From contig NZ_JAAFZB010000095.1 in NCBI RefSeq assembly GCF_010692725.1, positions 62,001-126,000 on the forward strand: a DNA stretch of 64,000 nt, read 5' to 3'. The notes beneath the pieces were generated by a model, which saw only the letters and a list, made by a program, of their open reading frames with translations, ran no database searches and was not told where the DNA came from. Shown in pieces: positions 1 through 64,000 of this stretch. Every line of letters starts with the position of its first letter. Position 1 is the stretch's first letter. The translations under genes and the position numbers were made by a program. This stretch comes from Flavihumibacter soli (lineage in GTDB: Bacteria; Bacteroidota; Bacteroidia; Sphingobacteriales; Sphingobacteriaceae).

Positions 1-825
1 CTTTGTCTCGGGTGTATGGTAGCCGATCAGCATATAAGGTGTGGCCACCTCTTTCTGAACCATCACCCGCCTTTCGCCGGTCTGTGGAGGCTCAACAAGA
101 TGCACCGGCTTGGGAGCAGCATTGGAAGGGATCGGTTCCATATATTTTTGAGCAAGACGCTTTACTTCGTCCAACTTCACATTCCCCGAAATAACCACCA
201 CTGCGTTATTGGGCGCGTAATAGGTTTTGAAATATTTTTCAAGATCTTCCTTAGTCCAGTTCTTAATGTCCGTTTCATAGCCGATCACTGTCCAGTGATA
301 AGGATGTTCCTGGAAAGCCGCTGCATTCACTGCATCGCTTAAAGCATTCCATGGCGAGTTTTCAAGCCCCGTACTTCGTTCCGAAAGAACGACGCCGCGT
401 TCGCTTTCTATCATACCTGTATCGATGCTTAGGTGAGCGATGCGGTCTGATTCGAGTTCGAACACGGTTTCCATAGCCGTTACCGGAAACCAGTCGGTAT
501 AAACCGTGACGTTCTGCGTGGTATAAGCGTTATTTGCTCCCCCGTTGAATTCCATTACGCGGTCGAACATCTTCGGGCCGAACTTTTTGGAACCATTGAA
601 CATCATGTGTTCAAAAAAGTGCGAAAGTCCCGTAATACCGGGATACTCGTTGCGGGAGCCGACCTTATAAAAAAGGTACATATTCGCATTGGGAATGGAA
701 CTATCCTCCATTACCAAAAACTTCATCCCATTCTTAAGGGTGAAAGTTTTTACCGCATCGGCTTTGACCTGTGCAAACAGCGGAATGCTGAAGCCCAGAA
801 ATAAGAGACATATTAATTTCCTCAT
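1..825 (-). CDS. M16 family zinc metallopeptidase, N-terminal part (runs off left edge)
   Basis: The visible 275 residues begin with a Sec signal peptide (MRKLICLLFLGFSIPLFAQ) and continue into an insulinase/pitrilysin (M16) domain. The inverted zinc motif HFFEH is at residues 69-73, and the region with the distal glutamate (ESERGVVLSE) follows about 75 residues later. This places the protein in the periplasm or on the envelope as a peptidase. The start ATG at 825 is the first Met before a clean signal sequence. The reading frame is open to base 1, so the C-terminal half lies outside the window. Many Bacteroidota encode two adjacent M16 halves or a single 900-residue form, and which applies here cannot be seen. 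Confidence 0.92.
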   Translation of the reverse strand, partial: MRKLICLLFLGFSIPLFAQVKADAVKTFTLKNGMKFLVMEDSSIPNANMYLFYKVGSRNEYPGITGLSHFFEHMMFNGSKKFGPKMFDRVMEFNGGANNAYTTQNVTVYTDWFPVTAMETVFELESDRIAHLSIDTGMIESERGVVLSERSTGLENSPWNALSDAVNAAAFQEHPYHWTVIGYETDIKNWTKEDLEKYFKTYYAPNNAVVVISGNVKLDEVKRLAQKYMEPIPSNAAPKPVHLVEPPQTGERRVMVQKEVATPYMLIGYHTPETK

Positions 826-1354
826 ACTTATAAATGGCTTAAATTAATTTGAAAACACATCCAAATTAAGCGATTAAAATCAGATATCTGGTTTGATGAT
901 AAAATCTTTACACCTTGCTTTCCGCAGTCCTTAAAATCTTGCAAATAAGTGAACTGTTCCCGCGGATTCTAAGAACATTGGCAAAATGATAAAATAAGGA
1001 TGCTAAGTTAGGAGACTATTTATTTCACGCAGAGGTCGCAAAGTTAGTAGCAGACTAGTTTAGACCGAGGGTAGAGGTTAGGCTTTGGGGGCTTTGCGTT
1101 TTCTTATTTTGCTTTCGTGCCCAAAAGGCTTTTAAAATGCTATTGATGATTTATAGATTATGTAATCGCGGATAAACCGCGGATTTCCTCAGGTTCTAAC
1201 CTTTTAAAACTCTCTGATCTGCGCTTGGGACTGTTAGTAAACTTCAACCTAGGCGATATTTCGAAAGGCATATTTAGAAAAGTAAACAGGCTTTAGTTAA
1301 TTTCGCTACTTGTTGTCCCTGATAAGGGTTGTTCTCCACTCTAATTTAAAACAG
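826..1354. other. Intergenic region between M16 gene and pgi, no gene seen
   Basis: This 529-bp divergent gap must hold promoters for both flanking genes, but I could not find a full TAnnTTTG box facing either one. It contains an inverted pair, CGCAAAG (1037-1043) and CTTTGCG (1092-1098), inside a stretch starting CACGCAGAGGTCGCAAAG. It also has repeated CGCGGAT words near 961 and 1170-1185. No open frame looks like a protein. Confidence 0.5.
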
Positions 1355-3010
1355 ATGTTTCCTAAAATTCCATTCAGTCAGACTGAAAGCTTCAAATATT
1401 TATCGGATCATTTCCAGTCAGTCAGGGAGCTGAAGCTTCGGGATCTGTTCTCGGACGAGCCAAACCGCTTTGAGCAGTTTTCCATCCGCTTTGAGGATAT
1501 ACTATTAGACTACTCGAAAAATCGTATCACAGAGGATACGCGAAATCTGCTGATTGAGCTGGCAAAGGAGTCTGGCTTGAAGCAAGCAATCGCGGCAATG
1601 TTCAATGGCGGAAAGATTAATGAAACGGAAGGCCGCGCTGTCCTTCACACGGCATTGAGAAATCCTGAGCGCAGCGGCCTCATCGTCGATGGCCACGATA
1701 TCCTACACGATATACACAAGGTGCTGGACCAGGTGGAAAGATTTTCAAACCAGGTTATCAGCGGTGAGTGGAAAGGCGGCACAGGCAAGACAATACAACA
1801 CATCGTCAATATTGGCATTGGCGGCTCGGATTTGGGCCCGGTAATGGTGACCGAAGCACTGAAGCCCTATGCGAATCATCTGCAGCTTCACTTTGTATCG
1901 AATGTCGACGGAACACATATCGCTGAGACACTCAAAAAGATCGATCCGGAGACCACGCTCTTTATGATCGCATCTAAAACATTTACGACACAGGAGACGA
2001 TGGCCAATGCTTTTTCTGCACGGAAATGGTTCCTTGATAACGGGGGGACGGAAGCATCGGTGGCGCGGCATTTCGTAGCTCTTTCTACTAATGAAAAAGG
2101 AGTGCGGGAGTTTGGGATTGATCCGGAAAACATGTTTGGCTTCTGGGATTGGGTTGGCGGACGCTACTCCCTTTGGAGCGCTATCGGGCTAAGCATAGCC
2201 TGCAGTATCGGCTTTAATAATTTCAAAGAATTACTTGCCGGCGCAAATGCAATGGACGAACATTTTCGGGATAATGAGTTTGACCAAAACATTCCGGTGA
2301 TTCTGGCCCTTCTCGGTATCTGGTACAATAACTTTTTCGGTGCCGAAAGCCAGGCCATTTTGCCTTACGATCAGTACATGCACCGTTTTGCAGCCTATTT
2401 CCAGCAGGGAGACATGGAAAGTAATGGCAAGTCAACAGACAGGAACGGAAATAAAGTCGACTATCAGACCGGTCCCATTATTTGGGGCGAGCCGGGAACG
2501 AATGGTCAGCATGCGTTCTATCAGCTGATTCACCAGGGCACTAAACTTATCCCCTGCGATTTTATTGCCCCCGCACAATCACATAATCCCTTAGGTGAAC
2601 ATCATACCCTGCTGCTTTCAAACTTCTTTGCACAGACTGAAGCTCTCATGAACGGCAAGACCGAAGAGGAGGTAATTGCTGAATTAAAAGCTTCCGGCAA
2701 GTCGGCCGGGGAGATTGAAAAGCTGGCAGCCTTTAAAGTGTTTGAAGGTAACCGGCCTACTAACTCTATTCTTGTCAAGAAGATTACCCCACGGGTATTA
2801 GGTTCACTGATCGCCATGTACGAACACAAGATCTTTGTGCAGGGAGTGATCTGGAACGTCTTTTCTTTTGATCAGTGGGGAGTGGAATTAGGCAAGCAGC
2901 TCGCAGGACAAATATTGCCGGAACTAAGAACTGAGGCGGCTATCGATTCCCACGATTCATCAACAAACGGATTGATCAATCAGTATAAAGAATGGAGGGT
3001 GAATAATTAA
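1355..3010 (+). CDS. pgi: Glucose-6-phosphate isomerase
   Basis: This 551-residue protein interconverts glucose-6-phosphate and fructose-6-phosphate in the cytoplasm, linking glycolysis, gluconeogenesis and sugar-nucleotide supply. The family signatures are present: [18 protein letters not shown], the signature 1 segment [22 protein letters not shown] with the active-site region, and signature 2 [18 protein letters not shown] near the C-terminus. Length is normal for the E. coli-type enzyme. I place the start at the ATG at 1355 because the frame upstream to 1310 opens only with TTG and adds 15 residues with no family counterpart. It stands alone, followed by the repeat-bounded four-helix-bundle gene. 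Confidence 0.97.
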
Positions 3011-3040
3011 GAATTATGAGTTAAGAATTAAGAATTATAA
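3007..3040. repeat. Left AT-rich word-repeat tract (TTAAGAATTA units)
   Basis: The unit TTAAGAATTA occurs at 3007-3016 and 3021-3030 and continues to 3037. The 16-mer TAAGAATTAAGAATTA at 3022-3037 is the exact reverse complement of 3502-3517 on the other side of the small gene. The first unit overlaps the pgi stop codon. Confidence 0.85.
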
Positions 3041-3117
3041 ATTGGCGTAGAGCGGAGACAACAATCACGATTAATCCTGTAATCAAGATCAACACTTATT
3101 TCGGAAAATAACTCGAT

Positions 3118-3480
3118 ATGAAACCTGATAATGTGATTCAAAATAAATCATATGCATTTTCAATCAGGATTATCAGATTATATCAATTCCTTGTGGACGA
3201 TCGTAGGGAATATGTATTATCGAAACAACTTTTACGCTGCGGAACTTCGATAGGGGCTAACATTGAAGAAGCGGTGGGAGCTCAGAGTAAAAAAGACTTT
3301 TACGCAAAATTATCAATTGCTTACAAAGAAGCCCGAGAAACTCATTATTGGATACGGCTGTTAGCGGACACTGATTACATTAACTCAGTCATGAAAACCA
3401 GTTTGTTGTATGATGTTGAGGAACTGTTGAAAATCATCGGCTCCATAAGGAAGTCGCTAATTCTTAATTCTAAACCATAG
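3118..3480 (+). CDS. Four-helix-bundle protein (S23 / TIGR02436 family)
   Basis: This is a 120-residue all-alpha protein of the family first seen in intervening sequences of 23S rRNA genes and related to Avd, the accessory protein of diversity-generating retroelements. Typical features are the N-terminal helix with a K-SYAFSIRIIRLYQFL pattern, the central RCGTSIGANIEEA signature (about residues 41-53), and KKDFYAKLSIAYKEARETHYW in helix 3. The last codons (LILNSKP) are encoded inside a repeat copy at 3458-3473. The gene sits in its own small segment bounded by inverted word repeats, between rightward pgi and a leftward gene. No reverse transcriptase or rRNA is nearby. Its molecular role is unknown. 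Confidence 0.9.
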   Translation: MKPDNVIQNKSYAFSIRIIRLYQFLVDDRREYVLSKQLLRCGTSIGANIEEAVGAQSKKDFYAKLSIAYKEARETHYWIRLLADTDYINSVMKTSLLYDVEELLKIIGSIRKSLILNSKP

Positions 3481-3517
3481 GTCTTATTTCCTGGATAACA
3501 TTAATTCTTAATTCTTA
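3458..3517. repeat. Right AT-rich word-repeat tract, inverted relative to the left one
   Basis: TAATTCTTAATTCTAA (3458-3473) overlaps the end of the four-helix-bundle gene, and TAATTCTTAATTCTTA (3502-3517) follows the stop. Both read as the reverse complement of the left tract at 3007-3040. Confidence 0.85.
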
Positions 3518-3519
3518 CC

Positions 3520-4593
3520 TCATAATTCCTTTTCAATCAACTCCACCTGGAATAATTTCGCCCATCGCTTACCGGTCATAAACAGGCGTTTTCCCTTACT
3601 GTCCCAGGCTATGCCGTTCAGAACATCTGTGCCAGGGTAGTTGTAAATTGCAGGAAGGAGATCACTCATGTCAATGTCACCTGTTACCTGCCCGTTTTTC
3701 GGATCAATAATAACTACCCTGTCCGTGTTATAGACGTTGGCATACAGTTTCCCGTCGATCAGTTCCAATTCATTTAACTGGTCGACAGGGCCGTTATTGT
3801 CGAAGACCTCTATATACCCTTCCTCACGGTAGTTTTCACGGTTTAGGAAATAAATGAGATTACTTCCGTCGGATTTATAAAGTCGTTTAGCATCGGAACA
3901 TAAGCCCCAGCCCTGAGTTGAGTTCTGATATGGGAACTCAGACAACTGCTTCATAGAAGCTTTATCGAAGACCAGGCCCACATTATTCTGCCAGCTCAGC
4001 AGTACGATCTTATCATCAACCAAGGTCAGGCCTTCTGCAAAGAAAGTATTGGGAAAATCGACACGCTGCAACACTTTCCCGCTAGCGGGCTCTACTCTTC
4101 TCAAGCTGGAATATCCCGTCTCCGGCGTGTTGCCTCCATCGCTCTCGTAAAAATAGGCATTATGATACTCCAACCCTTGTGTGTAGGAGGAAGTATCATG
4201 ATCGAAGACCTGCCGGACCTTATAACCGAACTTTTTTGGGACGAGATTTGATCGCACGATAATATTCGTATTTATTTCTTCCTGCTGGCCCTTCCTGAAG
4301 ATTCTTGCAGTGATCAGGCGATTACCCAATGGTAGTTCCCTGGTTTCCATACTTCCGGAGAGGTCTTCAGAACTCTTTGCCTGCCTGACACCGTCAACCA
4401 GGTAAACAATAGAATCGACAGAAGCACTGTCATTAAGCTGAAGTTTCAGTTCCAAACTATCACCAAGGTTAACGGAGGCACCTGATTCCGGCCGAACCCA
4501 TGAGCTGCCACTATCAGAAGAATCAGTCTTTTTATCCGGACTGCAGGAGATAAGCCATAACAGGGCCAGAGTACTTAAATAATGAAGACGCAT
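3520..4593 (-). CDS. Glutaminyl-peptide cyclotransferase-like lipoprotein (five-bladed propeller)
   Basis: This 357-residue protein starts with a lipoprotein signal ending LLWLISC (acceptor Cys17), so it should be membrane anchored in the cell envelope. The C-terminal ~250 residues match the plant/bacterial glutamine cyclotransferase beta-propeller family, with SYTQGLEY, FFAEGLT, WGLCSD, LNELE and LNGIAWD at the expected blade positions. Known members convert N-terminal Gln to pyroglutamate. The N-terminal ~100 residues are an Ig-like linker without a recognised activity. It is the last gene of a leftward group after dnaG and yraN, 45 bp behind yraN, and may be cotranscribed with them. Confidence 0.88.
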   Translation of the reverse strand: MRLHYLSTLALLWLISCSPDKKTDSSDSGSSWVRPESGASVNLGDSLELKLQLNDSASVDSIVYLVDGVRQAKSSEDLSGSMETRELPLGNRLITARIFRKGQQEEINTNIIVRSNLVPKKFGYKVRQVFDHDTSSYTQGLEYHNAYFYESDGGNTPETGYSSLRRVEPASGKVLQRVDFPNTFFAEGLTLVDDKIVLLSWQNNVGLVFDKASMKQLSEFPYQNSTQGWGLCSDAKRLYKSDGSNLIYFLNRENYREEGYIEVFDNNGPVDQLNELELIDGKLYANVYNTDRVVIIDPKNGQVTGDIDMSDLLPAIYNYPGTDVLNGIAWDSKGKRLFMTGKRWAKLFQVELIEKEL

Positions 4594-4638
4594 TTAATAA
4601 AATTTGGAGGTCTAAGATACAGATTCATAGCAAAAGGC

Positions 4639-4998
4639 TCAGGGCCAGAATGCGTCTTCAATATGATTTAATACATGTTCCCCTTTTTTATTAAATAGAA
4701 TAGAAATGATATCAAATCTTACTTCTCCCTGGTGGTTCATCAGGAAGATATATTCATCCGCTGCCAGGGTCATCTGCTGCTGTTTGGGATTAAGCACGAA
4801 GTCTTCAGGATCGCCGAACCTGTTGCTGTTCCGGGATTTAACCTCCACAAAGATGATCTTTGCATCCTTATAAGCGATCAGGTCAACCTCTGACTTGAGG
4901 AATGTCCAGTTCTCCTCCAGGATCTCATAGCCGGCAGCTTCGAGAAAATTTTTAGCCAGCGCTTCGCCTTTACGTCCAAAGTTGTTGTGCTCTGCCAT
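4639..4998 (-). CDS. yraN: YraN family (UPF0102) putative endonuclease
   Basis: This 119-residue protein has the restriction-endonuclease-like fold pattern of the UPF0102 family: GRKGEALAKNFLEAAGYEIL at the N-terminus, then EVDLIAY (catalytic-type Asp) and IIFVEVKSR (E-x-K). The family is widely conserved and its members have been linked to DNA processing, but its role is unsettled. It lies 55 bp downstream of dnaG on the same strand. Confidence 0.9.
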   Translation of the reverse strand: MAEHNNFGRKGEALAKNFLEAAGYEILEENWTFLKSEVDLIAYKDAKIIFVEVKSRNSNRFGDPEDFVLNPKQQQMTLAADEYIFLMNHQGEVRFDIISILFNKKGEHVLNHIEDAFWP

Positions 4999-5053
4999 AC
5001 TAAACGAATTAAAAAGTGGTATTAAGATAGAGGGACCGGTTGGATAGCCGGTA

Positions 5054-6973
5054 CTATTTAACGATCACTGACCCAAGAAACTGGGAAATACCCTTTTCGA
5101 CTTCTTTGACCTGGAGATACCTGCGCATGAGTATTGCCTGATTCTCTTCATTCTGTTCAGTCTGGATCTCATCCCGGATATTTTTAAGGATATGATCCAC
5201 TTTGCGTTTCTTTAAATGGAATATACCACCTAATATGGTTGAACGCAAATTTTCCTTTTCATCCTTTACGTAGATCTTGCGTTTGGCAAACCAATTCTCA
5301 CTAAGCTGGTATGGGGAAGATACGAGGGAAATAGCCAGATCGGCAAGCTTCCTGTTAGAATGCTTGATGAAGTCCTGGACAGAAGGAAGTTCTCCTTCCT
5401 CCAGCTTTGATTTATATTCCGCAACGATCAGGCTGCACTCTGCATTGTCAAACGTAACGTCCGACAGGTTAGATATTACATAAGGTGCGATATAGGTATC
5501 TGTAATACCGTCCCAATGAACAAGTTCATGCCCATAATTAAGAAGCAGGCGCGCTATCTCTTTCTCCTGGTGCTCGTCGCTGTCGATTCCCTGCTGCGGA
5601 GGTTCATCACCGAAAAGGTCGTCGGGCGGCATCTCCTCCTGCCTTGGTGCAAAGTTTTCCTTCTTCACCTTGCCCATTCGCATTTTATTCAATTCGGAGA
5701 TCAGCGAACGCTCTTCGATCTGCAGCAAGGAGCTGCATTCCCGTATAAATACAGAGGCCTTAATGCTGTCAGGAATTTTGGCGATGCTCTCAACCACTTC
5801 GCGGATCATTCCTGCCTTCTTGATAGGATCAGTACCCGCATCCTTTAGCAGGACACTGGTCTTAAACAGTATGAAATCCTTTTGATTCTGGTTGATATAA
5901 TTCTTGAACGCCGCACTCCCGAATTTCTGGACATATGAATCAGGGTCGTGACCGTCGGCAAACAGGACAACTTTAACGTTAAGACCTTCTTCCAGGATCA
6001 TATCGAGTCCCCGCAGGGAGGCTTTTATCCCGGCTTCATCCCCGTCGTAAAGAATCGTGATATTCTTGGTAAACCTGCCTATCAGCCTGATCTGCTCAAC
6101 TGTGAGCGAAGTACCTGACGAAGCTACCACGTTCTCAACTCCCGCCTGGTTAACCGAAAGTACGTCAGCGTAACCTTCTACCAGGTAGCAGTTATCCTCA
6201 TCGCGCATGGCCTTCTTCGCAAAGTATAAGCCATACAGGACATTCGATTTATGGTATATATCACTCTCAGGAGAGTTGACATACTTAGGTACTGCCTTAT
6301 CGGTTTTTAAAGTCCGGCCGCCAAAGCCGATAACCCTGCCGGTAAAGCTATGAATAGGAAACATGACCCTGCCGCGAAAGCGGTCATAGATCTTGTCCTT
6401 ATCCTTTCGGATAGTTAAACCGGTCTCCTCGAGAAATTGAATGTTAAAGCCCTCAGCAACGGCCTTTTCAGATAATGCAGCCCATGAGTCGGGTGAGTAA
6501 CCCAGTTCGAACTTCTTAATAATATCTTCGCGGAAGCCACGTTCGCGGAAATAGCTCAAACCTACACTGTTGCCTTCCTCTGTTTCCAGCATCTGCTGGT
6601 GGAAGAATTTTGCCGCATAGGCGGATACGATATAAAGACTCTCCCGGCGATTGTTTACTGCCTGTTCTTCAGGTGTATTCTCTACTTCTGCAATTTCAAT
6701 CCCGTATTTATTGGCAAGGAAACGAAGCGCATCAGGATAAGCCGCCTTCTCATGATCCATAATGAAGCGGACGGAATCGCCTCCCATTCCGCAGCCAAAG
6801 CATTTGTATATGCCTTTGCTCACAGAAACATTGAATGAAGGTGTCTTTTCGTTATGGAAAGGGCATAGACCGATAAGGCTGGTGCCACGCCTTTTCAGGT
6901 TCACAAAATCACCTACAACCTCCTCTATTCGGGCAGCTTCTAAGATCTTATCGACGGTTTCCTGAGGGATCAA
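5054..6973 (-). CDS. dnaG: DNA primase
   Basis: This 639-residue protein makes RNA primers at the replication fork. The N-terminal zinc ribbon has C37, H40, C58 and C61. It is followed by the RNA polymerase core and a TOPRIM domain with VEGYADVLS, SSGTSL and the acidic motif YDGDEAG. The C-terminal third is the less conserved DnaB-binding region. The only start that preserves the family N-terminus (IPQETVDKI) is the TTG at 6973, because an in-frame TAA lies four codons upstream and the next Met is after the zinc ribbon. It appears to lead the dnaG/yraN/cyclotransferase group. Confidence is high on identity and moderate on the TTG start. Confidence 0.97.
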   Translation of the reverse strand: MIPQETVDKILEAARIEEVVGDFVNLKRRGTSLIGLCPFHNEKTPSFNVSVSKGIYKCFGCGMGGDSVRFIMDHEKAAYPDALRFLANKYGIEIAEVENTPEEQAVNNRRESLYIVSAYAAKFFHQQMLETEEGNSVGLSYFRERGFREDIIKKFELGYSPDSWAALSEKAVAEGFNIQFLEETGLTIRKDKDKIYDRFRGRVMFPIHSFTGRVIGFGGRTLKTDKAVPKYVNSPESDIYHKSNVLYGLYFAKKAMRDEDNCYLVEGYADVLSVNQAGVENVVASSGTSLTVEQIRLIGRFTKNITILYDGDEAGIKASLRGLDMILEEGLNVKVVLFADGHDPDSYVQKFGSAAFKNYINQNQKDFILFKTSVLLKDAGTDPIKKAGMIREVVESIAKIPDSIKASVFIRECSSLLQIEERSLISELNKMRMGKVKKENFAPRQEEMPPDDLFGDEPPQQGIDSDEHQEKEIARLLLNYGHELVHWDGITDTYIAPYVISNLSDVTFDNAECSLIVAEYKSKLEEGELPSVQDFIKHSNRKLADLAISLVSSPYQLSENWFAKRKIYVKDEKENLRSTILGGIFHLKKRKVDHILKNIRDEIQTEQNEENQAILMRRYLQVKEVEKGISQFLGSVIVK

Positions 6974-7060
6974 AAGTATAGTTTATAAAGTGCTAAAGTA
7001 CAGCTTTGTCTATAATTGCGGAGACATCAATCTCCAATATATGAATACCTGGTAAACGTT

Positions 7061-8005
7061 TTAGTCGGCCAGTTTATATCCCTTATGCAAGACCAGAAAG
7101 CTTGCCTTCTCTTCTTGCTTGAAGGGAATGTCCCAGTTTCCCTGGTAAGTGACCTTAGTTGGAAGAAGGGTTTGTTCGTTCCCGAAGTAGCTAAGCTCAA
7201 TATTCATTTGCACGTCAAAGTCAAACGCCATGTTATCATATTTCATGTCGACATACCGGCCCAGAATCTGGAAGTTACGCATATCGAAAATGGTGGTAAG
7301 CTCCTTGATCATGATATTATCCTGTGTATAATCGGATAACCCGGGTTTCACCTTTACCTTAAAACGGTAGACCGGGATTGAGTCGAGGTAGGTGCCTTTG
7401 TGAAACGAGTAATCATAATACTGGCGCATATTGGCTGTGAAGAGCTCGGTTTTCTTACTGATGAACGGTACCCCTTTCACGGGCCTGCCAGGGCTGAAGA
7501 TAAGCGTCTTTAATTTACCCTTATAAGACTCGCTACTTTCTCCTTTCACATCGCTAACCGGGGCCGAGGGACTAAAGTCTGAATTATAGGCGTTCATGAA
7601 AATATAATCAAACATTTCGACAGTGTACAGCTGGTATTTACCATTTTTCTTAAACACCTTCCCGCTGTCCTGCTTCGCCAGGAACTGCATTTTACGAGAA
7701 CCCGTGTTATTATGCCGTATCCTGCGGTAAATTTTGCCGGATACCTTGTCCTTCTTATCATATGTGAATACCCGGTTCTCTGCATTGAAGCTGTACTTCT
7801 TCATATTGCGGAACGCGTCATAAAAACTTGTATCACGCAATATCTCATCTATAAATGATTGAACTGTCAGGCGTGATGAAGTAATATTAACAGCTGAATC
7901 AATAACGATGGTACGGATCGTATCCGGGTTGAAACGCGGTATCTCCTGGCTGAACCCCGATAAAGAGATCAAAACAAGACTTAATGATAGAAGTGTTTTT
8001 TTCAT
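7061..8005 (-). CDS. Secreted protein of unknown function
   Basis: This 314-residue protein has a clear Sec signal peptide (MKKTLLSLSLVLISLSGFSQ). The rest is beta-rich with many aromatic residues, and I see no enzymatic motif. Segments such as YRRIRHNNTGSRKMQF and FDMRNFQILGRYVDMKYDNMAF alternate charged and hydrophobic residues, as in periplasmic or outer-membrane-associated beta proteins, and its end (WDIPFKQEEKASF) is strand-like. I do not recognise the family. It lies 88 bp upstream of dnaG on the same strand, and 81 bp after the M20 gene across a strong terminator, so it probably has its own promoter. Confidence 0.75.
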   Translation of the reverse strand: MKKTLLSLSLVLISLSGFSQEIPRFNPDTIRTIVIDSAVNITSSRLTVQSFIDEILRDTSFYDAFRNMKKYSFNAENRVFTYDKKDKVSGKIYRRIRHNNTGSRKMQFLAKQDSGKVFKKNGKYQLYTVEMFDYIFMNAYNSDFSPSAPVSDVKGESSESYKGKLKTLIFSPGRPVKGVPFISKKTELFTANMRQYYDYSFHKGTYLDSIPVYRFKVKVKPGLSDYTQDNIMIKELTTIFDMRNFQILGRYVDMKYDNMAFDFDVQMNIELSYFGNEQTLLPTKVTYQGNWDIPFKQEEKASFLVLHKGYKLAD

Positions 8006-8014
8006 GTATACATT

Positions 8015-8067
8015 AAAAAAAACCTTTTAAGTATGGAGAGCCGCGGGCAGATCCGATACTTAAAAGG
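8015..8067 (-). terminator. Rho-independent terminator of the secA-SPOR-M20 operon
   Basis: The arms CCTTTTAAGTAT (8023-8034) and ATACTTAAAAGG (8056-8067) are a perfect 12-bp inverted repeat. Read leftward, the hairpin is followed by eight T residues (A run at 8015-8022). It lies just past the M20 stop at 8087. Confidence 0.8.
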
Positions 8068-8086
8068 CTTAGTAAATATTAAAAAA

Positions 8087-9271
8087 TTAATTACCGAGTT
8101 GTTTTATAGCAATATAGGCCATCAGGCCAGTGCTAACATTCAGCGCCCTTTCATCAATATCAAAAGTAGGCGTATGTACAGATGACGTTATCCCCCGTTC
8201 TTCGTTACGGGTTCCCAACCTGTAAAAACAAGCGTCAGCAACCTGTGAATAATAAGCAAAGTCCTCGGCAGCCATCCAAATATCAAGGTCTTCAACGTTT
8301 TCTTTTCCGAGATATTCTTCTGCATACGCACGGACATTTGCAGTAAGCTTTTCTTCATTCACTAAAAAAGGATATCCGTTTATGATATTGAAGTCACAGC
8401 TTCCGCCCATGGCTTCAGCAATTCCTTCAGCCATCTTCTTCATCTTCTGATGCGCCTGTGCGCGCCATGCTTCATCCATCGTCCGGAATGTTCCTTCCAG
8501 CTTAACTTCATTGGGAATAACGTTGGTTGCACCGTTGGCGATCACCTTCCCAAATGATAAAACTGAAGGCAGTTTAGGATCGGCTATCCTGCTCACGATT
8601 TGCTGCAGGGCAATAATAATGTGAGATGTGATCACTACCGGATCAATATTCTGCTGAGGCTGTGCCCCATGACCGCCCTTGCCATGCACGGTTACATAGA
8701 TCTCGTCTGTAGATGCCATGTATTTGCCCGCACGGAAACCTACCTTCCCGGTCTCGATAAGCGGCATGACATGCTGACCTATGACCGCAGCCGGTTTCGG
8801 ATTATCCAGCACTCCTTCCTTGATCATCAGGCTTGCCCCGCCCGGTAGTTTCTCCTCAGCAGGCTGAAATATAAACTTTACAGTACCGGCGAAGTCATTC
8901 CTTAACTCCGTCAGAATCCTGGCTGTACCTAACAGAGAGGAAGTATGTACGTCATGCCCGCAGGCATGCATTACTCCGTGATTCTGTGAACAATAAGGTA
9001 CATCATTAGCCTCGGTGATCGGCAAGGCATCCATATCAGCCCGCAGAGCGACCACGGCCTCCGACGGCTTTGCTCCGCTCAGAAGGGCAACAATACCTGT
9101 GTCAGCCATTTTTTTATAGGGTATCCCCAGCTTATCCAATTCCGCGGCAACGAATGCGGATGTCCGGTATTCTTCAAATGACAATTCGGGATGCTGATGC
9201 AGATGCCGGCGGGTATTTGTCACTTCCTGATGGATCTGGCTTGCAAGTTCAGAGATCTTCTGCTTTAGCAT
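8087..9271 (-). CDS. M20 family amidohydrolase (hippurate hydrolase / N-acyl-amino-acid hydrolase type)
   Basis: This 394-residue cytoplasmic metallohydrolase has the M20D pattern: HQHPELSFEEYRT, RADMDALPI, HACGHDVHTSSLLGTA (metal Cys and His), FQPAEE with the catalytic glutamates, and HTPTFDIDE near the C-terminus. Relatives cleave N-acyl or N-carbamoyl amino acids; the substrate here is not predictable. The longer frame to 9298 opens with TTG, so I use the ATG at 9271. That start gives TAGAATG with the SPOR gene stop, one base apart, and implies translational coupling. A terminator follows. Confidence 0.92.
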   Translation of the reverse strand: MLKQKISELASQIHQEVTNTRRHLHQHPELSFEEYRTSAFVAAELDKLGIPYKKMADTGIVALLSGAKPSEAVVALRADMDALPITEANDVPYCSQNHGVMHACGHDVHTSSLLGTARILTELRNDFAGTVKFIFQPAEEKLPGGASLMIKEGVLDNPKPAAVIGQHVMPLIETGKVGFRAGKYMASTDEIYVTVHGKGGHGAQPQQNIDPVVITSHIIIALQQIVSRIADPKLPSVLSFGKVIANGATNVIPNEVKLEGTFRTMDEAWRAQAHQKMKKMAEGIAEAMGGSCDFNIINGYPFLVNEEKLTANVRAYAEEYLGKENVEDLDIWMAAEDFAYYSQVADACFYRLGTRNEERGITSSVHTPTFDIDERALNVSTGLMAYIAIKQLGN

Positions 9272-9272
9272 T

Positions 9273-9674
9273 CTATCGGGGATTAATTGGTTCGGCAAAA
9301 ATGAAGAGCCCTTCGTAACTGCTCTTTAGCTTACTGATCAGCTTTTCAGCTTCAAGCCTGGTGCGAAAGTCGCCTACACGAAGTTTATAATAGGGCTCTG
9401 CATAACTGATATAACTGCGGATAGTAGGATAAGATGTTTTGAACTTCGTCTGTTCAGCATAAGCTCTCTTCCGGTCAGTACTTGAGAAGACCTGTACACG
9501 AAACCCATAGGCAACTGACTTTTTAGAAGATTTGCTTAATGCTGCACGGCGGGCAATAAGACTGTCAATCTGCGGATCTTTGATCACTTCCACCTTTCCA
9601 CGTTGCTGAGCAAAGGCTCCGCCGCTAAAGAGAAATAAAATCAAAGATCCTATGAGCAGACAAACATTCTTCAT
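9273..9674 (-). CDS. SPOR-domain secreted protein
   Basis: This 133-residue protein has a signal peptide (MKNVCLLIGSLILFLFSGGAFA), a short linker, and a C-terminal SPOR domain (about residues 57-130: YGFRVQVFSS ... YKLRVGDFRTRLEAEKLISKL). SPOR domains bind denuded glycan strands of septal peptidoglycan, so the protein probably acts in the periplasm at the division site. It is four bases downstream of secA and one base upstream of the M20 start. Confidence 0.9.
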   Translation of the reverse strand: MKNVCLLIGSLILFLFSGGAFAQQRGKVEVIKDPQIDSLIARRAALSKSSKKSVAYGFRVQVFSSTDRKRAYAEQTKFKTSYPTIRSYISYAEPYYKLRVGDFRTRLEAEKLISKLKSSYEGLFIFAEPINPR

Positions 9675-9678
9675 CTTT

Positions 9679-12600
9679 TTAAGCTACGCCCACACCATGA
9701 CAGTTCTTATATTTTTTGCCACTGCCACATGGACAAGGATCATTACGCCCTATTTTGTTTTCAACCCGGATAGGCTGGGTTTTCTGCAGCTCACGAGTGT
9801 CGTCAACAGGAACACCGTTAGCGGCTTGTGCCAGTTCAGGTTTAGAGACCTTTAGCTTACTAAGGTCCTGCTTTGGCTGCGGGCGCGCTTCACGAACTTC
9901 GTCCGGCTGCTGCTGAGGAATATTCCCCTTAAACAGGAAGCTCACTATGTCTTTATTTACGGTAGCCAGCATTTGCTTAAACAACTCAAAGGCTTCCATC
10001 TTATAAACGATAAGCGGGTCCTTCTGTTCGTAAACAGCGTTCTGAACGGATTGCTTTAACTCATCCATCTCACGCAGATGCTCTTTCCAGGACTCATCAA
10101 TGAGGGCTAGAACCACTGATTTTTCAAATGACTTGAATACCTCATGACCGTTGGTTTCAACCGCCTTTTTCAGATTGGTCGCAACCTGAACAGCACGGAT
10201 ACCGTCTGAGAATGGCACTACAATATTTTCAATATAATCACCTCGTTCGCGCAGCACATCTTTCAAAACCGGAAGAGTCTGCTGGGCGACGCCTTCTGAT
10301 TTCCTGTGGTAGAAGTCATTAATGGCTTCGAAAACCTTGTCAGTCAGATTGCTGATTGAGGTATCTGAAAACTGCTTATGATCGATCTCAGGATCAACTG
10401 AGAAGATACGGATGATCTCCAGTTGGAATCCTTCATAGTTATTCTCTTCCTTGTACTCAGAAACGATGTCCTCAACTACATCAAAAATGGTATTATTCAG
10501 ATCAACGTCTAAGCGCTCGCCAAATAAAGCATTACGGCGTTTTGCGTAAATAACAGAACGCTGCGAGTTCATTACGTCATCGTACTCAAGCAAACGCTTA
10601 CGAATACCGAAGTTATTTTCCTCCACCTTGCGCTGAGCCCGCTCAATAGACTTAGTGATCATGGAATGCTGTATCACTTCACCTTCCTCAATACCCATTC
10701 TCACCATAATATTGGAAATACGTTCCGAACCGAAAAGACGCATCAGATTATCTTCCAGGGACACAAAGAACTGTGTAGAACCCGGATCTCCCTGGCGGCC
10801 TGAACGACCACGCAGCTGACGGTCAACACGTCGTGACTCATGTCTTTCCGTACCAACTATAGCTAGACCACCCGCATCCTTAACACCAGGGCCCAACTTA
10901 ATATCCGTACCACGACCTGCCATGTTAGTGGCGATAGTTACAGTTCCTGCTTTACCTGCTTCAGCAACAATATCCGCTTCCTTCTGGTGAAGTTTAGCAT
11001 TCAGTACATTGTGTTTGATTCCACGAAGCTGGAGCATACGGCTTAATAATTCGGAGATCTCGACAGAGGTTGTACCTACAAGTACGGGCCTTCCTGCCTC
11101 AGTCAGCTTCGTTATCTCATCCGCTACTGCATTATACTTCTCGCGAACGGTGCGATAAACCATATCCTCATGGTCAGTCCGTCTTGTTGAAACATTCGTC
11201 GGAATCTCTACCACGTCGAGCTTGTAGATCTGCCAAAGTTCCCCTGCTTCCGTGGTAGCTGTACCTGTCATACCGCAAAGCTTATGATACATCCGGAAGT
11301 AGTTTTGAAGCGTGATAGTGGCATATGTTTGTGTAGCATCCTCTACCTTCACGTTCTCTTTAGCTTCAATAGCCTGGTGAAGGCCGTCAGAATAACGGCG
11401 ACCATCCATGATACGGCCTGTCTGCTCATCAACGATCTTGATCTTTCCTTCGTCAATGATATATTCAACGTCTTTCTCAAATAAGGTATAAGCTTTCAGT
11501 AATTGGTTAACGGAGTGAATACGCTCCGACTTAATGGAAAAGTCACGCATCAACTCATCCTTACGGGCAATCTTCTCTTCATTCGGAAGATCGGATTTTT
11601 CAAGCTCAGCTATCTCAGTACCAACATCCGGCATCACAAAGAAGTGGGCATCTTCACCGGAGGTAGTGATCAGTTCAATTCCCTTCTCAGTAAGTTCAAC
11701 CTGGTTGTTTTTTTCATCAATAACAAAGAACAGCTCAGAATCAACCTTTGGCATTTCCTTGCCCTGATCCTGCATATAATAATTTTCAGTTTTCGTTAAG
11801 ATCTGCTTAACGCCCGACTCACTCAGAAACTTGATAAGGGCTTTGGTCTTTGGTAATCCGCGATGCGCTCTTAATAAGGCAAGACCGCCATCATCTGGTC
11901 CGGTCTTACCGTTTGTGATAGCCTTTTTTGCCTCATTCAAAACGCCGGTAACAAAGCTCCGCTGATGATTCACAAGACGCTCAATTCTTGGCTTCAGGTC
12001 ATAGAACTCATGCTCATCACCACGGGGTATCGGCCCCGAAATGATCAGCGGAGTACGGGCATCATCAATTAACACTGAATCCACCTCATCAACCATTGCA
12101 AAGTGAAGTTTACGCTGAACCAGGCTTTCCGGTGTTTGCGTCATATTGTCACGCAGGTAGTCAAAGCCAAACTCGTTGTTGGTACCAAAGGTGATATCAG
12201 CAAGATAAGCTTTCCGGCGTTCGTCTGAATTAGGTTGATGTTTATCAATACAGTCAACACTTAACCCATGGAATTCGAATAAGGGACCATTCCATTCCGA
12301 GTCACGACGGGCGAGGTAATCATTCACCGTTACGATATGGACTCCCTGGCCCGCTAATGCATTCAGGTACGCTGGCAGGGTACCGACAAGTGTCTTACCC
12401 TCCCCTGTTGCCATCTCCGATATTTTCCCTTCATGCAACACAATACCACCAATCAGCTGGACATCATAGTGAATCATATTCCAGGTAACCTCGCTTCCGG
12501 CGGCCATCCAGGTATTATGATGGATTGCCTTATCACCCTGGATAACAACATTGGGCTTTTTAGCTGCCAGCTCCCTGTCAAACGGGGTGGCCGACACTTC

Positions 12601-12981
12601 AATCGTTTTATTTTCAGTAAACCGGCGGGCGGTATCTTTCATCACTGCAAACGCTTCCGGGAGGATTTCCTTCAAAATCTTTTCTAATTCCTTATCCCGA
12701 TCCTTTTGCAACTTATCTACCTGGTCATACAGGCCGGTCTTTTCACTCATAGGCAGATCTTCCGCTTCCGCCTGAGTTTTTAACTCAGCAATCTCTTTAT
12801 CAATATCAGCCAGACCCGATTGAATCCGTGCCTTGAAATCGAAGGTCCTTTGACGAAGCTCATCGTTACTTAATCCGACGAGTTTGGCATATTCTTCTTT
12901 CGTCTTTTCAACCAGTGGTTGAATTAGTTTTATATCGCGTTCTGATTTACTTCCAAAAAGCTTACTTAAAAATCCTAACAT
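9679..12981 (-). CDS. secA: Preprotein translocase ATPase SecA
   Basis: This 1100-residue motor drives Sec-dependent export at the inner membrane. Visible motifs include the Walker A (MATGEGKTL), [10 protein letters not shown], the Walker B/DEAD-like [21 protein letters not shown] segment, the IRA/scaffold region, [14 protein letters not shown] and [12 protein letters not shown] in the second helicase half, and a C-terminal zinc-binding SEC-C tail ([17 protein letters not shown]). It is longer than E. coli SecA (901) because of an insertion in the first half, which is usual in Bacteroidota. It is the first gene of the secA-SPOR-M20 operon. A TAATTTTG box about 100 bases upstream is a candidate promoter. 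Confidence 0.98.
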
Positions 12982-13083
12982 GTTCTGTTTTAGTAATTAA
13001 AATATCTGTCCTGAATAAGGGTTAACCTGTTATACAACAACTAAGCCATATGCAGTTAACCGCCAAGCTGACACTCAAGAGGG

Positions 13084-13091
13084 CAAAATTA
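13084..13091 (-). promoter_or_regulatory. secA: Candidate -7 box (TAATTTTG) for secA
   Basis: On the minus strand this 8-mer fits the Bacteroidota TAnnTTTG consensus. It would give a leader of roughly 100 bases. I see no good -33 TTTG at the expected spacing, so this is tentative. Confidence 0.35.
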
Positions 13092-13223
13092 CTATTTTAA
13101 AATAAGATTAAAGCCTGTCCGGGCTGAGATTTAAACACTTATCTATTACGCGGGAATGCTAAATTGTCATCCCTCGCCTCCCAAATAAATCCGGGTTATA
13201 TTCACTCTTCCCAAACTAAAAAA

Positions 13224-13231
13224 TATCTTTG
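13224..13231 (+). promoter_or_regulatory. purD: -7 box (TATCTTTG) immediately upstream of purD
   Basis: An exact TAnnTTTG match ends four bases before the purD ATG at 13236. Transcription from it would begin at or beside the start codon and give a leaderless or near-leaderless message. Confidence 0.55.
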
Positions 13232-13235
13232 CTTC

Positions 13236-14513
13236 ATGAATATTCTCTTACTAGGTTCCGGAGGCCGTGAAAGCGCCTTTGCATGGAAAATTTCCCAAAG
13301 TCAGCACTGTTCACAGCTTTTTATTGCACCCGGTAATGCCGGTACCGGCAGTTTCGGGAAGAACGTCCATTTGAAAATAACTGACTTCGAAGCTATCCGT
13401 TCTTTTGTTTTGAAGAATAATGTTAAAATGGTAGTGGTAGGCCCCGAAGAACCGCTTGTTAAGGGGATTCATGACTACTTCCTGGCCGATCCGCAGCTGG
13501 AGACCATCCCTGTTATTGGTCCGCAAAAAGAAGGCGCCCAACTGGAGGGAAGTAAGGATTATTCTAAGCGGTTTATGCAAAGGCATTCTATACCCACCGC
13601 TCAATACCGCTCTTTTACAAAGGCTAGCCTGGAGGAGGGCTTAAGCTACCTGACAACTCATAGTCTTCCTGTTGTATTAAAAGCTGACGGTTTGGCTGGT
13701 GGGAAAGGCGTTCTGATCTGCACCACGCTGCAAGAAGCGCAATCAGAACTAACCGCGATGCTTGGTGACTCCAAATTTGGTGAAGCCAGCAGCACAGTCG
13801 TTATAGAACAGTTTTTGGAAGGCATAGAACTTTCGGTCTTTGTACTCACAGATGGCCATTCTTATAAAGTCTTGCCCGAAGCGAAAGATTATAAACGGGT
13901 TGGTGAGGGCGATACCGGCTTAAATACCGGCGGAATGGGCTCTGTATCACCCGTTCCCTTCGCGAATGAAGATTTTATGACAAAGGTACAGGAACGCGTC
14001 ATAATACCGACCATCGAAGGCCTGAAGGAAGATAATATTCCCTATAAGGGCTTCATCTTTATTGGCCTGATGAATGTCGAAGGAAACCCATATGTCATCG
14101 AATATAATGTACGTATGGGCGACCCGGAAACTGAGAGTGTTATCCCCCGCATTGAAAGCGATTTTCTCGACTTGCTGATCGGGGTTGCCGAAGAAAACCT
14201 CATTGAGAAGAAACTTATTATATCGGATAAAGTAGCCGCTACAATCATGCTTGTTGCAGGCGGATATCCGGGAAAATACTTAACCGGTCGTGGCATTGCG
14301 GGTATTGATAATGTTCGGGACTCCCTGGTGTTTCATGCAGGCACGGAACTGGATAATGGTGTTGTGAAGTCGATAGGAGGACGAGTAATAGCTATCACCT
14401 CGTTACAGGACAATTTATTTGATGCCGTTCAAAAAGCTACCGCTGATGCGGGTCGCATCTATTATGATGGCCGTTATTACAGGCATGATATCGGTGCCGA
14501 TTTATTAAAATAA
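13236..14513 (+). CDS. purD: Phosphoribosylamine-glycine ligase
   Basis: This 425-residue ATP-grasp enzyme catalyses the second step of de novo purine synthesis, joining glycine to phosphoribosylamine. The N-terminus MNILLLGSGGRESAFAW is the family Rossmann-like start. VVVGPEEPLVKG, LPVVLKADGLAGGKGV (ATP-grasp), EEFL-type EQFLEGIELSVF, LNTGGMGSVSPVP and YVIEYNVRMGDPETE follow in order. The frame extends upstream to 13164 from a non-ATG codon. The ATG at 13236 gives the canonical N-terminus and sits four bases after a TATCTTTG promoter box. A strong terminator follows the stop. Confidence 0.97.
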   Translation: MNILLLGSGGRESAFAWKISQSQHCSQLFIAPGNAGTGSFGKNVHLKITDFEAIRSFVLKNNVKMVVVGPEEPLVKGIHDYFLADPQLETIPVIGPQKEGAQLEGSKDYSKRFMQRHSIPTAQYRSFTKASLEEGLSYLTTHSLPVVLKADGLAGGKGVLICTTLQEAQSELTAMLGDSKFGEASSTVVIEQFLEGIELSVFVLTDGHSYKVLPEAKDYKRVGEGDTGLNTGGMGSVSPVPFANEDFMTKVQERVIIPTIEGLKEDNIPYKGFIFIGLMNVEGNPYVIEYNVRMGDPETESVIPRIESDFLDLLIGVAEENLIEKKLIISDKVAATIMLVAGGYPGKYLTGRGIAGIDNVRDSLVFHAGTELDNGVVKSIGGRVIAITSLQDNLFDAVQKATADAGRIYYDGRYYRHDIGADLLK

Positions 14514-14538
14514 ATATCTATCTATTATAAATTACTGT

Positions 14539-14575
14539 AAAAGCCGGCTAAGCACTTAGCCGGCTTTTTATTTTT
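14539..14575. terminator. Terminator between purD and the convergent lipoprotein gene
   Basis: AAAAGCCGGCTAAG (14539-14552) pairs with CTTAGCCGGCTTTT (14555-14568), followed by a T-rich tail. The A run on the left means it could serve both converging genes. Confidence 0.85.
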
Positions 14576-14600
14576 AACAAATGAATTTTAAGATTACCAA

Positions 14601-15608
14601 TTAATAGGTTGGTAAGGGAATGTTATCACAATGATTCGCTTTAATACAGTTTGACAGTAAACTGGCTGCTGATTTCAATGAAGAATTCGCACCATAGCTA
14701 TTAATAGTGCTGGAAGTTTGTTTAGGTTTTGTACTAAAATAGGTTTCAATGGATTGCAATGCAGCGGTTCCTCCTGTACAAGCACCCGGATCAGAACCTC
14801 CGGCGAGGTTCAATTTCATTGCCAATCCCTGCAGGAATGCTTGCTTTGCGTCTGTCTTCCCTTTAGCATTTGAGCTGAAGAATATTGCTCTGGCCTCAGC
14901 ATAAGTGTAATCAAAACCTCCAAACGATATTGTTGCTGCAGGCCACTGCGAACCATTTGGCTTTGCGAACCAATAACCCTGGCTAAAGTAGCAGGTAGAA
15001 GTAGGGCAAGGTGGCGTTGCACAGCTTTTTATTTCATAGCAAAACGAGCGCGGGTGCGGGTTACCTGCCTGAGTAGCGACCGAACCTGCCCAAACCATTC
15101 CACCTGCCCCATCCGGACCGGGAACCACAGCATACGCAGCTATACAAACAGTATTACCTGAAGTAACTGGTGTCAAATCAGCTTTGACAATATCAGCAAA
15201 TGGGATTGTCCAGGTATAAGATCTGATTTTATCACCGTGGTTCATTTCCCGTGAAAGAGAACCAGGGTTTAAAGTTATGAAACCAGTGCCATCTGCATCA
15301 ATTCTAATACCAGTTTGACTGAACCAGGCATTTTCCCGAGCTCCGGATACTGTAAAAGTAAGTGTCAATTGAGTGGCGGTCTGGCAAATGGCAACAGAAC
15401 CAATAACTTCATTATCATTCCCGGTTGATTTATAAAGGGGCTGGTCAACGCAAGTCGCGCAGGGATCTGTAATCCCGGAAATTTTTCCATCTGCCTGAGC
15501 GCTTAAGGGTTCAGGTGCGGCAGCATTATCCTGTTTACAGGCTTGAACCAGGCATGTCAGAACAAAAATCAATAAGAATGACCATAGGTTGGTTTTTAAT
15601 TGTTTCAT
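14601..15608 (-). CDS. Lipoprotein with C-terminal SQGYW-type domain
   Basis: This 335-residue protein has a lipoprotein signal ending LTCLVQAC (Cys24), so it should be on the outer membrane or cell surface. The middle (about residues 45-195) is Cys-containing and Ig/beta-sandwich-like (CATCVDQPLYKS ... CYEIKSC). The C-terminal ~125 residues start CYFSQGYWFAKPNGSQWP and continue FGGFDYTYAEARAIF and LAMKLNLAGG. This is a domain found at the end of many secreted bacterial proteins (SQGYWKNH type). No catalytic motif is visible. It converges on purD across a shared terminator and has a 404-bp upstream region to itself. Confidence 0.75.
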   Translation of the reverse strand: MKQLKTNLWSFLLIFVLTCLVQACKQDNAAAPEPLSAQADGKISGITDPCATCVDQPLYKSTGNDNEVIGSVAICQTATQLTLTFTVSGARENAWFSQTGIRIDADGTGFITLNPGSLSREMNHGDKIRSYTWTIPFADIVKADLTPVTSGNTVCIAAYAVVPGPDGAGGMVWAGSVATQAGNPHPRSFCYEIKSCATPPCPTSTCYFSQGYWFAKPNGSQWPAATISFGGFDYTYAEARAIFFSSNAKGKTDAKQAFLQGLAMKLNLAGGSDPGACTGGTAALQSIETYFSTKPKQTSSTINSYGANSSLKSAASLLSNCIKANHCDNIPLPTY

Positions 15609-16012
15609 TTAATTGTGATAAGTATTAGTTGAGGCATTAATTTGATTATAATCTGTTTTTTGTAGGTGAAATGATCAGCTAAGCTGGTCCCGCCCGGATA
15701 AGAAATATCCTGTTATCGCCGGTTGTTTCAGCCCTAAAATTATAGCCGATAGTATATGTTTGCATAGAAATTAAGATGTTTTAAGGAAGAAGTTCTGGAA
15801 AGAAATTTTAATTTAATCCTTTAATTTCACGTTTATCACATATAAAGTGTGATTGATACTTTTTTACCCCATTGACACATTTTTTACCACAGATTAAGCA
15901 ATGAAATATAAAGTATAAAATATTTTCGTTTACATAAGGAAAGTGTTTCGCAACTCCAGCGAAGCCTTATAATTTGATATTTACCCCTGGCAAAAATTCT
16001 TAGCTTTAAACC
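15609..16012. other. AT-rich divergent intergenic region
   Basis: This 404-bp gap separates the leftward lipoprotein gene from the rightward NYN gene. I find no coding frame, terminator or clear dyad. On the plus strand TTTG at 15973-15976 and the near-consensus TAGCTTTA at 16001-16008 may be the NYN promoter, although their spacing (24) is longer than usual. Confidence 0.5.
16001..16008 (+). promoter_or_regulatory. Near-consensus -7 box (TAGCTTTA) upstream of the NYN gene
   Basis: It has one mismatch to TAnnTTTG, again exactly four bases before the ATG (16013). Read alone it would be weak. The repeated spacing with purD, the dioxygenase gene and clpS makes it worth listing. Confidence 0.3.
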
Positions 16013-16789
16013 ATGACAAAAGACCTTAAACTCGCCGTACTAATTGATGCCGACAACGTTCCCTATGCGAATGTGAAAGAAATGTTCGAGGAGATCGCAA
16101 AGTACGGCACTCCTACCTTTAAGCGGATCTATGCGGACTGGACTAAGCCCACCGTGTCCGGCTGGAAAAAGGTTCTTTTAGAAAATGCCATTACCCCGAT
16201 ACAGCAGTACAGCTATTCTACCGGGAAAAATGCCTCGGACAGTGCCTTGATCATTGATGCCATGGACATTCTATATACCGGTAAAGTTGACGGCTTTTGT
16301 ATTGTTTCCAGCGACAGCGACTTCACCAGGCTGGCAACCAGGCTTAGGGAAGCCGGCATGAAGGTTATCGGAATCGGAGAAAAGAAAACCTTAAACCCAT
16401 TCATAACGGCCTGCGATAAATTTATATATATCGAGATCCTAAAGCAGGAAAAAGGCGAACAGGCTGAAGAAGAAGCAGACAAGAAGGCACCTAACAGTAA
16501 GAGGGTCCCTGCTGCCGCTCCGCTCAATAAAATTGACCCGCAGATCATCAGACTGGTGTCTGACAGTATTACCGACCTTGCTGATGAAGATGGCTGGGCA
16601 TTCCTGGGTGAATTAGGCAATCTGATGCTGAAAAAAAGGCCGGACTTTGACCCGCGAAATTATGGTTTCCCAAAGATGTTACCCTTGATAAGAAACATGA
16701 ATCGGTTTGAGATCGACGAGCGCGACAGCGGCAAGCAAAACATTAAACATATTTACATCCGAAAAAAGGTTGCTCCAAAACGCGGCTAA
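16013..16789 (+). CDS. NYN-domain (LabA-like PIN) protein with C-terminal OST-HTH/LOTUS domain
   Basis: This is a 258-residue protein. Residues ~7-145 form an NYN/PIN-like nuclease fold, with acidic positions at VLIDADNVP (Asp12, Asp14), NASDSALIIDAMD and IVSSDSDFTRLATRLREAGMKVIGIGEKK. After a charged linker, residues ~175-255 match the OST-HTH/LOTUS RNA-binding winged helix (LVSDSITDLADEDGWAFLGELGNLM ... PRNYGF). The family is predicted to cleave or bind structured RNA, but the substrate is unknown. It is monocistronic. Confidence 0.88.
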   Translation: MTKDLKLAVLIDADNVPYANVKEMFEEIAKYGTPTFKRIYADWTKPTVSGWKKVLLENAITPIQQYSYSTGKNASDSALIIDAMDILYTGKVDGFCIVSSDSDFTRLATRLREAGMKVIGIGEKKTLNPFITACDKFIYIEILKQEKGEQAEEEADKKAPNSKRVPAAAPLNKIDPQIIRLVSDSITDLADEDGWAFLGELGNLMLKKRPDFDPRNYGFPKMLPLIRNMNRFEIDERDSGKQNIKHIYIRKKVAPKRG

Positions 16790-16970
16790 GCTGAATTCTT
16801 TCATGTCAGTTGAGCAGACACGGCGAAATACTTTTTAATTAGCCTGGAATTTACTTCATCCCTTCAGAAAGCCTTGCAGGGTGTTTTTTCATTCTTGAAT
16901 CATTGCTAAATTTATAGGAAGGATTACCGGTAGTCCGTAACACCTTTATCGACAAGAAAGGAGAACAATC

Positions 16971-17360
16971 ATGAAAAAAGTCGTTCATTTCGAAATTCCC
17001 GCTAATGACCTCGAGCGGGCTAAGAAGTTTTACAGCATTTTTGAGTGGCAATTGCAGGACTGGCCTATGCCTGACGGCTCTACATATGTGGGAGCCCGCA
17101 CCGTTGAAACGGATGAAACTACGTATCAGCCTAAAGAACCCGGAGCCATCAACGGCGGCATCGTCCTTAGAGATAAGTATTCGTCTACACCCTCGGTCAC
17201 CATCAATGTACCTTCAATAGACGAATACCAGGAAAAAGTAAAAACGGCAGGCGGTTCCATTGTTAAATCAAAGGAGTTAATTGAAGGAATGGGTTATTAC
17301 GCTTACGTGAACGACACCGAAGGAAATCTTCTTGGACTTTGGGAAGATGTCAAAAAGTAG
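16971..17360 (+). CDS. VOC superfamily (glyoxalase/bleomycin-resistance-like) protein
   Basis: This 129-residue protein starts MKKVVHFEIPANDLERAKKFY, the usual N-terminal strand-helix of VOC domains, and ends DTEGNLLGLWEDV. That arrangement gives the metal-ligand His near the N-terminus and Glu near the C-terminus. VOC proteins include lyases, dioxygenases and antibiotic-binding proteins, and nothing here fixes the substrate. It has an unusually good Shine-Dalgarno for this phylum (AAGGAG six bases before the ATG). The winged-helix gene starts 16 bases after its stop. Confidence 0.9.
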   Translation: MKKVVHFEIPANDLERAKKFYSIFEWQLQDWPMPDGSTYVGARTVETDETTYQPKEPGAINGGIVLRDKYSSTPSVTINVPSIDEYQEKVKTAGGSIVKSKELIEGMGYYAYVNDTEGNLLGLWEDVKK

Positions 17361-17376
17361 CGGTCTGCGTTAACCG

Positions 17377-18495
17377 ATGAACTTAAAGGATATAGCCTAT
17401 CACCGGCTGGCAAGCCAGCAGCTAACCGGAACCAGCTTCCAGTCAGTCAAAGAACTCGTTGAATGGATGGGTGTCATGCAGGCACAGGATTATGCGATGG
17501 CCAAATGGGCTGTTGGGATCCGACTTCCTGGTTCTACACTTATGCAGATCAACGCAGCTATTGATAAAGGCGAGATCATCAGGACACACCTTTTAAGACC
17601 GACATGGCATTTAGTATCAGCGGAGGATATCTATTGGATGCTGGAATTAAGTGCCGCCCGCATCAGGACGGCTGCGAAAGCGAGACTGAGGGAGCTTGAA
17701 CTGTCAGGAGACATCCTTCAAAAATGCAATTTGATCATGGAAAGGTTGCTCACAGGAAATAAGCACCTGACCCGTGAAAAGATCATGGCTGAACTTGCCC
17801 GCTATAAAATCGCTACAGATAATAACAGGTCTTCACATATTCTCATGCAGGCAGAATTGGATGGCCTGATATGCAGCGGAGTCGTCAAAGGCAACAAGCA
17901 GACCTATGCCTTGCTGGCGGAACGAATTCCGGGGAAAACGGCCATAACGAAAGATGAAGCGCTTGAGAAACTGGCTTCCAGGTATTTCGCAAGTCATGGC
18001 CCTGCCACGCTACAAGATTTTACCTGGTGGTCAGGTTTATCTGCTTCAGATGCCCGCAGGGGTTTGGAAATGGTTAAATCCACGCTCGTTTCAGTGGTGA
18101 TAGCTTCCCAAACTTTCTGGATGCCAGCCTCCTTTTCATTTCCGGAAAAGAGTAAGCATGCCTCTGTTCATCTGTTACCAGCATATGATGAATTTGTCAT
18201 CAGTTATACGGACCGCAGCGCAACGCTTAACGTGGAAAATCATAAGCGCTCAATATCTGTCAACGGGCTTTTCAGACCCGTGATTGTGATCAACGGCCAG
18301 GTGACAGGCCTTTGGAAGCGGATTGTAAAAAGAGACGGACTGCTTATTGAAACCGAACTCTTCCGACCGCATGGTAAACAATTAAAAAATTTGATTGAGA
18401 AGGCAGCCGGGACATTTGGATATTTCTTAGGTTTAAAGCCCCAGGTCAGCTTTGTACCTGAACCTGCTGAACTTACGCAAACCACGGATGCCTAA
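17377..18495 (+). CDS. Winged-helix DNA-binding protein of the AlkZ/YcaQ (HTH_42) family
   Basis: This 372-residue protein belongs to the family of tandem winged-helix proteins that includes DNA glycosylases for bulky or crosslinked lesions. Visible features are the N-terminal MQAQDYAMAKWAVGIRL segment (Gln35-Ala-Gln37-Asp38, where the family carries its QxQ/QxD catalytic-type motif), RTHLLRPTWHLV, the middle winged helices, and LLPAYDEFVISYTDRS with a C-terminal RPVIVINGQVTGLWKR. Activity is inferred from family only. It is coupled to the downstream TfoX-like gene by an 8-base overlap. Confidence 0.85.
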   Translation: MNLKDIAYHRLASQQLTGTSFQSVKELVEWMGVMQAQDYAMAKWAVGIRLPGSTLMQINAAIDKGEIIRTHLLRPTWHLVSAEDIYWMLELSAARIRTAAKARLRELELSGDILQKCNLIMERLLTGNKHLTREKIMAELARYKIATDNNRSSHILMQAELDGLICSGVVKGNKQTYALLAERIPGKTAITKDEALEKLASRYFASHGPATLQDFTWWSGLSASDARRGLEMVKSTLVSVVIASQTFWMPASFSFPEKSKHASVHLLPAYDEFVISYTDRSATLNVENHKRSISVNGLFRPVIVINGQVTGLWKRIVKRDGLLIETELFRPHGKQLKNLIEKAAGTFGYFLGLKPQVSFVPEPAELTQTTDA

Positions 18496-18886
18496 AAAAA
18501 TTTCCTTTGATTTCGTGCTGGATCATCTCACTTCGCAGGACTTGAAAGTAAAACCCATGTTCGGAATGTTTGCGATCTACGTTGGTGAGAAAATCATGTT
18601 CATCCTCCGGCAAAGGAATGAGCATCCGGAAAGCAACGGGATCTGGTTGGCAGTCAGCAACGAGCATCCTGAAGAACTAAGGAACGATTTCCCATCACTG
18701 ACTTCTATCCCTGATCTGCCTCACCGGCATCGACCGAAAAGTAGCGAATGGCTGCTACTCCATGAAGCCGCCGCAGATTTTGAAAGCCTGGCAATAACAC
18801 TCTGTAGGCTGGTAGTAAAAGGCGATCGGCGAATTGGGCATATTCCCCAATTACGAAGATCAAAGTGTAGCGTATTATTGACTTAA
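18488..18886 (+). CDS. TfoX N-terminal-like small protein
   Basis: This 132-residue protein resembles the TfoX/Sxy N-terminal domain fold, with KPMFGMFAIYVGEKIMFIL near residue 20 and a compact alpha/beta remainder. I use the ATG at 18488 because it overlaps the preceding stop in the pattern ATGCCTAA. An upstream start would only add residues read out of frame from the previous gene. Its last 12 bases overlap the end of the convergent TlpA gene. The function is not known; VOC, winged-helix and TfoX-like genes often travel together in small stress-type operons. Confidence 0.75.
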   Translation: MPKKISFDFVLDHLTSQDLKVKPMFGMFAIYVGEKIMFILRQRNEHPESNGIWLAVSNEHPEELRNDFPSLTSIPDLPHRHRPKSSEWLLLHEAAADFESLAITLCRLVVKGDRRIGHIPQLRRSKCSVLLT

Positions 18887-20005
18887 AATCTCATTTAACT
18901 TCTCGATCAGCGCTGGTCCCCTAAGGTCACGGGCAATGATTTTCCCCTGCCTGTCAAGCAAAAAATTGCGGGGAATGGCCGTGATCCCATATAGCACAGC
19001 CGCTTCACTGGACCAATATTTAAGATCGGAAACATGACTCCAGACCAGTTGGTCCGCTTTAATAGCGTTCAGCCAGCTCTTTCGGTCCCGGTCGAGAGAA
19101 ACGCCAAATACCGTGAATCCCTTGTCTTTAAAGGTTTGGTATGCCTGGACAACATTAGGATTCTCCTGCCGGCAGGGACCGCACCAGGATGCCCAAAAGT
19201 CCAGGAGCACGTATTTACCCTTCAGCGAGCTTAGCGAGATCTTTTTCCCTGTCGTGTCCGAAAGACTGAAGTCAGGAGCGATGGCGCCCAGGGAAGTCTT
19301 CTTTTGTTCCGCAAGATATTTGTGAATCTCAGTCCCTGATTTACCGGAACGTATCTTCGGATCGAGTAAGTTAAAAAGGGAATCTGCTTTAATAAAGTTC
19401 TGTGTCAACTGTCCAAGCTGCGGAATGATAAGCAGGGAAATATAGGCGTCGGGATTCCGGATCACAAATGACTGCTGGAATTTGACCAGTTCCGCCTGCG
19501 CCTTAGTGAACAGAGGACCGAACCTGACTTGTAAGGAATCCGGCGACACTCCCTTCGACAGCTCTGCTTGTGCCTCCGCATTAAGCTGAGTAAACGACCC
19601 GCTATACTTAGCCTGTTCCTTCTGAAACTTTTGAAAATCGTCATTTGCCTTCGATCCTTTTACAAGTGCCGTTGAGAGTTTATCAGAGATTGAAACAGAT
19701 ATCTTTCCTTCATCAAGTATGAACTGGAGCGACTCATCTGAACCCTGCTGAACATTCTCCTTCAAAGAAAGATATGCCGGCACCGGTTCGCTGAAGTCTC
19801 CGCTGAAGCTGAACTTGCCATCTTTTACAGCTATTTCCCTGGCCTTCCCGTTCGGAAGACTTTGAAAGTTACCGATGACGAAGTACAATTTACTGAACCC
19901 CGCTGTCTTAACGGTTCCTTCTACATTGAATGTTTTCTTTTGAGCAATAACCTCAGAAGTGAATATCAGGAAAAACGCCAGAGCGGCAAGTTTTATGGAT
20001 TTCAT
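18875..20005 (-). CDS. TlpA family thiol-disulfide oxidoreductase with DUF4369 domain
   Basis: This 376-residue periplasmic protein has a signal peptide (MKSIKLAALAFFLIFTSEVIA) and a DUF4369 beta domain (about residues 25-115). A helical linker leads to a C-terminal thioredoxin-like domain with the redox motif WASWCGPC near residue 275 and the cis-proline segment GITAIPRNFLLD. Such proteins reduce or shuffle disulfides in exported proteins; the partner is unknown. It runs divergently from galK and meets the TfoX-like gene tail to tail with a 12-base overlap. Confidence 0.92.
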   Translation of the reverse strand: MKSIKLAALAFFLIFTSEVIAQKKTFNVEGTVKTAGFSKLYFVIGNFQSLPNGKAREIAVKDGKFSFSGDFSEPVPAYLSLKENVQQGSDESLQFILDEGKISVSISDKLSTALVKGSKANDDFQKFQKEQAKYSGSFTQLNAEAQAELSKGVSPDSLQVRFGPLFTKAQAELVKFQQSFVIRNPDAYISLLIIPQLGQLTQNFIKADSLFNLLDPKIRSGKSGTEIHKYLAEQKKTSLGAIAPDFSLSDTTGKKISLSSLKGKYVLLDFWASWCGPCRQENPNVVQAYQTFKDKGFTVFGVSLDRDRKSWLNAIKADQLVWSHVSDLKYWSSEAAVLYGITAIPRNFLLDRQGKIIARDLRGPALIEKLNEILSQ

Positions 20006-20156
20006 TGAATTTATTATGATAATAAAGCAAAGATGCTGATTATTACTCTCAGGAATAAATGTTTAAGGTTCGATATCCTATACGTAAACGGATATTTAAA
20101 AGGTTAGACCAAAAAAACGAAGGCTCCCTAAGCATAAACCCTATTACAAAAGTACC

Positions 20157-21326
20157 ATGACAGACCAGAACACGAATGAATACCCGGAAAAGATTAAAAA
20201 ACACTTCAGAACCGTTTACCAGCAAACGCCCCTGATCGTCCGTTCACCGGGCAGGGTGAATTTGATTGGCGAGCATACCGATTATAACATGGGCTTCGTT
20301 CTTCCTGCGGCCATCAACAAAGCTGTGTACCTTGGAATCCAGAAGCGGGAAGACAATGAGATGCATTTCGTCTCTTTCGATATGGATGATTTCTACCAGA
20401 CAGACCTGCAAAATATTACACACTCCGGGAAACTATGGCCGGATTACATACTGGGTGTCGTGGAGCAATTCCAGAAGGCTGGCGCCCAGTTTACAGGTTT
20501 CAATATTGTATTTGGTGGAGATATCCCTTTTGGCGCCGGTCTCTCCTCTTCTGCTGCACTGGAATGTGCTTCAGGCTTTGCCTTTAATGAACTCTTCGAT
20601 TTTGGCTTTGATAAATGGCAGATTGCCCTGATGGGCCAGGCAGCAGAAAATCAGTTCGTCGGGGTTAATTGTGGCATTATGGATCAATTTGCCAGTGTAT
20701 TCGGAAAAAAACAAAACTTAATGCAATTGGATTGCAGAAGCCTCGAATACACCTACATCCCTTTTAATGATGAAGGTATCGAAATTGTACTTTTTGATAC
20801 ACGGGTAAAGCACTCCCTCGCTTCTTCGGCGTATAATGATCGTCGGGCACAGTGTGAAAAAGGCGTTAACCTGATCAGTCAGCACCATCCCCATGTTAAA
20901 AGCCTTCGGGATGCAACAGAAGAAATGTTATTGAATCATGTGAAGCCTGTGGATGAAGAAATCTATCGTCGCTGTCATTATGTGGTTTCTGAGATCCAGC
21001 GCCTCCTTGATGGATGCGAGGATCTGAAAAAAGATGATCTCGAATCATTCGGAAAGCGAATGTTTGAAACTCATGCCGGTTTACGCGACCAATATGAAGT
21101 CAGCTGCCCTGAACTGGATCACCTGGTTGATTTAGTAACAGGAAATCCATCGGTTTTGGGTGCGAGGATGATGGGCGGCGGTTTCGGAGGCTGTACGATC
21201 AACCTGGTAAAAAGAGAGGGCGTTCAGGATCTTATTGAAGAAATTACGGCAGGATATAAAGCACTAACAGGTAAGGATGTTGAGGTATACCTGGCCCGTA
21301 TTGAGGATGGAACGAGTAAGTTATAA
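20157..21326 (+). CDS. galK: Galactokinase
   Basis: This 389-residue GHMP kinase phosphorylates galactose to galactose-1-phosphate in the Leloir pathway. The galactokinase signature RSPGRVNLIGEHTDYNMGFV (about residues 25-44), the GHMP ATP motif PFGAGLSSSAALE and the C-terminal GARMMGGGFGGC are all present, and length is typical. The next gene, convergent, encodes a vSGLT-like Na+/galactose symporter, which supports the assignment. galT and galE are not in the window. Confidence 0.96.
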   Translation: MTDQNTNEYPEKIKKHFRTVYQQTPLIVRSPGRVNLIGEHTDYNMGFVLPAAINKAVYLGIQKREDNEMHFVSFDMDDFYQTDLQNITHSGKLWPDYILGVVEQFQKAGAQFTGFNIVFGGDIPFGAGLSSSAALECASGFAFNELFDFGFDKWQIALMGQAAENQFVGVNCGIMDQFASVFGKKQNLMQLDCRSLEYTYIPFNDEGIEIVLFDTRVKHSLASSAYNDRRAQCEKGVNLISQHHPHVKSLRDATEEMLLNHVKPVDEEIYRRCHYVVSEIQRLLDGCEDLKKDDLESFGKRMFETHAGLRDQYEVSCPELDHLVDLVTGNPSVLGARMMGGGFGGCTINLVKREGVQDLIEEITAGYKALTGKDVEVYLARIEDGTSKL

Positions 21327-21444
21327 GTAGTACGTAATAAGTGGTAAGTGGTAAGAAATAGGTGGTAAGTAAGGGGTGGCCTTGAGCATCTGCCACAAAG
21401 GACTCCTCCCCTTACTTATCACTTACAACTTAATACTTATAACT
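21321..21444. repeat. Head-to-head word-repeat tracts between galK and the symporter gene
   Basis: The left side holds repeated GTGGTAAGT/AAGTAAGG words and the right side their reverse complement (ACTTATCACTTACAACTTA). The best arms are TAAGTAAGGGG (21366-21376) and CCCCTTACTTA (21408-21418), around a unique ~30-base centre. It may double as a bidirectional terminator. Confidence 0.75.
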
Positions 21445-21451
21445 CCTTTAA

Positions 21452-23122
21452 CTACCAGTAGATCGAATACAGCGCCACGATAAGTCCCAGTACGATGATT
21501 GCCCCCACAGTAAATCCGGGTGCAGTCTTGAACATGCCTTTATCGATTTCCAGGCCTTTGGGATTGACACCATTGCGGGTTTCGTAGATACTAATAAAGT
21601 ACATCACGATCACACAGATGGCAAACACAAAGCCCATTCGATCAATAAAAGGTATTTCGTAAACCCCGGCGGCATTAGCTACGGCAAAACCCATCGGTTC
21701 CAGGAAGGAAAGGTCTACGTAATTCGGCATTGCCTTGAAGATCACCGAGAGCACGAAACCGCCGATAGTGGCAAAAAGCGCCGCATTGGAAGTTGTCCTT
21801 TTCCAGAAGAATCCTAAGATGAACATGGCAAAAACGCCCGGCGAGACAAAGCCGGTATATTCCTGGATATACTGGAAGCCGCCCTTCTTATCTATCCCCA
21901 TATACGGGGCGATCAGGATGGCCATCAGCATAGAAACCACCACCGTGATCCGGCCGATATTCACCTGACGTGGTTCATCCGCATTCTTATTAATAATCTT
22001 CTTATAAATATCCAGAGTGAAAATGGTGGCAATACTGTTCGCCTTGCCGGCCAGCGAAGCCACAATCGCCGCAGTAAGCGCCGCGAACGAAAGACCTTTC
22101 AGACCCACCGGTAACAGGTTTAGTAAGACCGGGTAAGCCCGGTCCGGATTTACTTCGCCACCCTGAAGCATATCCGTCTGGAAGTTCCCTTCCTGGTAGA
22201 GCACATAAGCGGCAATTCCCGGGATCACCACGATCAGGGGCATTAAAAGTTTCAGGAAGGCGGCAAATAAGATGCCGCTACGAGCGGTTTTCAAATCGGC
22301 ACCCAAAGCGCGCTGGGTGATATACTGGTTACAGCCCCAATAGTTCAGGTTGACGATCAGCATTCCCCCGATCAGCACACTCAATCCCGGAAGATCTGCG
22401 TAGTTGACGTTCTCCTGCCTAAAGATCATGTGGAAGTGATCATCCGCCTTATCGGTGAGCAGGCTGAACCCGTTCAATACGCCGGTAGAACCGAAATGCG
22501 TGGCTACCAGGTCGAGCGCCAAATAGGTAGTTGCCAGTCCGCCCAGGATCAGGAAGAACACCTGGATCACATCCGTGTAACCGATCACCTTCATCCCCCC
22601 CAGCGTGATCACGATAGCGAAAATAGCCAAAAGGTACATGCAGGCCGTCAGGTTGATCCCCGAAATGCTATTGATGGCTAAAGCCCCTAAATAGAGAATA
22701 GAGGTCAGGTTCACTACGACGTAGAGCAGCAGCCAGAATACGGCCATGATCATCGATACAGTGGCATTATACCGTTGATTCAGGAACTGCGGCATGGTAT
22801 AGATCCGGTTCTTCAGGTAAACGGGGATAAAGAAAACAGCCACTACGATCAGCGAAAAGGCGGCCATCCACTCGTAGGTGGCGATAGCCAGGCCCATTTT
22901 AAAGCCGGAACCGCTCATGCCAATGAACTGCTCGGCCGATATATTGGAAGCGATCAGCGAGGCGCCGATGGCCCACCAGGTCAGGCTATCCTTGGCCAGG
23001 AAAAAATCCTTGGAGTTCTCTTTTTTCGCGTGCTTCTGCCGGTAGACCCACCAGCCGTAGGAAGCAACGATCAGGAAATAAACTAAAAATACAATGTAAT
23101 CGGCAGGTTGAAGTGTACTCAT
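21452..23122 (-). CDS. Sodium:solute symporter, vSGLT-like Na+/galactose (glucose) transporter
   Basis: This 556-residue inner-membrane protein has about 14 hydrophobic segments. It closely follows Vibrio vSGLT: ASLIASNISAEQFIGMSGSG, ATYEWMAA, NLTSILYLGALAI, YTDVIQVFFLILGG and LNYWGCNQYITQRALG, which contain the Asn, Glu and Asn/Tyr positions that bind galactose in vSGLT, plus FLKLLMPLIVVIPGIAAYV. Together with adjacent galK this supports galactose uptake. The ureohydrolase-fold gene lies 95 bp upstream on the same strand, with no evident functional link. Confidence 0.92.
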   Translation of the reverse strand: MSTLQPADYIVFLVYFLIVASYGWWVYRQKHAKKENSKDFFLAKDSLTWWAIGASLIASNISAEQFIGMSGSGFKMGLAIATYEWMAAFSLIVVAVFFIPVYLKNRIYTMPQFLNQRYNATVSMIMAVFWLLLYVVVNLTSILYLGALAINSISGINLTACMYLLAIFAIVITLGGMKVIGYTDVIQVFFLILGGLATTYLALDLVATHFGSTGVLNGFSLLTDKADDHFHMIFRQENVNYADLPGLSVLIGGMLIVNLNYWGCNQYITQRALGADLKTARSGILFAAFLKLLMPLIVVIPGIAAYVLYQEGNFQTDMLQGGEVNPDRAYPVLLNLLPVGLKGLSFAALTAAIVASLAGKANSIATIFTLDIYKKIINKNADEPRQVNIGRITVVVSMLMAILIAPYMGIDKKGGFQYIQEYTGFVSPGVFAMFILGFFWKRTTSNAALFATIGGFVLSVIFKAMPNYVDLSFLEPMGFAVANAAGVYEIPFIDRMGFVFAICVIVMYFISIYETRNGVNPKGLEIDKGMFKTAPGFTVGAIIVLGLIVALYSIYW

Positions 23123-23217
23123 GCAGTGGGTTAAGGTTTGATCGGTTAGGTTTAAAAAATGAATGTAGAAAAATATTTGCTAAACCGATCAGCCTTAATG
23201 TATTAATTACACATGGC

Positions 23218-24399
23218 CTAATTTAATTTTTGAAATGTTCGCCACCATAGGTCTGGCATTTCCCCGCTTACTGCCATCTGATAATCTTCGTAGCTGCATG
23301 GAACCAGGTGATAGCGTTCGTTCCGGGAGATACCGGTGGGATATGGAACCTGCATCCACCAGCGATCGGTTTTCTTGCTCTTCACAAAGATTAATTCATG
23401 CGAACCGTCCTTCATGTTCGCCCTGTAGATCATGTACTGCGATTTTGGTTGTAATGGGAAATCTTTCTTACGATGATAGAAACCGTCAATGAGGTACCAA
23501 AGCATCTGCGCCATCAGCAGGGCCGTCTGACCGTTGCGGTCAAAGGCGGGATTGAATTCATAGAAACCAATTGAAGTAAGTTTATCATTCATACCCGCAT
23601 ACCGGCAGATCTGGCAGGCCTCTTCTCCATAAAAACCATTGGGAGTAGCATTTGCATTAGCCTCAGCATCCGATGACCTAATGGCGGAGATATCAAAACT
23701 GACCATATTGGCATTACGAATGATAGGTTCGGTACGGCTTATGTTTCCGTAAACATCGCCAAGGCGGTGTACATCGAAATACAATTTATCCATCACCTTT
23801 AGTGAATCCTGGCTTACAAAATAGGTTTGGAAACCCATATTACTGAAGTTGAACAGGTAGTTCGGTTCATGCAGCAGGATCTTATTCAAATAGGAAACGG
23901 AGGTCGTTTCTATTGTGCCCTCCTTATTTTCATCGATATCGAAATGCGAATCGATAACCAGCAGATCTACTTTTTGTTCAAGCTCTTCATATGCCATATA
24001 CTGGGCATAAGTCAAATCCTGCCCGCCGCCAAGGATCACGGGAAGTATGTCTTTTTTCACCAGTTCGGCAATCACCATTTTTAGAGCGACATACGTATCA
24101 GAAACTTTTGCTCCCGGCTTTATGTTTCCGAGGTCGACAATATTGGTGTTATAATCCCCCTGGTAAAGCGAGTAGAATTTTTCCCTGATATAGTCCGCTG
24201 CAAGTCCTGCTCCCTGGTTATTCAGGGCGTTACGGTCTTCAAGCACACCGATCAAAGCGATGTCGAACCGCTTGTCTTCCAGGTCCGGGAAATCGTGGGT
24301 ATATAGCTCTACCTTCTCCCCCATCTGGCTTGTATAGAAGCCCTCTTTGGGAGTTAATTTATCAAGATTCAGGGGCGATAAAAAGTCAGCTAAAGACAT
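23218..24399 (-). CDS. Arginase-fold (formimidoylglutamase-like) protein with altered metal motifs
   Basis: This 393-residue protein has the ureohydrolase fold but a changed metal site. The usual GG-D/G-H segment reads GGGQDLTYA, so the His ligand is Gln. DSHFDID keeps the Asp-His-Asp pattern. The SFDxDxxDP motif reads SFDISAIRSSDA, so the second Asp is Ser. Bacteroidota proteins of this type are commonly named formimidoylglutamase, but the missing ligands make canonical Mn2 chemistry doubtful and no hut genes are nearby. I choose the ATG at 24399 (MSLADFLSPL); the longer frame to 24447 lacks a better start. Confidence 0.8.
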   Translation of the reverse strand: MSLADFLSPLNLDKLTPKEGFYTSQMGEKVELYTHDFPDLEDKRFDIALIGVLEDRNALNNQGAGLAADYIREKFYSLYQGDYNTNIVDLGNIKPGAKVSDTYVALKMVIAELVKKDILPVILGGGQDLTYAQYMAYEELEQKVDLLVIDSHFDIDENKEGTIETTSVSYLNKILLHEPNYLFNFSNMGFQTYFVSQDSLKVMDKLYFDVHRLGDVYGNISRTEPIIRNANMVSFDISAIRSSDAEANANATPNGFYGEEACQICRYAGMNDKLTSIGFYEFNPAFDRNGQTALLMAQMLWYLIDGFYHRKKDFPLQPKSQYMIYRANMKDGSHELIFVKSKKTDRWWMQVPYPTGISRNERYHLVPCSYEDYQMAVSGEMPDLWWRTFQKLN

Positions 24400-24479
24400 G
24401 GACAGGTTTAAAAGGGATAATGTGGTTATGTCGCCCGCAGGCAACAATCAACTATGAGCAAATATCTATTTTATTCATT

Positions 24480-24487
24480 TACTTTTG
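24480..24487 (+). promoter_or_regulatory. Candidate -7 box (TACTTTTG) for the epimerase/SerB gene pair
   Basis: An exact TAnnTTTG match 25 bases before the ATG at 24513. No clear -33 TTTG is seen at the right distance. Confidence 0.45.
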
Positions 24488-24512
24488 AAAGCAATTAACA
24501 ATATTCCATAAA

Positions 24513-25472
24513 ATGATCTTAGTCACGGGCGCAACCGGATTTTTAGGCTCTGAATTGGTGAGGCAGCTTTTGCAGCAGGGCAGGACGGTGCGTGCCATAA
24601 AAAGACAAACATCTGTTATCCCTCCGATACTGTTATCAAACGATTCGATCGAATGGCGGGATGCTGATATACTGGATTACTTTGCCCTTGAACAGGCGAT
24701 GGAAGGTATTACTGAAGTCTATCATTGCGCAGCGATGGTTTCATTTCGCAAAGAAGATAAGAAGCCCATGCTTCGGGTAAACGTAGAAGGAACCGCTAAC
24801 CTTGTAAATATCTGCCTTCGTAATAATATCCGCAAGTTAGTACATGCCAGCTCCACATCAGCGGTTGGCGTTGGCAAGAATGGCCAGCATACAACTGAAA
24901 CCGATCACTGGCAATTCAACAGGAACCAAAGCAACTACGCAATTTCCAAATACGAAAGTGAAATGGAGGTATTTCGGGGTATTGCAGAGGGGCTCAACGC
25001 GGTTATCGTTAACCCCTCCATCATTATCGGGCGAAATGCGGGAGTCCGGGGCAGCGGGCAATTATTCCAGGCTGTAAAAAATGGTTTAAAATTTTACCCT
25101 GGCGGCACATGCGGTATTGTGGATGTAGAAGATGTCGCTGATATTATGATACGGCTCATGAATAGCGACATCCAAACCGAGCGTTTTATCCTTAATTCCG
25201 AAAACATCAGCTATCATGACCTGTTCGGTTCAATTGCCCGGGCTTATGGCTTGCTCCCACCGAAATACCGCCTGAAGTCGTGGATGTTAAGATCGGGCTT
25301 CTTAATATCCGCTCTCGCGAGGATGGCCACCGGCAAAGAGCTTGGCATTACGAAGGAAATTGCCCGCAGTGCTTTGAACGTCTCGAGATATTCGAACGAA
25401 AAGATAACCATTGCTTTAAAGACCCGTTTCAAACCAGTGAATGAGAGTATCCAGGAAATTTGCCGGGCTTAA
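24513..25472 (+). CDS. NAD(P)-dependent epimerase/dehydratase (extended SDR)
   Basis: This 319-residue protein has an N-terminal Rossmann motif (ILVTGATGFLGSELVRQLL), the Asp loop WRDADILD, the catalytic Tyr-x3-Lys as YAISK (about residue 148), and NPSIIIGRNAGVRGSG. The pattern fits dihydroflavonol-reductase/3-beta-HSD-like extended SDRs rather than GalE. The substrate is unknown. The following phosphatase gene begins before or just after its stop, so the two are probably one transcript. Confidence 0.88.
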   Translation: MILVTGATGFLGSELVRQLLQQGRTVRAIKRQTSVIPPILLSNDSIEWRDADILDYFALEQAMEGITEVYHCAAMVSFRKEDKKPMLRVNVEGTANLVNICLRNNIRKLVHASSTSAVGVGKNGQHTTETDHWQFNRNQSNYAISKYESEMEVFRGIAEGLNAVIVNPSIIIGRNAGVRGSGQLFQAVKNGLKFYPGGTCGIVDVEDVADIMIRLMNSDIQTERFILNSENISYHDLFGSIARAYGLLPPKYRLKSWMLRSGFLISALARMATGKELGITKEIARSALNVSRYSNEKITIALKTRFKPVNESIQEICRA

Positions 25473-26781
25473 ACTAAAAAACGACGCTTTGAAAAATTAC
25501 TACATTATTGATTTTGACAGCACTTTTACCCAGGTGGAAGCGCTTGACGAGCTTGTCCGAATCTCCCTGAAGAACCACCCGGAAAGGGAGCAAATTTTCA
25601 AGCAGATAGAAGATCTGACAAATGCGGCGATGGAAGGCCGGATGTCTTTTCGCGAAAGCTTGAGCCAGAGGGTCTCCTTACTGAATGCTAACCGCGATCA
25701 TCTGAAGCAGCTGGTCACCCGGCTAAAAAAGAAAGTCTCCGCTTCCTTTTTAAGAAACAAAGCATTCTTTAAAAAGCATGCGGATGATGTACTGATCGTT
25801 TCAGGGGGATTTAAGGAGTTTATCACACCGGTAGTGACAGCATACCATATTCCGCCAGAAAATATTTACGCGAATACTTTCCTCTTCGATGAGCAGGGTA
25901 ACATTACCGGCTATGATGCCAGCAACCCACTTTCAGACGAAGGCGGCAAAGTGCAGCTTCTAAAAAACCTGGACCTTCCGGGCAGTATATACGGCATAGG
26001 CGACGGGCATTCCGATTTTCAGCTGAAGGAGTTCGGTATGATTAAAAAGTTCTACGCTTTCACCGAAAATATTGAGCGCAAAACAGTCGCAGAGAAAGCG
26101 GATCATATTACGCCCAGCTTTGATGAATTTCTTTACATAAACAAACTACCCCGGGCGATATCGTACCCCAAGAACCGCATTCTCTGCTTAATCATCGGTG
26201 AAGTGCCGGAACAGGCCGTCCAGATCTTAAAGAAAGACGGTTTTTCGATCAGGGAAAAAAAGAGTTTCGAAGAGAAATACGTGGCAGATGTGGGTATGCT
26301 CCTTTTAGGAAACGGGGAGGCGATTGATGATGAAAAGATGGAGCGGGCAATAAAACTGAAAACCATTGGCTACCTGGGCAACAGTAAGACAAAGTTATCC
26401 CATGATATCTGTACCCGGCTGGGAATCGTCATTTTTGATGACCCGAGGAACAATCCCAGAAATGCTGAATTCATTCCTAAAAGAATGGCGGATTTTATTA
26501 ATAAAGGCGACACTCACTTGAGTTCCAACTTCCCGCAGCTCCAGCTTCCGCGAATGGCCGGCGCCCACAGGCTGATTCATATTCATGAGAACGTTCCGGG
26601 AATTATGGCACAGATAAACCGGGTTTTTGCTCATCATAACATCAACATTGTGGGTCAGTTCCTGATGACTAACGCCCGCATCGGCTATGCCATTACCGAT
26701 GTCAATTCGGAGTATGATAAGCAGGTGCTTAAAGATCTGAAACACATCGACCACACCATTAAGTTCCGGGTACTGTATTAA
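25441..26781 (+). CDS. Phosphoserine phosphatase-like HAD fused to a SerA-like domain and ACT domain
   Basis: This 446-residue protein has three parts. Residues ~20-225 are a SerB-type HAD phosphatase (DFDSTFTQVEALDEL with Asp24 and Asp26, IVSGGF, GIGDGHSDFQ). Residues ~240-355 look like the substrate-binding half of D-3-phosphoglycerate dehydrogenase (ILCLIIGEVPEQAVQILKK ... KLKTIGYLGNSKT) but lack the NAD-binding Rossmann insert. Residues ~375-446 closely match the SerA ACT serine-sensor domain (RLIHIHENVPGIMAQIN ... LMTNARIGYAITDV). The ATG at 25441 overlaps the previous gene by 32 bases. A TTG at 25489 gives a better family N-terminus (KNYYIIDFDS). The likely role is serine synthesis with feedback by serine; regulation is inferred. 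Confidence 0.85.
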   Translation: MRVSRKFAGLKLKNDALKNYYIIDFDSTFTQVEALDELVRISLKNHPEREQIFKQIEDLTNAAMEGRMSFRESLSQRVSLLNANRDHLKQLVTRLKKKVSASFLRNKAFFKKHADDVLIVSGGFKEFITPVVTAYHIPPENIYANTFLFDEQGNITGYDASNPLSDEGGKVQLLKNLDLPGSIYGIGDGHSDFQLKEFGMIKKFYAFTENIERKTVAEKADHITPSFDEFLYINKLPRAISYPKNRILCLIIGEVPEQAVQILKKDGFSIREKKSFEEKYVADVGMLLLGNGEAIDDEKMERAIKLKTIGYLGNSKTKLSHDICTRLGIVIFDDPRNNPRNAEFIPKRMADFINKGDTHLSSNFPQLQLPRMAGAHRLIHIHENVPGIMAQINRVFAHHNINIVGQFLMTNARIGYAITDVNSEYDKQVLKDLKHIDHTIKFRVLY

Positions 26782-26799
26782 ATCAAGTAAGCTATCCAA

Positions 26800-26836
26800 T
26801 TCAAAACTCTCAACTCAAAACTCCCAACTCAAAACT
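26800..26836 (+). repeat. Tandem word repeat (CTCAAAACTC units) before crcB
   Basis: Three units, TCAAAACTC (26801-26809), CTCAAAACTC (26814-26823) and CTCAAAACT (26828-26836), end directly at the crcB start region. Confidence 0.8.
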
Positions 26837-26837
26837 A

Positions 26838-27212
26838 ATGAAAGATCTCCTGCTCGTCTTTGCCGGTGGCGGTATAGGAAGCGTCGCCCGCTTTTTTGTC
26901 GGCAAAGCTTTGAAGAACTGGCAGCCGCTGTTTCCGGTGGCCACACTGGCGGCTAACTTTTTAAGCTGTCTTGTCTTTGGTGTGGTAATCATGTTGGGCG
27001 TCAATAAAATGAACATTAGTTATTCCCTGAAATTGTTGCTGATCACGGGATTTTGCGGTGGCTTCAGCACCTATTCGGCATTTACCTTCGAAACAGTCGA
27101 ACTCTTCAAAACCGGGCAACAGGGACTGGCAATCAGCAATATTGTATTGAATTTCGCATTAAGCGTTTCCGGATTGTATCTCGGGATGCTTGCTGTTAAG
27201 GTACTGGGGTAA
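26838..27212 (+). CDS. crcB: Fluoride channel FluC/CrcB
   Basis: This 124-residue protein has four hydrophobic helices and the family motifs GGGIGSVARF, AANFLSCLVFG (pore Asn) and GFCGGFSTYSAFTFET (phenylalanine track and Na+ site region). It works as a dual-topology dimer exporting fluoride. One copy is enough for a homodimer. The upstream gap is only 56 bp and filled by a word repeat, so there is no room for a fluoride riboswitch. Its 3' end overlaps the convergent MFS gene by 54 bp. Confidence 0.94.
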   Translation: MKDLLLVFAGGGIGSVARFFVGKALKNWQPLFPVATLAANFLSCLVFGVVIMLGVNKMNISYSLKLLLITGFCGGFSTYSAFTFETVELFKTGQQGLAISNIVLNFALSVSGLYLGMLAVKVLG

Positions 27213-28376
27213 ATATTTACCCGTCAGGAAATAACAGATCACCAGCAAGGCTCCCGCCGCGGAAAAAAGGAATAAAGCCTTTGCGCCAAAATGGTACCAC
27301 AGCAGCCCGGCCAAAGAACTGGCCGCCAGCGTGCAGAAACTGCTGAGAGCAGTGAAGGTTCCGATCGCGGTCGCCGTATCCTTCGGATCCGCAATATTAC
27401 TGATCATAGCTCTGGAAATTCCCTCCGTACAGGCTGCATAAATCCCATACATGAAAAACAGGACAAAGAAGCCCACATTTGAGGCATTAAAGGCCATGCC
27501 GAGATAAACCAGCAGGAAGACAAAAAAGCCTGCAATCATGGTCCTTTTCAGCCCGATCCGATCGGCAGCAATGCCCGCAGGGTAGGCTGTCAGGGCAAAC
27601 ACCAGGTTGTAAAAAATATATGTGCCGATCACCGCGGTATCTGTCAGTCCCCGCTCTTTCATCATGAGCAGTAGAAAAACATCCGAACTATTTATCAGGG
27701 CAAAAGCCAGCAATCCGCCGACCAGGCGCCGGTAAGATGCCGGACTTTGTTTCCAGTACTGCAAAAAAGAAAAGAACTTCCAGGAATCGGATGCGGTACC
27801 CGGGGCGGATCCCCTGACCTTTTCCTTTAGAAAGAACGTTGCAAAGATTCCCAAAAGTCCGGGAATGGATGCCAGCAGAAAGAGTAGTACATAATCGCCT
27901 GGATACAAATACAGAAACAATAACGCAAGGGAAGGCCCCAAAACCGCACCAAACGTATCCATCGATCGATGGAAACCGAATACCTGCGCCTTGGTTGTCG
28001 GCGTTGTCTCATCCGATAACAGGGCGTCGCGGGCACCGGTTCTCAGCCCTTTTCCCAGACGGTCTGTACTGCGAGCCAGGAAGATCCACCAGGGATATAT
28101 AAAGGCTACCATCATGGGCTTTGATATGGTACTTAGAAAGTACCCCGCCTGCACAAAAGGGAGCCGCTTACCCGTACGGTCAGACATTTTGCCAAAATAG
28201 CCTTTACTTAAACCAGCCAGCGCTTCAGCGAAGCCCTCCAGAACGCCGATCAGGGCAATTGAAAATCCGATATGCCTTAAATAAACCGGCATGACCGGGT
28301 ATAGCATCTCGCTCGATACATCCGTAAGCAAACTGACAATGGACAAGATCCATATGGTGCGTGTTAGTATCTTCAT
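27159..28376 (-). CDS. MFS transporter
   Basis: This 405-residue protein has about 12 hydrophobic helices. The loop 2-3 signature is YFGKMSDRTGKRLPFVQAGY, with the matching FALTAYPAGIAADRIGLKRT in the second half. The N-terminus reads SLLTDVSSEMLYPVMPVYL. The substrate is not predictable. I use the ATG at 28376 (MKILTRTIWILS); the frame upstream to 28460 adds a non-membrane extension with no family support. The last 18 codons overlap crcB on the opposite strand. Confidence 0.88.
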   Translation of the reverse strand: MKILTRTIWILSIVSLLTDVSSEMLYPVMPVYLRHIGFSIALIGVLEGFAEALAGLSKGYFGKMSDRTGKRLPFVQAGYFLSTISKPMMVAFIYPWWIFLARSTDRLGKGLRTGARDALLSDETTPTTKAQVFGFHRSMDTFGAVLGPSLALLFLYLYPGDYVLLFLLASIPGLLGIFATFFLKEKVRGSAPGTASDSWKFFSFLQYWKQSPASYRRLVGGLLAFALINSSDVFLLLMMKERGLTDTAVIGTYIFYNLVFALTAYPAGIAADRIGLKRTMIAGFFVFLLVYLGMAFNASNVGFFVLFFMYGIYAACTEGISRAMISNIADPKDTATAIGTFTALSSFCTLAASSLAGLLWYHFGAKALFLFSAAGALLVICYFLTGKYLPQYLNSKHPEIQSGNA

Positions 28377-28489
28377 ACAGACCCATCGTTTAGCTTCCAT
28401 AAAACTAAAAATTTCCAGGGCTATATGTATATTCTTCCCCTGGAACTGTTTAAGCGGCATCGATGATTAAATTTTCCTGATAAGATTAA

Positions 28490-28497
28490 TAACTTTG
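28490..28497 (+). promoter_or_regulatory. -7 box (TAACTTTG) four bases before the dioxygenase ATG
   Basis: An exact TAnnTTTG match ends four bases before the start at 28502, the same geometry as at purD and clpS. The message would be leaderless or nearly so. Confidence 0.55.
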
Positions 28498-28501
28498 CCT
28501 G

Positions 28502-29461
28502 ATGGAATTCACTCCCGAAATAAAACAACGGCTCGATCAACTGCAGGAAAAATATGCGTCTATGGGCCAGGACATGGTTTCCTATCTTGACGGCCTTTTG
28601 TACGCTGATTTTTTAACCTACTGGGACTACATCCACCTGGATACCCTTCTTAGCCTGCAAAGTCCAAAAACCCCGTTTCCTGATGAGGAGATCTTCATCA
28701 TGTATCACCAGATCACGGAATTATATTTTAAGCTTACCCTCCATGAGTGCAAGCAGATCAGTAATCACCCGAACCTCACGACAGCTTTTTTTATTGCCCG
28801 CATAAAGCGAATCAACTCTTACTTCCAGGCCCTGACCAGTTCCTTCGAGATCATGGTTGAAGGAATGGAAAAAGAACAGTTTCTCAAATTCAGAATGTCC
28901 CTGCTTCCTGCAAGTGGCTTCCAGTCCGGACAATACCGCATGATCGAGATTTATGCTACGGATTTCGGACAGCTGGTCATCCAGGAAAAGCGAAAGGAAA
29001 TGGAGCACGAGACCGTAGAAGAACAGTTTAATCACATCTACTGGAAATTCGGGGCCACTGAGCTTTCAACCGGTAAGCAAACCCTCACTTTAAAACAGTT
29101 CGAGAAAAAATATGCTACCGAATTTATTTCGCTGGCAAAGAACACCCAAAACACAAACTTCAGATCGCTGTTAAAAGGATTAAAGGAGGCTGGAGAAAAC
29201 ACTGCTGAGCTTGAGAATGAGCTTCGGGACCTGGACATACAGATCAATGTAACCTGGCCGCTTGTTCATTACAAATCGGCGGTACGATATCTGAACCGGC
29301 ATCCCGAAGAAATCAAGGCAACCGGAGGAACAAACTGGCAAAAATACCTGCCGCCCCGCTTTCAGAAGCGCATTTTTTATCCCGAGTTATGGACTGATAG
29401 TCAGATAGATGAATGGGGTAAAAGCTGGGTTATGAGTGTACTTCCTACACTTGATATTTAA
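28502..29461 (+). CDS. Tryptophan 2,3-dioxygenase family protein
   Basis: This 319-residue heme protein family opens the indole ring of tryptophan to N-formylkynurenine. Family features include YWDYIHLDTLLSLQSPKTPFPDEEIFIMYHQITELYFKLTLHE (about residues 40-82, described here in short pieces: YIHLDTLLSLQ, DEEIFIMYHQ, ELYFK), then SGFQSGQYRMIE and a C-terminal helical region. The Bacteroidota members are more distant from classic KynA, so the exact substrate is less sure. No kynureninase or formamidase is adjacent. The ilvE gene follows 62 bp later with its own promoter. Confidence 0.85.
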   Translation: MEFTPEIKQRLDQLQEKYASMGQDMVSYLDGLLYADFLTYWDYIHLDTLLSLQSPKTPFPDEEIFIMYHQITELYFKLTLHECKQISNHPNLTTAFFIARIKRINSYFQALTSSFEIMVEGMEKEQFLKFRMSLLPASGFQSGQYRMIEIYATDFGQLVIQEKRKEMEHETVEEQFNHIYWKFGATELSTGKQTLTLKQFEKKYATEFISLAKNTQNTNFRSLLKGLKEAGENTAELENELRDLDIQINVTWPLVHYKSAVRYLNRHPEEIKATGGTNWQKYLPPRFQKRIFYPELWTDSQIDEWGKSWVMSVLPTLDI

Positions 29462-29471
29462 AAATTTTTAA

Positions 29472-29500
29472 TTGCAAAGAGGCATAATTGCATAATTTTG
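29472..29500 (+). promoter_or_regulatory. ilvE: Promoter of ilvE: TTG - 18 bases - TAATTTTG
   Basis: TTG at 29472-29474 and TAATTTTG at 29493-29500 are spaced 18 bases apart, the best full Bacteroidota-type promoter in the window. The leader to the GTG at 29524 would be about 17-20 bases. Confidence 0.6.
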
Positions 29501-29523
29501 TTCTTTATTAAACCCACAAAACA

Positions 29524-30588
29524 GTGATTGATACTTTAAATATCCCGGTAAACAGAACGCCTGCTTCCCGCCTGGCGCAAACCGATTTTAGCAACCTTCC
29601 GTTCGGAAAGATCTTTTCCGATCATATGTTTGTGGCTGATTACGCAGACGGAGAGTGGAAGAACCTTCAGATCGTCCCCTATGGTGATATCAGCATGAGC
29701 CCGGCTGCTTCTGCCCTGCATTATGGGCAGGCGATATTTGAAGGTATCAAAGCTTACAAGCAGAAGAACGGGCAGATCGTTATCTTCCGTCCGGTTGACA
29801 ATTTTGAGCGTTTTAATATATCGGCAGAACGCATGGTGATGCCTGTGGTTCCTGAAGAGATATTCATGCAGGGCATGGCCCAGCTGATCAACCTGGATCG
29901 CGATTGGGTTCCGACAGCTGAGGGCCATTCGCTTTACATCCGGCCATTCATGTTTGCTACCGATCCCGTTATTGGTGTGCATGCCTCTGCTGCCTACAAA
30001 TTTATTATCATTATTGGCCCAACAGGTGCTTATTATGCCAAGCCCATCAAGGTTAAAATGGAAATGCATTATGCACGTGCGGTCGAAGGCGGCGTTGGTT
30101 ATGCGAAAACCGCCGGTAATTATGCGCGGTCTCTGTATCCGACCCTGCAGGCGCAAAAAGAGGGTTTTGATCAGCTGATCTGGACCGACGCCAAGGAGCA
30201 CGCCTATATCGAGGAATCAGGAACAACCAACGTCATGTTCGTGATCAACAACGTGCTGATCACTCCATCCACTCGCGACACTATCTTAGACGGGATCACC
30301 CGTAAGAGTATTCTGGCACTTGCCCGTTCATGGGGAATGGCCGTTGAAGAACGCCGTGTTAGTGTAGCAGAAGTAATTGAGGCCGCCCGCGAAGGAAGTC
30401 TCCAGGAAGCATTTGGCGCCGGTACCGCAGCAACAATCGCACATATTGCACAGATAGGATACAAGAACGAATTATTTACGCTGCCGGACCCAGCCAGCCG
30501 GGAGTTTTCTAATAAAGCACTGAAAGCCCTCAGCGACATTCGTTATGGGAACGTTGAAGACGAATTCGGCTGGAATTACACCGTTTAG
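29524..30588 (+). CDS. ilvE: Branched-chain amino acid aminotransferase
   Basis: This 354-residue fold-type IV PLP enzyme catalyses the last step of leucine, isoleucine and valine synthesis (or the first of breakdown). Motifs are SALHYGQAIFEGIKAY, RPVDNFERFN, the PLP-lysine region GYAKTAGNYARSLYP, the fold-type IV signature EESGTTNVMFVI, and GAGTAATI. The start is GTG at 29524, which gives the family N-terminus and lies downstream of a good promoter. Confidence 0.96.
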   Translation: MIDTLNIPVNRTPASRLAQTDFSNLPFGKIFSDHMFVADYADGEWKNLQIVPYGDISMSPAASALHYGQAIFEGIKAYKQKNGQIVIFRPVDNFERFNISAERMVMPVVPEEIFMQGMAQLINLDRDWVPTAEGHSLYIRPFMFATDPVIGVHASAAYKFIIIIGPTGAYYAKPIKVKMEMHYARAVEGGVGYAKTAGNYARSLYPTLQAQKEGFDQLIWTDAKEHAYIEESGTTNVMFVINNVLITPSTRDTILDGITRKSILALARSWGMAVEERRVSVAEVIEAAREGSLQEAFGAGTAATIAHIAQIGYKNELFTLPDPASREFSNKALKALSDIRYGNVEDEFGWNYTV

Positions 30589-30933
30589 ATTTTCGGGAAA
30601 GCGTCAAATTAAGCTGATCTTCGGCAAGGATGAGAACTGTCCTGCATTGAATAATCGACCCCGACCGATATTTCGTTCCATTTCAAGAGAGATACCTTTT
30701 TGAAAGAAGTAGTTTTTCGCTGAATGATAAAGGTCAGGCAGTACTCAAGTTAAGGTCAAGTCCATAAATATATGGACTTGACCCGAACATGGTACGAACC
30801 AGTCCCCTCCACTGTACATGATTTCTCTCTCCCTGATCAGCAGTTTAATTCTCTTCTCATTCGTATTGAATTAAAAGTGGATTTTCAATCAGCGAGATAT
30901 TCGAAATCTACACCCCCGAATTTTGTCAGATGA
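30589..30933. other. Convergent intergenic region with REP-like palindrome
   Basis: This 345-bp gap between ilvE and the leftward AsmA-like gene has no coding frame that I can support. Its main structure is the 13-bp inverted repeat at 30754-30783, also found at the right end of the window. No classic U-tract terminator was seen for either gene. Confidence 0.6.
30754..30783. repeat. REP-like palindrome, copy 1
   Basis: GGTCAAGTCCATA (30754-30766) and TATGGACTTGACC (30771-30783) form a perfect 13-bp inverted repeat with a 4-base loop. The core GGTCAAGTCCAT is shared with copy 2 at 63308-63363. Confidence 0.85.
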
Positions 30934-32757
30934 TCATTTCCTTTCCTTTTGCTTCCGTTGTTCTTTCCGTCTCAGCCTTTCTTCGCGCCGTTCTTCACGT
31001 TCTTCTTTAATAGTTTTGAGTTCAAGAACCTTCACTTCTATTTTTCGCTGCGTTTGAGGATCCAGGCCGATGGTTTCCTTGAGACCACCGAGCATTCCTT
31101 TCCAGATCATGGTGACGAACGAGACACTGTCCGGGCGGGAATAAAGAACATTTGCATGGCGAAGTTTTTCGCCCGGAGAGGGGTTCTCGTTCTTCAGTAC
31201 TAACACGTTAGCCGCTATTGAGGCGAGATTCATCTTCCTCAAACGGGCCTTCTCATTGCGGGCCAGCAGCGAGATCTTCAGGTCATTGTATTTCAGCGCA
31301 AGCCGGCCCCTGACACCAAGGGTATCGCCAGTAATAGCAAACTGCATTTGTTCAATAAATCCCTCACGAATTTCAACCAGCGTCAGGGGCTTTAATACCT
31401 TATTGACTAACTCCCCATCCATATTTCCGACAGAGCCTTTCAAGTCAAATGCCGCCGCCTTATTTGTCAGATCGAATTCGAGTGCAGCATTCATCCTGCC
31501 GCGGCCCATGATCAGCCCGGTGATCCCGGCCCGGGTGATCCTGTTGCTGGCCAGCGCCGCAGAATCGTTGGTGATGTTATAGATGCTCCCTTCGATATGG
31601 TCGAAGAAAATCATTCCTTTCATTTTTGTTTGCGGCGAATATTCGGAATAAGCTATCCGACCATTCTGTATCACCACTGAATCAATCAAGGTATTCAGGG
31701 TCATCTGCCGCAATGCCAACTGCGGAAAGCTCATCAGACGCTTATCCGCTTTCTTAGGAATGGCTTTGTTTAAAAATATATTGAGATTGCTGTTGCTAAT
31801 TGTTAATCGGGAAGCGATCAGGCGTCGATCTCTATTAAACGCTTTAAAATTGATATCTTCTAACAGAGCTTCATTCACCCGCGCCCCATAACGGCCTGCA
31901 CGGGCGTTAAGTTTGCGGGAAAAATCCATTTCGCCATACCTGGGAATAAGTCGAAAACCTCTCACCCTGGCATTTTGGCTTCGGGTAGAAGCCATGAACT
32001 CATCCACCTCGACATCATACATTTCGTCCGGAGTCCGGTACGAATAATTCTGCAGCAGTACAGATATGTTCTGCGTGTGATAAAACTTAGACCTATCGTA
32101 TTGTGAGGCCGAATCAATGAGCAGGCCTTCGATGTTGATATCCAGATTTTTCAGCCTGGTCACCTGGTTTCGTTTAACGCTCTGATCAATATATTGAAAA
32201 TCGGAATCATGAAAGTTTATTACATCCACCTTAATGGATCGCAGATATTTTGATAAGCGCTGGTAGGCGTTCCGATTATCGACCATGGTGGACTGAATGC
32301 CCGGCAACTCATGGTAGATCATTCTTACTTTTGGCCGGTTGATCACCAGGGATGTTAATTCAAGTTCACGCCGAAAATAAACCTGGAAAGGATGAACCCT
32401 TTCGATATCAAGCCCCGCTACTTCCACTATAAATAGATGCCGGGGAGCCGCCCCCCTTCTTATCATGCGCTGATACATCTTAACGTTGGGTATGAAGGCG
32501 ATCTTTTTGAAGGATACCTTGCCGGTTAAAACATCTACATTGACACTTTCAAAGCTGATGTTATACAGGCTGTCGGTCGAGGTAATGATGGCTTCTTTAA
32601 TATGACGGGTGAGGTAAGGCTTCCAACGGAGATTGATATAAACACCAAAGCCGGTGAGCAGGATGAAAGTCATCAGGAAGCCTGACATGATCCACCTCCA
32701 GACCTTAGGAAGATGAACACCTTTATTGGTAATTGCTTCGTGCCGTGGGTCGTGCAA
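30934..32757 (-). CDS. AsmA-like / DUF748-type membrane-anchored protein
   Basis: This ~607-residue protein has one N-terminal membrane helix (about residues 24-46, IMSGFLMTFILLTGFGVYI). It is followed by a long beta-rich periplasmic region of the AsmA-like type (repeated LTSLVINRPKV, LKNLDINIEGLLID, ITGLIMGRGRM strand patterns), which in relatives bridges lipids between membranes. It ends in an extremely basic and acidic tail of KEEREERREERLRRKEQ type. The full frame opens with TTG at 32757. The first ATG is at 32688, inside the membrane helix region, so the start is unsure. It is divergent from miaB. Confidence 0.75.
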   Translation of the reverse strand: MHDPRHEAITNKGVHLPKVWRWIMSGFLMTFILLTGFGVYINLRWKPYLTRHIKEAIITSTDSLYNISFESVNVDVLTGKVSFKKIAFIPNVKMYQRMIRRGAAPRHLFIVEVAGLDIERVHPFQVYFRRELELTSLVINRPKVRMIYHELPGIQSTMVDNRNAYQRLSKYLRSIKVDVINFHDSDFQYIDQSVKRNQVTRLKNLDINIEGLLIDSASQYDRSKFYHTQNISVLLQNYSYRTPDEMYDVEVDEFMASTRSQNARVRGFRLIPRYGEMDFSRKLNARAGRYGARVNEALLEDINFKAFNRDRRLIASRLTISNSNLNIFLNKAIPKKADKRLMSFPQLALRQMTLNTLIDSVVIQNGRIAYSEYSPQTKMKGMIFFDHIEGSIYNITNDSAALASNRITRAGITGLIMGRGRMNAALEFDLTNKAAAFDLKGSVGNMDGELVNKVLKPLTLVEIREGFIEQMQFAITGDTLGVRGRLALKYNDLKISLLARNEKARLRKMNLASIAANVLVLKNENPSPGEKLRHANVLYSRPDSVSFVTMIWKGMLGGLKETIGLDPQTQRKIEVKVLELKTIKEEREERREERLRRKEQRKQKERK

Positions 32758-32842
32758 GGTTTAGCTTAGGTTTAACATACTAAGTAACGTAAATTAAAAT
32801 TCAAATTAACCTGCCAAACTGTCATCATGTTGAATTTTATTG

Positions 32843-32850
32843 TACTTTTG
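32843..32850 (+). promoter_or_regulatory. miaB: Candidate -7 box (TACTTTTG) for the miaB operon
   Basis: An exact TAnnTTTG match 22 bases before the miaB ATG. It is the likely promoter for miaB through secG. No TTTG at ideal -33 spacing. Confidence 0.5.
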
Positions 32851-32872
32851 TAACCTTTAAAATAATGAAACA

Positions 32873-34339
32873 ATGATTGGTGAGCAAGCTACTTTAAAAG
32901 ATAATTCAGAAATAGATAACAACTTCATTAAGTCTGTAAGCCAGCACGATGAAGCCCGTCAGGGTGAAGCATTAGTTCTTGATACCAAAGCTCCCGCAGA
33001 CGGACGTAAGCTGTTCATTGAGAGCTATGGCTGCGCCATGAATTTTTCGGATAGCGAGATCGTTGCTTCGATCATGGGCGATATGGGTTTTTCGACCACT
33101 CCTGATTATAAGGAAGCTGATGTAATATTTATAAATACTTGTTCTATACGCGAGAACGCTGAGCAAAGGGTACGTAACCGTTTGAAAGAATTCAGTGCCG
33201 CTAAGACAAGAAATCCGGGATTAACGATCGGGGTTTTGGGCTGTATGGCTGAAAGATTAAAATCGAAATTCCTTGAAGAAGAAAAGTTGGTTGACCTGGT
33301 GATAGGGCCAGATGCCTACCGGGATCTGCCGAATCTGATAGGTCAGGTGGAAGACGGAAACAGGGCAGTGAATGTACTCCTCTCACGAGAAGAAACATAT
33401 GCGGATATCAGTCCTGTACGCCTCAATACGAACGGCATCTCTGCCTTTGTCTCCATCATGCGGGGCTGCGACAACATGTGTTCGTTCTGTGTAGTTCCGT
33501 TCACCCGTGGCAGGGAACGCAGTCGCGATCCGCTATCTATTGTGCAGGAAGCAACCGAATTATTCAGCCAGGGTTACCGCGAAGTAACCTTGCTCGGGCA
33601 GAATGTGGATTCATATAAGTGGACTTCTACCGAAAGTGAAAATCAGCAAATGGTCAACTTTGCCAACCTGCTGGAACTTGTAGCAAATGTGAGTCCTGAG
33701 CTTCGGGTACGTTTTTCTACCTCGCATCCAAAAGATATTACTGATGAGGTGCTTTACACAATGGCGAAACACGAAAACATTTGTAAACATATACACCTGC
33801 CGGTACAATCAGGTAACAGCCGCGTGCTGGAACTGATGAACCGTACCTATACACGTGAATGGTATATTGACCGAGTTGAAGCAATTCGAAGGATCATTCC
33901 GGGTTGCGGAATTTCCACAGATGTCATTATCGGTTTCTGCACTGAAACGGAGGAAGAGCACAAGGAGACGTTGAGTATAATGGATTATGTAAAATATGAT
34001 TTCGCCTACATGTTCACTTATTCCGAACGGCCGGGAACGCTGGCTGCTAAACGCTACCGCGACGACGTGCCTGAAGACGTAAAGAAAAGACGCTTCAATG
34101 AAGTTCTCTCCAAGCAGCAGGAATGCTCGGCGATCAGGATGGAGGAAAGGATTGGGCAGACATGTAAAGTACTGATTGAACGATACTCCAAAAAATCAGA
34201 TCAGGACTTTTCCGGCAAGAGCGATCAGAATACGACAGTTGTCTTCAATGCTGATAGCAGATATAAGCCGGGCGATTATGTTAATGTACTCATAGAAAAG
34301 TGTACTCCCGCAACACTGATAGGAAGAATCGTAGATTGA
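32873..34339 (+). CDS. miaB: tRNA-2-methylthio-N6-dimethylallyladenosine synthase
   Basis: This 488-residue radical-SAM methylthiotransferase modifies A37 of tRNAs that read UNN codons. The N-terminal UPF0004 cluster ligands lie in [27 protein letters not shown] and LGCMAERLK. The radical SAM motif is [21 protein letters not shown], and the protein ends with a TRAM domain. The N-terminal ~45 residues are a low-complexity extension. It heads a rightward group continuing with the sigma54 activator, lptE, a TPR protein and secG. Confidence 0.96.
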
Positions 34340-34340
34340 T

Positions 34341-34384
34341 CAATTTGCTAATTTGTTAATGTGCTAATTTGCTAATTAGCAAAA
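34341..34384 (+). repeat. Word repeat (GCTAATTTG units) between miaB and the activator gene
   Basis: TTTGCTAATTTGTTAAT and GTGCTAATTTGCTAAT repeat the same word, ending in the 16-bp perfect palindrome TTTGCTAATTAGCAAA (34368-34383). Confidence 0.75.
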
Positions 34385-34398
34385 TCTCTAATTTAGAC

Positions 34399-35640
34399 AT
34401 GGACGTTCAGGATATAAAGAACCGTTTCGGCATTATCGGCAACTCACCATTACTTAACCGTGCCATAGACATTGCCCGCCAGGTTGCTCCTACAGACATT
34501 TCTGTTCTGATCACAGGTGAAAGCGGGAGCGGGAAGGAGGTCTTTTCACATATCATTCATTCGTTAAGCTCCCGAAAGCATGGTCCTTTTATCGCTGTGA
34601 ACTGCGGAGCAATACCAGAAGGGACAATAGATTCAGAATTATTCGGACACGAAAAAGGCTCGTTCACAGGTGCTCATGAAGCCCGAAAGGGATACTTCGA
34701 AGTGGTCGACGGCGGTACCATCTTTTTGGACGAAGTGGCAGAACTACCCGTAGGCACGCAAGCCCGTCTGTTACGAGTGCTGGAGACAGGGGAATATATC
34801 AGGGTGGGTTCCTCTAAGGTACAGAAAACGAATGTGCGCGTAATAGCTGCCACCAATAAGGACGTATTTGATGCCGTGCGAGACGGGAAGTTTCGGGAAG
34901 ACCTTTACTACCGGCTGAACACGGTACCCCTAAAGATCCCGGCGTTGCGGGAACGTAAGGATGACATCTACCTAATTTTCCGCAAATTCATTGCCGACTT
35001 TACTGATAAGTACCGCAGCCCATCCGTAAATCTGGATAATGAGGCGCAACAGATGCTAATTAACTACAGCTGGCCGGGAAACGTGCGTCAACTAAAAAAT
35101 ATAGCGGAGCAAATAGCTGTTCTTGAAAAGGATCGTAACCTTACTCCTCAAAGTCTGCTAACCTATATACCGGATGAGTCAGGCCATAATCTTCCGATGC
35201 GGATTGACAAGAACCAGAAAGAGGACTTTTCGGAGCGTGATATCCTCTATAAGGTGCTTTTTGACATGAAAAAGGATATGGTGGAACTGAAAAAATTAGT
35301 TGCTGATATTATTCGGAATGGTGGCGGCCAGGTAGATTATTCATCGCATCAGCATGCCATAAGCCAGCTTTACCGCGACATTGACGCACCGAACGGTCTC
35401 GGCAATACGGTCACCGAACACCCGACACTAACTATCCATCAGCCGCAGAAAGACAATAATTACCGGATGATGGATGAAGCAGAAGAAGTGGAAGAATCGT
35501 TATCATTGCTGGACAAAGAATCTGACCTAATAAAAAAAGCTCTTAGAAAACACAAGGGCAAACGTAAATTAGCTGCACAGGAACTTGGAATCTCTGAACG
35601 GACCTTATACCGGAAAATAAAGGAATTAGATTTGAATTAA
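34399..35640 (+). CDS. Sigma54-dependent transcriptional activator without receiver domain
   Basis: This 413-residue protein begins almost directly with the AAA+ domain: Walker A ITGESGSGKEVFS, the sigma54-contact loop as GSFTGAHEAR (GAFTGA variant), Walker B GGTIFLDEVAELP and the Arg-finger region ALRERKDDIYLIF. A ~120-residue linker leads to a Fis-type HTH at the C-terminus (LAAQELGISERTLYRKIKEL). With no N-terminal sensor it may be controlled by expression or by a partner. I use the ATG at 34399, since the longer frame starts with TTG inside the word repeat. The lptE gene starts one base after its stop. Confidence 0.92.
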   Translation: MDVQDIKNRFGIIGNSPLLNRAIDIARQVAPTDISVLITGESGSGKEVFSHIIHSLSSRKHGPFIAVNCGAIPEGTIDSELFGHEKGSFTGAHEARKGYFEVVDGGTIFLDEVAELPVGTQARLLRVLETGEYIRVGSSKVQKTNVRVIAATNKDVFDAVRDGKFREDLYYRLNTVPLKIPALRERKDDIYLIFRKFIADFTDKYRSPSVNLDNEAQQMLINYSWPGNVRQLKNIAEQIAVLEKDRNLTPQSLLTYIPDESGHNLPMRIDKNQKEDFSERDILYKVLFDMKKDMVELKKLVADIIRNGGGQVDYSSHQHAISQLYRDIDAPNGLGNTVTEHPTLTIHQPQKDNNYRMMDEAEEVEESLSLLDKESDLIKKALRKHKGKRKLAAQELGISERTLYRKIKELDLN

Positions 35641-35641
35641 G

Positions 35642-36157
35642 ATGATGCACAGAACCCTTAAGGCAACACTTTTTTTATTGATGCTACCGATACTGCTCCA
35701 TGTATCATGCGGTTATAAACTTTCGGGGGCATCGATACCGGTGGAAATGAAGACGGTCTCCGTTCAGTTTTTCGAAAATAATTCCACACTTGTGGTTCCC
35801 TACCTGAGCCAGAACTTCACGGAAGCTTTAAAGAACCGTATCCGCAACCAATCCCGCTTAAGTATAATCAGGTCGGAGGGTGATGGTAATTTTGAAGGGC
35901 GGATCACGGATTACAGTATTCGGCCCGTTGCCGTACAAGGTGATGATCGTGCGGGTCTAAGCCGTTTGTCAATCACCGTCAATGTTAAATACACGAATGT
36001 ATTAAAGCCTGAGCAAAGCTATGAACAGTCCTTTACCCGGTTCCACGACCTTGACCTGGCTCGGGCGCCTTTGCAGGCGCAGGAAGCCGATCTGATTCCC
36101 AGGATCAATGAACAGCTGACTGAAGACATCTTTAACCGGGCCTTTGCCAACTGGTAA
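35642..36157 (+). CDS. lptE: LptE family LPS-assembly lipoprotein
   Basis: This 171-residue lipoprotein has a signal ending LLHVSCGYKLSG (Cys23) and the Bacteroidota LptE pattern (SIPVEMKTVSVQFFENNS, LTEDIFNRAFANW). LptE plugs the LptD barrel and helps insert lipopolysaccharide into the outer membrane. It follows the sigma54 activator by one base and precedes a TPR protein and secG, so it sits in an envelope-biogenesis operon. Confidence 0.9.
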   Translation: MMHRTLKATLFLLMLPILLHVSCGYKLSGASIPVEMKTVSVQFFENNSTLVVPYLSQNFTEALKNRIRNQSRLSIIRSEGDGNFEGRITDYSIRPVAVQGDDRAGLSRLSITVNVKYTNVLKPEQSYEQSFTRFHDLDLARAPLQAQEADLIPRINEQLTEDIFNRAFANW

Positions 36158-36177
36158 ACCATCAAATAAGAGACAAA

Positions 36178-37416
36178 TTGGAGCACCAAAATACAGAAGC
36201 AAATAAAGCCTTGTTTTCTTCCTGGGTCACTGATCCGGCAAAAATAAGTTCCAGCGATTCAGAACTGATTGAATCAATGATCAGCAAGTTTCCCTATTGC
36301 CAGATCCTGCAATCATTTCGTGCGAAGGCCGCGCAAAGGCAACCGGAAAGAATTTACAATCCCATCCTTGCAAAAGCTTCCGCTTACTCCCCCGATCGCA
36401 GAGTTTTATTCAACCTGGTAAATCGTCTGCAGAATCTTCAACCGGCTATTGTGCCTGCTTCTCATCAGGATGAAACGTACTATGAGGTGCTGGAAGAAGA
36501 TGATTATTCTGCGGAGCTGGTGCAGCACGATCCTGTAGCGGAACCTGATTTGAGTGAAACAGATGTTGTAACTCACGATCGTGGTGTGATAGTTACCACG
36601 GAGGAGACCGCGGAACCTTTTATCACAGAAGACGAGGAAGCGGAAATAATGCCTGAAGCTGCACAGGAAAGCGTCACCGAAGAAGCTTCCGAAAATCCGA
36701 TATGGAATGAAGAGGAAAAGATGATCCTCGAAAATATTGCATCAGCGGATTTCTTCGCTTTTGAAGAAAGGCTGGACGAGATTCAGGGTGAGCAAAGCAG
36801 AGATGCCACAATTAACGCCGCTGAGCCTGAAAATGTTGAAACCCGTTCACTGATAGATCCGGAAGAGGTCGCCGAAACCGGGAACCAAACAGAAACGCAG
36901 GGGATGGCGCGTTACGACGATGACAGCATGCCTTACAGCTTTTTATGGTGGCTGCACAAAACCAGAAAAGAACATGCGGATACTTACCAGCCCTATGTAG
37001 AATTTAAGCTGGACACCAACCGAAGAATCAGAACAGCACCTGGTGAAGAACTGAACCAGCAAATCATTGAAAATATCTTTCACCTGCAGTCGCCACTGGA
37101 GGAAATGGAAGCCAACTCCCCGCAGACTGTCCATTTTGAGCTGAAGCGAAAGGAAGAGGAAATCATTGAAAGGTTTATTCGGGAGGAACCGCAGATACAC
37201 CCGCCTTCACCTGATAAACTCGATATGGAAAACAAAGCACGCAAGAGTGCTGAGGATCCGAATGACCTGGTATCAGAAACTCTTGCCACGATCTATACAG
37301 AGCAGATGCTATTTCACAAAGCCATTGACACTTACCAAAAATTAAGTTTGAAATTTCCGGAAAAAAGAGCTTACTTTGCCGACCAAATTTCTGAGTTACA
37401 AAAGAAAATAAATTAA
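36178..37416 (+). CDS. Acidic TPR-like protein of unknown function
   Basis: This 412-residue protein has a helical N-terminus (ISKFPYCQILQSFRAKAAQ), a long highly acidic low-complexity middle (about residues 95-240, many Glu and Asp), and a C-terminal TPR-like hairpin (SETLATIYTEQMLFHKAIDTYQKL). No signal peptide is evident. The best full-length start is TTG at 36178, 20 bases after lptE. An ATG does not occur until within the first helix. Relatives sit between lptE and secG in other Bacteroidota, but their role is unknown. Confidence 0.78.
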   Translation: MEHQNTEANKALFSSWVTDPAKISSSDSELIESMISKFPYCQILQSFRAKAAQRQPERIYNPILAKASAYSPDRRVLFNLVNRLQNLQPAIVPASHQDETYYEVLEEDDYSAELVQHDPVAEPDLSETDVVTHDRGVIVTTEETAEPFITEDEEAEIMPEAAQESVTEEASENPIWNEEEKMILENIASADFFAFEERLDEIQGEQSRDATINAAEPENVETRSLIDPEEVAETGNQTETQGMARYDDDSMPYSFLWWLHKTRKEHADTYQPYVEFKLDTNRRIRTAPGEELNQQIIENIFHLQSPLEEMEANSPQTVHFELKRKEEEIIERFIREEPQIHPPSPDKLDMENKARKSAEDPNDLVSETLATIYTEQMLFHKAIDTYQKLSLKFPEKRAYFADQISELQKKIN

Positions 37417-37421
37417 AATAT

Positions 37422-37760
37422 ATGTATTTCGCATTAGTTATCCTGGCCATTGTAGTGTGTGTGTTACTGGCTCTGATCATTTTGATCCAGAATCCTAAAG
37501 GTGGTGGTCTTTCATCCGGCTTTTCGGGTTCCAACAATATTATGGGCGTGCAGCGCACAGGCGACTTCCTCGAAAAAGGAACCTGGGCTTTAGCAGTAAC
37601 CCTGATGGTGGTTGCCTTACTGATTAACGTGGCAATACCAAAAGGAGGCGATACCAATCCGAACAGTGGTATCCAGGACCAGATTAATAAGCCTGCACCG
37701 GTCTCTGCTCCGGCTCCGGCAACATTACCGGGATTGCAGAACGACAGCACTAAAAAATAA
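37422..37760 (+). CDS. secG: Preprotein translocase subunit SecG
   Basis: This 112-residue protein has two membrane helices (about residues 2-22 and 55-75), the conserved cytoplasmic loop LIQNPKGGGLSSGF between them, and a Pro/Ala-rich C-terminal tail. It assists SecYEG during protein export. It starts 5 bases after the TPR gene and is the last gene before a strong terminator. Confidence 0.95.
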   Translation: MYFALVILAIVVCVLLALIILIQNPKGGGLSSGFSGSNNIMGVQRTGDFLEKGTWALAVTLMVVALLINVAIPKGGDTNPNSGIQDQINKPAPVSAPAPATLPGLQNDSTKK

Positions 37761-37779
37761 ACGTTAATCGCGTTCTTAC

Positions 37780-37810
37780 ACGGCTTCCTCATCAGGGAAG
37801 CCGTTTTTGT
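37780..37810 (+). terminator. Rho-independent terminator after secG
   Basis: ACGGCTTCC (37780-37788) pairs with GGAAGCCGT (37796-37804), followed by a T run. It ends the miaB-secG operon. Confidence 0.85.
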
Positions 37811-37862
37811 TTCGCTGACATTTTACTGACAGCATGACACCGGAAATATCGAAATAAAAATC

Positions 37863-37893
37863 CTTGTCATTTTTGGAGTGAAATTTTGACAAG
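37863..37893. promoter_or_regulatory. Dyad 1 upstream of groES
   Basis: CTTGTCA (37863-37869) and TGACAAG (37887-37893) are a perfect 7-bp inverted repeat with a 17-base spacer. It is not the CIRCE sequence. It may be an operator of a heat-shock regulator. Confidence 0.4.
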
Positions 37894-37902
37894 AAAACGT
37901 AG

Positions 37903-37921
37903 CTATGCCCGATTGGCATAG
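37903..37921. promoter_or_regulatory. Dyad 2 upstream of groES
   Basis: CTATGCC (37903-37909) and GGCATAG (37915-37921) form a perfect 7-bp inverted repeat with a 5-base spacer, 55 bases before the groES ATG. Confidence 0.4.
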
Positions 37922-37975
37922 TTACTGACAATCAAAGGCGGATAAAAAATTTTCAATTTAAAAACCAAATATACT

Positions 37976-38251
37976 ATGGCATTAACTATTAAACCAATTG
38001 GAGACCGAGTAGTAATCGAAGCTGCTGCGGCCGAAGAAAAAACGGCATCAGGACTTTACATTCCAGATACCGCAAAAGAAAAACCGCAGAGAGGAACCGT
38101 CGTAGCTGTGGGAAATGGGAAAGTAGACGAGCCCATGACCGTTAAAGTTGGTGATGATGTTCTTTACGGTAAATACGCCGGTACAGAGATCACCCACGAA
38201 GGCAAAGAATACCTTATTATGCGTGAGTCTGATATCTTCGCTATTCTCTAG
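37976..38251 (+). CDS. groES: Co-chaperonin GroES
   Basis: This 91-residue protein caps the GroEL ring. It shows the family pattern: [13 protein letters not shown], the mobile loop [39 protein letters not shown] and a C-terminal [12 protein letters not shown]. It is 172 bp upstream of groEL and surely coexpressed. Confidence 0.97.
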
Positions 38252-38423
38252 ACATGAGACTCTAGATGTGGATGTTAGACATAGATGTCGAACATTAAAC
38301 ATCAGATATTCGAAGTTTCATTTAATAGAATGTTGAATTCCAAAAATTTTTAATTAATACTAGAGTGCAGATGAAGGACGCAAGTCTTATATCTCAAATC
38401 TCACATCTCAAATCTCACAAACA
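38252..38423 (+). repeat. Word-repeat spacer between groES and groEL
   Basis: The left half repeats TAGATGT/TTAGACAT-like words, and the right half (38390-38418) repeats CTCAAATCTCACAT, which is roughly the reverse-complement word. There is no terminator, so groEL is likely in the same transcript. Confidence 0.6.
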
Positions 38424-40061
38424 ATGTCAAAACAAGTAAAATACAATGTTGAAGCACGCGACGCCCTGAAAAGGGGTGTTGACATCCTTGCCAACGCGGT
38501 TAAGGTAACGTTAGGACCAAAGGGGCGTAACGTAATTATCGATAAGAAATTCGGATCACCAAGTATAACCAAGGATGGTGTTACCGTGGCTAAGGAAATT
38601 GAACTGAAAGACGCTCTTGAAAACATGGGAGCTCAGATGGTCAAAGAAGTGGCTTCAAAAACTGCTGATATTGCAGGTGACGGAACAACAACTGCCACTG
38701 TACTGGCGCAGGCCATTGTAACTGCCGGTATAAAGAACGTAGCTGCCGGTGCAAATCCTATGGATCTGAAACGTGGTATCGACAAAGCAGTTTCTGCGAT
38801 TGTTGCGAACCTTAAGTCTCAGTCACAGGCGGTAGGTGATGACAATAACAAGATCAAGCAAGTAGCTGCCATTTCAGCTAACAATGATGAAATGATAGGA
38901 CAGCTGATCGCTGATGCCATGTCTAAAGTTGGGAAAGATGGCGTAATCACTGTTGAAGAAGCAAAAGGTACAGAAACTGAAATGAAAACAGTTGAAGGTA
39001 TGCAATTCGACCGCGGTTACTTGTCTCCATACTTTGTTACCAATGCTGACAAGATGGAAGCGGAATTAGAAAACCCTTACATCCTGATCTATGACAAGAA
39101 GATCTCTTCAATGAAAGAGTTGCTTCCGGTATTGGAAAAACAAGTTCAAACTGGCAAGCCATTATTAATTATCTCTGAAGATCTTGATGGTGAAGCCTTA
39201 GCAACATTGGTTGTTAACAAGATCCGTGGTTCTTTGAAAGTAGTTGCGGTTAAAGCTCCTGGCTTTGGTGACCGTCGTAAAGCAATGCTCGAAGATATCG
39301 CTATCTTAACCGGTGGTACTGTTATCTCCGAAGAAAGAGGTTATAAATTAGAGAACGCAGATCTTACTTATTTAGGTCAGGCAGAGAAAGTGGTTGTTGA
39401 TAAAGACAATACGATTGTGATCAATGGAGCAGGTAAATCTGATGACATCAAAGCTCGTGTTAGCCAGATCAAAGCACAGGTTGAGACTACCACTTCAGAT
39501 TACGATAAAGAAAAATTACAGGAGCGCTTAGCAAAATTAGCTGGTGGTGTTGCCGTTCTTTATGTTGGTGCTGCTACGGAAGTTGAGATGAAAGAGAAAA
39601 AAGACCGTGTTGACGATGCATTACACGCGACCCGCGCAGCGGTTGAAGAAGGTATCGTTGCAGGTGGTGGTGTTGCTTTCATTCGCGCTATCGAAGCTCT
39701 TGAGAATTTAAAAGGAGCTAACGAAGATGAAACTACCGGTATCGCAATCGTTAAACGTGCTATCGAAGAGCCGTTACGTCAGATCTGTGAGAACGCTGGT
39801 ATTGAAGGTTCTATCGTAGTTCAGAAAGTTAAAGAAGGATCTGGTGATTTCGGTTACAATGCACGTACTGACGTGTATGAAAACCTGATTGGAGCCGGTG
39901 TAATCGATCCTACTAAAGTAGGTCGTGTAGCATTGGAGAATGCAGCTTCTATCGCAGCGATGTTGTTAACAACAGAGTGTGTATTGGCTGATGATCCTGA
40001 AGATGCTCCTGCTGGAGGTATGCCTCCAATGGGTGGCGGTGGCATGGGTGGAATGATGTAA
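38424..40061 (+). CDS. groEL: Chaperonin GroEL
   Basis: This 545-residue chaperonin starts with the standard [25 protein letters not shown] segment in short form ([15 protein letters not shown]). It has the nucleotide motif [25 protein letters not shown] near residue 410, and the Gly/Met C-terminal tail [15 protein letters not shown]. Codon use here is noticeably biased (uniform GGT, GTT, CGT), as expected for a very highly expressed gene. A terminator follows. Confidence 0.99.
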
Positions 40062-40094
40062 TATCTTTCGCCCGGCATAAAAGCCAGAATATAG

Positions 40095-40126
40095 AACCCT
40101 TTCCGGATTTCCGGGAAGGGTTTTTT
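40095..40126 (+). terminator. Rho-independent terminator after groEL
   Basis: AACCCTTTCCGG pairs with CCGGGAAGGGTT (one G-T wobble), loop ATTT, followed by six T residues. Confidence 0.85.
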
Positions 40127-40146
40127 GTTGGGTTCAACTATTCAAT

Positions 40147-40175
40147 GAGATGTCATTCTCAGAGAATGACATCTC
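40147..40175. repeat. 14-bp perfect palindrome between groEL and the GDSL gene
   Basis: GAGATGTCATTCTC (40147-40160) and GAGAATGACATCTC (40162-40175) flank a single A. There is no T tract on either side, so it is not a classic terminator, although it lies between convergent genes. Confidence 0.75.
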
Positions 40176-40192
40176 TGGATACGCAGGATCGC

Positions 40193-40798
40193 TTAGTTCT
40201 TAGACTTGATAGCTGATATTAACAGGTCGGCCCACTGCGAATACATTTCTCCGGAGGGATGAAGCCCGTCCTGGGCAAGCAGTGTAGGATCTTCGCCGGC
40301 CTTCCGGGATCCAGGCGTAATGTCTATATAAGTCACACCCGCTTTGAGGGCTTCTTCCCTGTTGATAGAATTGAAAGAGGCTATATCCGCACTGATTTCA
40401 GAAACGTTTCGCCCACTTTGTTGGGCAAATGGGGTAACTCCCCAGTCCGGTATTGAAACTACATACAAGCGTTCTGACCTGTTATCCGCAAAGGAAAGGG
40501 CGCTTTGAAGCAGCTCTTCGAACTCCACCCGGTAATTTCCTTTGGAATAACCACGATACTGATTATTTACGCCGATTAATAAACTGACCAGGTCATATTT
40601 TCCCGGGAGGTCTTCATTTTCAATAGCCTGCATCAACTCATCAGTGGTCCAACCTGTTTGAGCTACTATCTGCGGATCATCAATTACTATTCCCAAGGTC
40701 CGGAGCTTTTCCACAGCCTGAAAAGGAAAGGATTGTTCCGGCGCTACCGCTTCACCAATCGTGTAGGAATCTCCCAGAGCAAGATATTTAAGTGGCAT
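40193..40798 (-). CDS. SGNH/GDSL hydrolase
   Basis: This 201-residue esterase/lipase-like protein has the SGNH blocks: LALGDSYTIGEA (catalytic Ser10 area), block III LIGVNNQYRGY and block V AQDGLHPSGEMY (Asp-His). No signal peptide, so it should be cytoplasmic. It might act as a lysophospholipase or acyl esterase; the substrate is unknown. It lies 17 bp after lipB in the PPTase-lipB-GDSL leftward group. Confidence 0.9.
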   Translation of the reverse strand: MPLKYLALGDSYTIGEAVAPEQSFPFQAVEKLRTLGIVIDDPQIVAQTGWTTDELMQAIENEDLPGKYDLVSLLIGVNNQYRGYSKGNYRVEFEELLQSALSFADNRSERLYVVSIPDWGVTPFAQQSGRNVSEISADIASFNSINREEALKAGVTYIDITPGSRKAGEDPTLLAQDGLHPSGEMYSQWADLLISAIKSKN

Positions 40799-40815
40799 AC
40801 TTATTTAAGGAAAGC

Positions 40816-41523
40816 TTAATGGTTCGGAATAAGGTGCATGTTAAATAAGGTGCTTATATGGGCCTTAAGAATGTCTTTGACTTCGCTGATATTGAGCTTC
40901 TGGCCGAGTTCCCTCTCCATTGAGGTGACATCCTTATCATCAATTCCACAGGGCACGATATTATTAAAATAATTGAGATCGGTATTTACGTTGAATGCGA
41001 AGCCGTGCATGGTAACCCAGCGGCTGCACCTCACTCCCATCGCACAGATCTTTCGGGCGTCTTCATTGTCCGCATCCAGCCATACACCTGTAAAACCAGG
41101 ATACCGTCCTGCAGCAATCCCGTAGTCAGCCAGTGTTAAGATCACTGCCTCCTCAAGTGTTCGGAGGTACAGATGAATATCCGTAAAAAAGTTATCCAGG
41201 TCGAGGATCGGGTAACATACTATTTGTCCGGGGCCATGGTAGGTAATATCGCCCCCGCGGTTAATCTTGTAGTAGCTTGCCGTTTTGGACCTGAGCCCTT
41301 CTTCATCAAGCAAAAGATTTTCAGGCTTACCGCTCTTACCAAGTGTGTAGACGTGCGGATGTTCTACGAAAACGAGATAATTCTGAGTTGGGTCGACAAC
41401 CTCAAGATTTCGGTTTTTGATCTTGTGATTGACAATAGATGTGAAGATCGCCTCCTGCCTGTCCCATGCATGCTGATAATCCAACAGACCCCAGTCTTCA
41501 AATAACACCTCCTTATTCTGCAT
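40816..41523 (-). CDS. lipB: Octanoyl-[acyl-carrier-protein] transferase
   Basis: This 235-residue enzyme moves the octanoyl chain from ACP to lipoyl domains in lipoate synthesis. Motifs are VEHPHVYTLGKSG, INRGGDITYHGPGQIVCYPI and VWLDADNEDARKICAMGVRCSRWVTMHG (short: KICAMGVR, WVTMHGFAFN), including the catalytic Cys in NNIVPCGI. The ATG at 41523 gives the family N-terminus; another ATG at 41532 is possible. Either way the gene overlaps the upstream PPTase end, and a link between ACP activation and ACP-dependent lipoylation is plausible. Confidence 0.95.
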   Translation of the reverse strand: MQNKEVLFEDWGLLDYQHAWDRQEAIFTSIVNHKIKNRNLEVVDPTQNYLVFVEHPHVYTLGKSGKPENLLLDEEGLRSKTASYYKINRGGDITYHGPGQIVCYPILDLDNFFTDIHLYLRTLEEAVILTLADYGIAAGRYPGFTGVWLDADNEDARKICAMGVRCSRWVTMHGFAFNVNTDLNYFNNIVPCGIDDKDVTSMERELGQKLNISEVKDILKAHISTLFNMHLIPNH

Positions 41524-42166
41524 ACTGATCATCCGCTACATATCCAATCATATAATCGTCCATTTGCTGATAGTGTACCTCGAAATCTTTCCGGCTATCT
41601 TCCAGTTCCAGACTGGCACTAAAACTGCCTTCCGGCTTATAGTCGAATTGACCTATCCGGATATTATTTAAAAAGGAAACATTCTTCTTACCCTGCAGCT
41701 TATAAACGGCTTCCTTAGCACACCAGCTGATATAAAGGTGCTCTGTATGGTGCACGGGATCCATAAAGGACAGTTCCTGCGCATTCATAAACTTATGAGC
41801 GATACGCCCAATTTTATCATTGATCTGCTCGATGTCGATACCAACCGGCTTCGTTTTACTGATCATCACAGCTGCATAGTCGAAGGAATGGCTCAGAGAA
41901 ATGAAATGAGGAAAGTTGACCAGGTATGGTTTGCCGTGCTCATCTACCTGACAATCTATGTAACTGCTCGTATTCAGCATATTCCTTAATAAGACCCGGG
42001 TGCTCAGCCAGTGTAGATTCCGTTTGCCATTGTTAAGGGTATCGAGGTAAAGCTTTTCATGATCCTTCAATTGAAGCTGGGATATCAGCTCGTCGGCCTG
42101 CTCATCAATTCTCCATAGTGCAAATGATGTTTGCGGGTCTATATCTTTGTGATATATAAGGGCCAT
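41513..42166 (-). CDS. 4'-phosphopantetheinyl transferase (Sfp-type)
   Basis: This 217-residue enzyme loads the phosphopantetheine arm onto carrier proteins. It shows SLSHSFDYAAVMI, GIDIEQINDKI (metal Asp and Glu) and the signature WCAKEAVYKLQGKK (about residues 148-161). Its 3' end overlaps lipB by 11 bp. A TAAATTTG box lies 20 bases upstream of the ATG. Confidence 0.92.
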   Translation of the reverse strand: MALIYHKDIDPQTSFALWRIDEQADELISQLQLKDHEKLYLDTLNNGKRNLHWLSTRVLLRNMLNTSSYIDCQVDEHGKPYLVNFPHFISLSHSFDYAAVMISKTKPVGIDIEQINDKIGRIAHKFMNAQELSFMDPVHHTEHLYISWCAKEAVYKLQGKKNVSFLNNIRIGQFDYKPEGSFSASLELEDSRKDFEVHYQQMDDYMIGYVADDQYAE

Positions 42167-42186
42167 GTCGTTTAGTAAAATACGTG

Positions 42187-42194
42187 CAAATTTA
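42187..42194 (-). promoter_or_regulatory. Candidate -7 box (TAAATTTG) for the PPTase-lipB-GDSL group
   Basis: An exact TAnnTTTG match on the minus strand, 20 bases before the ATG at 42166. Confidence 0.45.
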
Positions 42195-42317
42195 TCTCAA
42201 ATATGTTATTATTTTAGGGCAATTGTTGGTTATAAAACCTGGGGCTCCTGCAAAAGTGTGAAGTCTCTGACCACTTTTAATATATCCGTTCATATACCCT
42301 ACTAATACTAACATCTT

Positions 42318-42854
42318 ATGATCCTTTCTGACAAGCTTATACTGCAGGAAATAGAACAAGGCACTATCATTATCGAGCCGTTTAAACGGGAGTGCCTGGG
42401 CACAAACTCATATGATGTGCACCTGGGCAAGTATTTGGCAACTTATAAAAACAGAGTACTTGATGCACGCGCTCATAATGAAATCGACCATTTCGAGATC
42501 CCCAAAGAGGGCTTCGTGTTACAGCCAAATACGCTCTATCTTGGTGTAACACTTGAATATACGGAAACACATAAACATGTTCCTTTTCTTGAGGGAAAAT
42601 CCAGTACAGGCAGACTGGGTATTGATATTCATGCCACCGCAGGAAAAGGTGATGTTGGTTTTTGTAATACCTGGACCCTTGAAATCTCTGTTGCACAGCC
42701 GGTAAGAATTTATGCCGGAATGCCTATCGGGCAGCTGATCTACTTTGTTGTTGAGGGTGAGGTAGAAACAATGTATAACACGAAAAATAATGCAAAATAT
42801 AATAACAAGACTACCCGTCCGGTAGAAAGTATGATGTGGAAAAATACCTTCTAG
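42318..42854 (+). CDS. dcd: dCTP deaminase
   Basis: This 178-residue enzyme deaminates dCTP to dUTP, feeding dTMP synthesis. It has the family core: PFKRECLGTNSYDVHLGKYL, FLEGKSSTGRLGIDIHATAG (with the SSxGR motif and catalytic Glu region) and AGMPIGQLIYFVVEGE. Length is typical. It is alone, divergent from the PPTase gene. Confidence 0.95.
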   Translation: MILSDKLILQEIEQGTIIIEPFKRECLGTNSYDVHLGKYLATYKNRVLDARAHNEIDHFEIPKEGFVLQPNTLYLGVTLEYTETHKHVPFLEGKSSTGRLGIDIHATAGKGDVGFCNTWTLEISVAQPVRIYAGMPIGQLIYFVVEGEVETMYNTKNNAKYNNKTTRPVESMMWKNTF

Positions 42855-42925
42855 AATGGTTTTGTTACAAACATAGTGCTCCAGGAATGATAATATTTTC
42901 GTAAATTAAATTATTATTTCCCGTT

Positions 42926-45640
42926 ATGAAAAAACCGATTCTGATTGGCCTGTTATTATTTGCCGCAGTCGGGATTGGGTTTATTGTGCAGGATGACGAC
43001 CCTTTAAAACCAATTATCGCTCAGCTTGAGAAATTCCGGAAAGATTATATTCAGGAAAAGGTTCATATTCATTTCGACAAGCCATACTATGCTATTGGTG
43101 ACAACATATGGTTTAAAGCCTATGTTGTTGAGGCAGAAAACCACCAACTATCGCATTTGAGTCGTATCTTGTATGTTGACCTCATCAATGACAAGGATTC
43201 TATCAAACAATCGCTGCGGCTTCCGCTCAATGGAGGAGTGGCCTGGGGTGATTTCACACTTGCTGACAATCTTCGTGAAGGCAATTACCGTATCAGGGCT
43301 TATACGACCTGGATGCGAAATTTCGGTGAAGACTATTTTTTCGACAAAACGATAAACATCGGTAATTCTATCTCCAATACTGTCTTCACGAAGACAGAGT
43401 ATAAATATTCCACTATCGGTGCAAATCAGAAGGTTGATGCTGACATTCTTTACACAGACCTGCAGGGTGAGCCCTTAGCAAATAAGGCAGTCGACTACAA
43501 TGTCCAGCTTAACTTCCGCAGTATTTCAAAAGGGAAGGGCATTACTGATAATCAAGGGCACTTACGGATCAGTTTTATTAACAATCAACCTTTCCTTCTT
43601 AAATCCGGAAAGATCCATACATCGATTAAACTGAATGAAAAGAGGTCGGTGTCTAAGACGGTACTTGTAAATGCGACTTCCGACGCCGTCGATATTCAAT
43701 TTTTTCCCGAAAGCGGAAATCTTGTGTATGGGATCCGTTCGAAAGTGGCATTTAAGGCGGTTGGTGCCAACGGCCTTGGAACGCCCGTATCCGGCTATGT
43801 AGTTGATCAGAATAATGAGCGACTGGCTGATTTGAAAACCGAGCATGCGGGCATGGGCGTTTTTGCACTGCGCCCGGAGGAGGGCAAGACATATAAGGCG
43901 ATGATCCAGTTTCAGGACGGATCCGAAAAAAGCTTTGACCTTCCAAAACCTTCGGCAAACGGATATGTAATTACCGTTAACTCAACTGATTCTGCCAAAT
44001 TCACAATCAAAGTTGCGGTCAGCCCTTCACTTCAGGAAACTGGTGAATTGAAGCTAGTCGCCCAAACGAATGGCGTTATCCAATACGCCGCAAAATCGCC
44101 ATTGGATAAATCGGTTTTTACCGCAACGCTGGAGAAGAAGCGGTTTCCAACGGGAATCCTGCAGCTTACTTTATTCTCACCAACAAATACACCAGTGGCT
44201 GAGCGGCTCGTCTTTATTAATCATTCGACACCGCTTTCTATCCAGATAAGCCCGGATAAGCAAGAATCTAAAACCAGGGGAAAAGTTAAGCTTACACTCA
44301 ACACGCGAAGCGCAGATGGAAATCCAACCAACGGTAGTTTCTCAATGGCTGTTATTGACGAGTCAAATGTTCCTTTTGAGGAGGCTAATGAAATAACAAT
44401 TCTCTCCAATCTCCTCCTTACATCAGATTTGAAAGGCTATATTGAAAAGCCTAATTACTACTTTGCTGATACCGATGATGAGAAGGCCCGCCGGCTTGAC
44501 CTGCTAATGCTCACCCAGGGCTGGCGACGTTTTATCTGGAAAAACATCCTGTCAAACACCTTTCCCTCGATCGTCTATCCGCCTGAAACAACCATTAAGC
44601 TGAGCGGAACCGTGACCGCCAATAATAATGGCAAGCCGGTTGTGGGTGGTCGTGTAACTTTATTCTCGGCAAGCGGCGACGTTTTTTTGATGGATACCAT
44701 AACCGATGAGCGAGGGCGATTTACTTTCAAGGATCTTTACTTTGATGACAGCACAGAATTTGTGGTTCAGGCACGCAATCAAAACGGTCGGAAGAATGTT
44801 CAGATAGAACTTGACGGTAACCCTCCGCAGCTGGTTACAAAGAACAAAAACATGGCTGATGAGCAGATCAATGCCAACGACTCATACTTGGTTTATCTTC
44901 TGAATAGCCGGAAGCAGTATGAGGAGCTTAAACGCTATGGTATCAATAATCCGAGCATAATGCTGCAGGAAGTTAAAATTGTAGAAACCAGACCGCGCGT
45001 ACAGAACTCCTCCAATTTAAACGGCGCCGGAAATGCGGACTATATCATAACCGAGAAAGATCTGGAATATGCCATTGACCTGCCCACCTACCTTCAGGGT
45101 CGCCTGGCAGGTATAATCATCAGGAATGGAATTGCCTACTCCATGCGCAGTATGACCTCCTCTTTTTCCGGACTGGTGCCCATGCAGCTGATCATGGATG
45201 GTACGTTTGTATCGCCGGATTTCCTGGGAGTCATTAATCCCCGGGACGTCGAATCTATTGAAGTATTGAAAAGTGCTTCTAACACGGCTATCTATGGGAT
45301 AAGAGGTGGTGGAGGTGTGATTTTGATCAATACCAAAAGAGGTGAACGCGACATGACTTATGGGAGCTACGCAGCTGGGATCGTAAGTTTTAAGCCGCAG
45401 GGCCTGTACAGGAGTCGCGAGTTCTATTCTCCTAATTATGATGATCCTAAGATAAATCCAAAGATCGCAGACCTGCGGACGACGGTTTACTGGAATCCAA
45501 ACATTATCACGGATACTACAGGAAAAGCAATGGTCGAATTTTTTAATGGCGACAATATTGGCAGCCATGCAGTTATCGTCGAAGGCATCAACTCCAGGGG
45601 AGAAATAGGCCGGTCCGTATACCGGTATACAGTGAATTAA
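42926..45640 (+). CDS. Large exported protein with MG2-like region and barrel-less TonB plug domain
   Basis: This 904-residue protein has an N-terminal membrane or signal helix (MKKPILIGLLLFAAVGIGFIV). Macroglobulin-like repeats follow (KVHIHFDKPYYAIGDNIWFKAY at about 44-66, then LREGNYRIRAYTTWMRN). A CarboxypepD_reg-like segment (GRVTLFSASGDV ... RGRFTFKDLYF) sits near residues 560-620. A TonB-receptor plug domain (LPTYLQGRLAGIII, VINPRDVESIEVLKSASN, GIRGGGGVILINTKRG) is near 700-810. The protein ends ~90 residues later, far too soon for a 22-strand barrel. Its role is unknown; relatives occur in Bacteroidota and may couple surface proteins to TonB partners. Confidence 0.82.
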   Translation: MKKPILIGLLLFAAVGIGFIVQDDDPLKPIIAQLEKFRKDYIQEKVHIHFDKPYYAIGDNIWFKAYVVEAENHQLSHLSRILYVDLINDKDSIKQSLRLPLNGGVAWGDFTLADNLREGNYRIRAYTTWMRNFGEDYFFDKTINIGNSISNTVFTKTEYKYSTIGANQKVDADILYTDLQGEPLANKAVDYNVQLNFRSISKGKGITDNQGHLRISFINNQPFLLKSGKIHTSIKLNEKRSVSKTVLVNATSDAVDIQFFPESGNLVYGIRSKVAFKAVGANGLGTPVSGYVVDQNNERLADLKTEHAGMGVFALRPEEGKTYKAMIQFQDGSEKSFDLPKPSANGYVITVNSTDSAKFTIKVAVSPSLQETGELKLVAQTNGVIQYAAKSPLDKSVFTATLEKKRFPTGILQLTLFSPTNTPVAERLVFINHSTPLSIQISPDKQESKTRGKVKLTLNTRSADGNPTNGSFSMAVIDESNVPFEEANEITILSNLLLTSDLKGYIEKPNYYFADTDDEKARRLDLLMLTQGWRRFIWKNILSNTFPSIVYPPETTIKLSGTVTANNNGKPVVGGRVTLFSASGDVFLMDTITDERGRFTFKDLYFDDSTEFVVQARNQNGRKNVQIELDGNPPQLVTKNKNMADEQINANDSYLVYLLNSRKQYEELKRYGINNPSIMLQEVKIVETRPRVQNSSNLNGAGNADYIITEKDLEYAIDLPTYLQGRLAGIIIRNGIAYSMRSMTSSFSGLVPMQLIMDGTFVSPDFLGVINPRDVESIEVLKSASNTAIYGIRGGGGVILINTKRGERDMTYGSYAAGIVSFKPQGLYRSREFYSPNYDDPKINPKIADLRTTVYWNPNIITDTTGKAMVEFFNGDNIGSHAVIVEGINSRGEIGRSVYRYTVN

Positions 45641-45747
45641 TTATTATTTTCCTTCCGATTTACTGCTTCGTTAGAAATCGTTATTCACCTTATAGTGCTT
45701 AATTCCCTATATTAGGCATAGTTCAATACATCTTTTCCTGACGATAT

Positions 45748-46509
45748 ATGAGTACAATAAAAGTTACTATTAAAGACAGAACGGCCATTATAGGTCTGGA
45801 TCGGGGCCGGTCGAACGCGATAAACGCTGAGATGGTGGCTGAGTTATCACAGATGGTGAAAAGTATCGAGAATGATGACAACGCGGCCGGTTTGATTATA
45901 ACCGGGAAAGAAGGATTTTTCTCTGCGGGACTGGATCTTATAGAACTTTATGATTATAACGAGGTTATGATCCGTAAATTCTGGGAAGATTTCCTGCAGA
46001 TGGTAAGGGTACTTGCCTCGTTCAGAAAGCCATTTCTTACAGCGATTAGTGGCCACAGTCCGGCGGGTGGTTGCGTCGTGGCGCTTTGCAGTGATTACAG
46101 GATAATGACGGAGGGCAAATATATTATTGGCCTGAATGAAGTGCCTGTGGGAATAATTGTTCCGGACAGCATCTTTCATTTATATTCCTTCTGGCTGGGG
46201 CAGGCGAAAGCCTACAGGTTCCTGCTTGAGGGGAAGTTGTTAAATACGCAGGAAGCATTAGAAAACGGATTAGTTGACGAGCTGGTGGACGGCGGCGCGT
46301 TGGTGTCGGCGGCTGAACGCCAAATGCGGAAATACCTGCAGATGGATCAAACGACCTGGCAGCAAAGCAAAGTAAACCTGCGTAAAGAACTGCTGATTAA
46401 GGTTAATGCTGATCCGTCTGAGTCGCTTGACAGAATGCTCAAGCAGTGGTGGTCGCCAAGCACCCGGTCTATTCTTTACACCATTATCCAGAACCTCCAA
46501 AAAAAGTAA
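45748..46509 (+). CDS. Enoyl-CoA hydratase/isomerase family protein
   Basis: This 253-residue crotonase-fold protein has SNAINAEMV, GKEGFFSAGLDLIEL (oxyanion loop) and ISGHSPAGGCVVALCSDYRIM. The usual catalytic Glu positions fall in LNEVPVGIIVP, so isomerase or hydratase chemistry on an acyl-CoA is likely, but the substrate is not clear. The SDR gene starts 3 bases after its stop, so the two probably function together in fatty or aromatic acid breakdown. Confidence 0.88.
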   Translation: MSTIKVTIKDRTAIIGLDRGRSNAINAEMVAELSQMVKSIENDDNAAGLIITGKEGFFSAGLDLIELYDYNEVMIRKFWEDFLQMVRVLASFRKPFLTAISGHSPAGGCVVALCSDYRIMTEGKYIIGLNEVPVGIIVPDSIFHLYSFWLGQAKAYRFLLEGKLLNTQEALENGLVDELVDGGALVSAAERQMRKYLQMDQTTWQQSKVNLRKELLIKVNADPSESLDRMLKQWWSPSTRSILYTIIQNLQKK

Positions 46510-46512
46510 GCC

Positions 46513-47394
46513 ATGTACAACGAACCAATGCTTAGGGATGACGCCCTGGAAGGGAAAACTATTGTGGTAACCGGTGGCGGTACAGGCCTTGGGAGGGCAA
46601 TGAGCACGTATTTTTTGAAACTGGGCGCCAATGTAGTGATTACAAGCAGAAAGCTGGAAGTTCTTCAAAAAACCGCCGAGGAAATGCAGATTGAAACAGG
46701 CCGAAAAGTATTAGCGGTGAAGTGCGATGTGCGCAATTATGATGAAGTAACCGCGCTGCTTGAAGATGCAATAAAAACATTCGGCTCAGTAAACGGTCTT
46801 TTGAATAATGCTGCAGGTAATTTTATTTCCCCAACGGAGCGCCTTTCCGCAAATGCCTTTTCAACTGTTATTGACATTGTCCTGAAAGGAACATCCAATT
46901 GCTCCCTTGCCTTTGGGAAACATTGGATCGAACAGAAACAGCCGGCCACTATCCTTAATATCGTAACAACATATGCTTTTACAGGATCCGCTTATGTGGT
47001 TCCTTCTGCCTGTGCCAAAGGCGGAGTACTTGCACTAACGCGTTCGCTTGCTGCTGAATGGGGCAGACATGGGATCCGCAGTAATGCGATTGCTCCCGGT
47101 CCCTTCCCTACCAAAGGAGCCTGGGACCGTTTGCTACCTGGTGAATTGGCTGAAAAGTTCAATTTTAAAAACCGGGTGCCACTGAAGCGTGTTGGTGAAT
47201 ATCAGGAGCTGGCCAACCTTGCGGCGTTTCTGATTTCTGATTTCTCAGGATATATAAACGGGGAGGTGATCACTATCGATGGCGGTGAATGGCTGCAAGG
47301 AGCCGGACAGTTCAACGCGCTGGAGGCAGTAACACCTGAAATGTGGGATATGCTGGAACAGATGATCCGCAAGACAAATACATCGCAGATATGA
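46513..47394 (+). CDS. SDR family oxidoreductase (2,4-dienoyl-CoA reductase-like)
   Basis: This 293-residue classical SDR has VVTGGGTGLGRAMSTYFL, NNAAGNF (NNAG variant), and SAYVVPSACAKGGVLALTRSLAAEWG, where the usual Tyr of YxxxK is replaced in the dienoyl-CoA reductase manner. It ends in DFSGYINGEVITIDGGEWL. That pattern fits 2,4-dienoyl-CoA reductases of unsaturated fatty acid oxidation. Its stop overlaps the RidA start as ATGA. Confidence 0.88.
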   Translation: MYNEPMLRDDALEGKTIVVTGGGTGLGRAMSTYFLKLGANVVITSRKLEVLQKTAEEMQIETGRKVLAVKCDVRNYDEVTALLEDAIKTFGSVNGLLNNAAGNFISPTERLSANAFSTVIDIVLKGTSNCSLAFGKHWIEQKQPATILNIVTTYAFTGSAYVVPSACAKGGVLALTRSLAAEWGRHGIRSNAIAPGPFPTKGAWDRLLPGELAEKFNFKNRVPLKRVGEYQELANLAAFLISDFSGYINGEVITIDGGEWLQGAGQFNALEAVTPEMWDMLEQMIRKTNTSQI

Positions 47395-47786
47395 GCGGAC
47401 GGCAAAATATCTCCTCAGGATCACCCTGGGAAAATGTTGTGGGCTATAGCCGGGCTGTACGTATTGGGAACGTTGTCGAAATATCAGGAACAACCGCTGT
47501 CGATGGCGAACAGGTAATAGGTGTCAACGATATATACTTGCAAACACAGTTTATACTTCATAAAGTCAAAAATACGTTAGATCAATGCGGTGCAGATCTT
47601 AAGGATGTGATCAGGACCCGCATGTTTGTCACCGATATCAGCCAATGGGAATTGGTCGCTAAGGCGCATCTGGAGTTTTTCAAAGACATAAAGCCCGCAA
47701 CCACGATGGTAGAAGTCAGCCGGCTGATAAGCCCAGACCTGCTGATTGAAATTGAAGTATCGGCGATAATTCAGTTAGATATTTAA
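47391..47786 (+). CDS. RidA family protein
   Basis: This 131-residue protein has the YjgF/RidA trimer fold: ENVVGYSRAVRIGNVVEISG, LHKVKNTLDQCGADLKDVIRTRMFVTDI and ATTMVEVSRLISPDLLIEIE. The Arg that deaminates imines in classic RidA is in IRTRMFVTDI. The ATG at 47391 overlaps the SDR stop by four bases; the longer frame upstream is read through the SDR gene and is rejected. Confidence 0.9.
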   Translation: MSGRQNISSGSPWENVVGYSRAVRIGNVVEISGTTAVDGEQVIGVNDIYLQTQFILHKVKNTLDQCGADLKDVIRTRMFVTDISQWELVAKAHLEFFKDIKPATTMVEVSRLISPDLLIEIEVSAIIQLDI

Positions 47787-47805
47787 ACAATCCTTACGCA
47801 TTTAG

Positions 47806-47813
47806 TAATTTTG
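47806..47813 (+). promoter_or_regulatory. clpS: -7 box (TAATTTTG) four bases before clpS ATG
   Basis: An exact TAnnTTTG match ends four bases before the ATG at 47818, predicting a leaderless message separate from the upstream acyl-CoA operon. Confidence 0.55.
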
Positions 47814-47817
47814 GGGC

Positions 47818-48099
47818 ATGGGAACCGAAGTACAGGAAGAGACATTTACTCTGGATGAGATCTTAGCAGGATTAAAAGAAACAAATCGCCTGATTTTATG
47901 GAATGATGATTTCAATACCTTTGAACATGTCATTCATTGCCTGATGAAGTACCTTGACTATAGCGAGCCCCAATCTGAGGTTATAGCGTGGACAGTTCAC
48001 AACGAAGGGAAGTGTACTATCTTGGAGGGTTCCTTCACCGAGATTGAAGTTTACCGGAAGATCCTTAAGCAGGAAGGATTGACAGTTAGCATTGAGTAA
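47818..48099 (+). CDS. clpS: ATP-dependent Clp protease adaptor ClpS
   Basis: This 93-residue adaptor delivers N-degron substrates to ClpAP/ClpCP. It has the ClpS core LILWNDDFNTFEHVIHCLMKYL and the helix AWTVHNEGKCTILEGSFTEIEVYR. The NDD-type segment near residue 29 forms the N-end residue pocket. It sits alone, with its own -7 box. Confidence 0.93.
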   Translation: MGTEVQEETFTLDEILAGLKETNRLILWNDDFNTFEHVIHCLMKYLDYSEPQSEVIAWTVHNEGKCTILEGSFTEIEVYRKILKQEGLTVSIE

Positions 48100-48213
48100 T
48101 CGGTTAATATCTGTCGTTTTTCATAGGTGTAATAAAATAGTTACTATAGGTTGCTTAAACTCAAGTTCCTTTGCTTTGTCTTACTCAAACACCCTATCAC
48201 TTAACAAAGCATA

Positions 48214-50703
48214 ATGAGGTTTCTTTTACGATCCAATCCATTTTTTATACTCCTGATGAGCCTTACAACCTATTTGTCGGCTCAAAGCATTGATCCTTCC
48301 CTATCTTCTAACTTCCAGGTTACTGGAACAATTATTGACTCAAAGAGCAGTCAGCCCGTTGATTTCGCAACAGTATCACTATTCTTAGGTTCAGCAACTC
48401 AACCTGCTAAGGTTGTTCAGTCGGGTCTTGACGGCGGTTTCAAGATTTCCAACATCGTTTCAGGAACTTATGTCTTAAAAATAAGCTTTTTAGGATATCA
48501 GCCATATGTTAGTGACAGCTTAAAACTAACTTCTGCAAATCCGAGCAAAGATTTTGGCACCATTAAATTGCTGCCGGCTAAATCCACTGTATTAAATGAG
48601 GTGGTTGTAGAAGCTGAAAGAAGCAATATTCAATTGGGAATTGACCGTAAAGTTTTCAGCGTCAACCAGAGTCTCGTAAGTGAAGGCGGATCAGCCACAG
48701 ATCTGTTGGCGAACGTCCCTTCAGTTTCAGTCGATGTTGATGGAAATGTGAATCTAAGGGGAACCAGTAATGTACGGGTTCTCATCGATGGGAAACCTTC
48801 CTCTATTGGCGGGGGCAATATAACTCAAGTCTTACAGTCCTTGCCGGCAAGTGCTATCGAAAGTATCGAACTGGTAACCAATCCTTCCTCGAAGTATGAC
48901 CCTGAGGGACAGTCCGGAATTATCAATATAGTATTAAAGAAAAATAGGAAGGTCGGTTTGAATGGCTCAGTGTCAGCATCGGCTGGCTCCTATGATAACT
49001 ATAACGCGAGCACTAACCTTAGTTATCGCGATGGAAAAGTTAACCTGTACGGAAATTATAGCTTTCGAAATGGCAACCGCTTGGGAGACGGATTTAACAA
49101 TACCGAGTATCTGGAAAGCGGTATCGTTAATAATGTAAGTGAAAGCGCCCGCAATGATGTTAATAATACGCTCAAGCTTGGTGCTGAATACTTTATCAAT
49201 CCAAAAACAACCATAGGGCTCTCAGGTAACTTCAATGTCCGGGACAATAGTGGCCTGGAGAATCTTGATTACCTTTATTCTAATTTTATAAATAAAGATG
49301 GTTCGAGCTTCAGAACTTCTAATCGAGATGGTAACAGTTCCGGGTATGATCTAAGTTTGGATTTAAGCCGCGACTTCCAGAAGAAAGGTCATGGCCTAAC
49401 CGCAAACTTTTCCTTCGGTCAGAGCAGCGAAGACGACCAGCAGCAATTTCATCAGGAGTTCTTTGCGACAACTGGACAGCGGGATTCTATGGACAGACGG
49501 ATAAATGAAAATTCTGAATTTGATGCAAACTATAACATACAGATTGATTATTCATTACCAATTACTGGAAAGCAAAAGTTTGAGGCAGGTTTTCGTACAA
49601 ACCTTCGCAAAAGTGACGAGTCTCAGTATTCAGAAGTTTTTAGTACTCTCAATAACGAATTCAATGTAGATTATGGTCAGAGCAACGATTTTGATCTGGA
49701 TGATCAGGTATATGCGGTTTACTCTACCTATCAGAACCAAATCACAAAGACATTCGGGTTCCAGGCAGGCCTTAGGACAGAGCAAGCCTATCTAAACACG
49801 CAATACAGGGGACTTGGTACCGCATCCAATAATGTTGTCGAAGGAAAGCTTGATTATTTAAGGGTTTATCCGAGCGTATTTTTAACACAGAAACTCACTA
49901 ACGACCAGCAACTTCAGTTAAGCTATTCACGACGAGTAAACCGTCCGCGTGGATGGCAGATAAATCCATTTGCTGATATGTCAGATCCCAATAATATTCG
50001 CGTAGGTAATCCCGGTTTAAAGCCGGAAGACATCCATTCATTCGAGCTGAGCTATATAAAATACCTGATGGGATTAACGTTCACATCTTCAGCATATTTC
50101 AGGCAGGTTAATGATGTTGTCGAGGGCATACGAAAATCATTGCCTGATAATAATTCTGCGACAATCACCGAGTTTTTTAACCTTACAAGCAACCAGTCCA
50201 GTGGTTTGGAACTGATTTCCAAAGCTGACTTCAGCAAATCATTCAGCCTCACATCCAATCTTAACCTTTTTTATAGTCGATTCAAAGGCAACGAGGAATT
50301 TGATATTAAAAGCAGTGACGGGTTTACCTGGAACGCCAACCTTACCGGTAACATTGTATTCCCCAAAAATATTACAGCGCAGTTTAACGGAAGTTACAGG
50401 GCTCCACGAATAGGTGCCCAAGGTCGTAGCAAAGAAATGTACGGACTGGATGCTGCTCTTCGGTTAGAGGTATTAAAAAATAAAGCGGGAAGTATTTCTT
50501 TCAATATGCGCGATATCTTCAATAGCCGTAAATGGGGTCAGACCACAGAAACAGCATTCTTCATCCAGGAGTCAGAAAGGCGTATGCAAGGAAGAATGGC
50601 AACTCTCACATTTAGCTACCGTTTTGGAAAGCAGGACATTAATCTTAGGAAACGAAATAACAAGGATCAACAGGACGAACCTCGCAGTGAGGAAGAATTA
50701 TAA
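48214..50703 (+). CDS. TonB-dependent outer-membrane receptor (CarboxypepD_reg + plug + barrel)
   Basis: This 829-residue protein has a signal peptide (MRFLLRSNPFFILLMSLTTYLSA). A CarboxypepD_reg-like domain at about 35-115 (GTIIDSKSSQPVDFATVSLF ... VLKISFLGYQPYV) precedes a plug domain at about 125-240 (IDRKVFSVNQSL, NLRGTSNVRVLIDGKPSS, IESIELVTNPSSKYDPEG). The rest is a beta-barrel rich in alternating aromatic strands. The family imports large substrates with TonB energy; there is no neighbouring SusD, so the ligand is unknown. It ends 13 bp before the convergent HTH gene. Confidence 0.92.
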   Translation: MRFLLRSNPFFILLMSLTTYLSAQSIDPSLSSNFQVTGTIIDSKSSQPVDFATVSLFLGSATQPAKVVQSGLDGGFKISNIVSGTYVLKISFLGYQPYVSDSLKLTSANPSKDFGTIKLLPAKSTVLNEVVVEAERSNIQLGIDRKVFSVNQSLVSEGGSATDLLANVPSVSVDVDGNVNLRGTSNVRVLIDGKPSSIGGGNITQVLQSLPASAIESIELVTNPSSKYDPEGQSGIINIVLKKNRKVGLNGSVSASAGSYDNYNASTNLSYRDGKVNLYGNYSFRNGNRLGDGFNNTEYLESGIVNNVSESARNDVNNTLKLGAEYFINPKTTIGLSGNFNVRDNSGLENLDYLYSNFINKDGSSFRTSNRDGNSSGYDLSLDLSRDFQKKGHGLTANFSFGQSSEDDQQQFHQEFFATTGQRDSMDRRINENSEFDANYNIQIDYSLPITGKQKFEAGFRTNLRKSDESQYSEVFSTLNNEFNVDYGQSNDFDLDDQVYAVYSTYQNQITKTFGFQAGLRTEQAYLNTQYRGLGTASNNVVEGKLDYLRVYPSVFLTQKLTNDQQLQLSYSRRVNRPRGWQINPFADMSDPNNIRVGNPGLKPEDIHSFELSYIKYLMGLTFTSSAYFRQVNDVVEGIRKSLPDNNSATITEFFNLTSNQSSGLELISKADFSKSFSLTSNLNLFYSRFKGNEEFDIKSSDGFTWNANLTGNIVFPKNITAQFNGSYRAPRIGAQGRSKEMYGLDAALRLEVLKNKAGSISFNMRDIFNSRKWGQTTETAFFIQESERRMQGRMATLTFSYRFGKQDINLRKRNNKDQQDEPRSEEEL

Positions 50704-50715
50704 TTTATGATTGTA

Positions 50716-51153
50716 TCACATTGTAATTGAATCAGATTCATAAACATTATGGGAGAAAGACTTTGTATGCAGACGCTTAATTTCGGAATTGGAGCCAGAG
50801 TCGTTTCTCGTATCGTGTGAGAGCAACTCGTTGTACTTTTCCAAGAGGCAAATATATTTCACCATCCAATAGTGCACTGAATTCGGATGCTTATGTTCAT
50901 TATCATTCACCGACTCAATTAGGTTTTCCATCGCCGCGAAGCCTCGTTCACCAAATGCTTCTGGAAAATCAACAGAGAAGTCATGGTTAAGCACGTGGCC
51001 GATTTTACAAATAATATCAATCTTGAGCGTTTTTTGATCAAACCAATTATAAACAGATCGCCTGTTTACCTGCAAGCGACGCGCGAGCTCGCTTATACTT
51101 ACCTTATTTCTTCTGACGACCCTTTCAACTATTTGACCTGCATTTAGTTCCAT
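50716..51153 (-). CDS. Helix-turn-helix DNA-binding protein (XRE-like)
   Basis: This 145-residue protein has an N-terminal HTH (residues ~15-40, KVSISELARRLQVNRRSVYNWF). A ~100-residue helical C-terminal part has no recognised domain. It is the last gene of the leftward surface-glycan cluster, but a 288-bp gap separates it from the aminotransferase, so it may be a separately transcribed local regulator. The binding site is not apparent. Confidence 0.8.
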   Translation of the reverse strand: MELNAGQIVERVVRRNKVSISELARRLQVNRRSVYNWFDQKTLKIDIICKIGHVLNHDFSVDFPEAFGERGFAAMENLIESVNDNEHKHPNSVHYWMVKYICLLEKYNELLSHDTRNDSGSNSEIKRLHTKSFSHNVYESDSITM

Positions 51154-51394
51154 ACCTTACAATTTAGTAGTCCGGTGTTTAGGGATTTGATGGATGCTTC
51201 TCTATTAAATATAGTCACAAAAGAGGAAACATAAAAATTTTCCTATTTATTTTCAAAATAAATTAAAAGATTAAAAATGCTACGTCTTCGAAGTGCTGAT
51301 GACCCAGTTATAGTAACGGAAAATTAAATTTTGAAAAAATCCTTACAGTGAAAATTGCTCTGATGGATGCGGACTCGATATGTAAGTATAGACA

Positions 51395-51432
51395 AGATGT
51401 TTTGTATAAGCATACTGCTACACAAAACATCT
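51395..51432. repeat. 11-bp inverted repeat after the aminotransferase gene
   Basis: AGATGTTTTGT (51395-51405) and ACAAAACATCT (51422-51432) flank a 16-base loop, 9 bases past the aminotransferase stop. Without a T tract it is a weak terminator candidate, or possibly an operator for the adjacent HTH protein. Confidence 0.5.
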
Positions 51433-51441
51433 CTTAATTAC

Positions 51442-52590
51442 TTATACTACCGACGAAGTGGTAAAACAACTTTTGATTTTATTAATTACCAACCGGATCT
51501 CATATTCTGTTAAGTTTGAACCTGAGGGTAAGCATAATCCAATTCGAAATAACTTTTCCGCGGTTCCGTCTCCGTAAAAAGGATAATTACTAAAAATTGG
51601 TTGCATATGCATTGGTTTCCATACGGGTCGTGCCTCAATATTATCTTCGCCTAAACTCAGGCGAAGTTGATCACTTGTTAACCGATCAACGCTTTCATCA
51701 AGGGTTATAGCACTTAACCAATGATTAGAGAAAAAGGTATCATTAGGTTCCTCCTGAAACTTAATATTTGAGATGTGACTAAGTAACCGCTTGTAATGAG
51801 AGAAGTTTCTTCTCCGTTGATAAATTCTCAATGGCAAAACCTCCATTTGCCCCCGTCCTATACTTGCACAGATATTACTCATTCGGTAATTATATCCCAC
51901 ATGAGAGTGCTGATAGTGCGGGGCGGCATCGCGCGCCTGGGTCGCTAAAAATCGGGCCTTTATTATCCAATCCTCATTTTTTGAAACTAGAGCGCCTCCG
52001 CCGGAAGTCGTGATGATTTTATTTCCGTTAAAAGACAGTATTGCCAAATCACCAAAGGTTCCTAGCTTCCGTCCTTTATAAGTCGATCCAAGCGCTTCTG
52101 CTGCATCCTCAACAACCGGGATCTGATACTTTCGCGAAATTGCCATTATCTCATCCATTTTCGCTGGCATCCCATAAAGATGGACTACAATAATAGCTTT
52201 CGGCTTTTTCCCTTTCCCCAATCTATCCCTGATGGCGATCTCCAAAAACTCAGGAGACATATTCCATGTGCTTTCCTCGCTTTCTACAAAAATGGGCGTA
52301 GCACCTTGATACATTATTGGATTAGCTGAAGCTGAGAAAGTAAGAGATTGGCACAGCACTTCGTCACCTGCCTTAACACCCAAAATAATCAATGCAAGAT
52401 GCAATGAAGCCGTTCCTGAACTTAAGGCAGCCACATAAACATCATTCCCCAGGTAAGTTGCTATATCTTTTTCAAAACCATCTACATGCGGTCCTAAGGG
52501 GGCAATCCAGTTACTATCGAATGCATTCTTCAAAAATAAGAATTCACTTCCTCCCATATGGGGAGATGATAAGCTGATTTTTTTATTCAT
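51442..52590 (-). CDS. DegT/DnrJ/EryC1 family sugar aminotransferase (PglE-like)
   Basis: This 382-residue PLP enzyme resembles UDP-4-keto-sugar C4 aminotransferases (PglE type). Motifs are SSPHMGGSEFLFLKNAFDSNWIAPLG (short: NWIAPLGPHV), ALSSGTASLHLAL, VVEDAAEALGSTYKGRKLG and the PLP-Lys in LSFNGNKIITTSGGG. It likely makes a 4-amino-4,6-dideoxy sugar nucleotide for the glycan started by the PglC-like enzyme upstream. The 4,6-dehydratase is not in the window. Confidence 0.9.
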   Translation of the reverse strand: MNKKISLSSPHMGGSEFLFLKNAFDSNWIAPLGPHVDGFEKDIATYLGNDVYVAALSSGTASLHLALIILGVKAGDEVLCQSLTFSASANPIMYQGATPIFVESEESTWNMSPEFLEIAIRDRLGKGKKPKAIIVVHLYGMPAKMDEIMAISRKYQIPVVEDAAEALGSTYKGRKLGTFGDLAILSFNGNKIITTSGGGALVSKNEDWIIKARFLATQARDAAPHYQHSHVGYNYRMSNICASIGRGQMEVLPLRIYQRRRNFSHYKRLLSHISNIKFQEEPNDTFFSNHWLSAITLDESVDRLTSDQLRLSLGEDNIEARPVWKPMHMQPIFSNYPFYGDGTAEKLFRIGLCLPSGSNLTEYEIRLVINKIKSCFTTSSVV

Positions 52591-52683
52591 TGCTATAATG
52601 TTAGATGCCTAAATACCCAGCGCTTATCCAAATGAACCGAGAGAGGTTAATTTGATTATGCTATTTTTTATTCTGCCATTTCA

Positions 52684-53808
52684 TCAGAAATTACTCAGTT
52701 CTCTGTAAAGGGGGAAAAAGTCCGATTCTATGGTTCTATTTCCCCATCTCGCCCTAACCAGTTGGTTGTAAACCACAGGGTTGGATACAAATCTCCAGGT
52801 CTTAAAGTTTAAAATAGTCTCGGAAAATCCTGCCTTAAATTCAAACAGTGAGTCTTCGTTCCCTCCAACACCTCCACCAAGATGCAAATAGTCCATGCTT
52901 CTCTCGCGTCCAACTACCGTAGCTTCATCAATTAAAAGCTTCATTGGACCCTCATGTAAATACTTGTTATTCGTAGCGGCTAAATGAAACTGCATTATGT
53001 TATTTGAAAACGTTACAAAAGCTCCAGAGGTTATTTCATCACCGCAGTACAAAAGGAGTACCGAACTTTCAAAATCGGCAGAATTCAGCATATTAAAAAA
53101 ATAACTCTCATTAAAATAGTAATAAGATTCCGCTTTTACACGTGCCATATTCTCGTTATATACTTTTACAAACGCCTTCACCTCCTCATCAGACTCTGCA
53201 TTTTTCAGGTAGAAACCTTTCTCCCGTAGCTGTCTGATCTTAGAACGGAACTGACGGCGATATTTTGATCGTTGCTCCTCAAGCGAATTGGTTAAGTCTA
53301 TCACAACTGTTTTCCCATTCTCAACAAGACTTCCGAACTTTTCCACCAAAATATCGTGGTTAATTATGGGATGAAGTCTGCAGAATACAGAAACATTCTT
53401 TTCCTGCCCTAAAAACATCAAAAAGGCTTGCTTAAAACCTTCCATTGTTTTCTGTTCCATTTGGTTGAAATCGAGATTAGAAATTGGGCCCGCATATCCA
53501 TAAACTGAGGTGAAGTCACTGTATTCCGTCTTGTTAATACTGCGTTTCAAAAGCGGAAACACAATAAAACAATTTTGTTCCTCATATACAAACAGTACCG
53601 GTTCGCCGCTTTTTTCTAACGAATGATAGTACCACGTATGATAGAAATCATACATTTTACAAGAATGAACATACTCATTCCAAAGATCTCTTTCCTGAAC
53701 GGTAACTAATCGATACGGCATATTTTCAAGTTGGTCGGTCTTGGGAATTAATTCATGATTTTTGCTAACAACATAAGTGCCTGGGTTACTACCCTTTAGT
53801 ATATTCAT
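52684..53808 (-). CDS. FemAB-like / GNAT-type acyltransferase
   Basis: This 374-residue protein has two GNAT-like halves of the FemAB fold, including DFYHTWYYHSLEKSGEPVLFVYE, RRQFRSKIRQLREKGFYL, FHLAATNNKYLHEGPMKLLIDEA and MDYLHLGGGVGGNEDSLFEFKAGFS near the C-terminus (quoted in short: LHLGGGVGGNEDSLFEFK). FemAB proteins add amino acids or acyl groups to cell-wall or glycan precursors. In this spot it replaces the PglD-type left-handed helix acetyltransferase usually found beside PglC and PglE, so acylation of the 4-amino sugar is a fair guess. A start at residue 30 (MPYRLVT) is possible. Confidence 0.82.
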   Translation of the reverse strand: MNILKGSNPGTYVVSKNHELIPKTDQLENMPYRLVTVQERDLWNEYVHSCKMYDFYHTWYYHSLEKSGEPVLFVYEEQNCFIVFPLLKRSINKTEYSDFTSVYGYAGPISNLDFNQMEQKTMEGFKQAFLMFLGQEKNVSVFCRLHPIINHDILVEKFGSLVENGKTVVIDLTNSLEEQRSKYRRQFRSKIRQLREKGFYLKNAESDEEVKAFVKVYNENMARVKAESYYYFNESYFFNMLNSADFESSVLLLYCGDEITSGAFVTFSNNIMQFHLAATNNKYLHEGPMKLLIDEATVVGRERSMDYLHLGGGVGGNEDSLFEFKAGFSETILNFKTWRFVSNPVVYNQLVRARWGNRTIESDFFPLYRELSNF

Positions 53809-53913
53809 ATAGTAAAAAGATATTCATACGATGTAGAAGTTGATTAAGTTCTTGAATCTAGATTAAACGTTCGAAAGGCACTTGAAAATATTTGTCATCA
53901 TCATTAGCATATT

Positions 53914-54546
53914 TTACCTTACCGGCAAAGATTCTTTTGTTGACCTCTCGACGTCCAGGGGATGCATATGGCTATCCGGATCAATAACTACATCTTTACC
54001 CGAGATCACGCTAAGAAACGTTTTGTATAATATTTCCATGTCTAATATAAATGACAGGTTTTCAAAGTAATATACATCCGCAGCCAGTCGGGCGTCCCAG
54101 GATGAAACATTTCGGCCATTTACCTGAGCCCAACCGGTAATCCCGGGCCGTATCTTATGGCGTAATTTCTCTTTTACACTATAGTGTGGTAAATATCGAG
54201 GCAAGAGAGGACGTGGCCCAATTAAACTCATATCTCCTACAATTACATTGATAAGCTGAGGTAATTCGTCCAGCGAGCTTTTGCGTAAAATTTTTCCCAT
54301 TGGGGTTAATCTTACCGCATCCGGCAATAACAATCCTTCAGCATCCTTTGCCTCGGTCATGGTTTTAAACTTATATAGCTTAAAAAGCTCTTCATTTAAT
54401 CCGGGTCTAATCTGAACAAAAAATGGATTGCCCTGATTTATGACGTATAAAATAGCAGCAATGGTAATAAAAACTGGAAATAAAATAATGAAGACTGTTC
54501 CAGCAACAAGCAAATCCAAGATCCTTTTAATATATAAGCGATACAT
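53914..54546 (-). CDS. PglC-like monotopic phosphoglycosyl transferase
   Basis: This 210-residue enzyme starts glycan assembly by moving a phospho-sugar onto undecaprenyl phosphate. It matches Campylobacter PglC closely in size and motifs: the N-terminal re-entrant hydrophobic helix (LDLLVAGTVFIILFPVFI), LYKFKTMTEAKDAEG, the catalytic Asp-Glu in SSLDELPQLINV, GDMSLIGPRPL and RPGITGWAQVNGRN. The short form without the polytopic N-terminus is typical of the PglC subfamily. It is followed at 105 bp by the FemAB-like gene. Confidence 0.93.
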   Translation of the reverse strand: MYRLYIKRILDLLVAGTVFIILFPVFITIAAILYVINQGNPFFVQIRPGLNEELFKLYKFKTMTEAKDAEGLLLPDAVRLTPMGKILRKSSLDELPQLINVIVGDMSLIGPRPLLPRYLPHYSVKEKLRHKIRPGITGWAQVNGRNVSSWDARLAADVYYFENLSFILDMEILYKTFLSVISGKDVVIDPDSHMHPLDVERSTKESLPVR

Positions 54547-54577
54547 TCAGTCAAGACTTTTACTTTTAGCTCCCAAA

Positions 54578-55255
54578 TTAATTACTATAAGAACTAACTT
54601 TTATCTCAGATAAAGTTGCAACTACTTCAGTGGGATAATTTATTTGATTTAAGCTTTGATTTTTGATATGGATATTTAAGCCATTGTCCAAAAGCGCTAT
54701 CGTCCTCCATCCTAACTTATTGGGGGCGACGAAGTCCTTATTGTAGTTATCTGCCAGATAAACGAATTTTTCACTATCAAATCTGGTCATAAACAACAGA
54801 AAAGGCTCTTCGCATGGCTTTTCGAAACCGCATTCCTCCGAAACACTAACTAAATTCATCCATTTATTTAAACCGAGAGCTTCGATCTTATTTCGTTGGG
54901 TTACACTTCGTCCATCCGTAAGGAGGCCGATGCTATTGCCATTCCTTTTCAAGGCCTCCAATAGATTAAAAGCTTCCGAACTGATCGAAATATCCGGTTT
55001 GTGGTTTCTGTAAAATGCTATCAAAATTTCTAAAGAGTACTTGTCGTTGTTTGTAAGGTATTCGTCAGAAAGCCAGTTCAATACCCTGTTCCCCAAAAAA
55101 TATTGGGCCATCATCATTCTGAATAATTTTTTCGGATGTTCTCCCTCGATCATTTGTGCTATTGCCCAAAAAGCTGATCTCATATAGTCAAACTCCTTAT
55201 ATAGAAGATCATCCAAATCAAAAATTACTGCTTCATTATTATAAATTTGAGTCAT
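54578..55255 (-). CDS. HAD family hydrolase
   Basis: This 225-residue HAD protein has motif I IFDLDDLLYKE (DxD), motif II in IGLLTDGRS, a motif III Lys in CGFEKPCEEPF and motif IV VYLADNYNKDFVAPNKLG (Asp). It overlaps the ATP-grasp gene by 17 bp. HAD/ATP-grasp pairs recur in Bacteroidota capsule and O-antigen loci. The phosphatase substrate is unknown. Confidence 0.9.
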   Translation of the reverse strand: MTQIYNNEAVIFDLDDLLYKEFDYMRSAFWAIAQMIEGEHPKKLFRMMMAQYFLGNRVLNWLSDEYLTNNDKYSLEILIAFYRNHKPDISISSEAFNLLEALKRNGNSIGLLTDGRSVTQRNKIEALGLNKWMNLVSVSEECGFEKPCEEPFLLFMTRFDSEKFVYLADNYNKDFVAPNKLGWRTIALLDNGLNIHIKNQSLNQINYPTEVVATLSEIKVSSYSN

Positions 55256-56210
55256 GAACTAAAATTTCATCATCATACCTCAACATGAGTAAGTTATCTT
55301 CCCAATCATCAAATGACGGTACGTCTTGATTTAATAAATATTCAGATATAATATTCCTTGGATAATTAGCTCCTGCCAGGTATGATAAAGGATATCCTCC
55401 CCCAAACCGGGGATTAATTTCCAATGCTTTTATTTCGTTTGATTGAGCATTATAGAACAACTGCATGGTTACGCATCCGCAGGCACCTTCCACATATTTT
55501 AGCCTTTCTTTTAAAAACTCAAACACATACCCTTTGACAGTTATACCTTTGTTAATTTCCCCACCCCTAACTTCGATACGTTTCCGAGGAACGAGGCACT
55601 TTAAGTAGTGGTTCCTATCATAGTACATGTCGATCGTGAATTCGTTGAAAGTATTATTATTAATATACTCCATGAACATAAACTTCTCGTTTGCAAGCTG
55701 TATCTGGGTAATCTGATCCTGGGTGTTTATAAGATACGTATCGACACTCATGCTGCCGTCGTAAGGTTTTATGAATAGGGGGTATTGTAAATTATCCTTA
55801 TCATAAATTATAGGACTGTCAATCCCATTTTCACTGAAAAATAAGCTGGTCTTCCGTTTGTCCCGACATATGTCAATAAGCTGACTGGTACATATCAGCA
55901 AATGAATACCTTTCTCTTCAAACCTATTTTTATGATCTGAAAGGATTTGTAGTCCTGTATCAATTGTTGGAATTATGACTTTTACCCCTTGCTCAACTGC
56001 AAGATCTAACAACTGATTAATATATCCATCAGCATCATTTTTCATTACCTTGAAAGCACCGTCGGATTCATAACAGGCAGCTGAAAGCAATGGATCAGCA
56101 TCAGCTGTAAACAATTTAGCATCTGGGAAGAAGTGCTTTAACTCCTTTTTAAATATCCTTACAAGGGATACCCTCCTACCCGCAGATGTAATTAGAATAT
56201 TATTATTCAT
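55239..56210 (-). CDS. ATP-grasp ligase (CarB-like)
   Basis: This 323-residue protein has the ATP-grasp arrangement: an N-terminal Rossmann-like segment (ILITSAGRRVSLVRIF), PLFIKPYDGSMSVDT, FMEYINNNTFNEFTIDM and IKALEINPRFGGGYPLS (metal site Glu/Asn). Such stand-alone ligases join carboxylates to amines using ATP, for example amino acids to sugars. It lies between GT4 and HAD in the glycan cluster, overlapping the HAD gene by 17 bp. Confidence 0.88.
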   Translation of the reverse strand: MNNNILITSAGRRVSLVRIFKKELKHFFPDAKLFTADADPLLSAACYESDGAFKVMKNDADGYINQLLDLAVEQGVKVIIPTIDTGLQILSDHKNRFEEKGIHLLICTSQLIDICRDKRKTSLFFSENGIDSPIIYDKDNLQYPLFIKPYDGSMSVDTYLINTQDQITQIQLANEKFMFMEYINNNTFNEFTIDMYYDRNHYLKCLVPRKRIEVRGGEINKGITVKGYVFEFLKERLKYVEGACGCVTMQLFYNAQSNEIKALEINPRFGGGYPLSYLAGANYPRNIISEYLLNQDVPSFDDWEDNLLMLRYDDEILVHDSNL

Positions 56211-56244
56211 TAACTGAGGAATTAAACATTAAAAAATTGCGCTT

Positions 56245-57411
56245 TCAATTGCTAACTCTTGTACTACACAAGTATTTGTACTCCTTTAAAATTTCATTCT
56301 GGATAAAAGCTTGGTCATACTTTTCAACTATCATACTCCGGCTGCAGTTAGTCATCTGCTGCCTAAGTTCCCGATCAGCGAGAAGTTTTTCCATCGCTAA
56401 TCTCAATGCATCAGCATTCTTAACCGGAATTATCAACCCATTCTGACCTTCCTGGATAATTTCATTACATCCGTTAATATCAGTTACTATGCATGGTAAA
56501 CCCATTGCCCCAGCCTGCATTACTACATTGGGAAATCCTTCCCGGTAACTGGGAAAAACGAAAGCATCACTCATGCCAAGGTATGGACGTACATCTGCTT
56601 TGAAGTCAACCCAGATGATAGAATCATTGTTAATTATTGAATCTTCCGTTATTTCATTAATAGGGTCTAAATCACGCTCAAATGGCCCCAACAGTAACAG
56701 TTTAACATCAGAACGGCTAGCTAAAACCCCGTCAAAAGCCTTGATTAATTCATGAATTCCCTTATCAGCAACAATTCGGCCAATAAAACAATATACAAAA
56801 TCATTGTCACTAATATTCAACGATTTTCTCAATTCGTTCCTGTTTTGAGGCTGAGGAAGATTTCGGGGATTAAAGAACTCTGTGTCAATGCCATTTGAAC
56901 TTCCATTTCCTATTACCTTAAGCTTACATGGGGGGCAGAAGCTATTCTGAATTATGATCTGCTTCATTGCGAGGGAGTTAGGATACACTTGACTTGCGAA
57001 TTTATAAGTCGCCTTCTCTACAAACTCAAGCAAGACTCTTGTGAATCCCTCTTTCTCCAACAATGGCATTCCTGCCACGGTATGCAAGCGTAACGGAACA
57101 CCGGCAAGCCACGCAGCCATCATTCCCAGCAGGCCAGCTTTAGGTGTGTGAGTGTGTACTATTTCCGGCTTTTCCTTCTTTAATAGAAAATATAATTTCC
57201 AAAGGGCCACCAGGTCTTTAAACGGTGTTATCTGACGTGTCATATCAATTGCGACAGTTCTCACTCCCGTTTGCTGGCCCACCTCCTCTAATGCATCGCC
57301 TCCAGAGGACACAGCCACCACATCATAATGAGCTGACATGAATTTTAACTGACTTCGTAATAATACCAATAAAGATATTGGAACTGTAGTTATTCGTACA
57401 AGTTTGTGCAT
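56245..57411 (-). CDS. Glycosyltransferase family 4 protein
   Basis: This 388-residue GT-B enzyme has the N-terminal acceptor half (MHKLVRITTVPISLLVLLRSQL, IVHTHTPKAGLLGMMAAWLAGV) and the donor half with VYCFIGRIVADKGIHELIKAF and the nucleotide-sugar site SYREGFPNVVMQAGAMGLP. The second Glu of the usual E-x7-E is Gln here, a variant I recall in GT4 members beside PglC-like enzymes. It probably adds the second sugar. The ATP-grasp gene follows 34 bp later. Confidence 0.9.
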   Translation of the reverse strand: MHKLVRITTVPISLLVLLRSQLKFMSAHYDVVAVSSGGDALEEVGQQTGVRTVAIDMTRQITPFKDLVALWKLYFLLKKEKPEIVHTHTPKAGLLGMMAAWLAGVPLRLHTVAGMPLLEKEGFTRVLLEFVEKATYKFASQVYPNSLAMKQIIIQNSFCPPCKLKVIGNGSSNGIDTEFFNPRNLPQPQNRNELRKSLNISDNDFVYCFIGRIVADKGIHELIKAFDGVLASRSDVKLLLLGPFERDLDPINEITEDSIINNDSIIWVDFKADVRPYLGMSDAFVFPSYREGFPNVVMQAGAMGLPCIVTDINGCNEIIQEGQNGLIIPVKNADALRLAMEKLLADRELRQQMTNCSRSMIVEKYDQAFIQNEILKEYKYLCSTRVSN

Positions 57412-57533
57412 GAAAGATGAGCAATTTTAACTGAGTTGTAATGATAATGGAAAATCATGCTAGTGGGGAGTTTTGAAGCTATCGAAGTTCCAAATAGATC
57501 TCTAAATAATGAAACCATCTCACCAACCAGGCC

Positions 57534-58868
57534 TTACAATTGATCTATACTTAACTGACCATTGCTATGCTTTTTTAAAACTGCCTTAATCTCGCCATCA
57601 TTTAATACATTTCCATTAGACTGCTTCACCCGTGCAGAGGTGACTTCGACTTTAAATTCGTTTTGATCTGTTATAAATGCAAGGGGACGATCTCCAATAG
57701 TCGAATTCCATGTAGGATTGATGATGCTAATTTTACCCAATACCTCGCCACCATAGATCCCATTTTTTCTATTGCAGGCTACCTTAACTGCAAAACTTTT
57801 AGATCCAACATCTACATGATTAATTATTTTCACATCAACTTTTTTGGGATTGCCGCCGAGTAGAGTACTAATCCCTATTTGTATTCCACTTCCTCCATTA
57901 TATTCTGTTTTTGGATTAATAACTTTAACGTTCTTGATTTCACAGCCTGGATTATTGGTTTCGAAATTGATCCCACACATGGGCTTCGTTCCATCATGGT
58001 GTGCAGAATAAACATTTTCCAATACAAGTCCGTTCACTGAAATTATCGAAATCCCATCTCTTCTATTTTTACTTAAATAGGCGTCTTTGATAAATATATT
58101 TTTCGGAACATCACCCTTTCCTACCTGGCCAATATAAATGCCATCACCCCAACAATCAGTAATTCGGGCACCAATAACATTAATATTACTTGAACCCTTG
58201 ATACTAATACCCATACCCCACTCGCCACCTTTTCCTAAATGATTAAAACGATCACCTTGAATAACCGGATTTACAAGCGTAATATTATTTGCGTTTTTTA
58301 TGTCCAGGATAGCATATCCGGTTTCCTGACTAGGCTTCAACTTAAGCAACGACCCCTTTAAAAAAGTAATAGTCGTATTTGAACTAATCTTTAACCCGGT
58401 ATCGTTAATTAAGATGGGAAAAGGAGGGAAAACAACATTATCATATCTATTCAATGCGCGTTGAACATACAATGTATAGTCAACCGTTCCGTTTTTTACA
58501 TAGCCAACAGGCAAGTCATCAATAATGTAGTGACTGGTTGCTGTAATTGCAGGCTCCACCAAATGCGACGCTATAACGGTTTTGCTACTTGAGTTCAAAC
58601 CCAGAGTTGCATTTGAATCTACTTTTTTGCTTGAGACCTTACGGGGATATTGAGATGTATTTTTAGATTGAGTGCCGCGATCTTCGTTAGTAATCTCACG
58701 GCTAGTATCCAATGAACTTTCACCCAAATTTGGCGTGCTTACTTTATGATAGGTTAAATGAGAACTAGAACCTCTTTGTTGGTCCTCTGCCGAAGTGCAA
58801 CCAACATGAAGTGCTTGTAATATTACTACCCCTACTATAATGCCCTTTATCCATTCGCTTTTAGCCAT
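57534..58868 (-). CDS. Right-handed beta-helix lipoprotein A (no malectin domain)
   Basis: This 444-residue lipoprotein (acceptor Cys24 in ALHVGC) has a ~90-residue linker. A parallel beta-helix follows that is clearly paralogous to the next two genes: YIIDDLPVGYVKNGTVDYT, NDTGLKISSNTTITF, CWGDGIYIGQ, NRRDGISII and GCEIKNVKV. It ends about 60 residues after the helix and lacks the malectin domain of its paralogues. It lies 122 bp upstream of the GT4 gene in the same direction. Pectate-lyase-type folds bind or cut polysaccharide, but no catalytic set is recognisable. Confidence 0.85.
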   Translation of the reverse strand: MAKSEWIKGIIVGVVILQALHVGCTSAEDQQRGSSSHLTYHKVSTPNLGESSLDTSREITNEDRGTQSKNTSQYPRKVSSKKVDSNATLGLNSSSKTVIASHLVEPAITATSHYIIDDLPVGYVKNGTVDYTLYVQRALNRYDNVVFPPFPILINDTGLKISSNTTITFLKGSLLKLKPSQETGYAILDIKNANNITLVNPVIQGDRFNHLGKGGEWGMGISIKGSSNINVIGARITDCWGDGIYIGQVGKGDVPKNIFIKDAYLSKNRRDGISIISVNGLVLENVYSAHHDGTKPMCGINFETNNPGCEIKNVKVINPKTEYNGGSGIQIGISTLLGGNPKKVDVKIINHVDVGSKSFAVKVACNRKNGIYGGEVLGKISIINPTWNSTIGDRPLAFITDQNEFKVEVTSARVKQSNGNVLNDGEIKAVLKKHSNGQLSIDQL

Positions 58869-58931
58869 TATATATGTTCGAAACTAATAAATCCAAATAT
58901 AAAGTGTAAGATATTTAAAGCATCCCCGCAA

Positions 58932-60593
58932 CTACTTCTTTTTTACGTGGAAAGCGGCGATCTTCGCATTGTCCAGATCTGTCCGGAAATCAATTTTTAA
59001 CAAACCATCCGTAACTGACACAGTTTTGACAATATCATATGCTCTGTTAAGCCCCGCAACTGCAAATAAATCAAGATTAGAAACAATTGCGTTATTTTCC
59101 ACTAATATATCAAAGCGTCTTTCTCCTAAACCATTATGAAAGATTTCCGCCATCCTAAATGTTATCTCATAAGTCCCATTACTTACAGGAATGCTATAGG
59201 AGAAATTACCAAACCGTTCGCTTTGATATAAAATATCATCTGATGTATTGCTGATTGCATCACTTGTCCGAAAGGTATTTCCCCCAGAGTAATTTTTATC
59301 TGCACTGTAAGTTATACCATTTGACGCTTTGAACAGCGAACCGCCCGCATTGACGGCAAACACTACAGCATTATCAGTGCCAGAATCAACTGGAGCTTCG
59401 TCCAACCCACCAAAAATTGGATCAATGACACTCGTAACAGCTACATTCGGCCCTGCGGTTGACAAACTGGTGTAAGTGGCAGACCACGAAAGAATCGCCC
59501 CACTTAAATTCATTATCTCAGGAGATGAAATAGCAATTTTAAGCCCTAACTGGTCTGTAAGGATATGCAAAGGTCTGCCGCTAACTGTTTTTTGCCACGT
59601 GGGATTAACAAAATTGATCACGCCAAACATCTTAGCTGAATTTCCTTCCAGCGGACGAACTGAAAACTTGAAAGCGGAAGATGGGGAACCGATATCTTTA
59701 TGATTAACAATAGTGATATCGATTGTCTTGTTAGTATTATCAAGCATATGATGACCGGTTAGCTGTATTCCACGCTCACCATTATACTCCGTGTGAGGAT
59801 TATTAATTCGAACATTCTTAAGTTCACATGCAGCATTATTTGCCTCAAAGTTTATTCCACTGCCCGGCACAGTTCCCTCATTATATCCTGCATATATGTT
59901 ATCGATCAATAATCCATCTACTGCTATAATTGAGATCCCATCTCGCCTGTTTCTACGCAAGTAGGCGTCTTTGATTACGATATTTTTGCAGTTAACCTCC
60001 CCCCCTATCTGTCCTATATAAATGCCGTCACCCCAGCACTTGGTAATCGTGGGATTATAAATAGTTATATTAGTCGAACCACGAATTCCGATTCCCATTC
60101 CCCATTCTCCGGTGGTTCCAGTATGTGAATCCCTATCTCCAACGATAACCGGGTTATACAGAGTGACGTTACTGACACCATAGATGTTAAAAATATTGTA
60201 CCCCTCTTTAGAGGTCGCTTTCAATCTTACTTCTGACCCCTCCTCGAAAGTAATGGTTTTGTTGGACCCCACATTTATTCCTTTATCATTAATAAGAATT
60301 GGAAAGCCAGGGAAAACGATATTGCTGTATTTATTTATCGCATCCTGAACATACGATGTATAATCCCGCGAACCGTCCCGCACAAAGCCAGAAGGTAACG
60401 AGTTTACCAGATAGTAACTATTGGAGGTAACACCTGTAGCTGCCAGTTTAATTCCTTCCTTCATGGCTCCTAATTTTTGTAGTTCAGAGGGCGGCTCTAG
60501 TAAGGATTCTTTCTTGCAGTTGGAAAGAAACAGAACAGAAAATACCAAAATTCCATTTAAAACCCAAATTTTTAAGTTGCTTTTTTTTATCAT
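58932..60593 (-). CDS. Right-handed beta-helix lipoprotein B with malectin domain
   Basis: This 553-residue lipoprotein (acceptor Cys26 in LFLSNC) has a beta-helix at about 50-400 with YYLVNSLPSGFVRDGSRDYT, INVGSNKTITFEEGSEVRL, CWGDGIYIGQ, NRRDGISIIAVDGLLIDNIY and ACELKNVRI. The C-terminal ~150 residues are a malectin-type carbohydrate-binding domain (FAVNAGGSLFKASNGITY ... YQSERFGNFSYSIPV ... FRMAEIFHN). I use the ATG at 60593 rather than the GTG at 60602. It is 63 bp upstream of lipoprotein A. Confidence 0.87.
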   Translation of the reverse strand: MIKKSNLKIWVLNGILVFSVLFLSNCKKESLLEPPSELQKLGAMKEGIKLAATGVTSNSYYLVNSLPSGFVRDGSRDYTSYVQDAINKYSNIVFPGFPILINDKGINVGSNKTITFEEGSEVRLKATSKEGYNIFNIYGVSNVTLYNPVIVGDRDSHTGTTGEWGMGIGIRGSTNITIYNPTITKCWGDGIYIGQIGGEVNCKNIVIKDAYLRRNRRDGISIIAVDGLLIDNIYAGYNEGTVPGSGINFEANNAACELKNVRINNPHTEYNGERGIQLTGHHMLDNTNKTIDITIVNHKDIGSPSSAFKFSVRPLEGNSAKMFGVINFVNPTWQKTVSGRPLHILTDQLGLKIAISSPEIMNLSGAILSWSATYTSLSTAGPNVAVTSVIDPIFGGLDEAPVDSGTDNAVVFAVNAGGSLFKASNGITYSADKNYSGGNTFRTSDAISNTSDDILYQSERFGNFSYSIPVSNGTYEITFRMAEIFHNGLGERRFDILVENNAIVSNLDLFAVAGLNRAYDIVKTVSVTDGLLKIDFRTDLDNAKIAAFHVKKK

Positions 60594-60947
60594 AACTAGC
60601 ACGTTTTTTCGGAGATGTAACGCAGTTCTAACGGTTATCTTACAATTATCTTAGAAATAAAATTCTTACCGCTTAAAATGACCTAAAATTAAATTTAGCA
60701 TGAGTAAAATCATTATCTAGGGTTGAAACTACGATTATGCAGTTTCTTTAAAGATATACAAGTTAATCTAATAAACTTAATATAACTTAATAACATATTA
60801 ATTTTCTGGCATATTTTTTTTTTTGAATAGGTCTTAAAAATTGTCCATTGCTAAGTACACAATATTGAACAAGCACAAAAAAACCTTAAGGCTCAATTCA
60901 ATTTGTGAATTGAGCCTTAAGGTTTTTTTGTGTGTAGAAGGGTGTAT
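60594..60947. other. AT-rich region between lipoprotein B and C genes
   Basis: This 354-bp gap holds a very strong terminator (60874-60932) close to the end of lipoprotein C. The remainder is AT-rich and presumably promotes lipoprotein B. I see no TAnnTTTG box that I trust and no coding frame. Confidence 0.6.
60874..60932 (-). terminator. 27-bp perfect hairpin terminator after lipoprotein C
   Basis: The arms 60874-60900 and 60906-60932 are perfectly complementary over 27 bp with a 5-base loop (ATTTG), including A7/T7 runs on both outer ends. It sits 16 bases past the lipoprotein C stop and would terminate in either direction. Confidence 0.92.
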
Positions 60948-62645
60948 TTACTTTTTGATTACATGAAAAGCGGAAACTTTCGCGTTATCAATATCAGTAC
61001 GGAAGGTCAGGTTTAAAGTACCATCGGTAACTGATACTGTTTTTACGATATCATGTGCATTGTTGACTCCTGCAGTGGCGTACATATCCAGATTAGAAAC
61101 AATTTCATTATTTTCTGCTAATATATCAAAGCGTCTTTTTCCTGATGCTTTATGATAAAGTTCCGACATTTTGAAAGTTACCTCGTAGGTTCCATTAGCA
61201 ACAGGCACCGCGTAACTGAAATTTCCATAACGCTCACTCTGGTATAGAGCATCGTCAGAAGTGTTCGTTATTGCATTCGTAGATTTATACACATAACCCT
61301 TACTGAAATTTTTATCAGCAGCATATGTAATACCATTGGAAGCTTTGAACGAAGAGCCTCCAGCGTTTACTGCAAACACTACGCTACCTGTGGTTGACGG
61401 AGCACTCGGAGCAGGTGCACTTACAATAGGAGTGGAGAACGCTGGATCCGCCACCTCCGATACTTTCAAAAATCCAGAGCTGGCCATTTTCATTAAAAGG
61501 CTGGAAGTCGCGGAATATGACAAAATAGAGCCGCTTGTGTTCATTATCTCCGGAGAAGAAACTTCTACGATAAAGTTAGACTGATCGCTACTTAAATATA
61601 ACGGCTGGTTAGTTTCCGTTGCAGTTTTATGCCAGGTTGGATTTACCAGTCTAAGCTTTCCATACATTTTTGCAGTATGTCCATCTGTTGGCCGGCATGA
61701 CCACTTTGTTGCAAATCTTGGAGAACCTACATCTTTATGATTGACGATAGTGATATCCACGTTTTTGTTAATACTTCCAAGCATATGATGAGCTGTAACC
61801 TGGATACCGTTTGAGCCGTTAAATTCAGTCACCGGGTTATTGATTCTAATATTTTTCAGTTCACATTCCGGATTGTTAGGCTCAAAATTGATTCCGGTCA
61901 TTGGCTTGGTACCGTCGGTATAACCTGCATAGATATTATCCAGCAACAAACCATCGACAGCGATAATCGAAATCCCGTCTCTCCTGTTTTTGCGCAGGTA
62001 TGCATCCTTAATTACAATATTTTTGCAAATGGATTTATCAACTGCCTGGCCGATATAGATTCCATCACCCCAGCAGTTAGAAACCTTAGGGCTATAAATG
62101 GTAATATTACTGGAACCCCGGATGCCGATACCAATTCCAAACTCACCGCTGGTACCAATATGGGAATTCCGGTCTCCAACAACCACGGGATTATACAAAG
62201 TAACATTGGTGGCATCATAGATATTCAGCATATAGTACCCTGAACTGGATGTTCCTTTTAACCGAACTTCAGAACCTTCCGGAAAAGAAATAGTTTTATT
62301 GGAACCTATTCTCAGACCGTTATCGTTAATTAAAATCGGGAACGCCGGAAAAACAATATTGCTATACTTGGTAATTGCTGCCTGAACATAAGAGGTATAG
62401 TCTTTAGAACCGTCCTTGACGTAACCAGCTGGAAGCGAGTTCACAAGATAATAGCTGTCGGAAGTTATCCCGGTTGCCGCTACTGCCGCATCCGAAAGAG
62501 TTTCAGCTACCAATTCGCTGGATTGAAGTGTATCTAACTGAGTTTCCTCCAAATTATCTTTTTTACACTGGCTAAATAGTAAAGCGACCGATGTAAGTAA
62601 GGAGAGAGCGATAATTTGATTTTTGAAACTGTTTTTGATATTCAT
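60948..62645 (-). CDS. Right-handed beta-helix lipoprotein C with malectin domain
   Basis: This 565-residue lipoprotein (acceptor Cys27 in LLFSQC) has the same plan as lipoprotein B: YYLVNSLPAGYVKDGSKDYT, RIGSNKTISFPEGSEVRL, CWGDGIYIGQ, NRRDGISIIAVDGLLLDNIY, ECELKNIRI, then a Ser/Pro/Ala linker (SAPAPSAPSTTGS) and malectin-type domain (FAVNAGGSSFKASNGITY ... YQSERYGNFSYAVPV). Two Cys positions (CWGDG and CELKN) are invariant in all three paralogues. Its own terminator means it is transcribed independently of A and B. Confidence 0.87.
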   Translation of the reverse strand: MNIKNSFKNQIIALSLLTSVALLFSQCKKDNLEETQLDTLQSSELVAETLSDAAVAATGITSDSYYLVNSLPAGYVKDGSKDYTSYVQAAITKYSNIVFPAFPILINDNGLRIGSNKTISFPEGSEVRLKGTSSSGYYMLNIYDATNVTLYNPVVVGDRNSHIGTSGEFGIGIGIRGSSNITIYSPKVSNCWGDGIYIGQAVDKSICKNIVIKDAYLRKNRRDGISIIAVDGLLLDNIYAGYTDGTKPMTGINFEPNNPECELKNIRINNPVTEFNGSNGIQVTAHHMLGSINKNVDITIVNHKDVGSPRFATKWSCRPTDGHTAKMYGKLRLVNPTWHKTATETNQPLYLSSDQSNFIVEVSSPEIMNTSGSILSYSATSSLLMKMASSGFLKVSEVADPAFSTPIVSAPAPSAPSTTGSVVFAVNAGGSSFKASNGITYAADKNFSKGYVYKSTNAITNTSDDALYQSERYGNFSYAVPVANGTYEVTFKMSELYHKASGKRRFDILAENNEIVSNLDMYATAGVNNAHDIVKTVSVTDGTLNLTFRTDIDNAKVSAFHVIKK

Positions 62646-63032
62646 TCTTTTGAGTTTTTTGGCATTTCCTACGTGAGCGGTTAAGAATTGGTTACCAAAA
62701 ACTAAAAGAGTGATGCCTGGAGCCTACCGTTCCAAGATTACCTATATCATCACAATTAAATATTGTTGCTCCAGGTGCGTGTAAAAGTTAAAAATATTGC
62801 CACTATAAAAAGTATATTAACTATTCTGCATACCAGGGCAGTTGCTGTTAGCATTAACTGCTACTAAAGATTTTTATACCTAACTGGAATTTATATTTAT
62901 ACATTTTAGTTATTTAAGTAATTCCACGCGTCACATAAAAGCCCGTAAAAGGTTGCGGGATTCTAGTCCAACCTACTATGATGAGAGATAAGAGTAAAGA
63001 ATAGAATACTGATATCCTGTTGATTTACAATC
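62646..63032. other. Region upstream of lipoprotein C, no gene seen
   Basis: This AT-rich stretch must hold the lipoprotein C promoter. It contains a distant inverted pair, CCTGGAGC (62716-62723) and GCTCCAGG (62768-62775), with a 44-base spacer. I see no coding frame or terminator. Confidence 0.5.
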
Positions 63033-63272
63033 GTGACTTCAAACTCAGTTCATAGACACGATGCGATAGATAACAGCGCTAATGAGCTAAATAGAGTGCA
63101 AAAGTTGATTTGGTTCGACCCAGCTGATTTTTCCGGCAGCAAGCAAATGAGTGAACCTGAGTATCGCACTTGGAGTGCCGTATTCCAAAAACAAGCCCAT
63201 TCGTACGGGAAGAAAAGCATGGTACTACTGAAGGAATATAGTAAAAATGTGGAAAATCTTGAGGCGATATAA
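63033..63272 (+). CDS. Possible small protein, unrecognised
   Basis: A 79-codon open frame starting GTG encodes a hydrophilic peptide with aromatic positions (LIWFDPADFSGS, EYRTWSAVFQKQ) and no signal peptide or known motif. It lies in a decayed region beside an IS110 remnant, and there is no evident ribosome binding site. It may be a relic or chance frame. Confidence 0.25.
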   Translation: MTSNSVHRHDAIDNSANELNRVQKLIWFDPADFSGSKQMSEPEYRTWSAVFQKQAHSYGKKSMVLLKEYSKNVENLEAI

Positions 63273-63307
63273 CTTAACTAAACTCTCTCCTTCAGTCACT
63301 TCTGGTT

Positions 63308-63363
63308 TAGGTCATGCTAAGGTCAAGTCCATGTTTGCATGGACTTGACCCTTGCATGACCTA
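63308..63363. repeat. REP-like palindrome, copy 2
   Basis: Arms 63308-63333 and 63338-63363 (26 nt, 2 mismatches, loop TTTG) contain the same core GGTCAAGTCCAT / ATGGACTTGACC as copy 1 at 30754. Bases to the right of the core are partly shared too: CATG and AGTCCC occur at the same offsets in both copies. Confidence 0.85.
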
Positions 63364-63390
63364 GACAAGTCCCTTACACGGAAGCTCCCT

Positions 63391-63749
63391 GGAGAGCTAA
63401 CCACTTACTACCATCATCATCAGCACCTAATTGAACAAATTGCCAGGTCCACGCTTAAAATGCAGAAATCATTAAGGCTTATGAATGTAAGACTTGAAGT
63501 TGTGAGATATCACCGGTAAGTCTGGAACTGCCATTATAGAGGCTATACTGGCGGGAGATCGAGACCCTCATTATCTAGCTTCCTCAAATGATTATTAGAG
63601 TTAAACGGACGAAGCACAAAATTGGAGACTCATTACATGGTTACTGGCGGGACAGCGCTGAAGACGGCGTGCTCCTCTTTTGTAAGGCCATCTCGAGTGC
63701 CTGCAACACCCTTGGGCCGATAAGTCATTCTGTATCCGATTATCCATAA
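63391..63749 (+). pseudogene. Decayed IS110-family transposase fragment
   Basis: Three reading frames in turn encode recognisable pieces of the IS110 transposase middle and C-terminal region. Frame 1 (63391-~63504) reads HLIEQIARSTLKMQKSLRLM then NVRLEVV. Frame 2 (63506-~63590) reads DITGKSGTAIIEAILAGDRD then PHYLAS. Frame 3 (63597-63746) reads RVKRTKHKIGDSLHGYWRDS and on to a stop. The order matches intact IS110 proteins (MQKAL..MN..L..VISDITG.TG..II.AI..GERD, then IKxSLxGxWR). At least two +1 shifts separate the pieces, so it is a pseudogene. The catalytic DEDD N-terminal half is not visible. Confidence 0.75.
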
Positions 63750-64000
63750 TCTGGATAAGATTAAGCGACGGTAATCAAAGTGAGGTTCACAAAGCTGTTA
63801 TATACCTCAGAAAAGATATATCGTTCATCTACCGGTTCAGGACGACAAATTTCTACCAACGCGATCAGGCTATCATATTTCCTCATCCAATGATTGAAGT
63901 TAGTCGTAATGACCTGCTAGTCTCTCAAAACCATGGATTACATGTAAGAAAAGAACTCACCTGACTTACAAGAGAAAATCGAATGGTGATCAATTTAAAA
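63750..64000. other. Right-end region without a supported gene
   Basis: A 41-codon minus-strand frame at 63761-63886 (starting MRKYDSLIALVEICRPEP) is open but unrecognised, and I do not call it. Otherwise nothing is seen. This is likely more decayed mobile DNA. Confidence 0.4.

Follow-up and report, generated by a model that had tools for sequence, protein, structure and literature searches.

A tandem set of four beta-helix genes in an exopolysaccharide (EPS) locus of Flavihumibacter soli may encode surface enzymes that cut the polysaccharide made by this same locus, a reading to which I give a probability of roughly 60%. As such enzymes they would most likely be endo-acting glycosidases, which probably shorten the cell's own slime polymer or set it free. 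Three of the four copies (P1, P2, and P3) lie inside the window, which is the whole 64,000-nucleotide stretch of DNA analyzed here, and the fourth is found just beyond the window end at L001:2121-3818. The three genes and the features lying in or between them are as follows.

57534..58868, minus strand: P1, 444 aa; signal-like N-terminus and helix domain, without malectin
58932..60602, minus strand: P2, 556 aa, GTG start; signal-like N-terminus, helix domain, and malectin tail
60948..62645, minus strand: P3, 565 aa; signal-like N-terminus, helix domain, and malectin tail
60951..61397, minus strand: P3 malectin domain, spanning roughly residues 417-565
60880..60926, no strand assigned: terminator-like hairpin of 20 pairs, between P3 and P2
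62949..63141, plus strand: glycosyltransferase-like gene remnant, between P3 and the fourth copy

The tandem proteins

The reading frames of P1, P2, and P3 are open throughout, and the three beta-helix paralogues are present as described in the first-pass annotation. In the three-way alignment, 149 of the 388 shared columns have identical residues. At 47 to 64% protein identity between any two of them, the three are homologous and chance is excluded. The segments CWGDGIYIGQ and NRRDGISI, which had been called invariant, are indeed identical across the three proteins, and the helix cysteines common to them number exactly two, as claimed (in P3, C191 and C261). The protein of the fourth copy is 92% identical to P3, and this pair evolves under purifying selection, with a dN/dS of 0.11 for the helix. 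The genome has six copies of the helix family.

It was also correctly noted that two of the three proteins have a malectin domain: PF11721 scores 102.6 bits in P2 and 103.3 bits in P3, and it was not found in P1. The fourth copy scores 100.7 bits (cut-off 23), and thus three of the four tandem copies have the tail. The P3 tail matches animal malectin sequences with an E value of about 1e-15. Folded alone, the P3 malectin domain gave a weak model (mean pLDDT 61), whose top fold matches include malectin, MiXBM, and CBM35 entries (E about 1e-4). A second EPS-like locus in the same genome encodes two proteins in which malectin is joined to a polysaccharide-lyase domain (PF14099). If the proposed role is true, the occurrence of malectin on unrelated enzyme-like folds in two EPS loci would point to a bacterial EPS-binding module.

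P1, P2, and P3 are likely lipoproteins. With the classical lipobox pattern as the yardstick, their cysteine contexts (LHVGC in P1, LSNC in P2, and FSQC in P3) depart from it. In 11 distinct ORFs of the family (14 of 116), a C-K/R-K-D/E motif occurs within the first 60 residues; this set includes D. oryzae as well as C94 and C93 of the own genome.

The surrounding EPS locus

The surrounding locus belongs to the Wzx/Wzy type of EPS loci. The tandem genes had been placed beside the glycan cluster and directly upstream of it. EPS genes do adjoin them, but the copies sit in the middle of the locus with genes on both sides, because export, flippase, polymerase, and glycosyltransferase genes resume on the far side. 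The following genes adjoin P1 inside the window.

56245..57411, minus strand: GT4 glycosyltransferase, 122 bp downstream of P1
55239..56210, minus strand: ATP-grasp protein
54578..55255, minus strand: HAD hydrolase
53914..54546, minus strand: sugar-phosphate transferase (Bac_transf) of PglC-like size
52684..53808, minus strand: GNAT acetyltransferase (Acetyltransf_6)
51442..52590, minus strand: DegT-type aminotransferase, just below the cut-off of the LegC family model

The glycosyltransferase-like remnant between P3 and the fourth copy aligns with part of L001:4289-5329 at 81% DNA identity (201 columns). The terminator scan found 9 candidates against 5.7 expected (sd 2.5), and 4 of the 9 are one hairpin. 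The promoter scan found 19 sites, fewer than the shuffled sequences gave (mean 24.5).

Is the EPS context common for the helix family? A locus was scored positive when at least two classes of EPS genes lie within about 10 kb of the helix gene. This was the case for 27 of 30 Bacteroidota loci from genome contigs (3 were negative) and for 17 of the 21 positive genomes in the same-family sample (4 were negative), against 1 of 36 arbitrary control loci. The explanation that any beta-helix protein adjoins EPS genes was ruled out: loci of other PF13229 proteins from these genomes were scored as well, and none of the 20 was positive, although one had a single EPS class. These 20 loci were taken down a 49-row PF13229 list to row 30, leaving out four helix-family rows, five second rows of one ORF, and, inadvertently, the eligible row G176:C4. 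Outside the Bacteroidota, 19 of 41 loci have the EPS context (16 of 31 in Burkholderiales plus Rhodanobacter and 3 of 10 in other groups), while the remaining 22 are divided into 15 of 31 and 7 of 10, respectively. The first-pass annotation had stated beforehand that homologues found mainly away from glycan clusters would speak against it; this was not the case, as 46 of all 71 genome-contig loci have the EPS context. The suggested link to the neighboring polysaccharide thus stands for the Bacteroidota, but not for the loci outside this phylum in general, nor for two of the six own copies, which sit outside EPS loci. In 16 of the 30 Bacteroidota genome-contig loci, a GT4 gene follows 3′ of the helix gene on the same strand, at a distance of -13 to 183 bp.

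Relationship to phage tailspikes

By sequence, the helix domain of P1, P2, and P3 belongs to a phage-tailspike-type family, which includes APK48_gp43 of Acinetobacter phage APK48, the tail fibre gp22 of crAss001, and PHROG 14824. The latter matches P2 (E 1.6e-47), P3 (1.6e-41), and P1 (2.6e-38). The score for Beta_helix PF13229 is above the cut-off of 25.9 in P1 (36.1), just below it in P2 (25.0), and below it in P3 (16.8). None of Pfam, NCBIfam, and PHROGs assigns the helix domain a functional name.

Among 50,697 phage records, APK48_gp43 matched P3 residues 122-299 with a BLAST E value of 9e-8, and it scores 132.5 bits against the family model. This protein is reported to be a glycosidase, with hydrolysis of beta-D-GlcNAc-(1-3)-alpha-D-Glc in the K48 capsule as its activity (PMC8092837). 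Because this sequence relative is a published capsule hydrolase, the putative role of the helix proteins is cutting, which sharpens the earlier suggestion that they bind, modify, or organise the polysaccharide. The crAss001 gp22 sequence (PDB 7qoj) was matched by the profile with an E value of 5e-41 and has GEWG, WGDG, NRRQG, and LDIEP segments. The paper that describes it as a trimeric fibre of the phage tail has 0 occurrences of 'depolymerase' and 'glycosid' in its main text (PMC10172136). No link to the helix family was found in the accessible part of a Vibrio phage depolymerase paper (PMC12915355).

Four residues stand out in the family alignment (P3 numbering).

62142..62144, minus strand: Glu168 of the GEWG/GEFG motif; 79 of 92 rows have Glu here
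62064..62066, minus strand: Asp194 of the CWGDG motif; putative catalytic acid, kept in 92 of 92 rows
61980..61982, minus strand: Arg222 of the NRRDG motif; 92 of 92 rows
61881..61883, minus strand: Glu255 of the GINFEPN motif; putative catalytic acid, kept in 92 of 92 rows

The 92-row counts are biased, as the underlying loci were found partly through the motifs themselves; therefore, 23 profile-found relatives (33 less 10 duplicates) were counted separately. Asp194, Arg222, and Glu255 are kept in 23 of 23 of these rows, 13 of 13 phage rows, and 6 of 6 own copies. Glu168 is replaced by Gln in 3 of the 23 rows and is other than Glu in 13 of the 92. By sequence register, the invariant acids and arginine fall on successive helix rungs. 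In APK48_gp43, Glu343, Asp369, Arg402, and Glu435 stand at the places of the conserved quartet, while P3 Arg221 and Trp192 have no counterparts. No mutagenesis of the quartet was found in the available part of the APK48 literature (PMC8092837).

The helix proteins would be exported and then lipid-anchored at the outer membrane. The EPS might be bound in a groove carrying Glu168, Asp194, Arg222, and Glu255, where Asp194 and Glu255 may be the catalytic pair that cleaves the polymer, and the malectin tail may hold the enzyme on the EPS. The outcome could be shorter chains, polymer set free from the cell, or a looser matrix, comparable to the action of RbmB on Vibrio polysaccharide.

Alternative roles

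P3 was modelled as a helix (block pLDDT 87 to 98, model residues 11-350), and most of its 50 listed fold matches are glycan enzymes or phage tailspikes. The Z scores are 33.3 for phi29 gp12, 29.8 for RbmB, 29.3 for polygalacturonase, and 29.2 for the Sf6 tailspike. Among predicted viral proteins, the fold search returned mainly tail spikes and fibres. Hydrolase, lyase, epimerase, and binder were not separated by the fold search; hydrolysis is not singled out, because AlgE-type epimerases (Z 32 to 33) and the adhesin PfbA (29.2) rank similarly. The match to this beta-helix adhesin, the malectin tail, the tandem copies, and the kinship with gp22, a trimeric fibre whose paper has no depolymerase wording in its main text, would all suit non-catalytic surface lectins or matrix scaffolds, in which helix groove and malectin both bind the EPS and hold it on the cell. 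However, two acids and an arginine are strictly conserved in cellular and phage rows and are common to the phage glycosidase, and I consider such a role unlikely.

Modification of the EPS by a lyase or C5-epimerase, with a uronic acid of the polymer as target, is quite improbable, although the closest folds include the RbmB lyase and AlgE-type epimerases, and a UDP-sugar dehydrogenase encoded in the EPS locus might provide uronic acid. The characterised sequence relative, APK48_gp43, is a hydrolase according to its paper, and the AlgE-type profile matches are weak (E 0.01 to 0.3) and confined to a short N-terminal stretch. The family is common to tailspikes and patchy, being present in 22 of 201 genomes including the own one. 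These traits might suggest defence or decoy, with surface copies of a tailspike domain shaving or masking the phage receptor, but the position adjoining GT4 genes in EPS loci suits polymer handling, and I regard defence as very improbable. Cutting of the cell's own EPS is the preferred reading.

Comparison with known systems

PslG and AlgL are enzymes encoded in EPS loci against their own product. WcaM is a predicted beta-helix protein and resembles the helix proteins in its place at the end of an EPS locus, that of colanic acid. As a candidate relative it was rejected, with no sequence relation (hhalign probability 7.9%; 1.8 bits). In the literature titles and abstract openings, no description naming helix proteins in EPS loci was found.

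Tentatively, and with considerable doubt, it may be speculated that some Bacteroidota and Burkholderiales EPS loci carry a cognate self-depolymerase of the same family as phage tailspikes, that domains have been exchanged, and that tandem copies match polymer variants. With domain exchange between cell and phage, the locus copy would report which own-EPS linkage can be cut, and either phage host-range enzymes would stem from it or it would stem from them. If self-cutting is true, matrix turnover could be approached at the gene level in many Bacteroidota and in some Burkholderiales, and the family would offer candidate enzymes for polysaccharides not yet characterised. One could then also examine whether capsule-cutting domains are exchanged between bacteria and phages.

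The tails of P2 and P3 resemble malectin (CBM57) with scores above 100 bits, but are bacterial here and fused to a helix domain. APK48_gp43 is of the same sequence family as P1, P2, and P3 and conserves the Glu/Asp/Arg/Glu quartet. In contrast, it is a virion part with a virion-attachment N-terminus, whereas P1, P2, and P3 are cellular and have signal-like N-termini, with malectin on P2 and P3. The crAss001 gp22 is a trimeric virion protein, unlike the cellular P1, P2, and P3, and the available text of its paper names no enzyme activity. RbmB of Vibrio cholerae, according to the accessible part of its description, is a lyase that is encoded in the biofilm matrix gene cluster and cuts the own polysaccharide (PMC11637428). 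EPS loci encoding an enzyme against their own product are already known. The family profile matched 10 PDB sequences without reaching RbmB, which is no evidence against kinship. RbmB resembles P3 in the beta-helix fold (Z 29.8) and, as a lyase, differs from the glycosidase proposed for P1, P2, and P3.

Tandem beta-helix genes inside an exopolysaccharide locus

The first-pass annotation had placed three ORFs for paralogous beta-helix proteins at the end of the window, and all three (P1, P2 and P3) are present at those positions. A fourth copy lies just beyond the window end, on the locus L001, which runs past it. The features of this region are as follows.

57534-58868, minus: P1, ORF of 444 aa; hydrophobic N-terminus and helix domain
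58932-60602, minus: P2, ORF of 556 aa; hydrophobic N-terminus, helix domain and C-terminal malectin domain
60880-60926: strong 20-pair terminator-like hairpin after P3
60948-62645, minus: P3, ORF of 565 aa; hydrophobic N-terminus, helix domain and C-terminal malectin domain
62949-63141: disrupted fragment of a glycosyltransferase-like gene, in the gap that separates P3 from the fourth copy
L001:2121-3818 (G000:C95:126124-127818 in this genome): fourth copy
L001:4289-5329 and L001:5453-6550, plus: two paralogous glycosyltransferase-like genes, 50% identical to each other

In a three-way alignment of P1, P2 and P3, 149 of the 388 shared columns are identical; both motifs quoted in the annotation are the same in all three proteins, which also have the two helix cysteines in common, as it had proposed. 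The fourth copy shares 92% protein identity and 93% DNA identity with P3. Purifying selection acts on both copies, with an overall dN/dS of 0.15 for the pair and values of 0.11 for the helix and 0.28 for the tail. The 1,475-bp gap between them contains no ORF of at least 100 aa. Since the gap holds the glycosyltransferase-like remnant and the full ORF of that gene stands on the far side of the fourth copy, the duplication of P3 probably carried a neighbouring gene with it. A sequence resembling the hairpin after P3 was also found after the fourth copy.

The gene order of the exopolysaccharide (EPS) locus begins with Poly_export (Wza-like), a Wzc-like ATPase, UDP-sugar dehydrogenase, epimerase, flippase and an Asn-synthase-like gene, followed by GT4, Wzy, GT4, epimerase, GT4 and the two plus-strand glycosyltransferase-like genes. 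It continues with the fourth copy, P3, P2 and P1, then GT4, ATP-grasp and HAD genes, and ends with sugar-phosphate transferase, acetyltransferase and DegT aminotransferase genes. Thus, with EPS genes on both sides, the helix genes stand inside the EPS locus. The two plus-strand genes run against the direction of the locus, and their Pfam matches are all below the cut-off.

EPS context across genomes

Is this context common among relatives? A panel of 18 proteins in 13 classes from the EPS locus of this genome was run by phmmer (E 1e-8) against loci no longer than about 21 kb. In a family sample of 201 genomes, all 21 other helix-positive genomes were checked, and 17 have at least two EPS classes; the remaining four are G009, G093, G003 and G138, and in G009 and G138 the contig covers just 11 and 4 kb of the locus. 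Two classes or more occur in only one of 36 arbitrary fixed-offset 20-kb loci in helix-positive genomes (33 from 13 family-sample positives and three from this genome) and in none of 20 loci around other PF13229 proteins from such genomes. In a phylum sample with up to five candidates scored per genome, 5 of 392 genomes, this one included, are positive at E 1e-30, and three of the other four pass the two-class test.

Among 71 contig-based helix loci, several of which share a contig and five of whose genomes recur in the family sample, 27/30 in Bacteroidota, 16/31 in Burkholderiales plus Rhodanobacter and 3/10 elsewhere pass, with a panel that was drawn from one Bacteroidota locus and may miss divergent EPS genes elsewhere. 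The failing Bacteroidota locus L139 resembles a degradation locus, with GH28 and TonB-receptor genes alongside, and L022 has DUF4838 and GDSL lipase genes. In two failing Caballeronia/Paraburkholderia loci, Pfam searches of five flanking proteins each found no EPS-synthesis gene. Copies from these two genera at L044, L046, L050, L054, L057, L058 and others lack nearby panel EPS genes; in several the N-terminus starts with an RRKFL-like sequence and includes an AACGGG lipobox.

Further copies and the malectin domain

This genome has six helix copies, four in the EPS locus and one each on contigs C94 and C93; a panel search found no EPS-panel gene near the latter two. A second EPS-like locus lies on C96.

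C94:58407-60236: helix-malectin copy near a sulfatase
C93:375743-376873: helix copy that lacks malectin, with phytoene synthase, lycopene cyclase and related genes nearby
C96:704-724 kb (G000:C96:704000-723999, L163): EPS-like locus with genes for sugar-phosphate transferase, GT4s, UDP-sugar dehydrogenase, Asn synthase and heparinase II/III

The helix-malectin paralogue next to the sulfatase (L141:8905-10737) has a repeated Pro/Asp/Val linker, and a BNR-repeat protein is encoded nearby as well; the paralogue without malectin beside the phytoene synthase and lycopene cyclase genes is at L142:9720-10943. The genome is congeneric with G067, and the three helix proteins of G067 match those of Daejeonella oryzae exactly (Daejeonella is a genus of Sphingobacteriaceae). 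A tree built from 45 helix domains groups the C94 and C93 copies with P2, P3 and the fourth copy in one clade (98/98) and the two D. oryzae malectin copies in another (100/100). Copy number therefore seems to have risen independently in each of the two species.

The P3 tail is similar in sequence to animal malectins (E about 1e-15). Among 116 family ORFs, a malectin domain was detected in 5 beyond those of the EPS locus (P2, P3 and the fourth copy); these are the D. oryzae pair, each member of which occurs in two loci, and the copy on C94. Two proteins encoded at L163 are fusions of a PF14099 polysaccharide-lyase domain with malectin, which shares 54 to 60% identity with the P3 malectin domain. 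That malectin occurs in both EPS loci, joined to glycan-degrading folds with no relation to each other, supports a predicted polymer-binding role, though this reading is qualified by two more malectin proteins of this genome, one with an Ig-like domain and a secretion tail and the other with Kelch repeats.

Conserved residues, fold and phage relatives

Asp194, Arg222 and Glu255 (P3 numbering) are invariant in 92 aligned rows, Arg221 is present in 91 and Glu168 in 79, counts biased by source loci that were partly found by the motifs. For this reason, 23 profile-found rows were added: the three residues are present in all 23, and Glu168 in 20, with Gln in the other three. In 13 phage rows, five of them viral contigs also found by motif and four of these five also among the 92, the three residues are again present throughout and Glu168 in 12. 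In the P3 model (residues 50-565; mean pLDDT 80.0, with 311/516 residues, in the helix part, at 90 or above), Glu168, Asp194, Arg222 and Glu255 each lie beside a strand, on four consecutive rungs; these strands begin at model residues 120, 147, 176 and 203 (P3 number = model number + 49). Judging from this strand register, they would face one groove.

The top structural match to the model is phi29 gp12 (Z 33.3, rmsd 3.0, 312 aligned), followed by an alginate epimerase/lyase (Z 33.0, rmsd 2.1, 282 aligned), AlgE6 (Z 32.3), AlgE4 (Z 32.1), RbmB (Z 29.8, rmsd 2.5, 288 aligned), polygalacturonase (Z 29.3), and the Sf6 tailspike and PfbA (Z 29.2 each). As modelled, the fold sets P3 among glycan-active helices, yet it selects no chemistry.

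Searching 50,697 phage records with P3 gave 236 matches, of which 194 are to Vibrio phages; a tail fibre of solved structure, crAss001 gp22, is matched by the helix profile (E 5e-41). The most telling phage relative is the Acinetobacter phage APK48 tailspike, APK48_gp43, reported to be a glycosidase that cuts beta-D-GlcNAc-(1-3)-alpha-D-Glc between K48 units (PMC8092837). It has equivalents of Glu168, Asp194, Arg222 and Glu255 but, unlike P3, none of Arg221 and Trp192.

Predicted function

On these data, the helix proteins form an EPS-associated family with a probable catalytic site, and their place is likely the cell surface. Cleavage of the cell's own EPS is the best reading, with a probability of about 0.6. 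The remaining weight is shared by binding of EPS without cleavage and by lyase or epimerase chemistry, as in the alginate enzymes among the fold matches. A little goes to phage-related roles. For predicted cleavage of the cell's own EPS, the closest known case in presumed working mode is RbmB, the Vibrio cholerae matrix lyase (PMC11637428), which the P3 model matches in fold.
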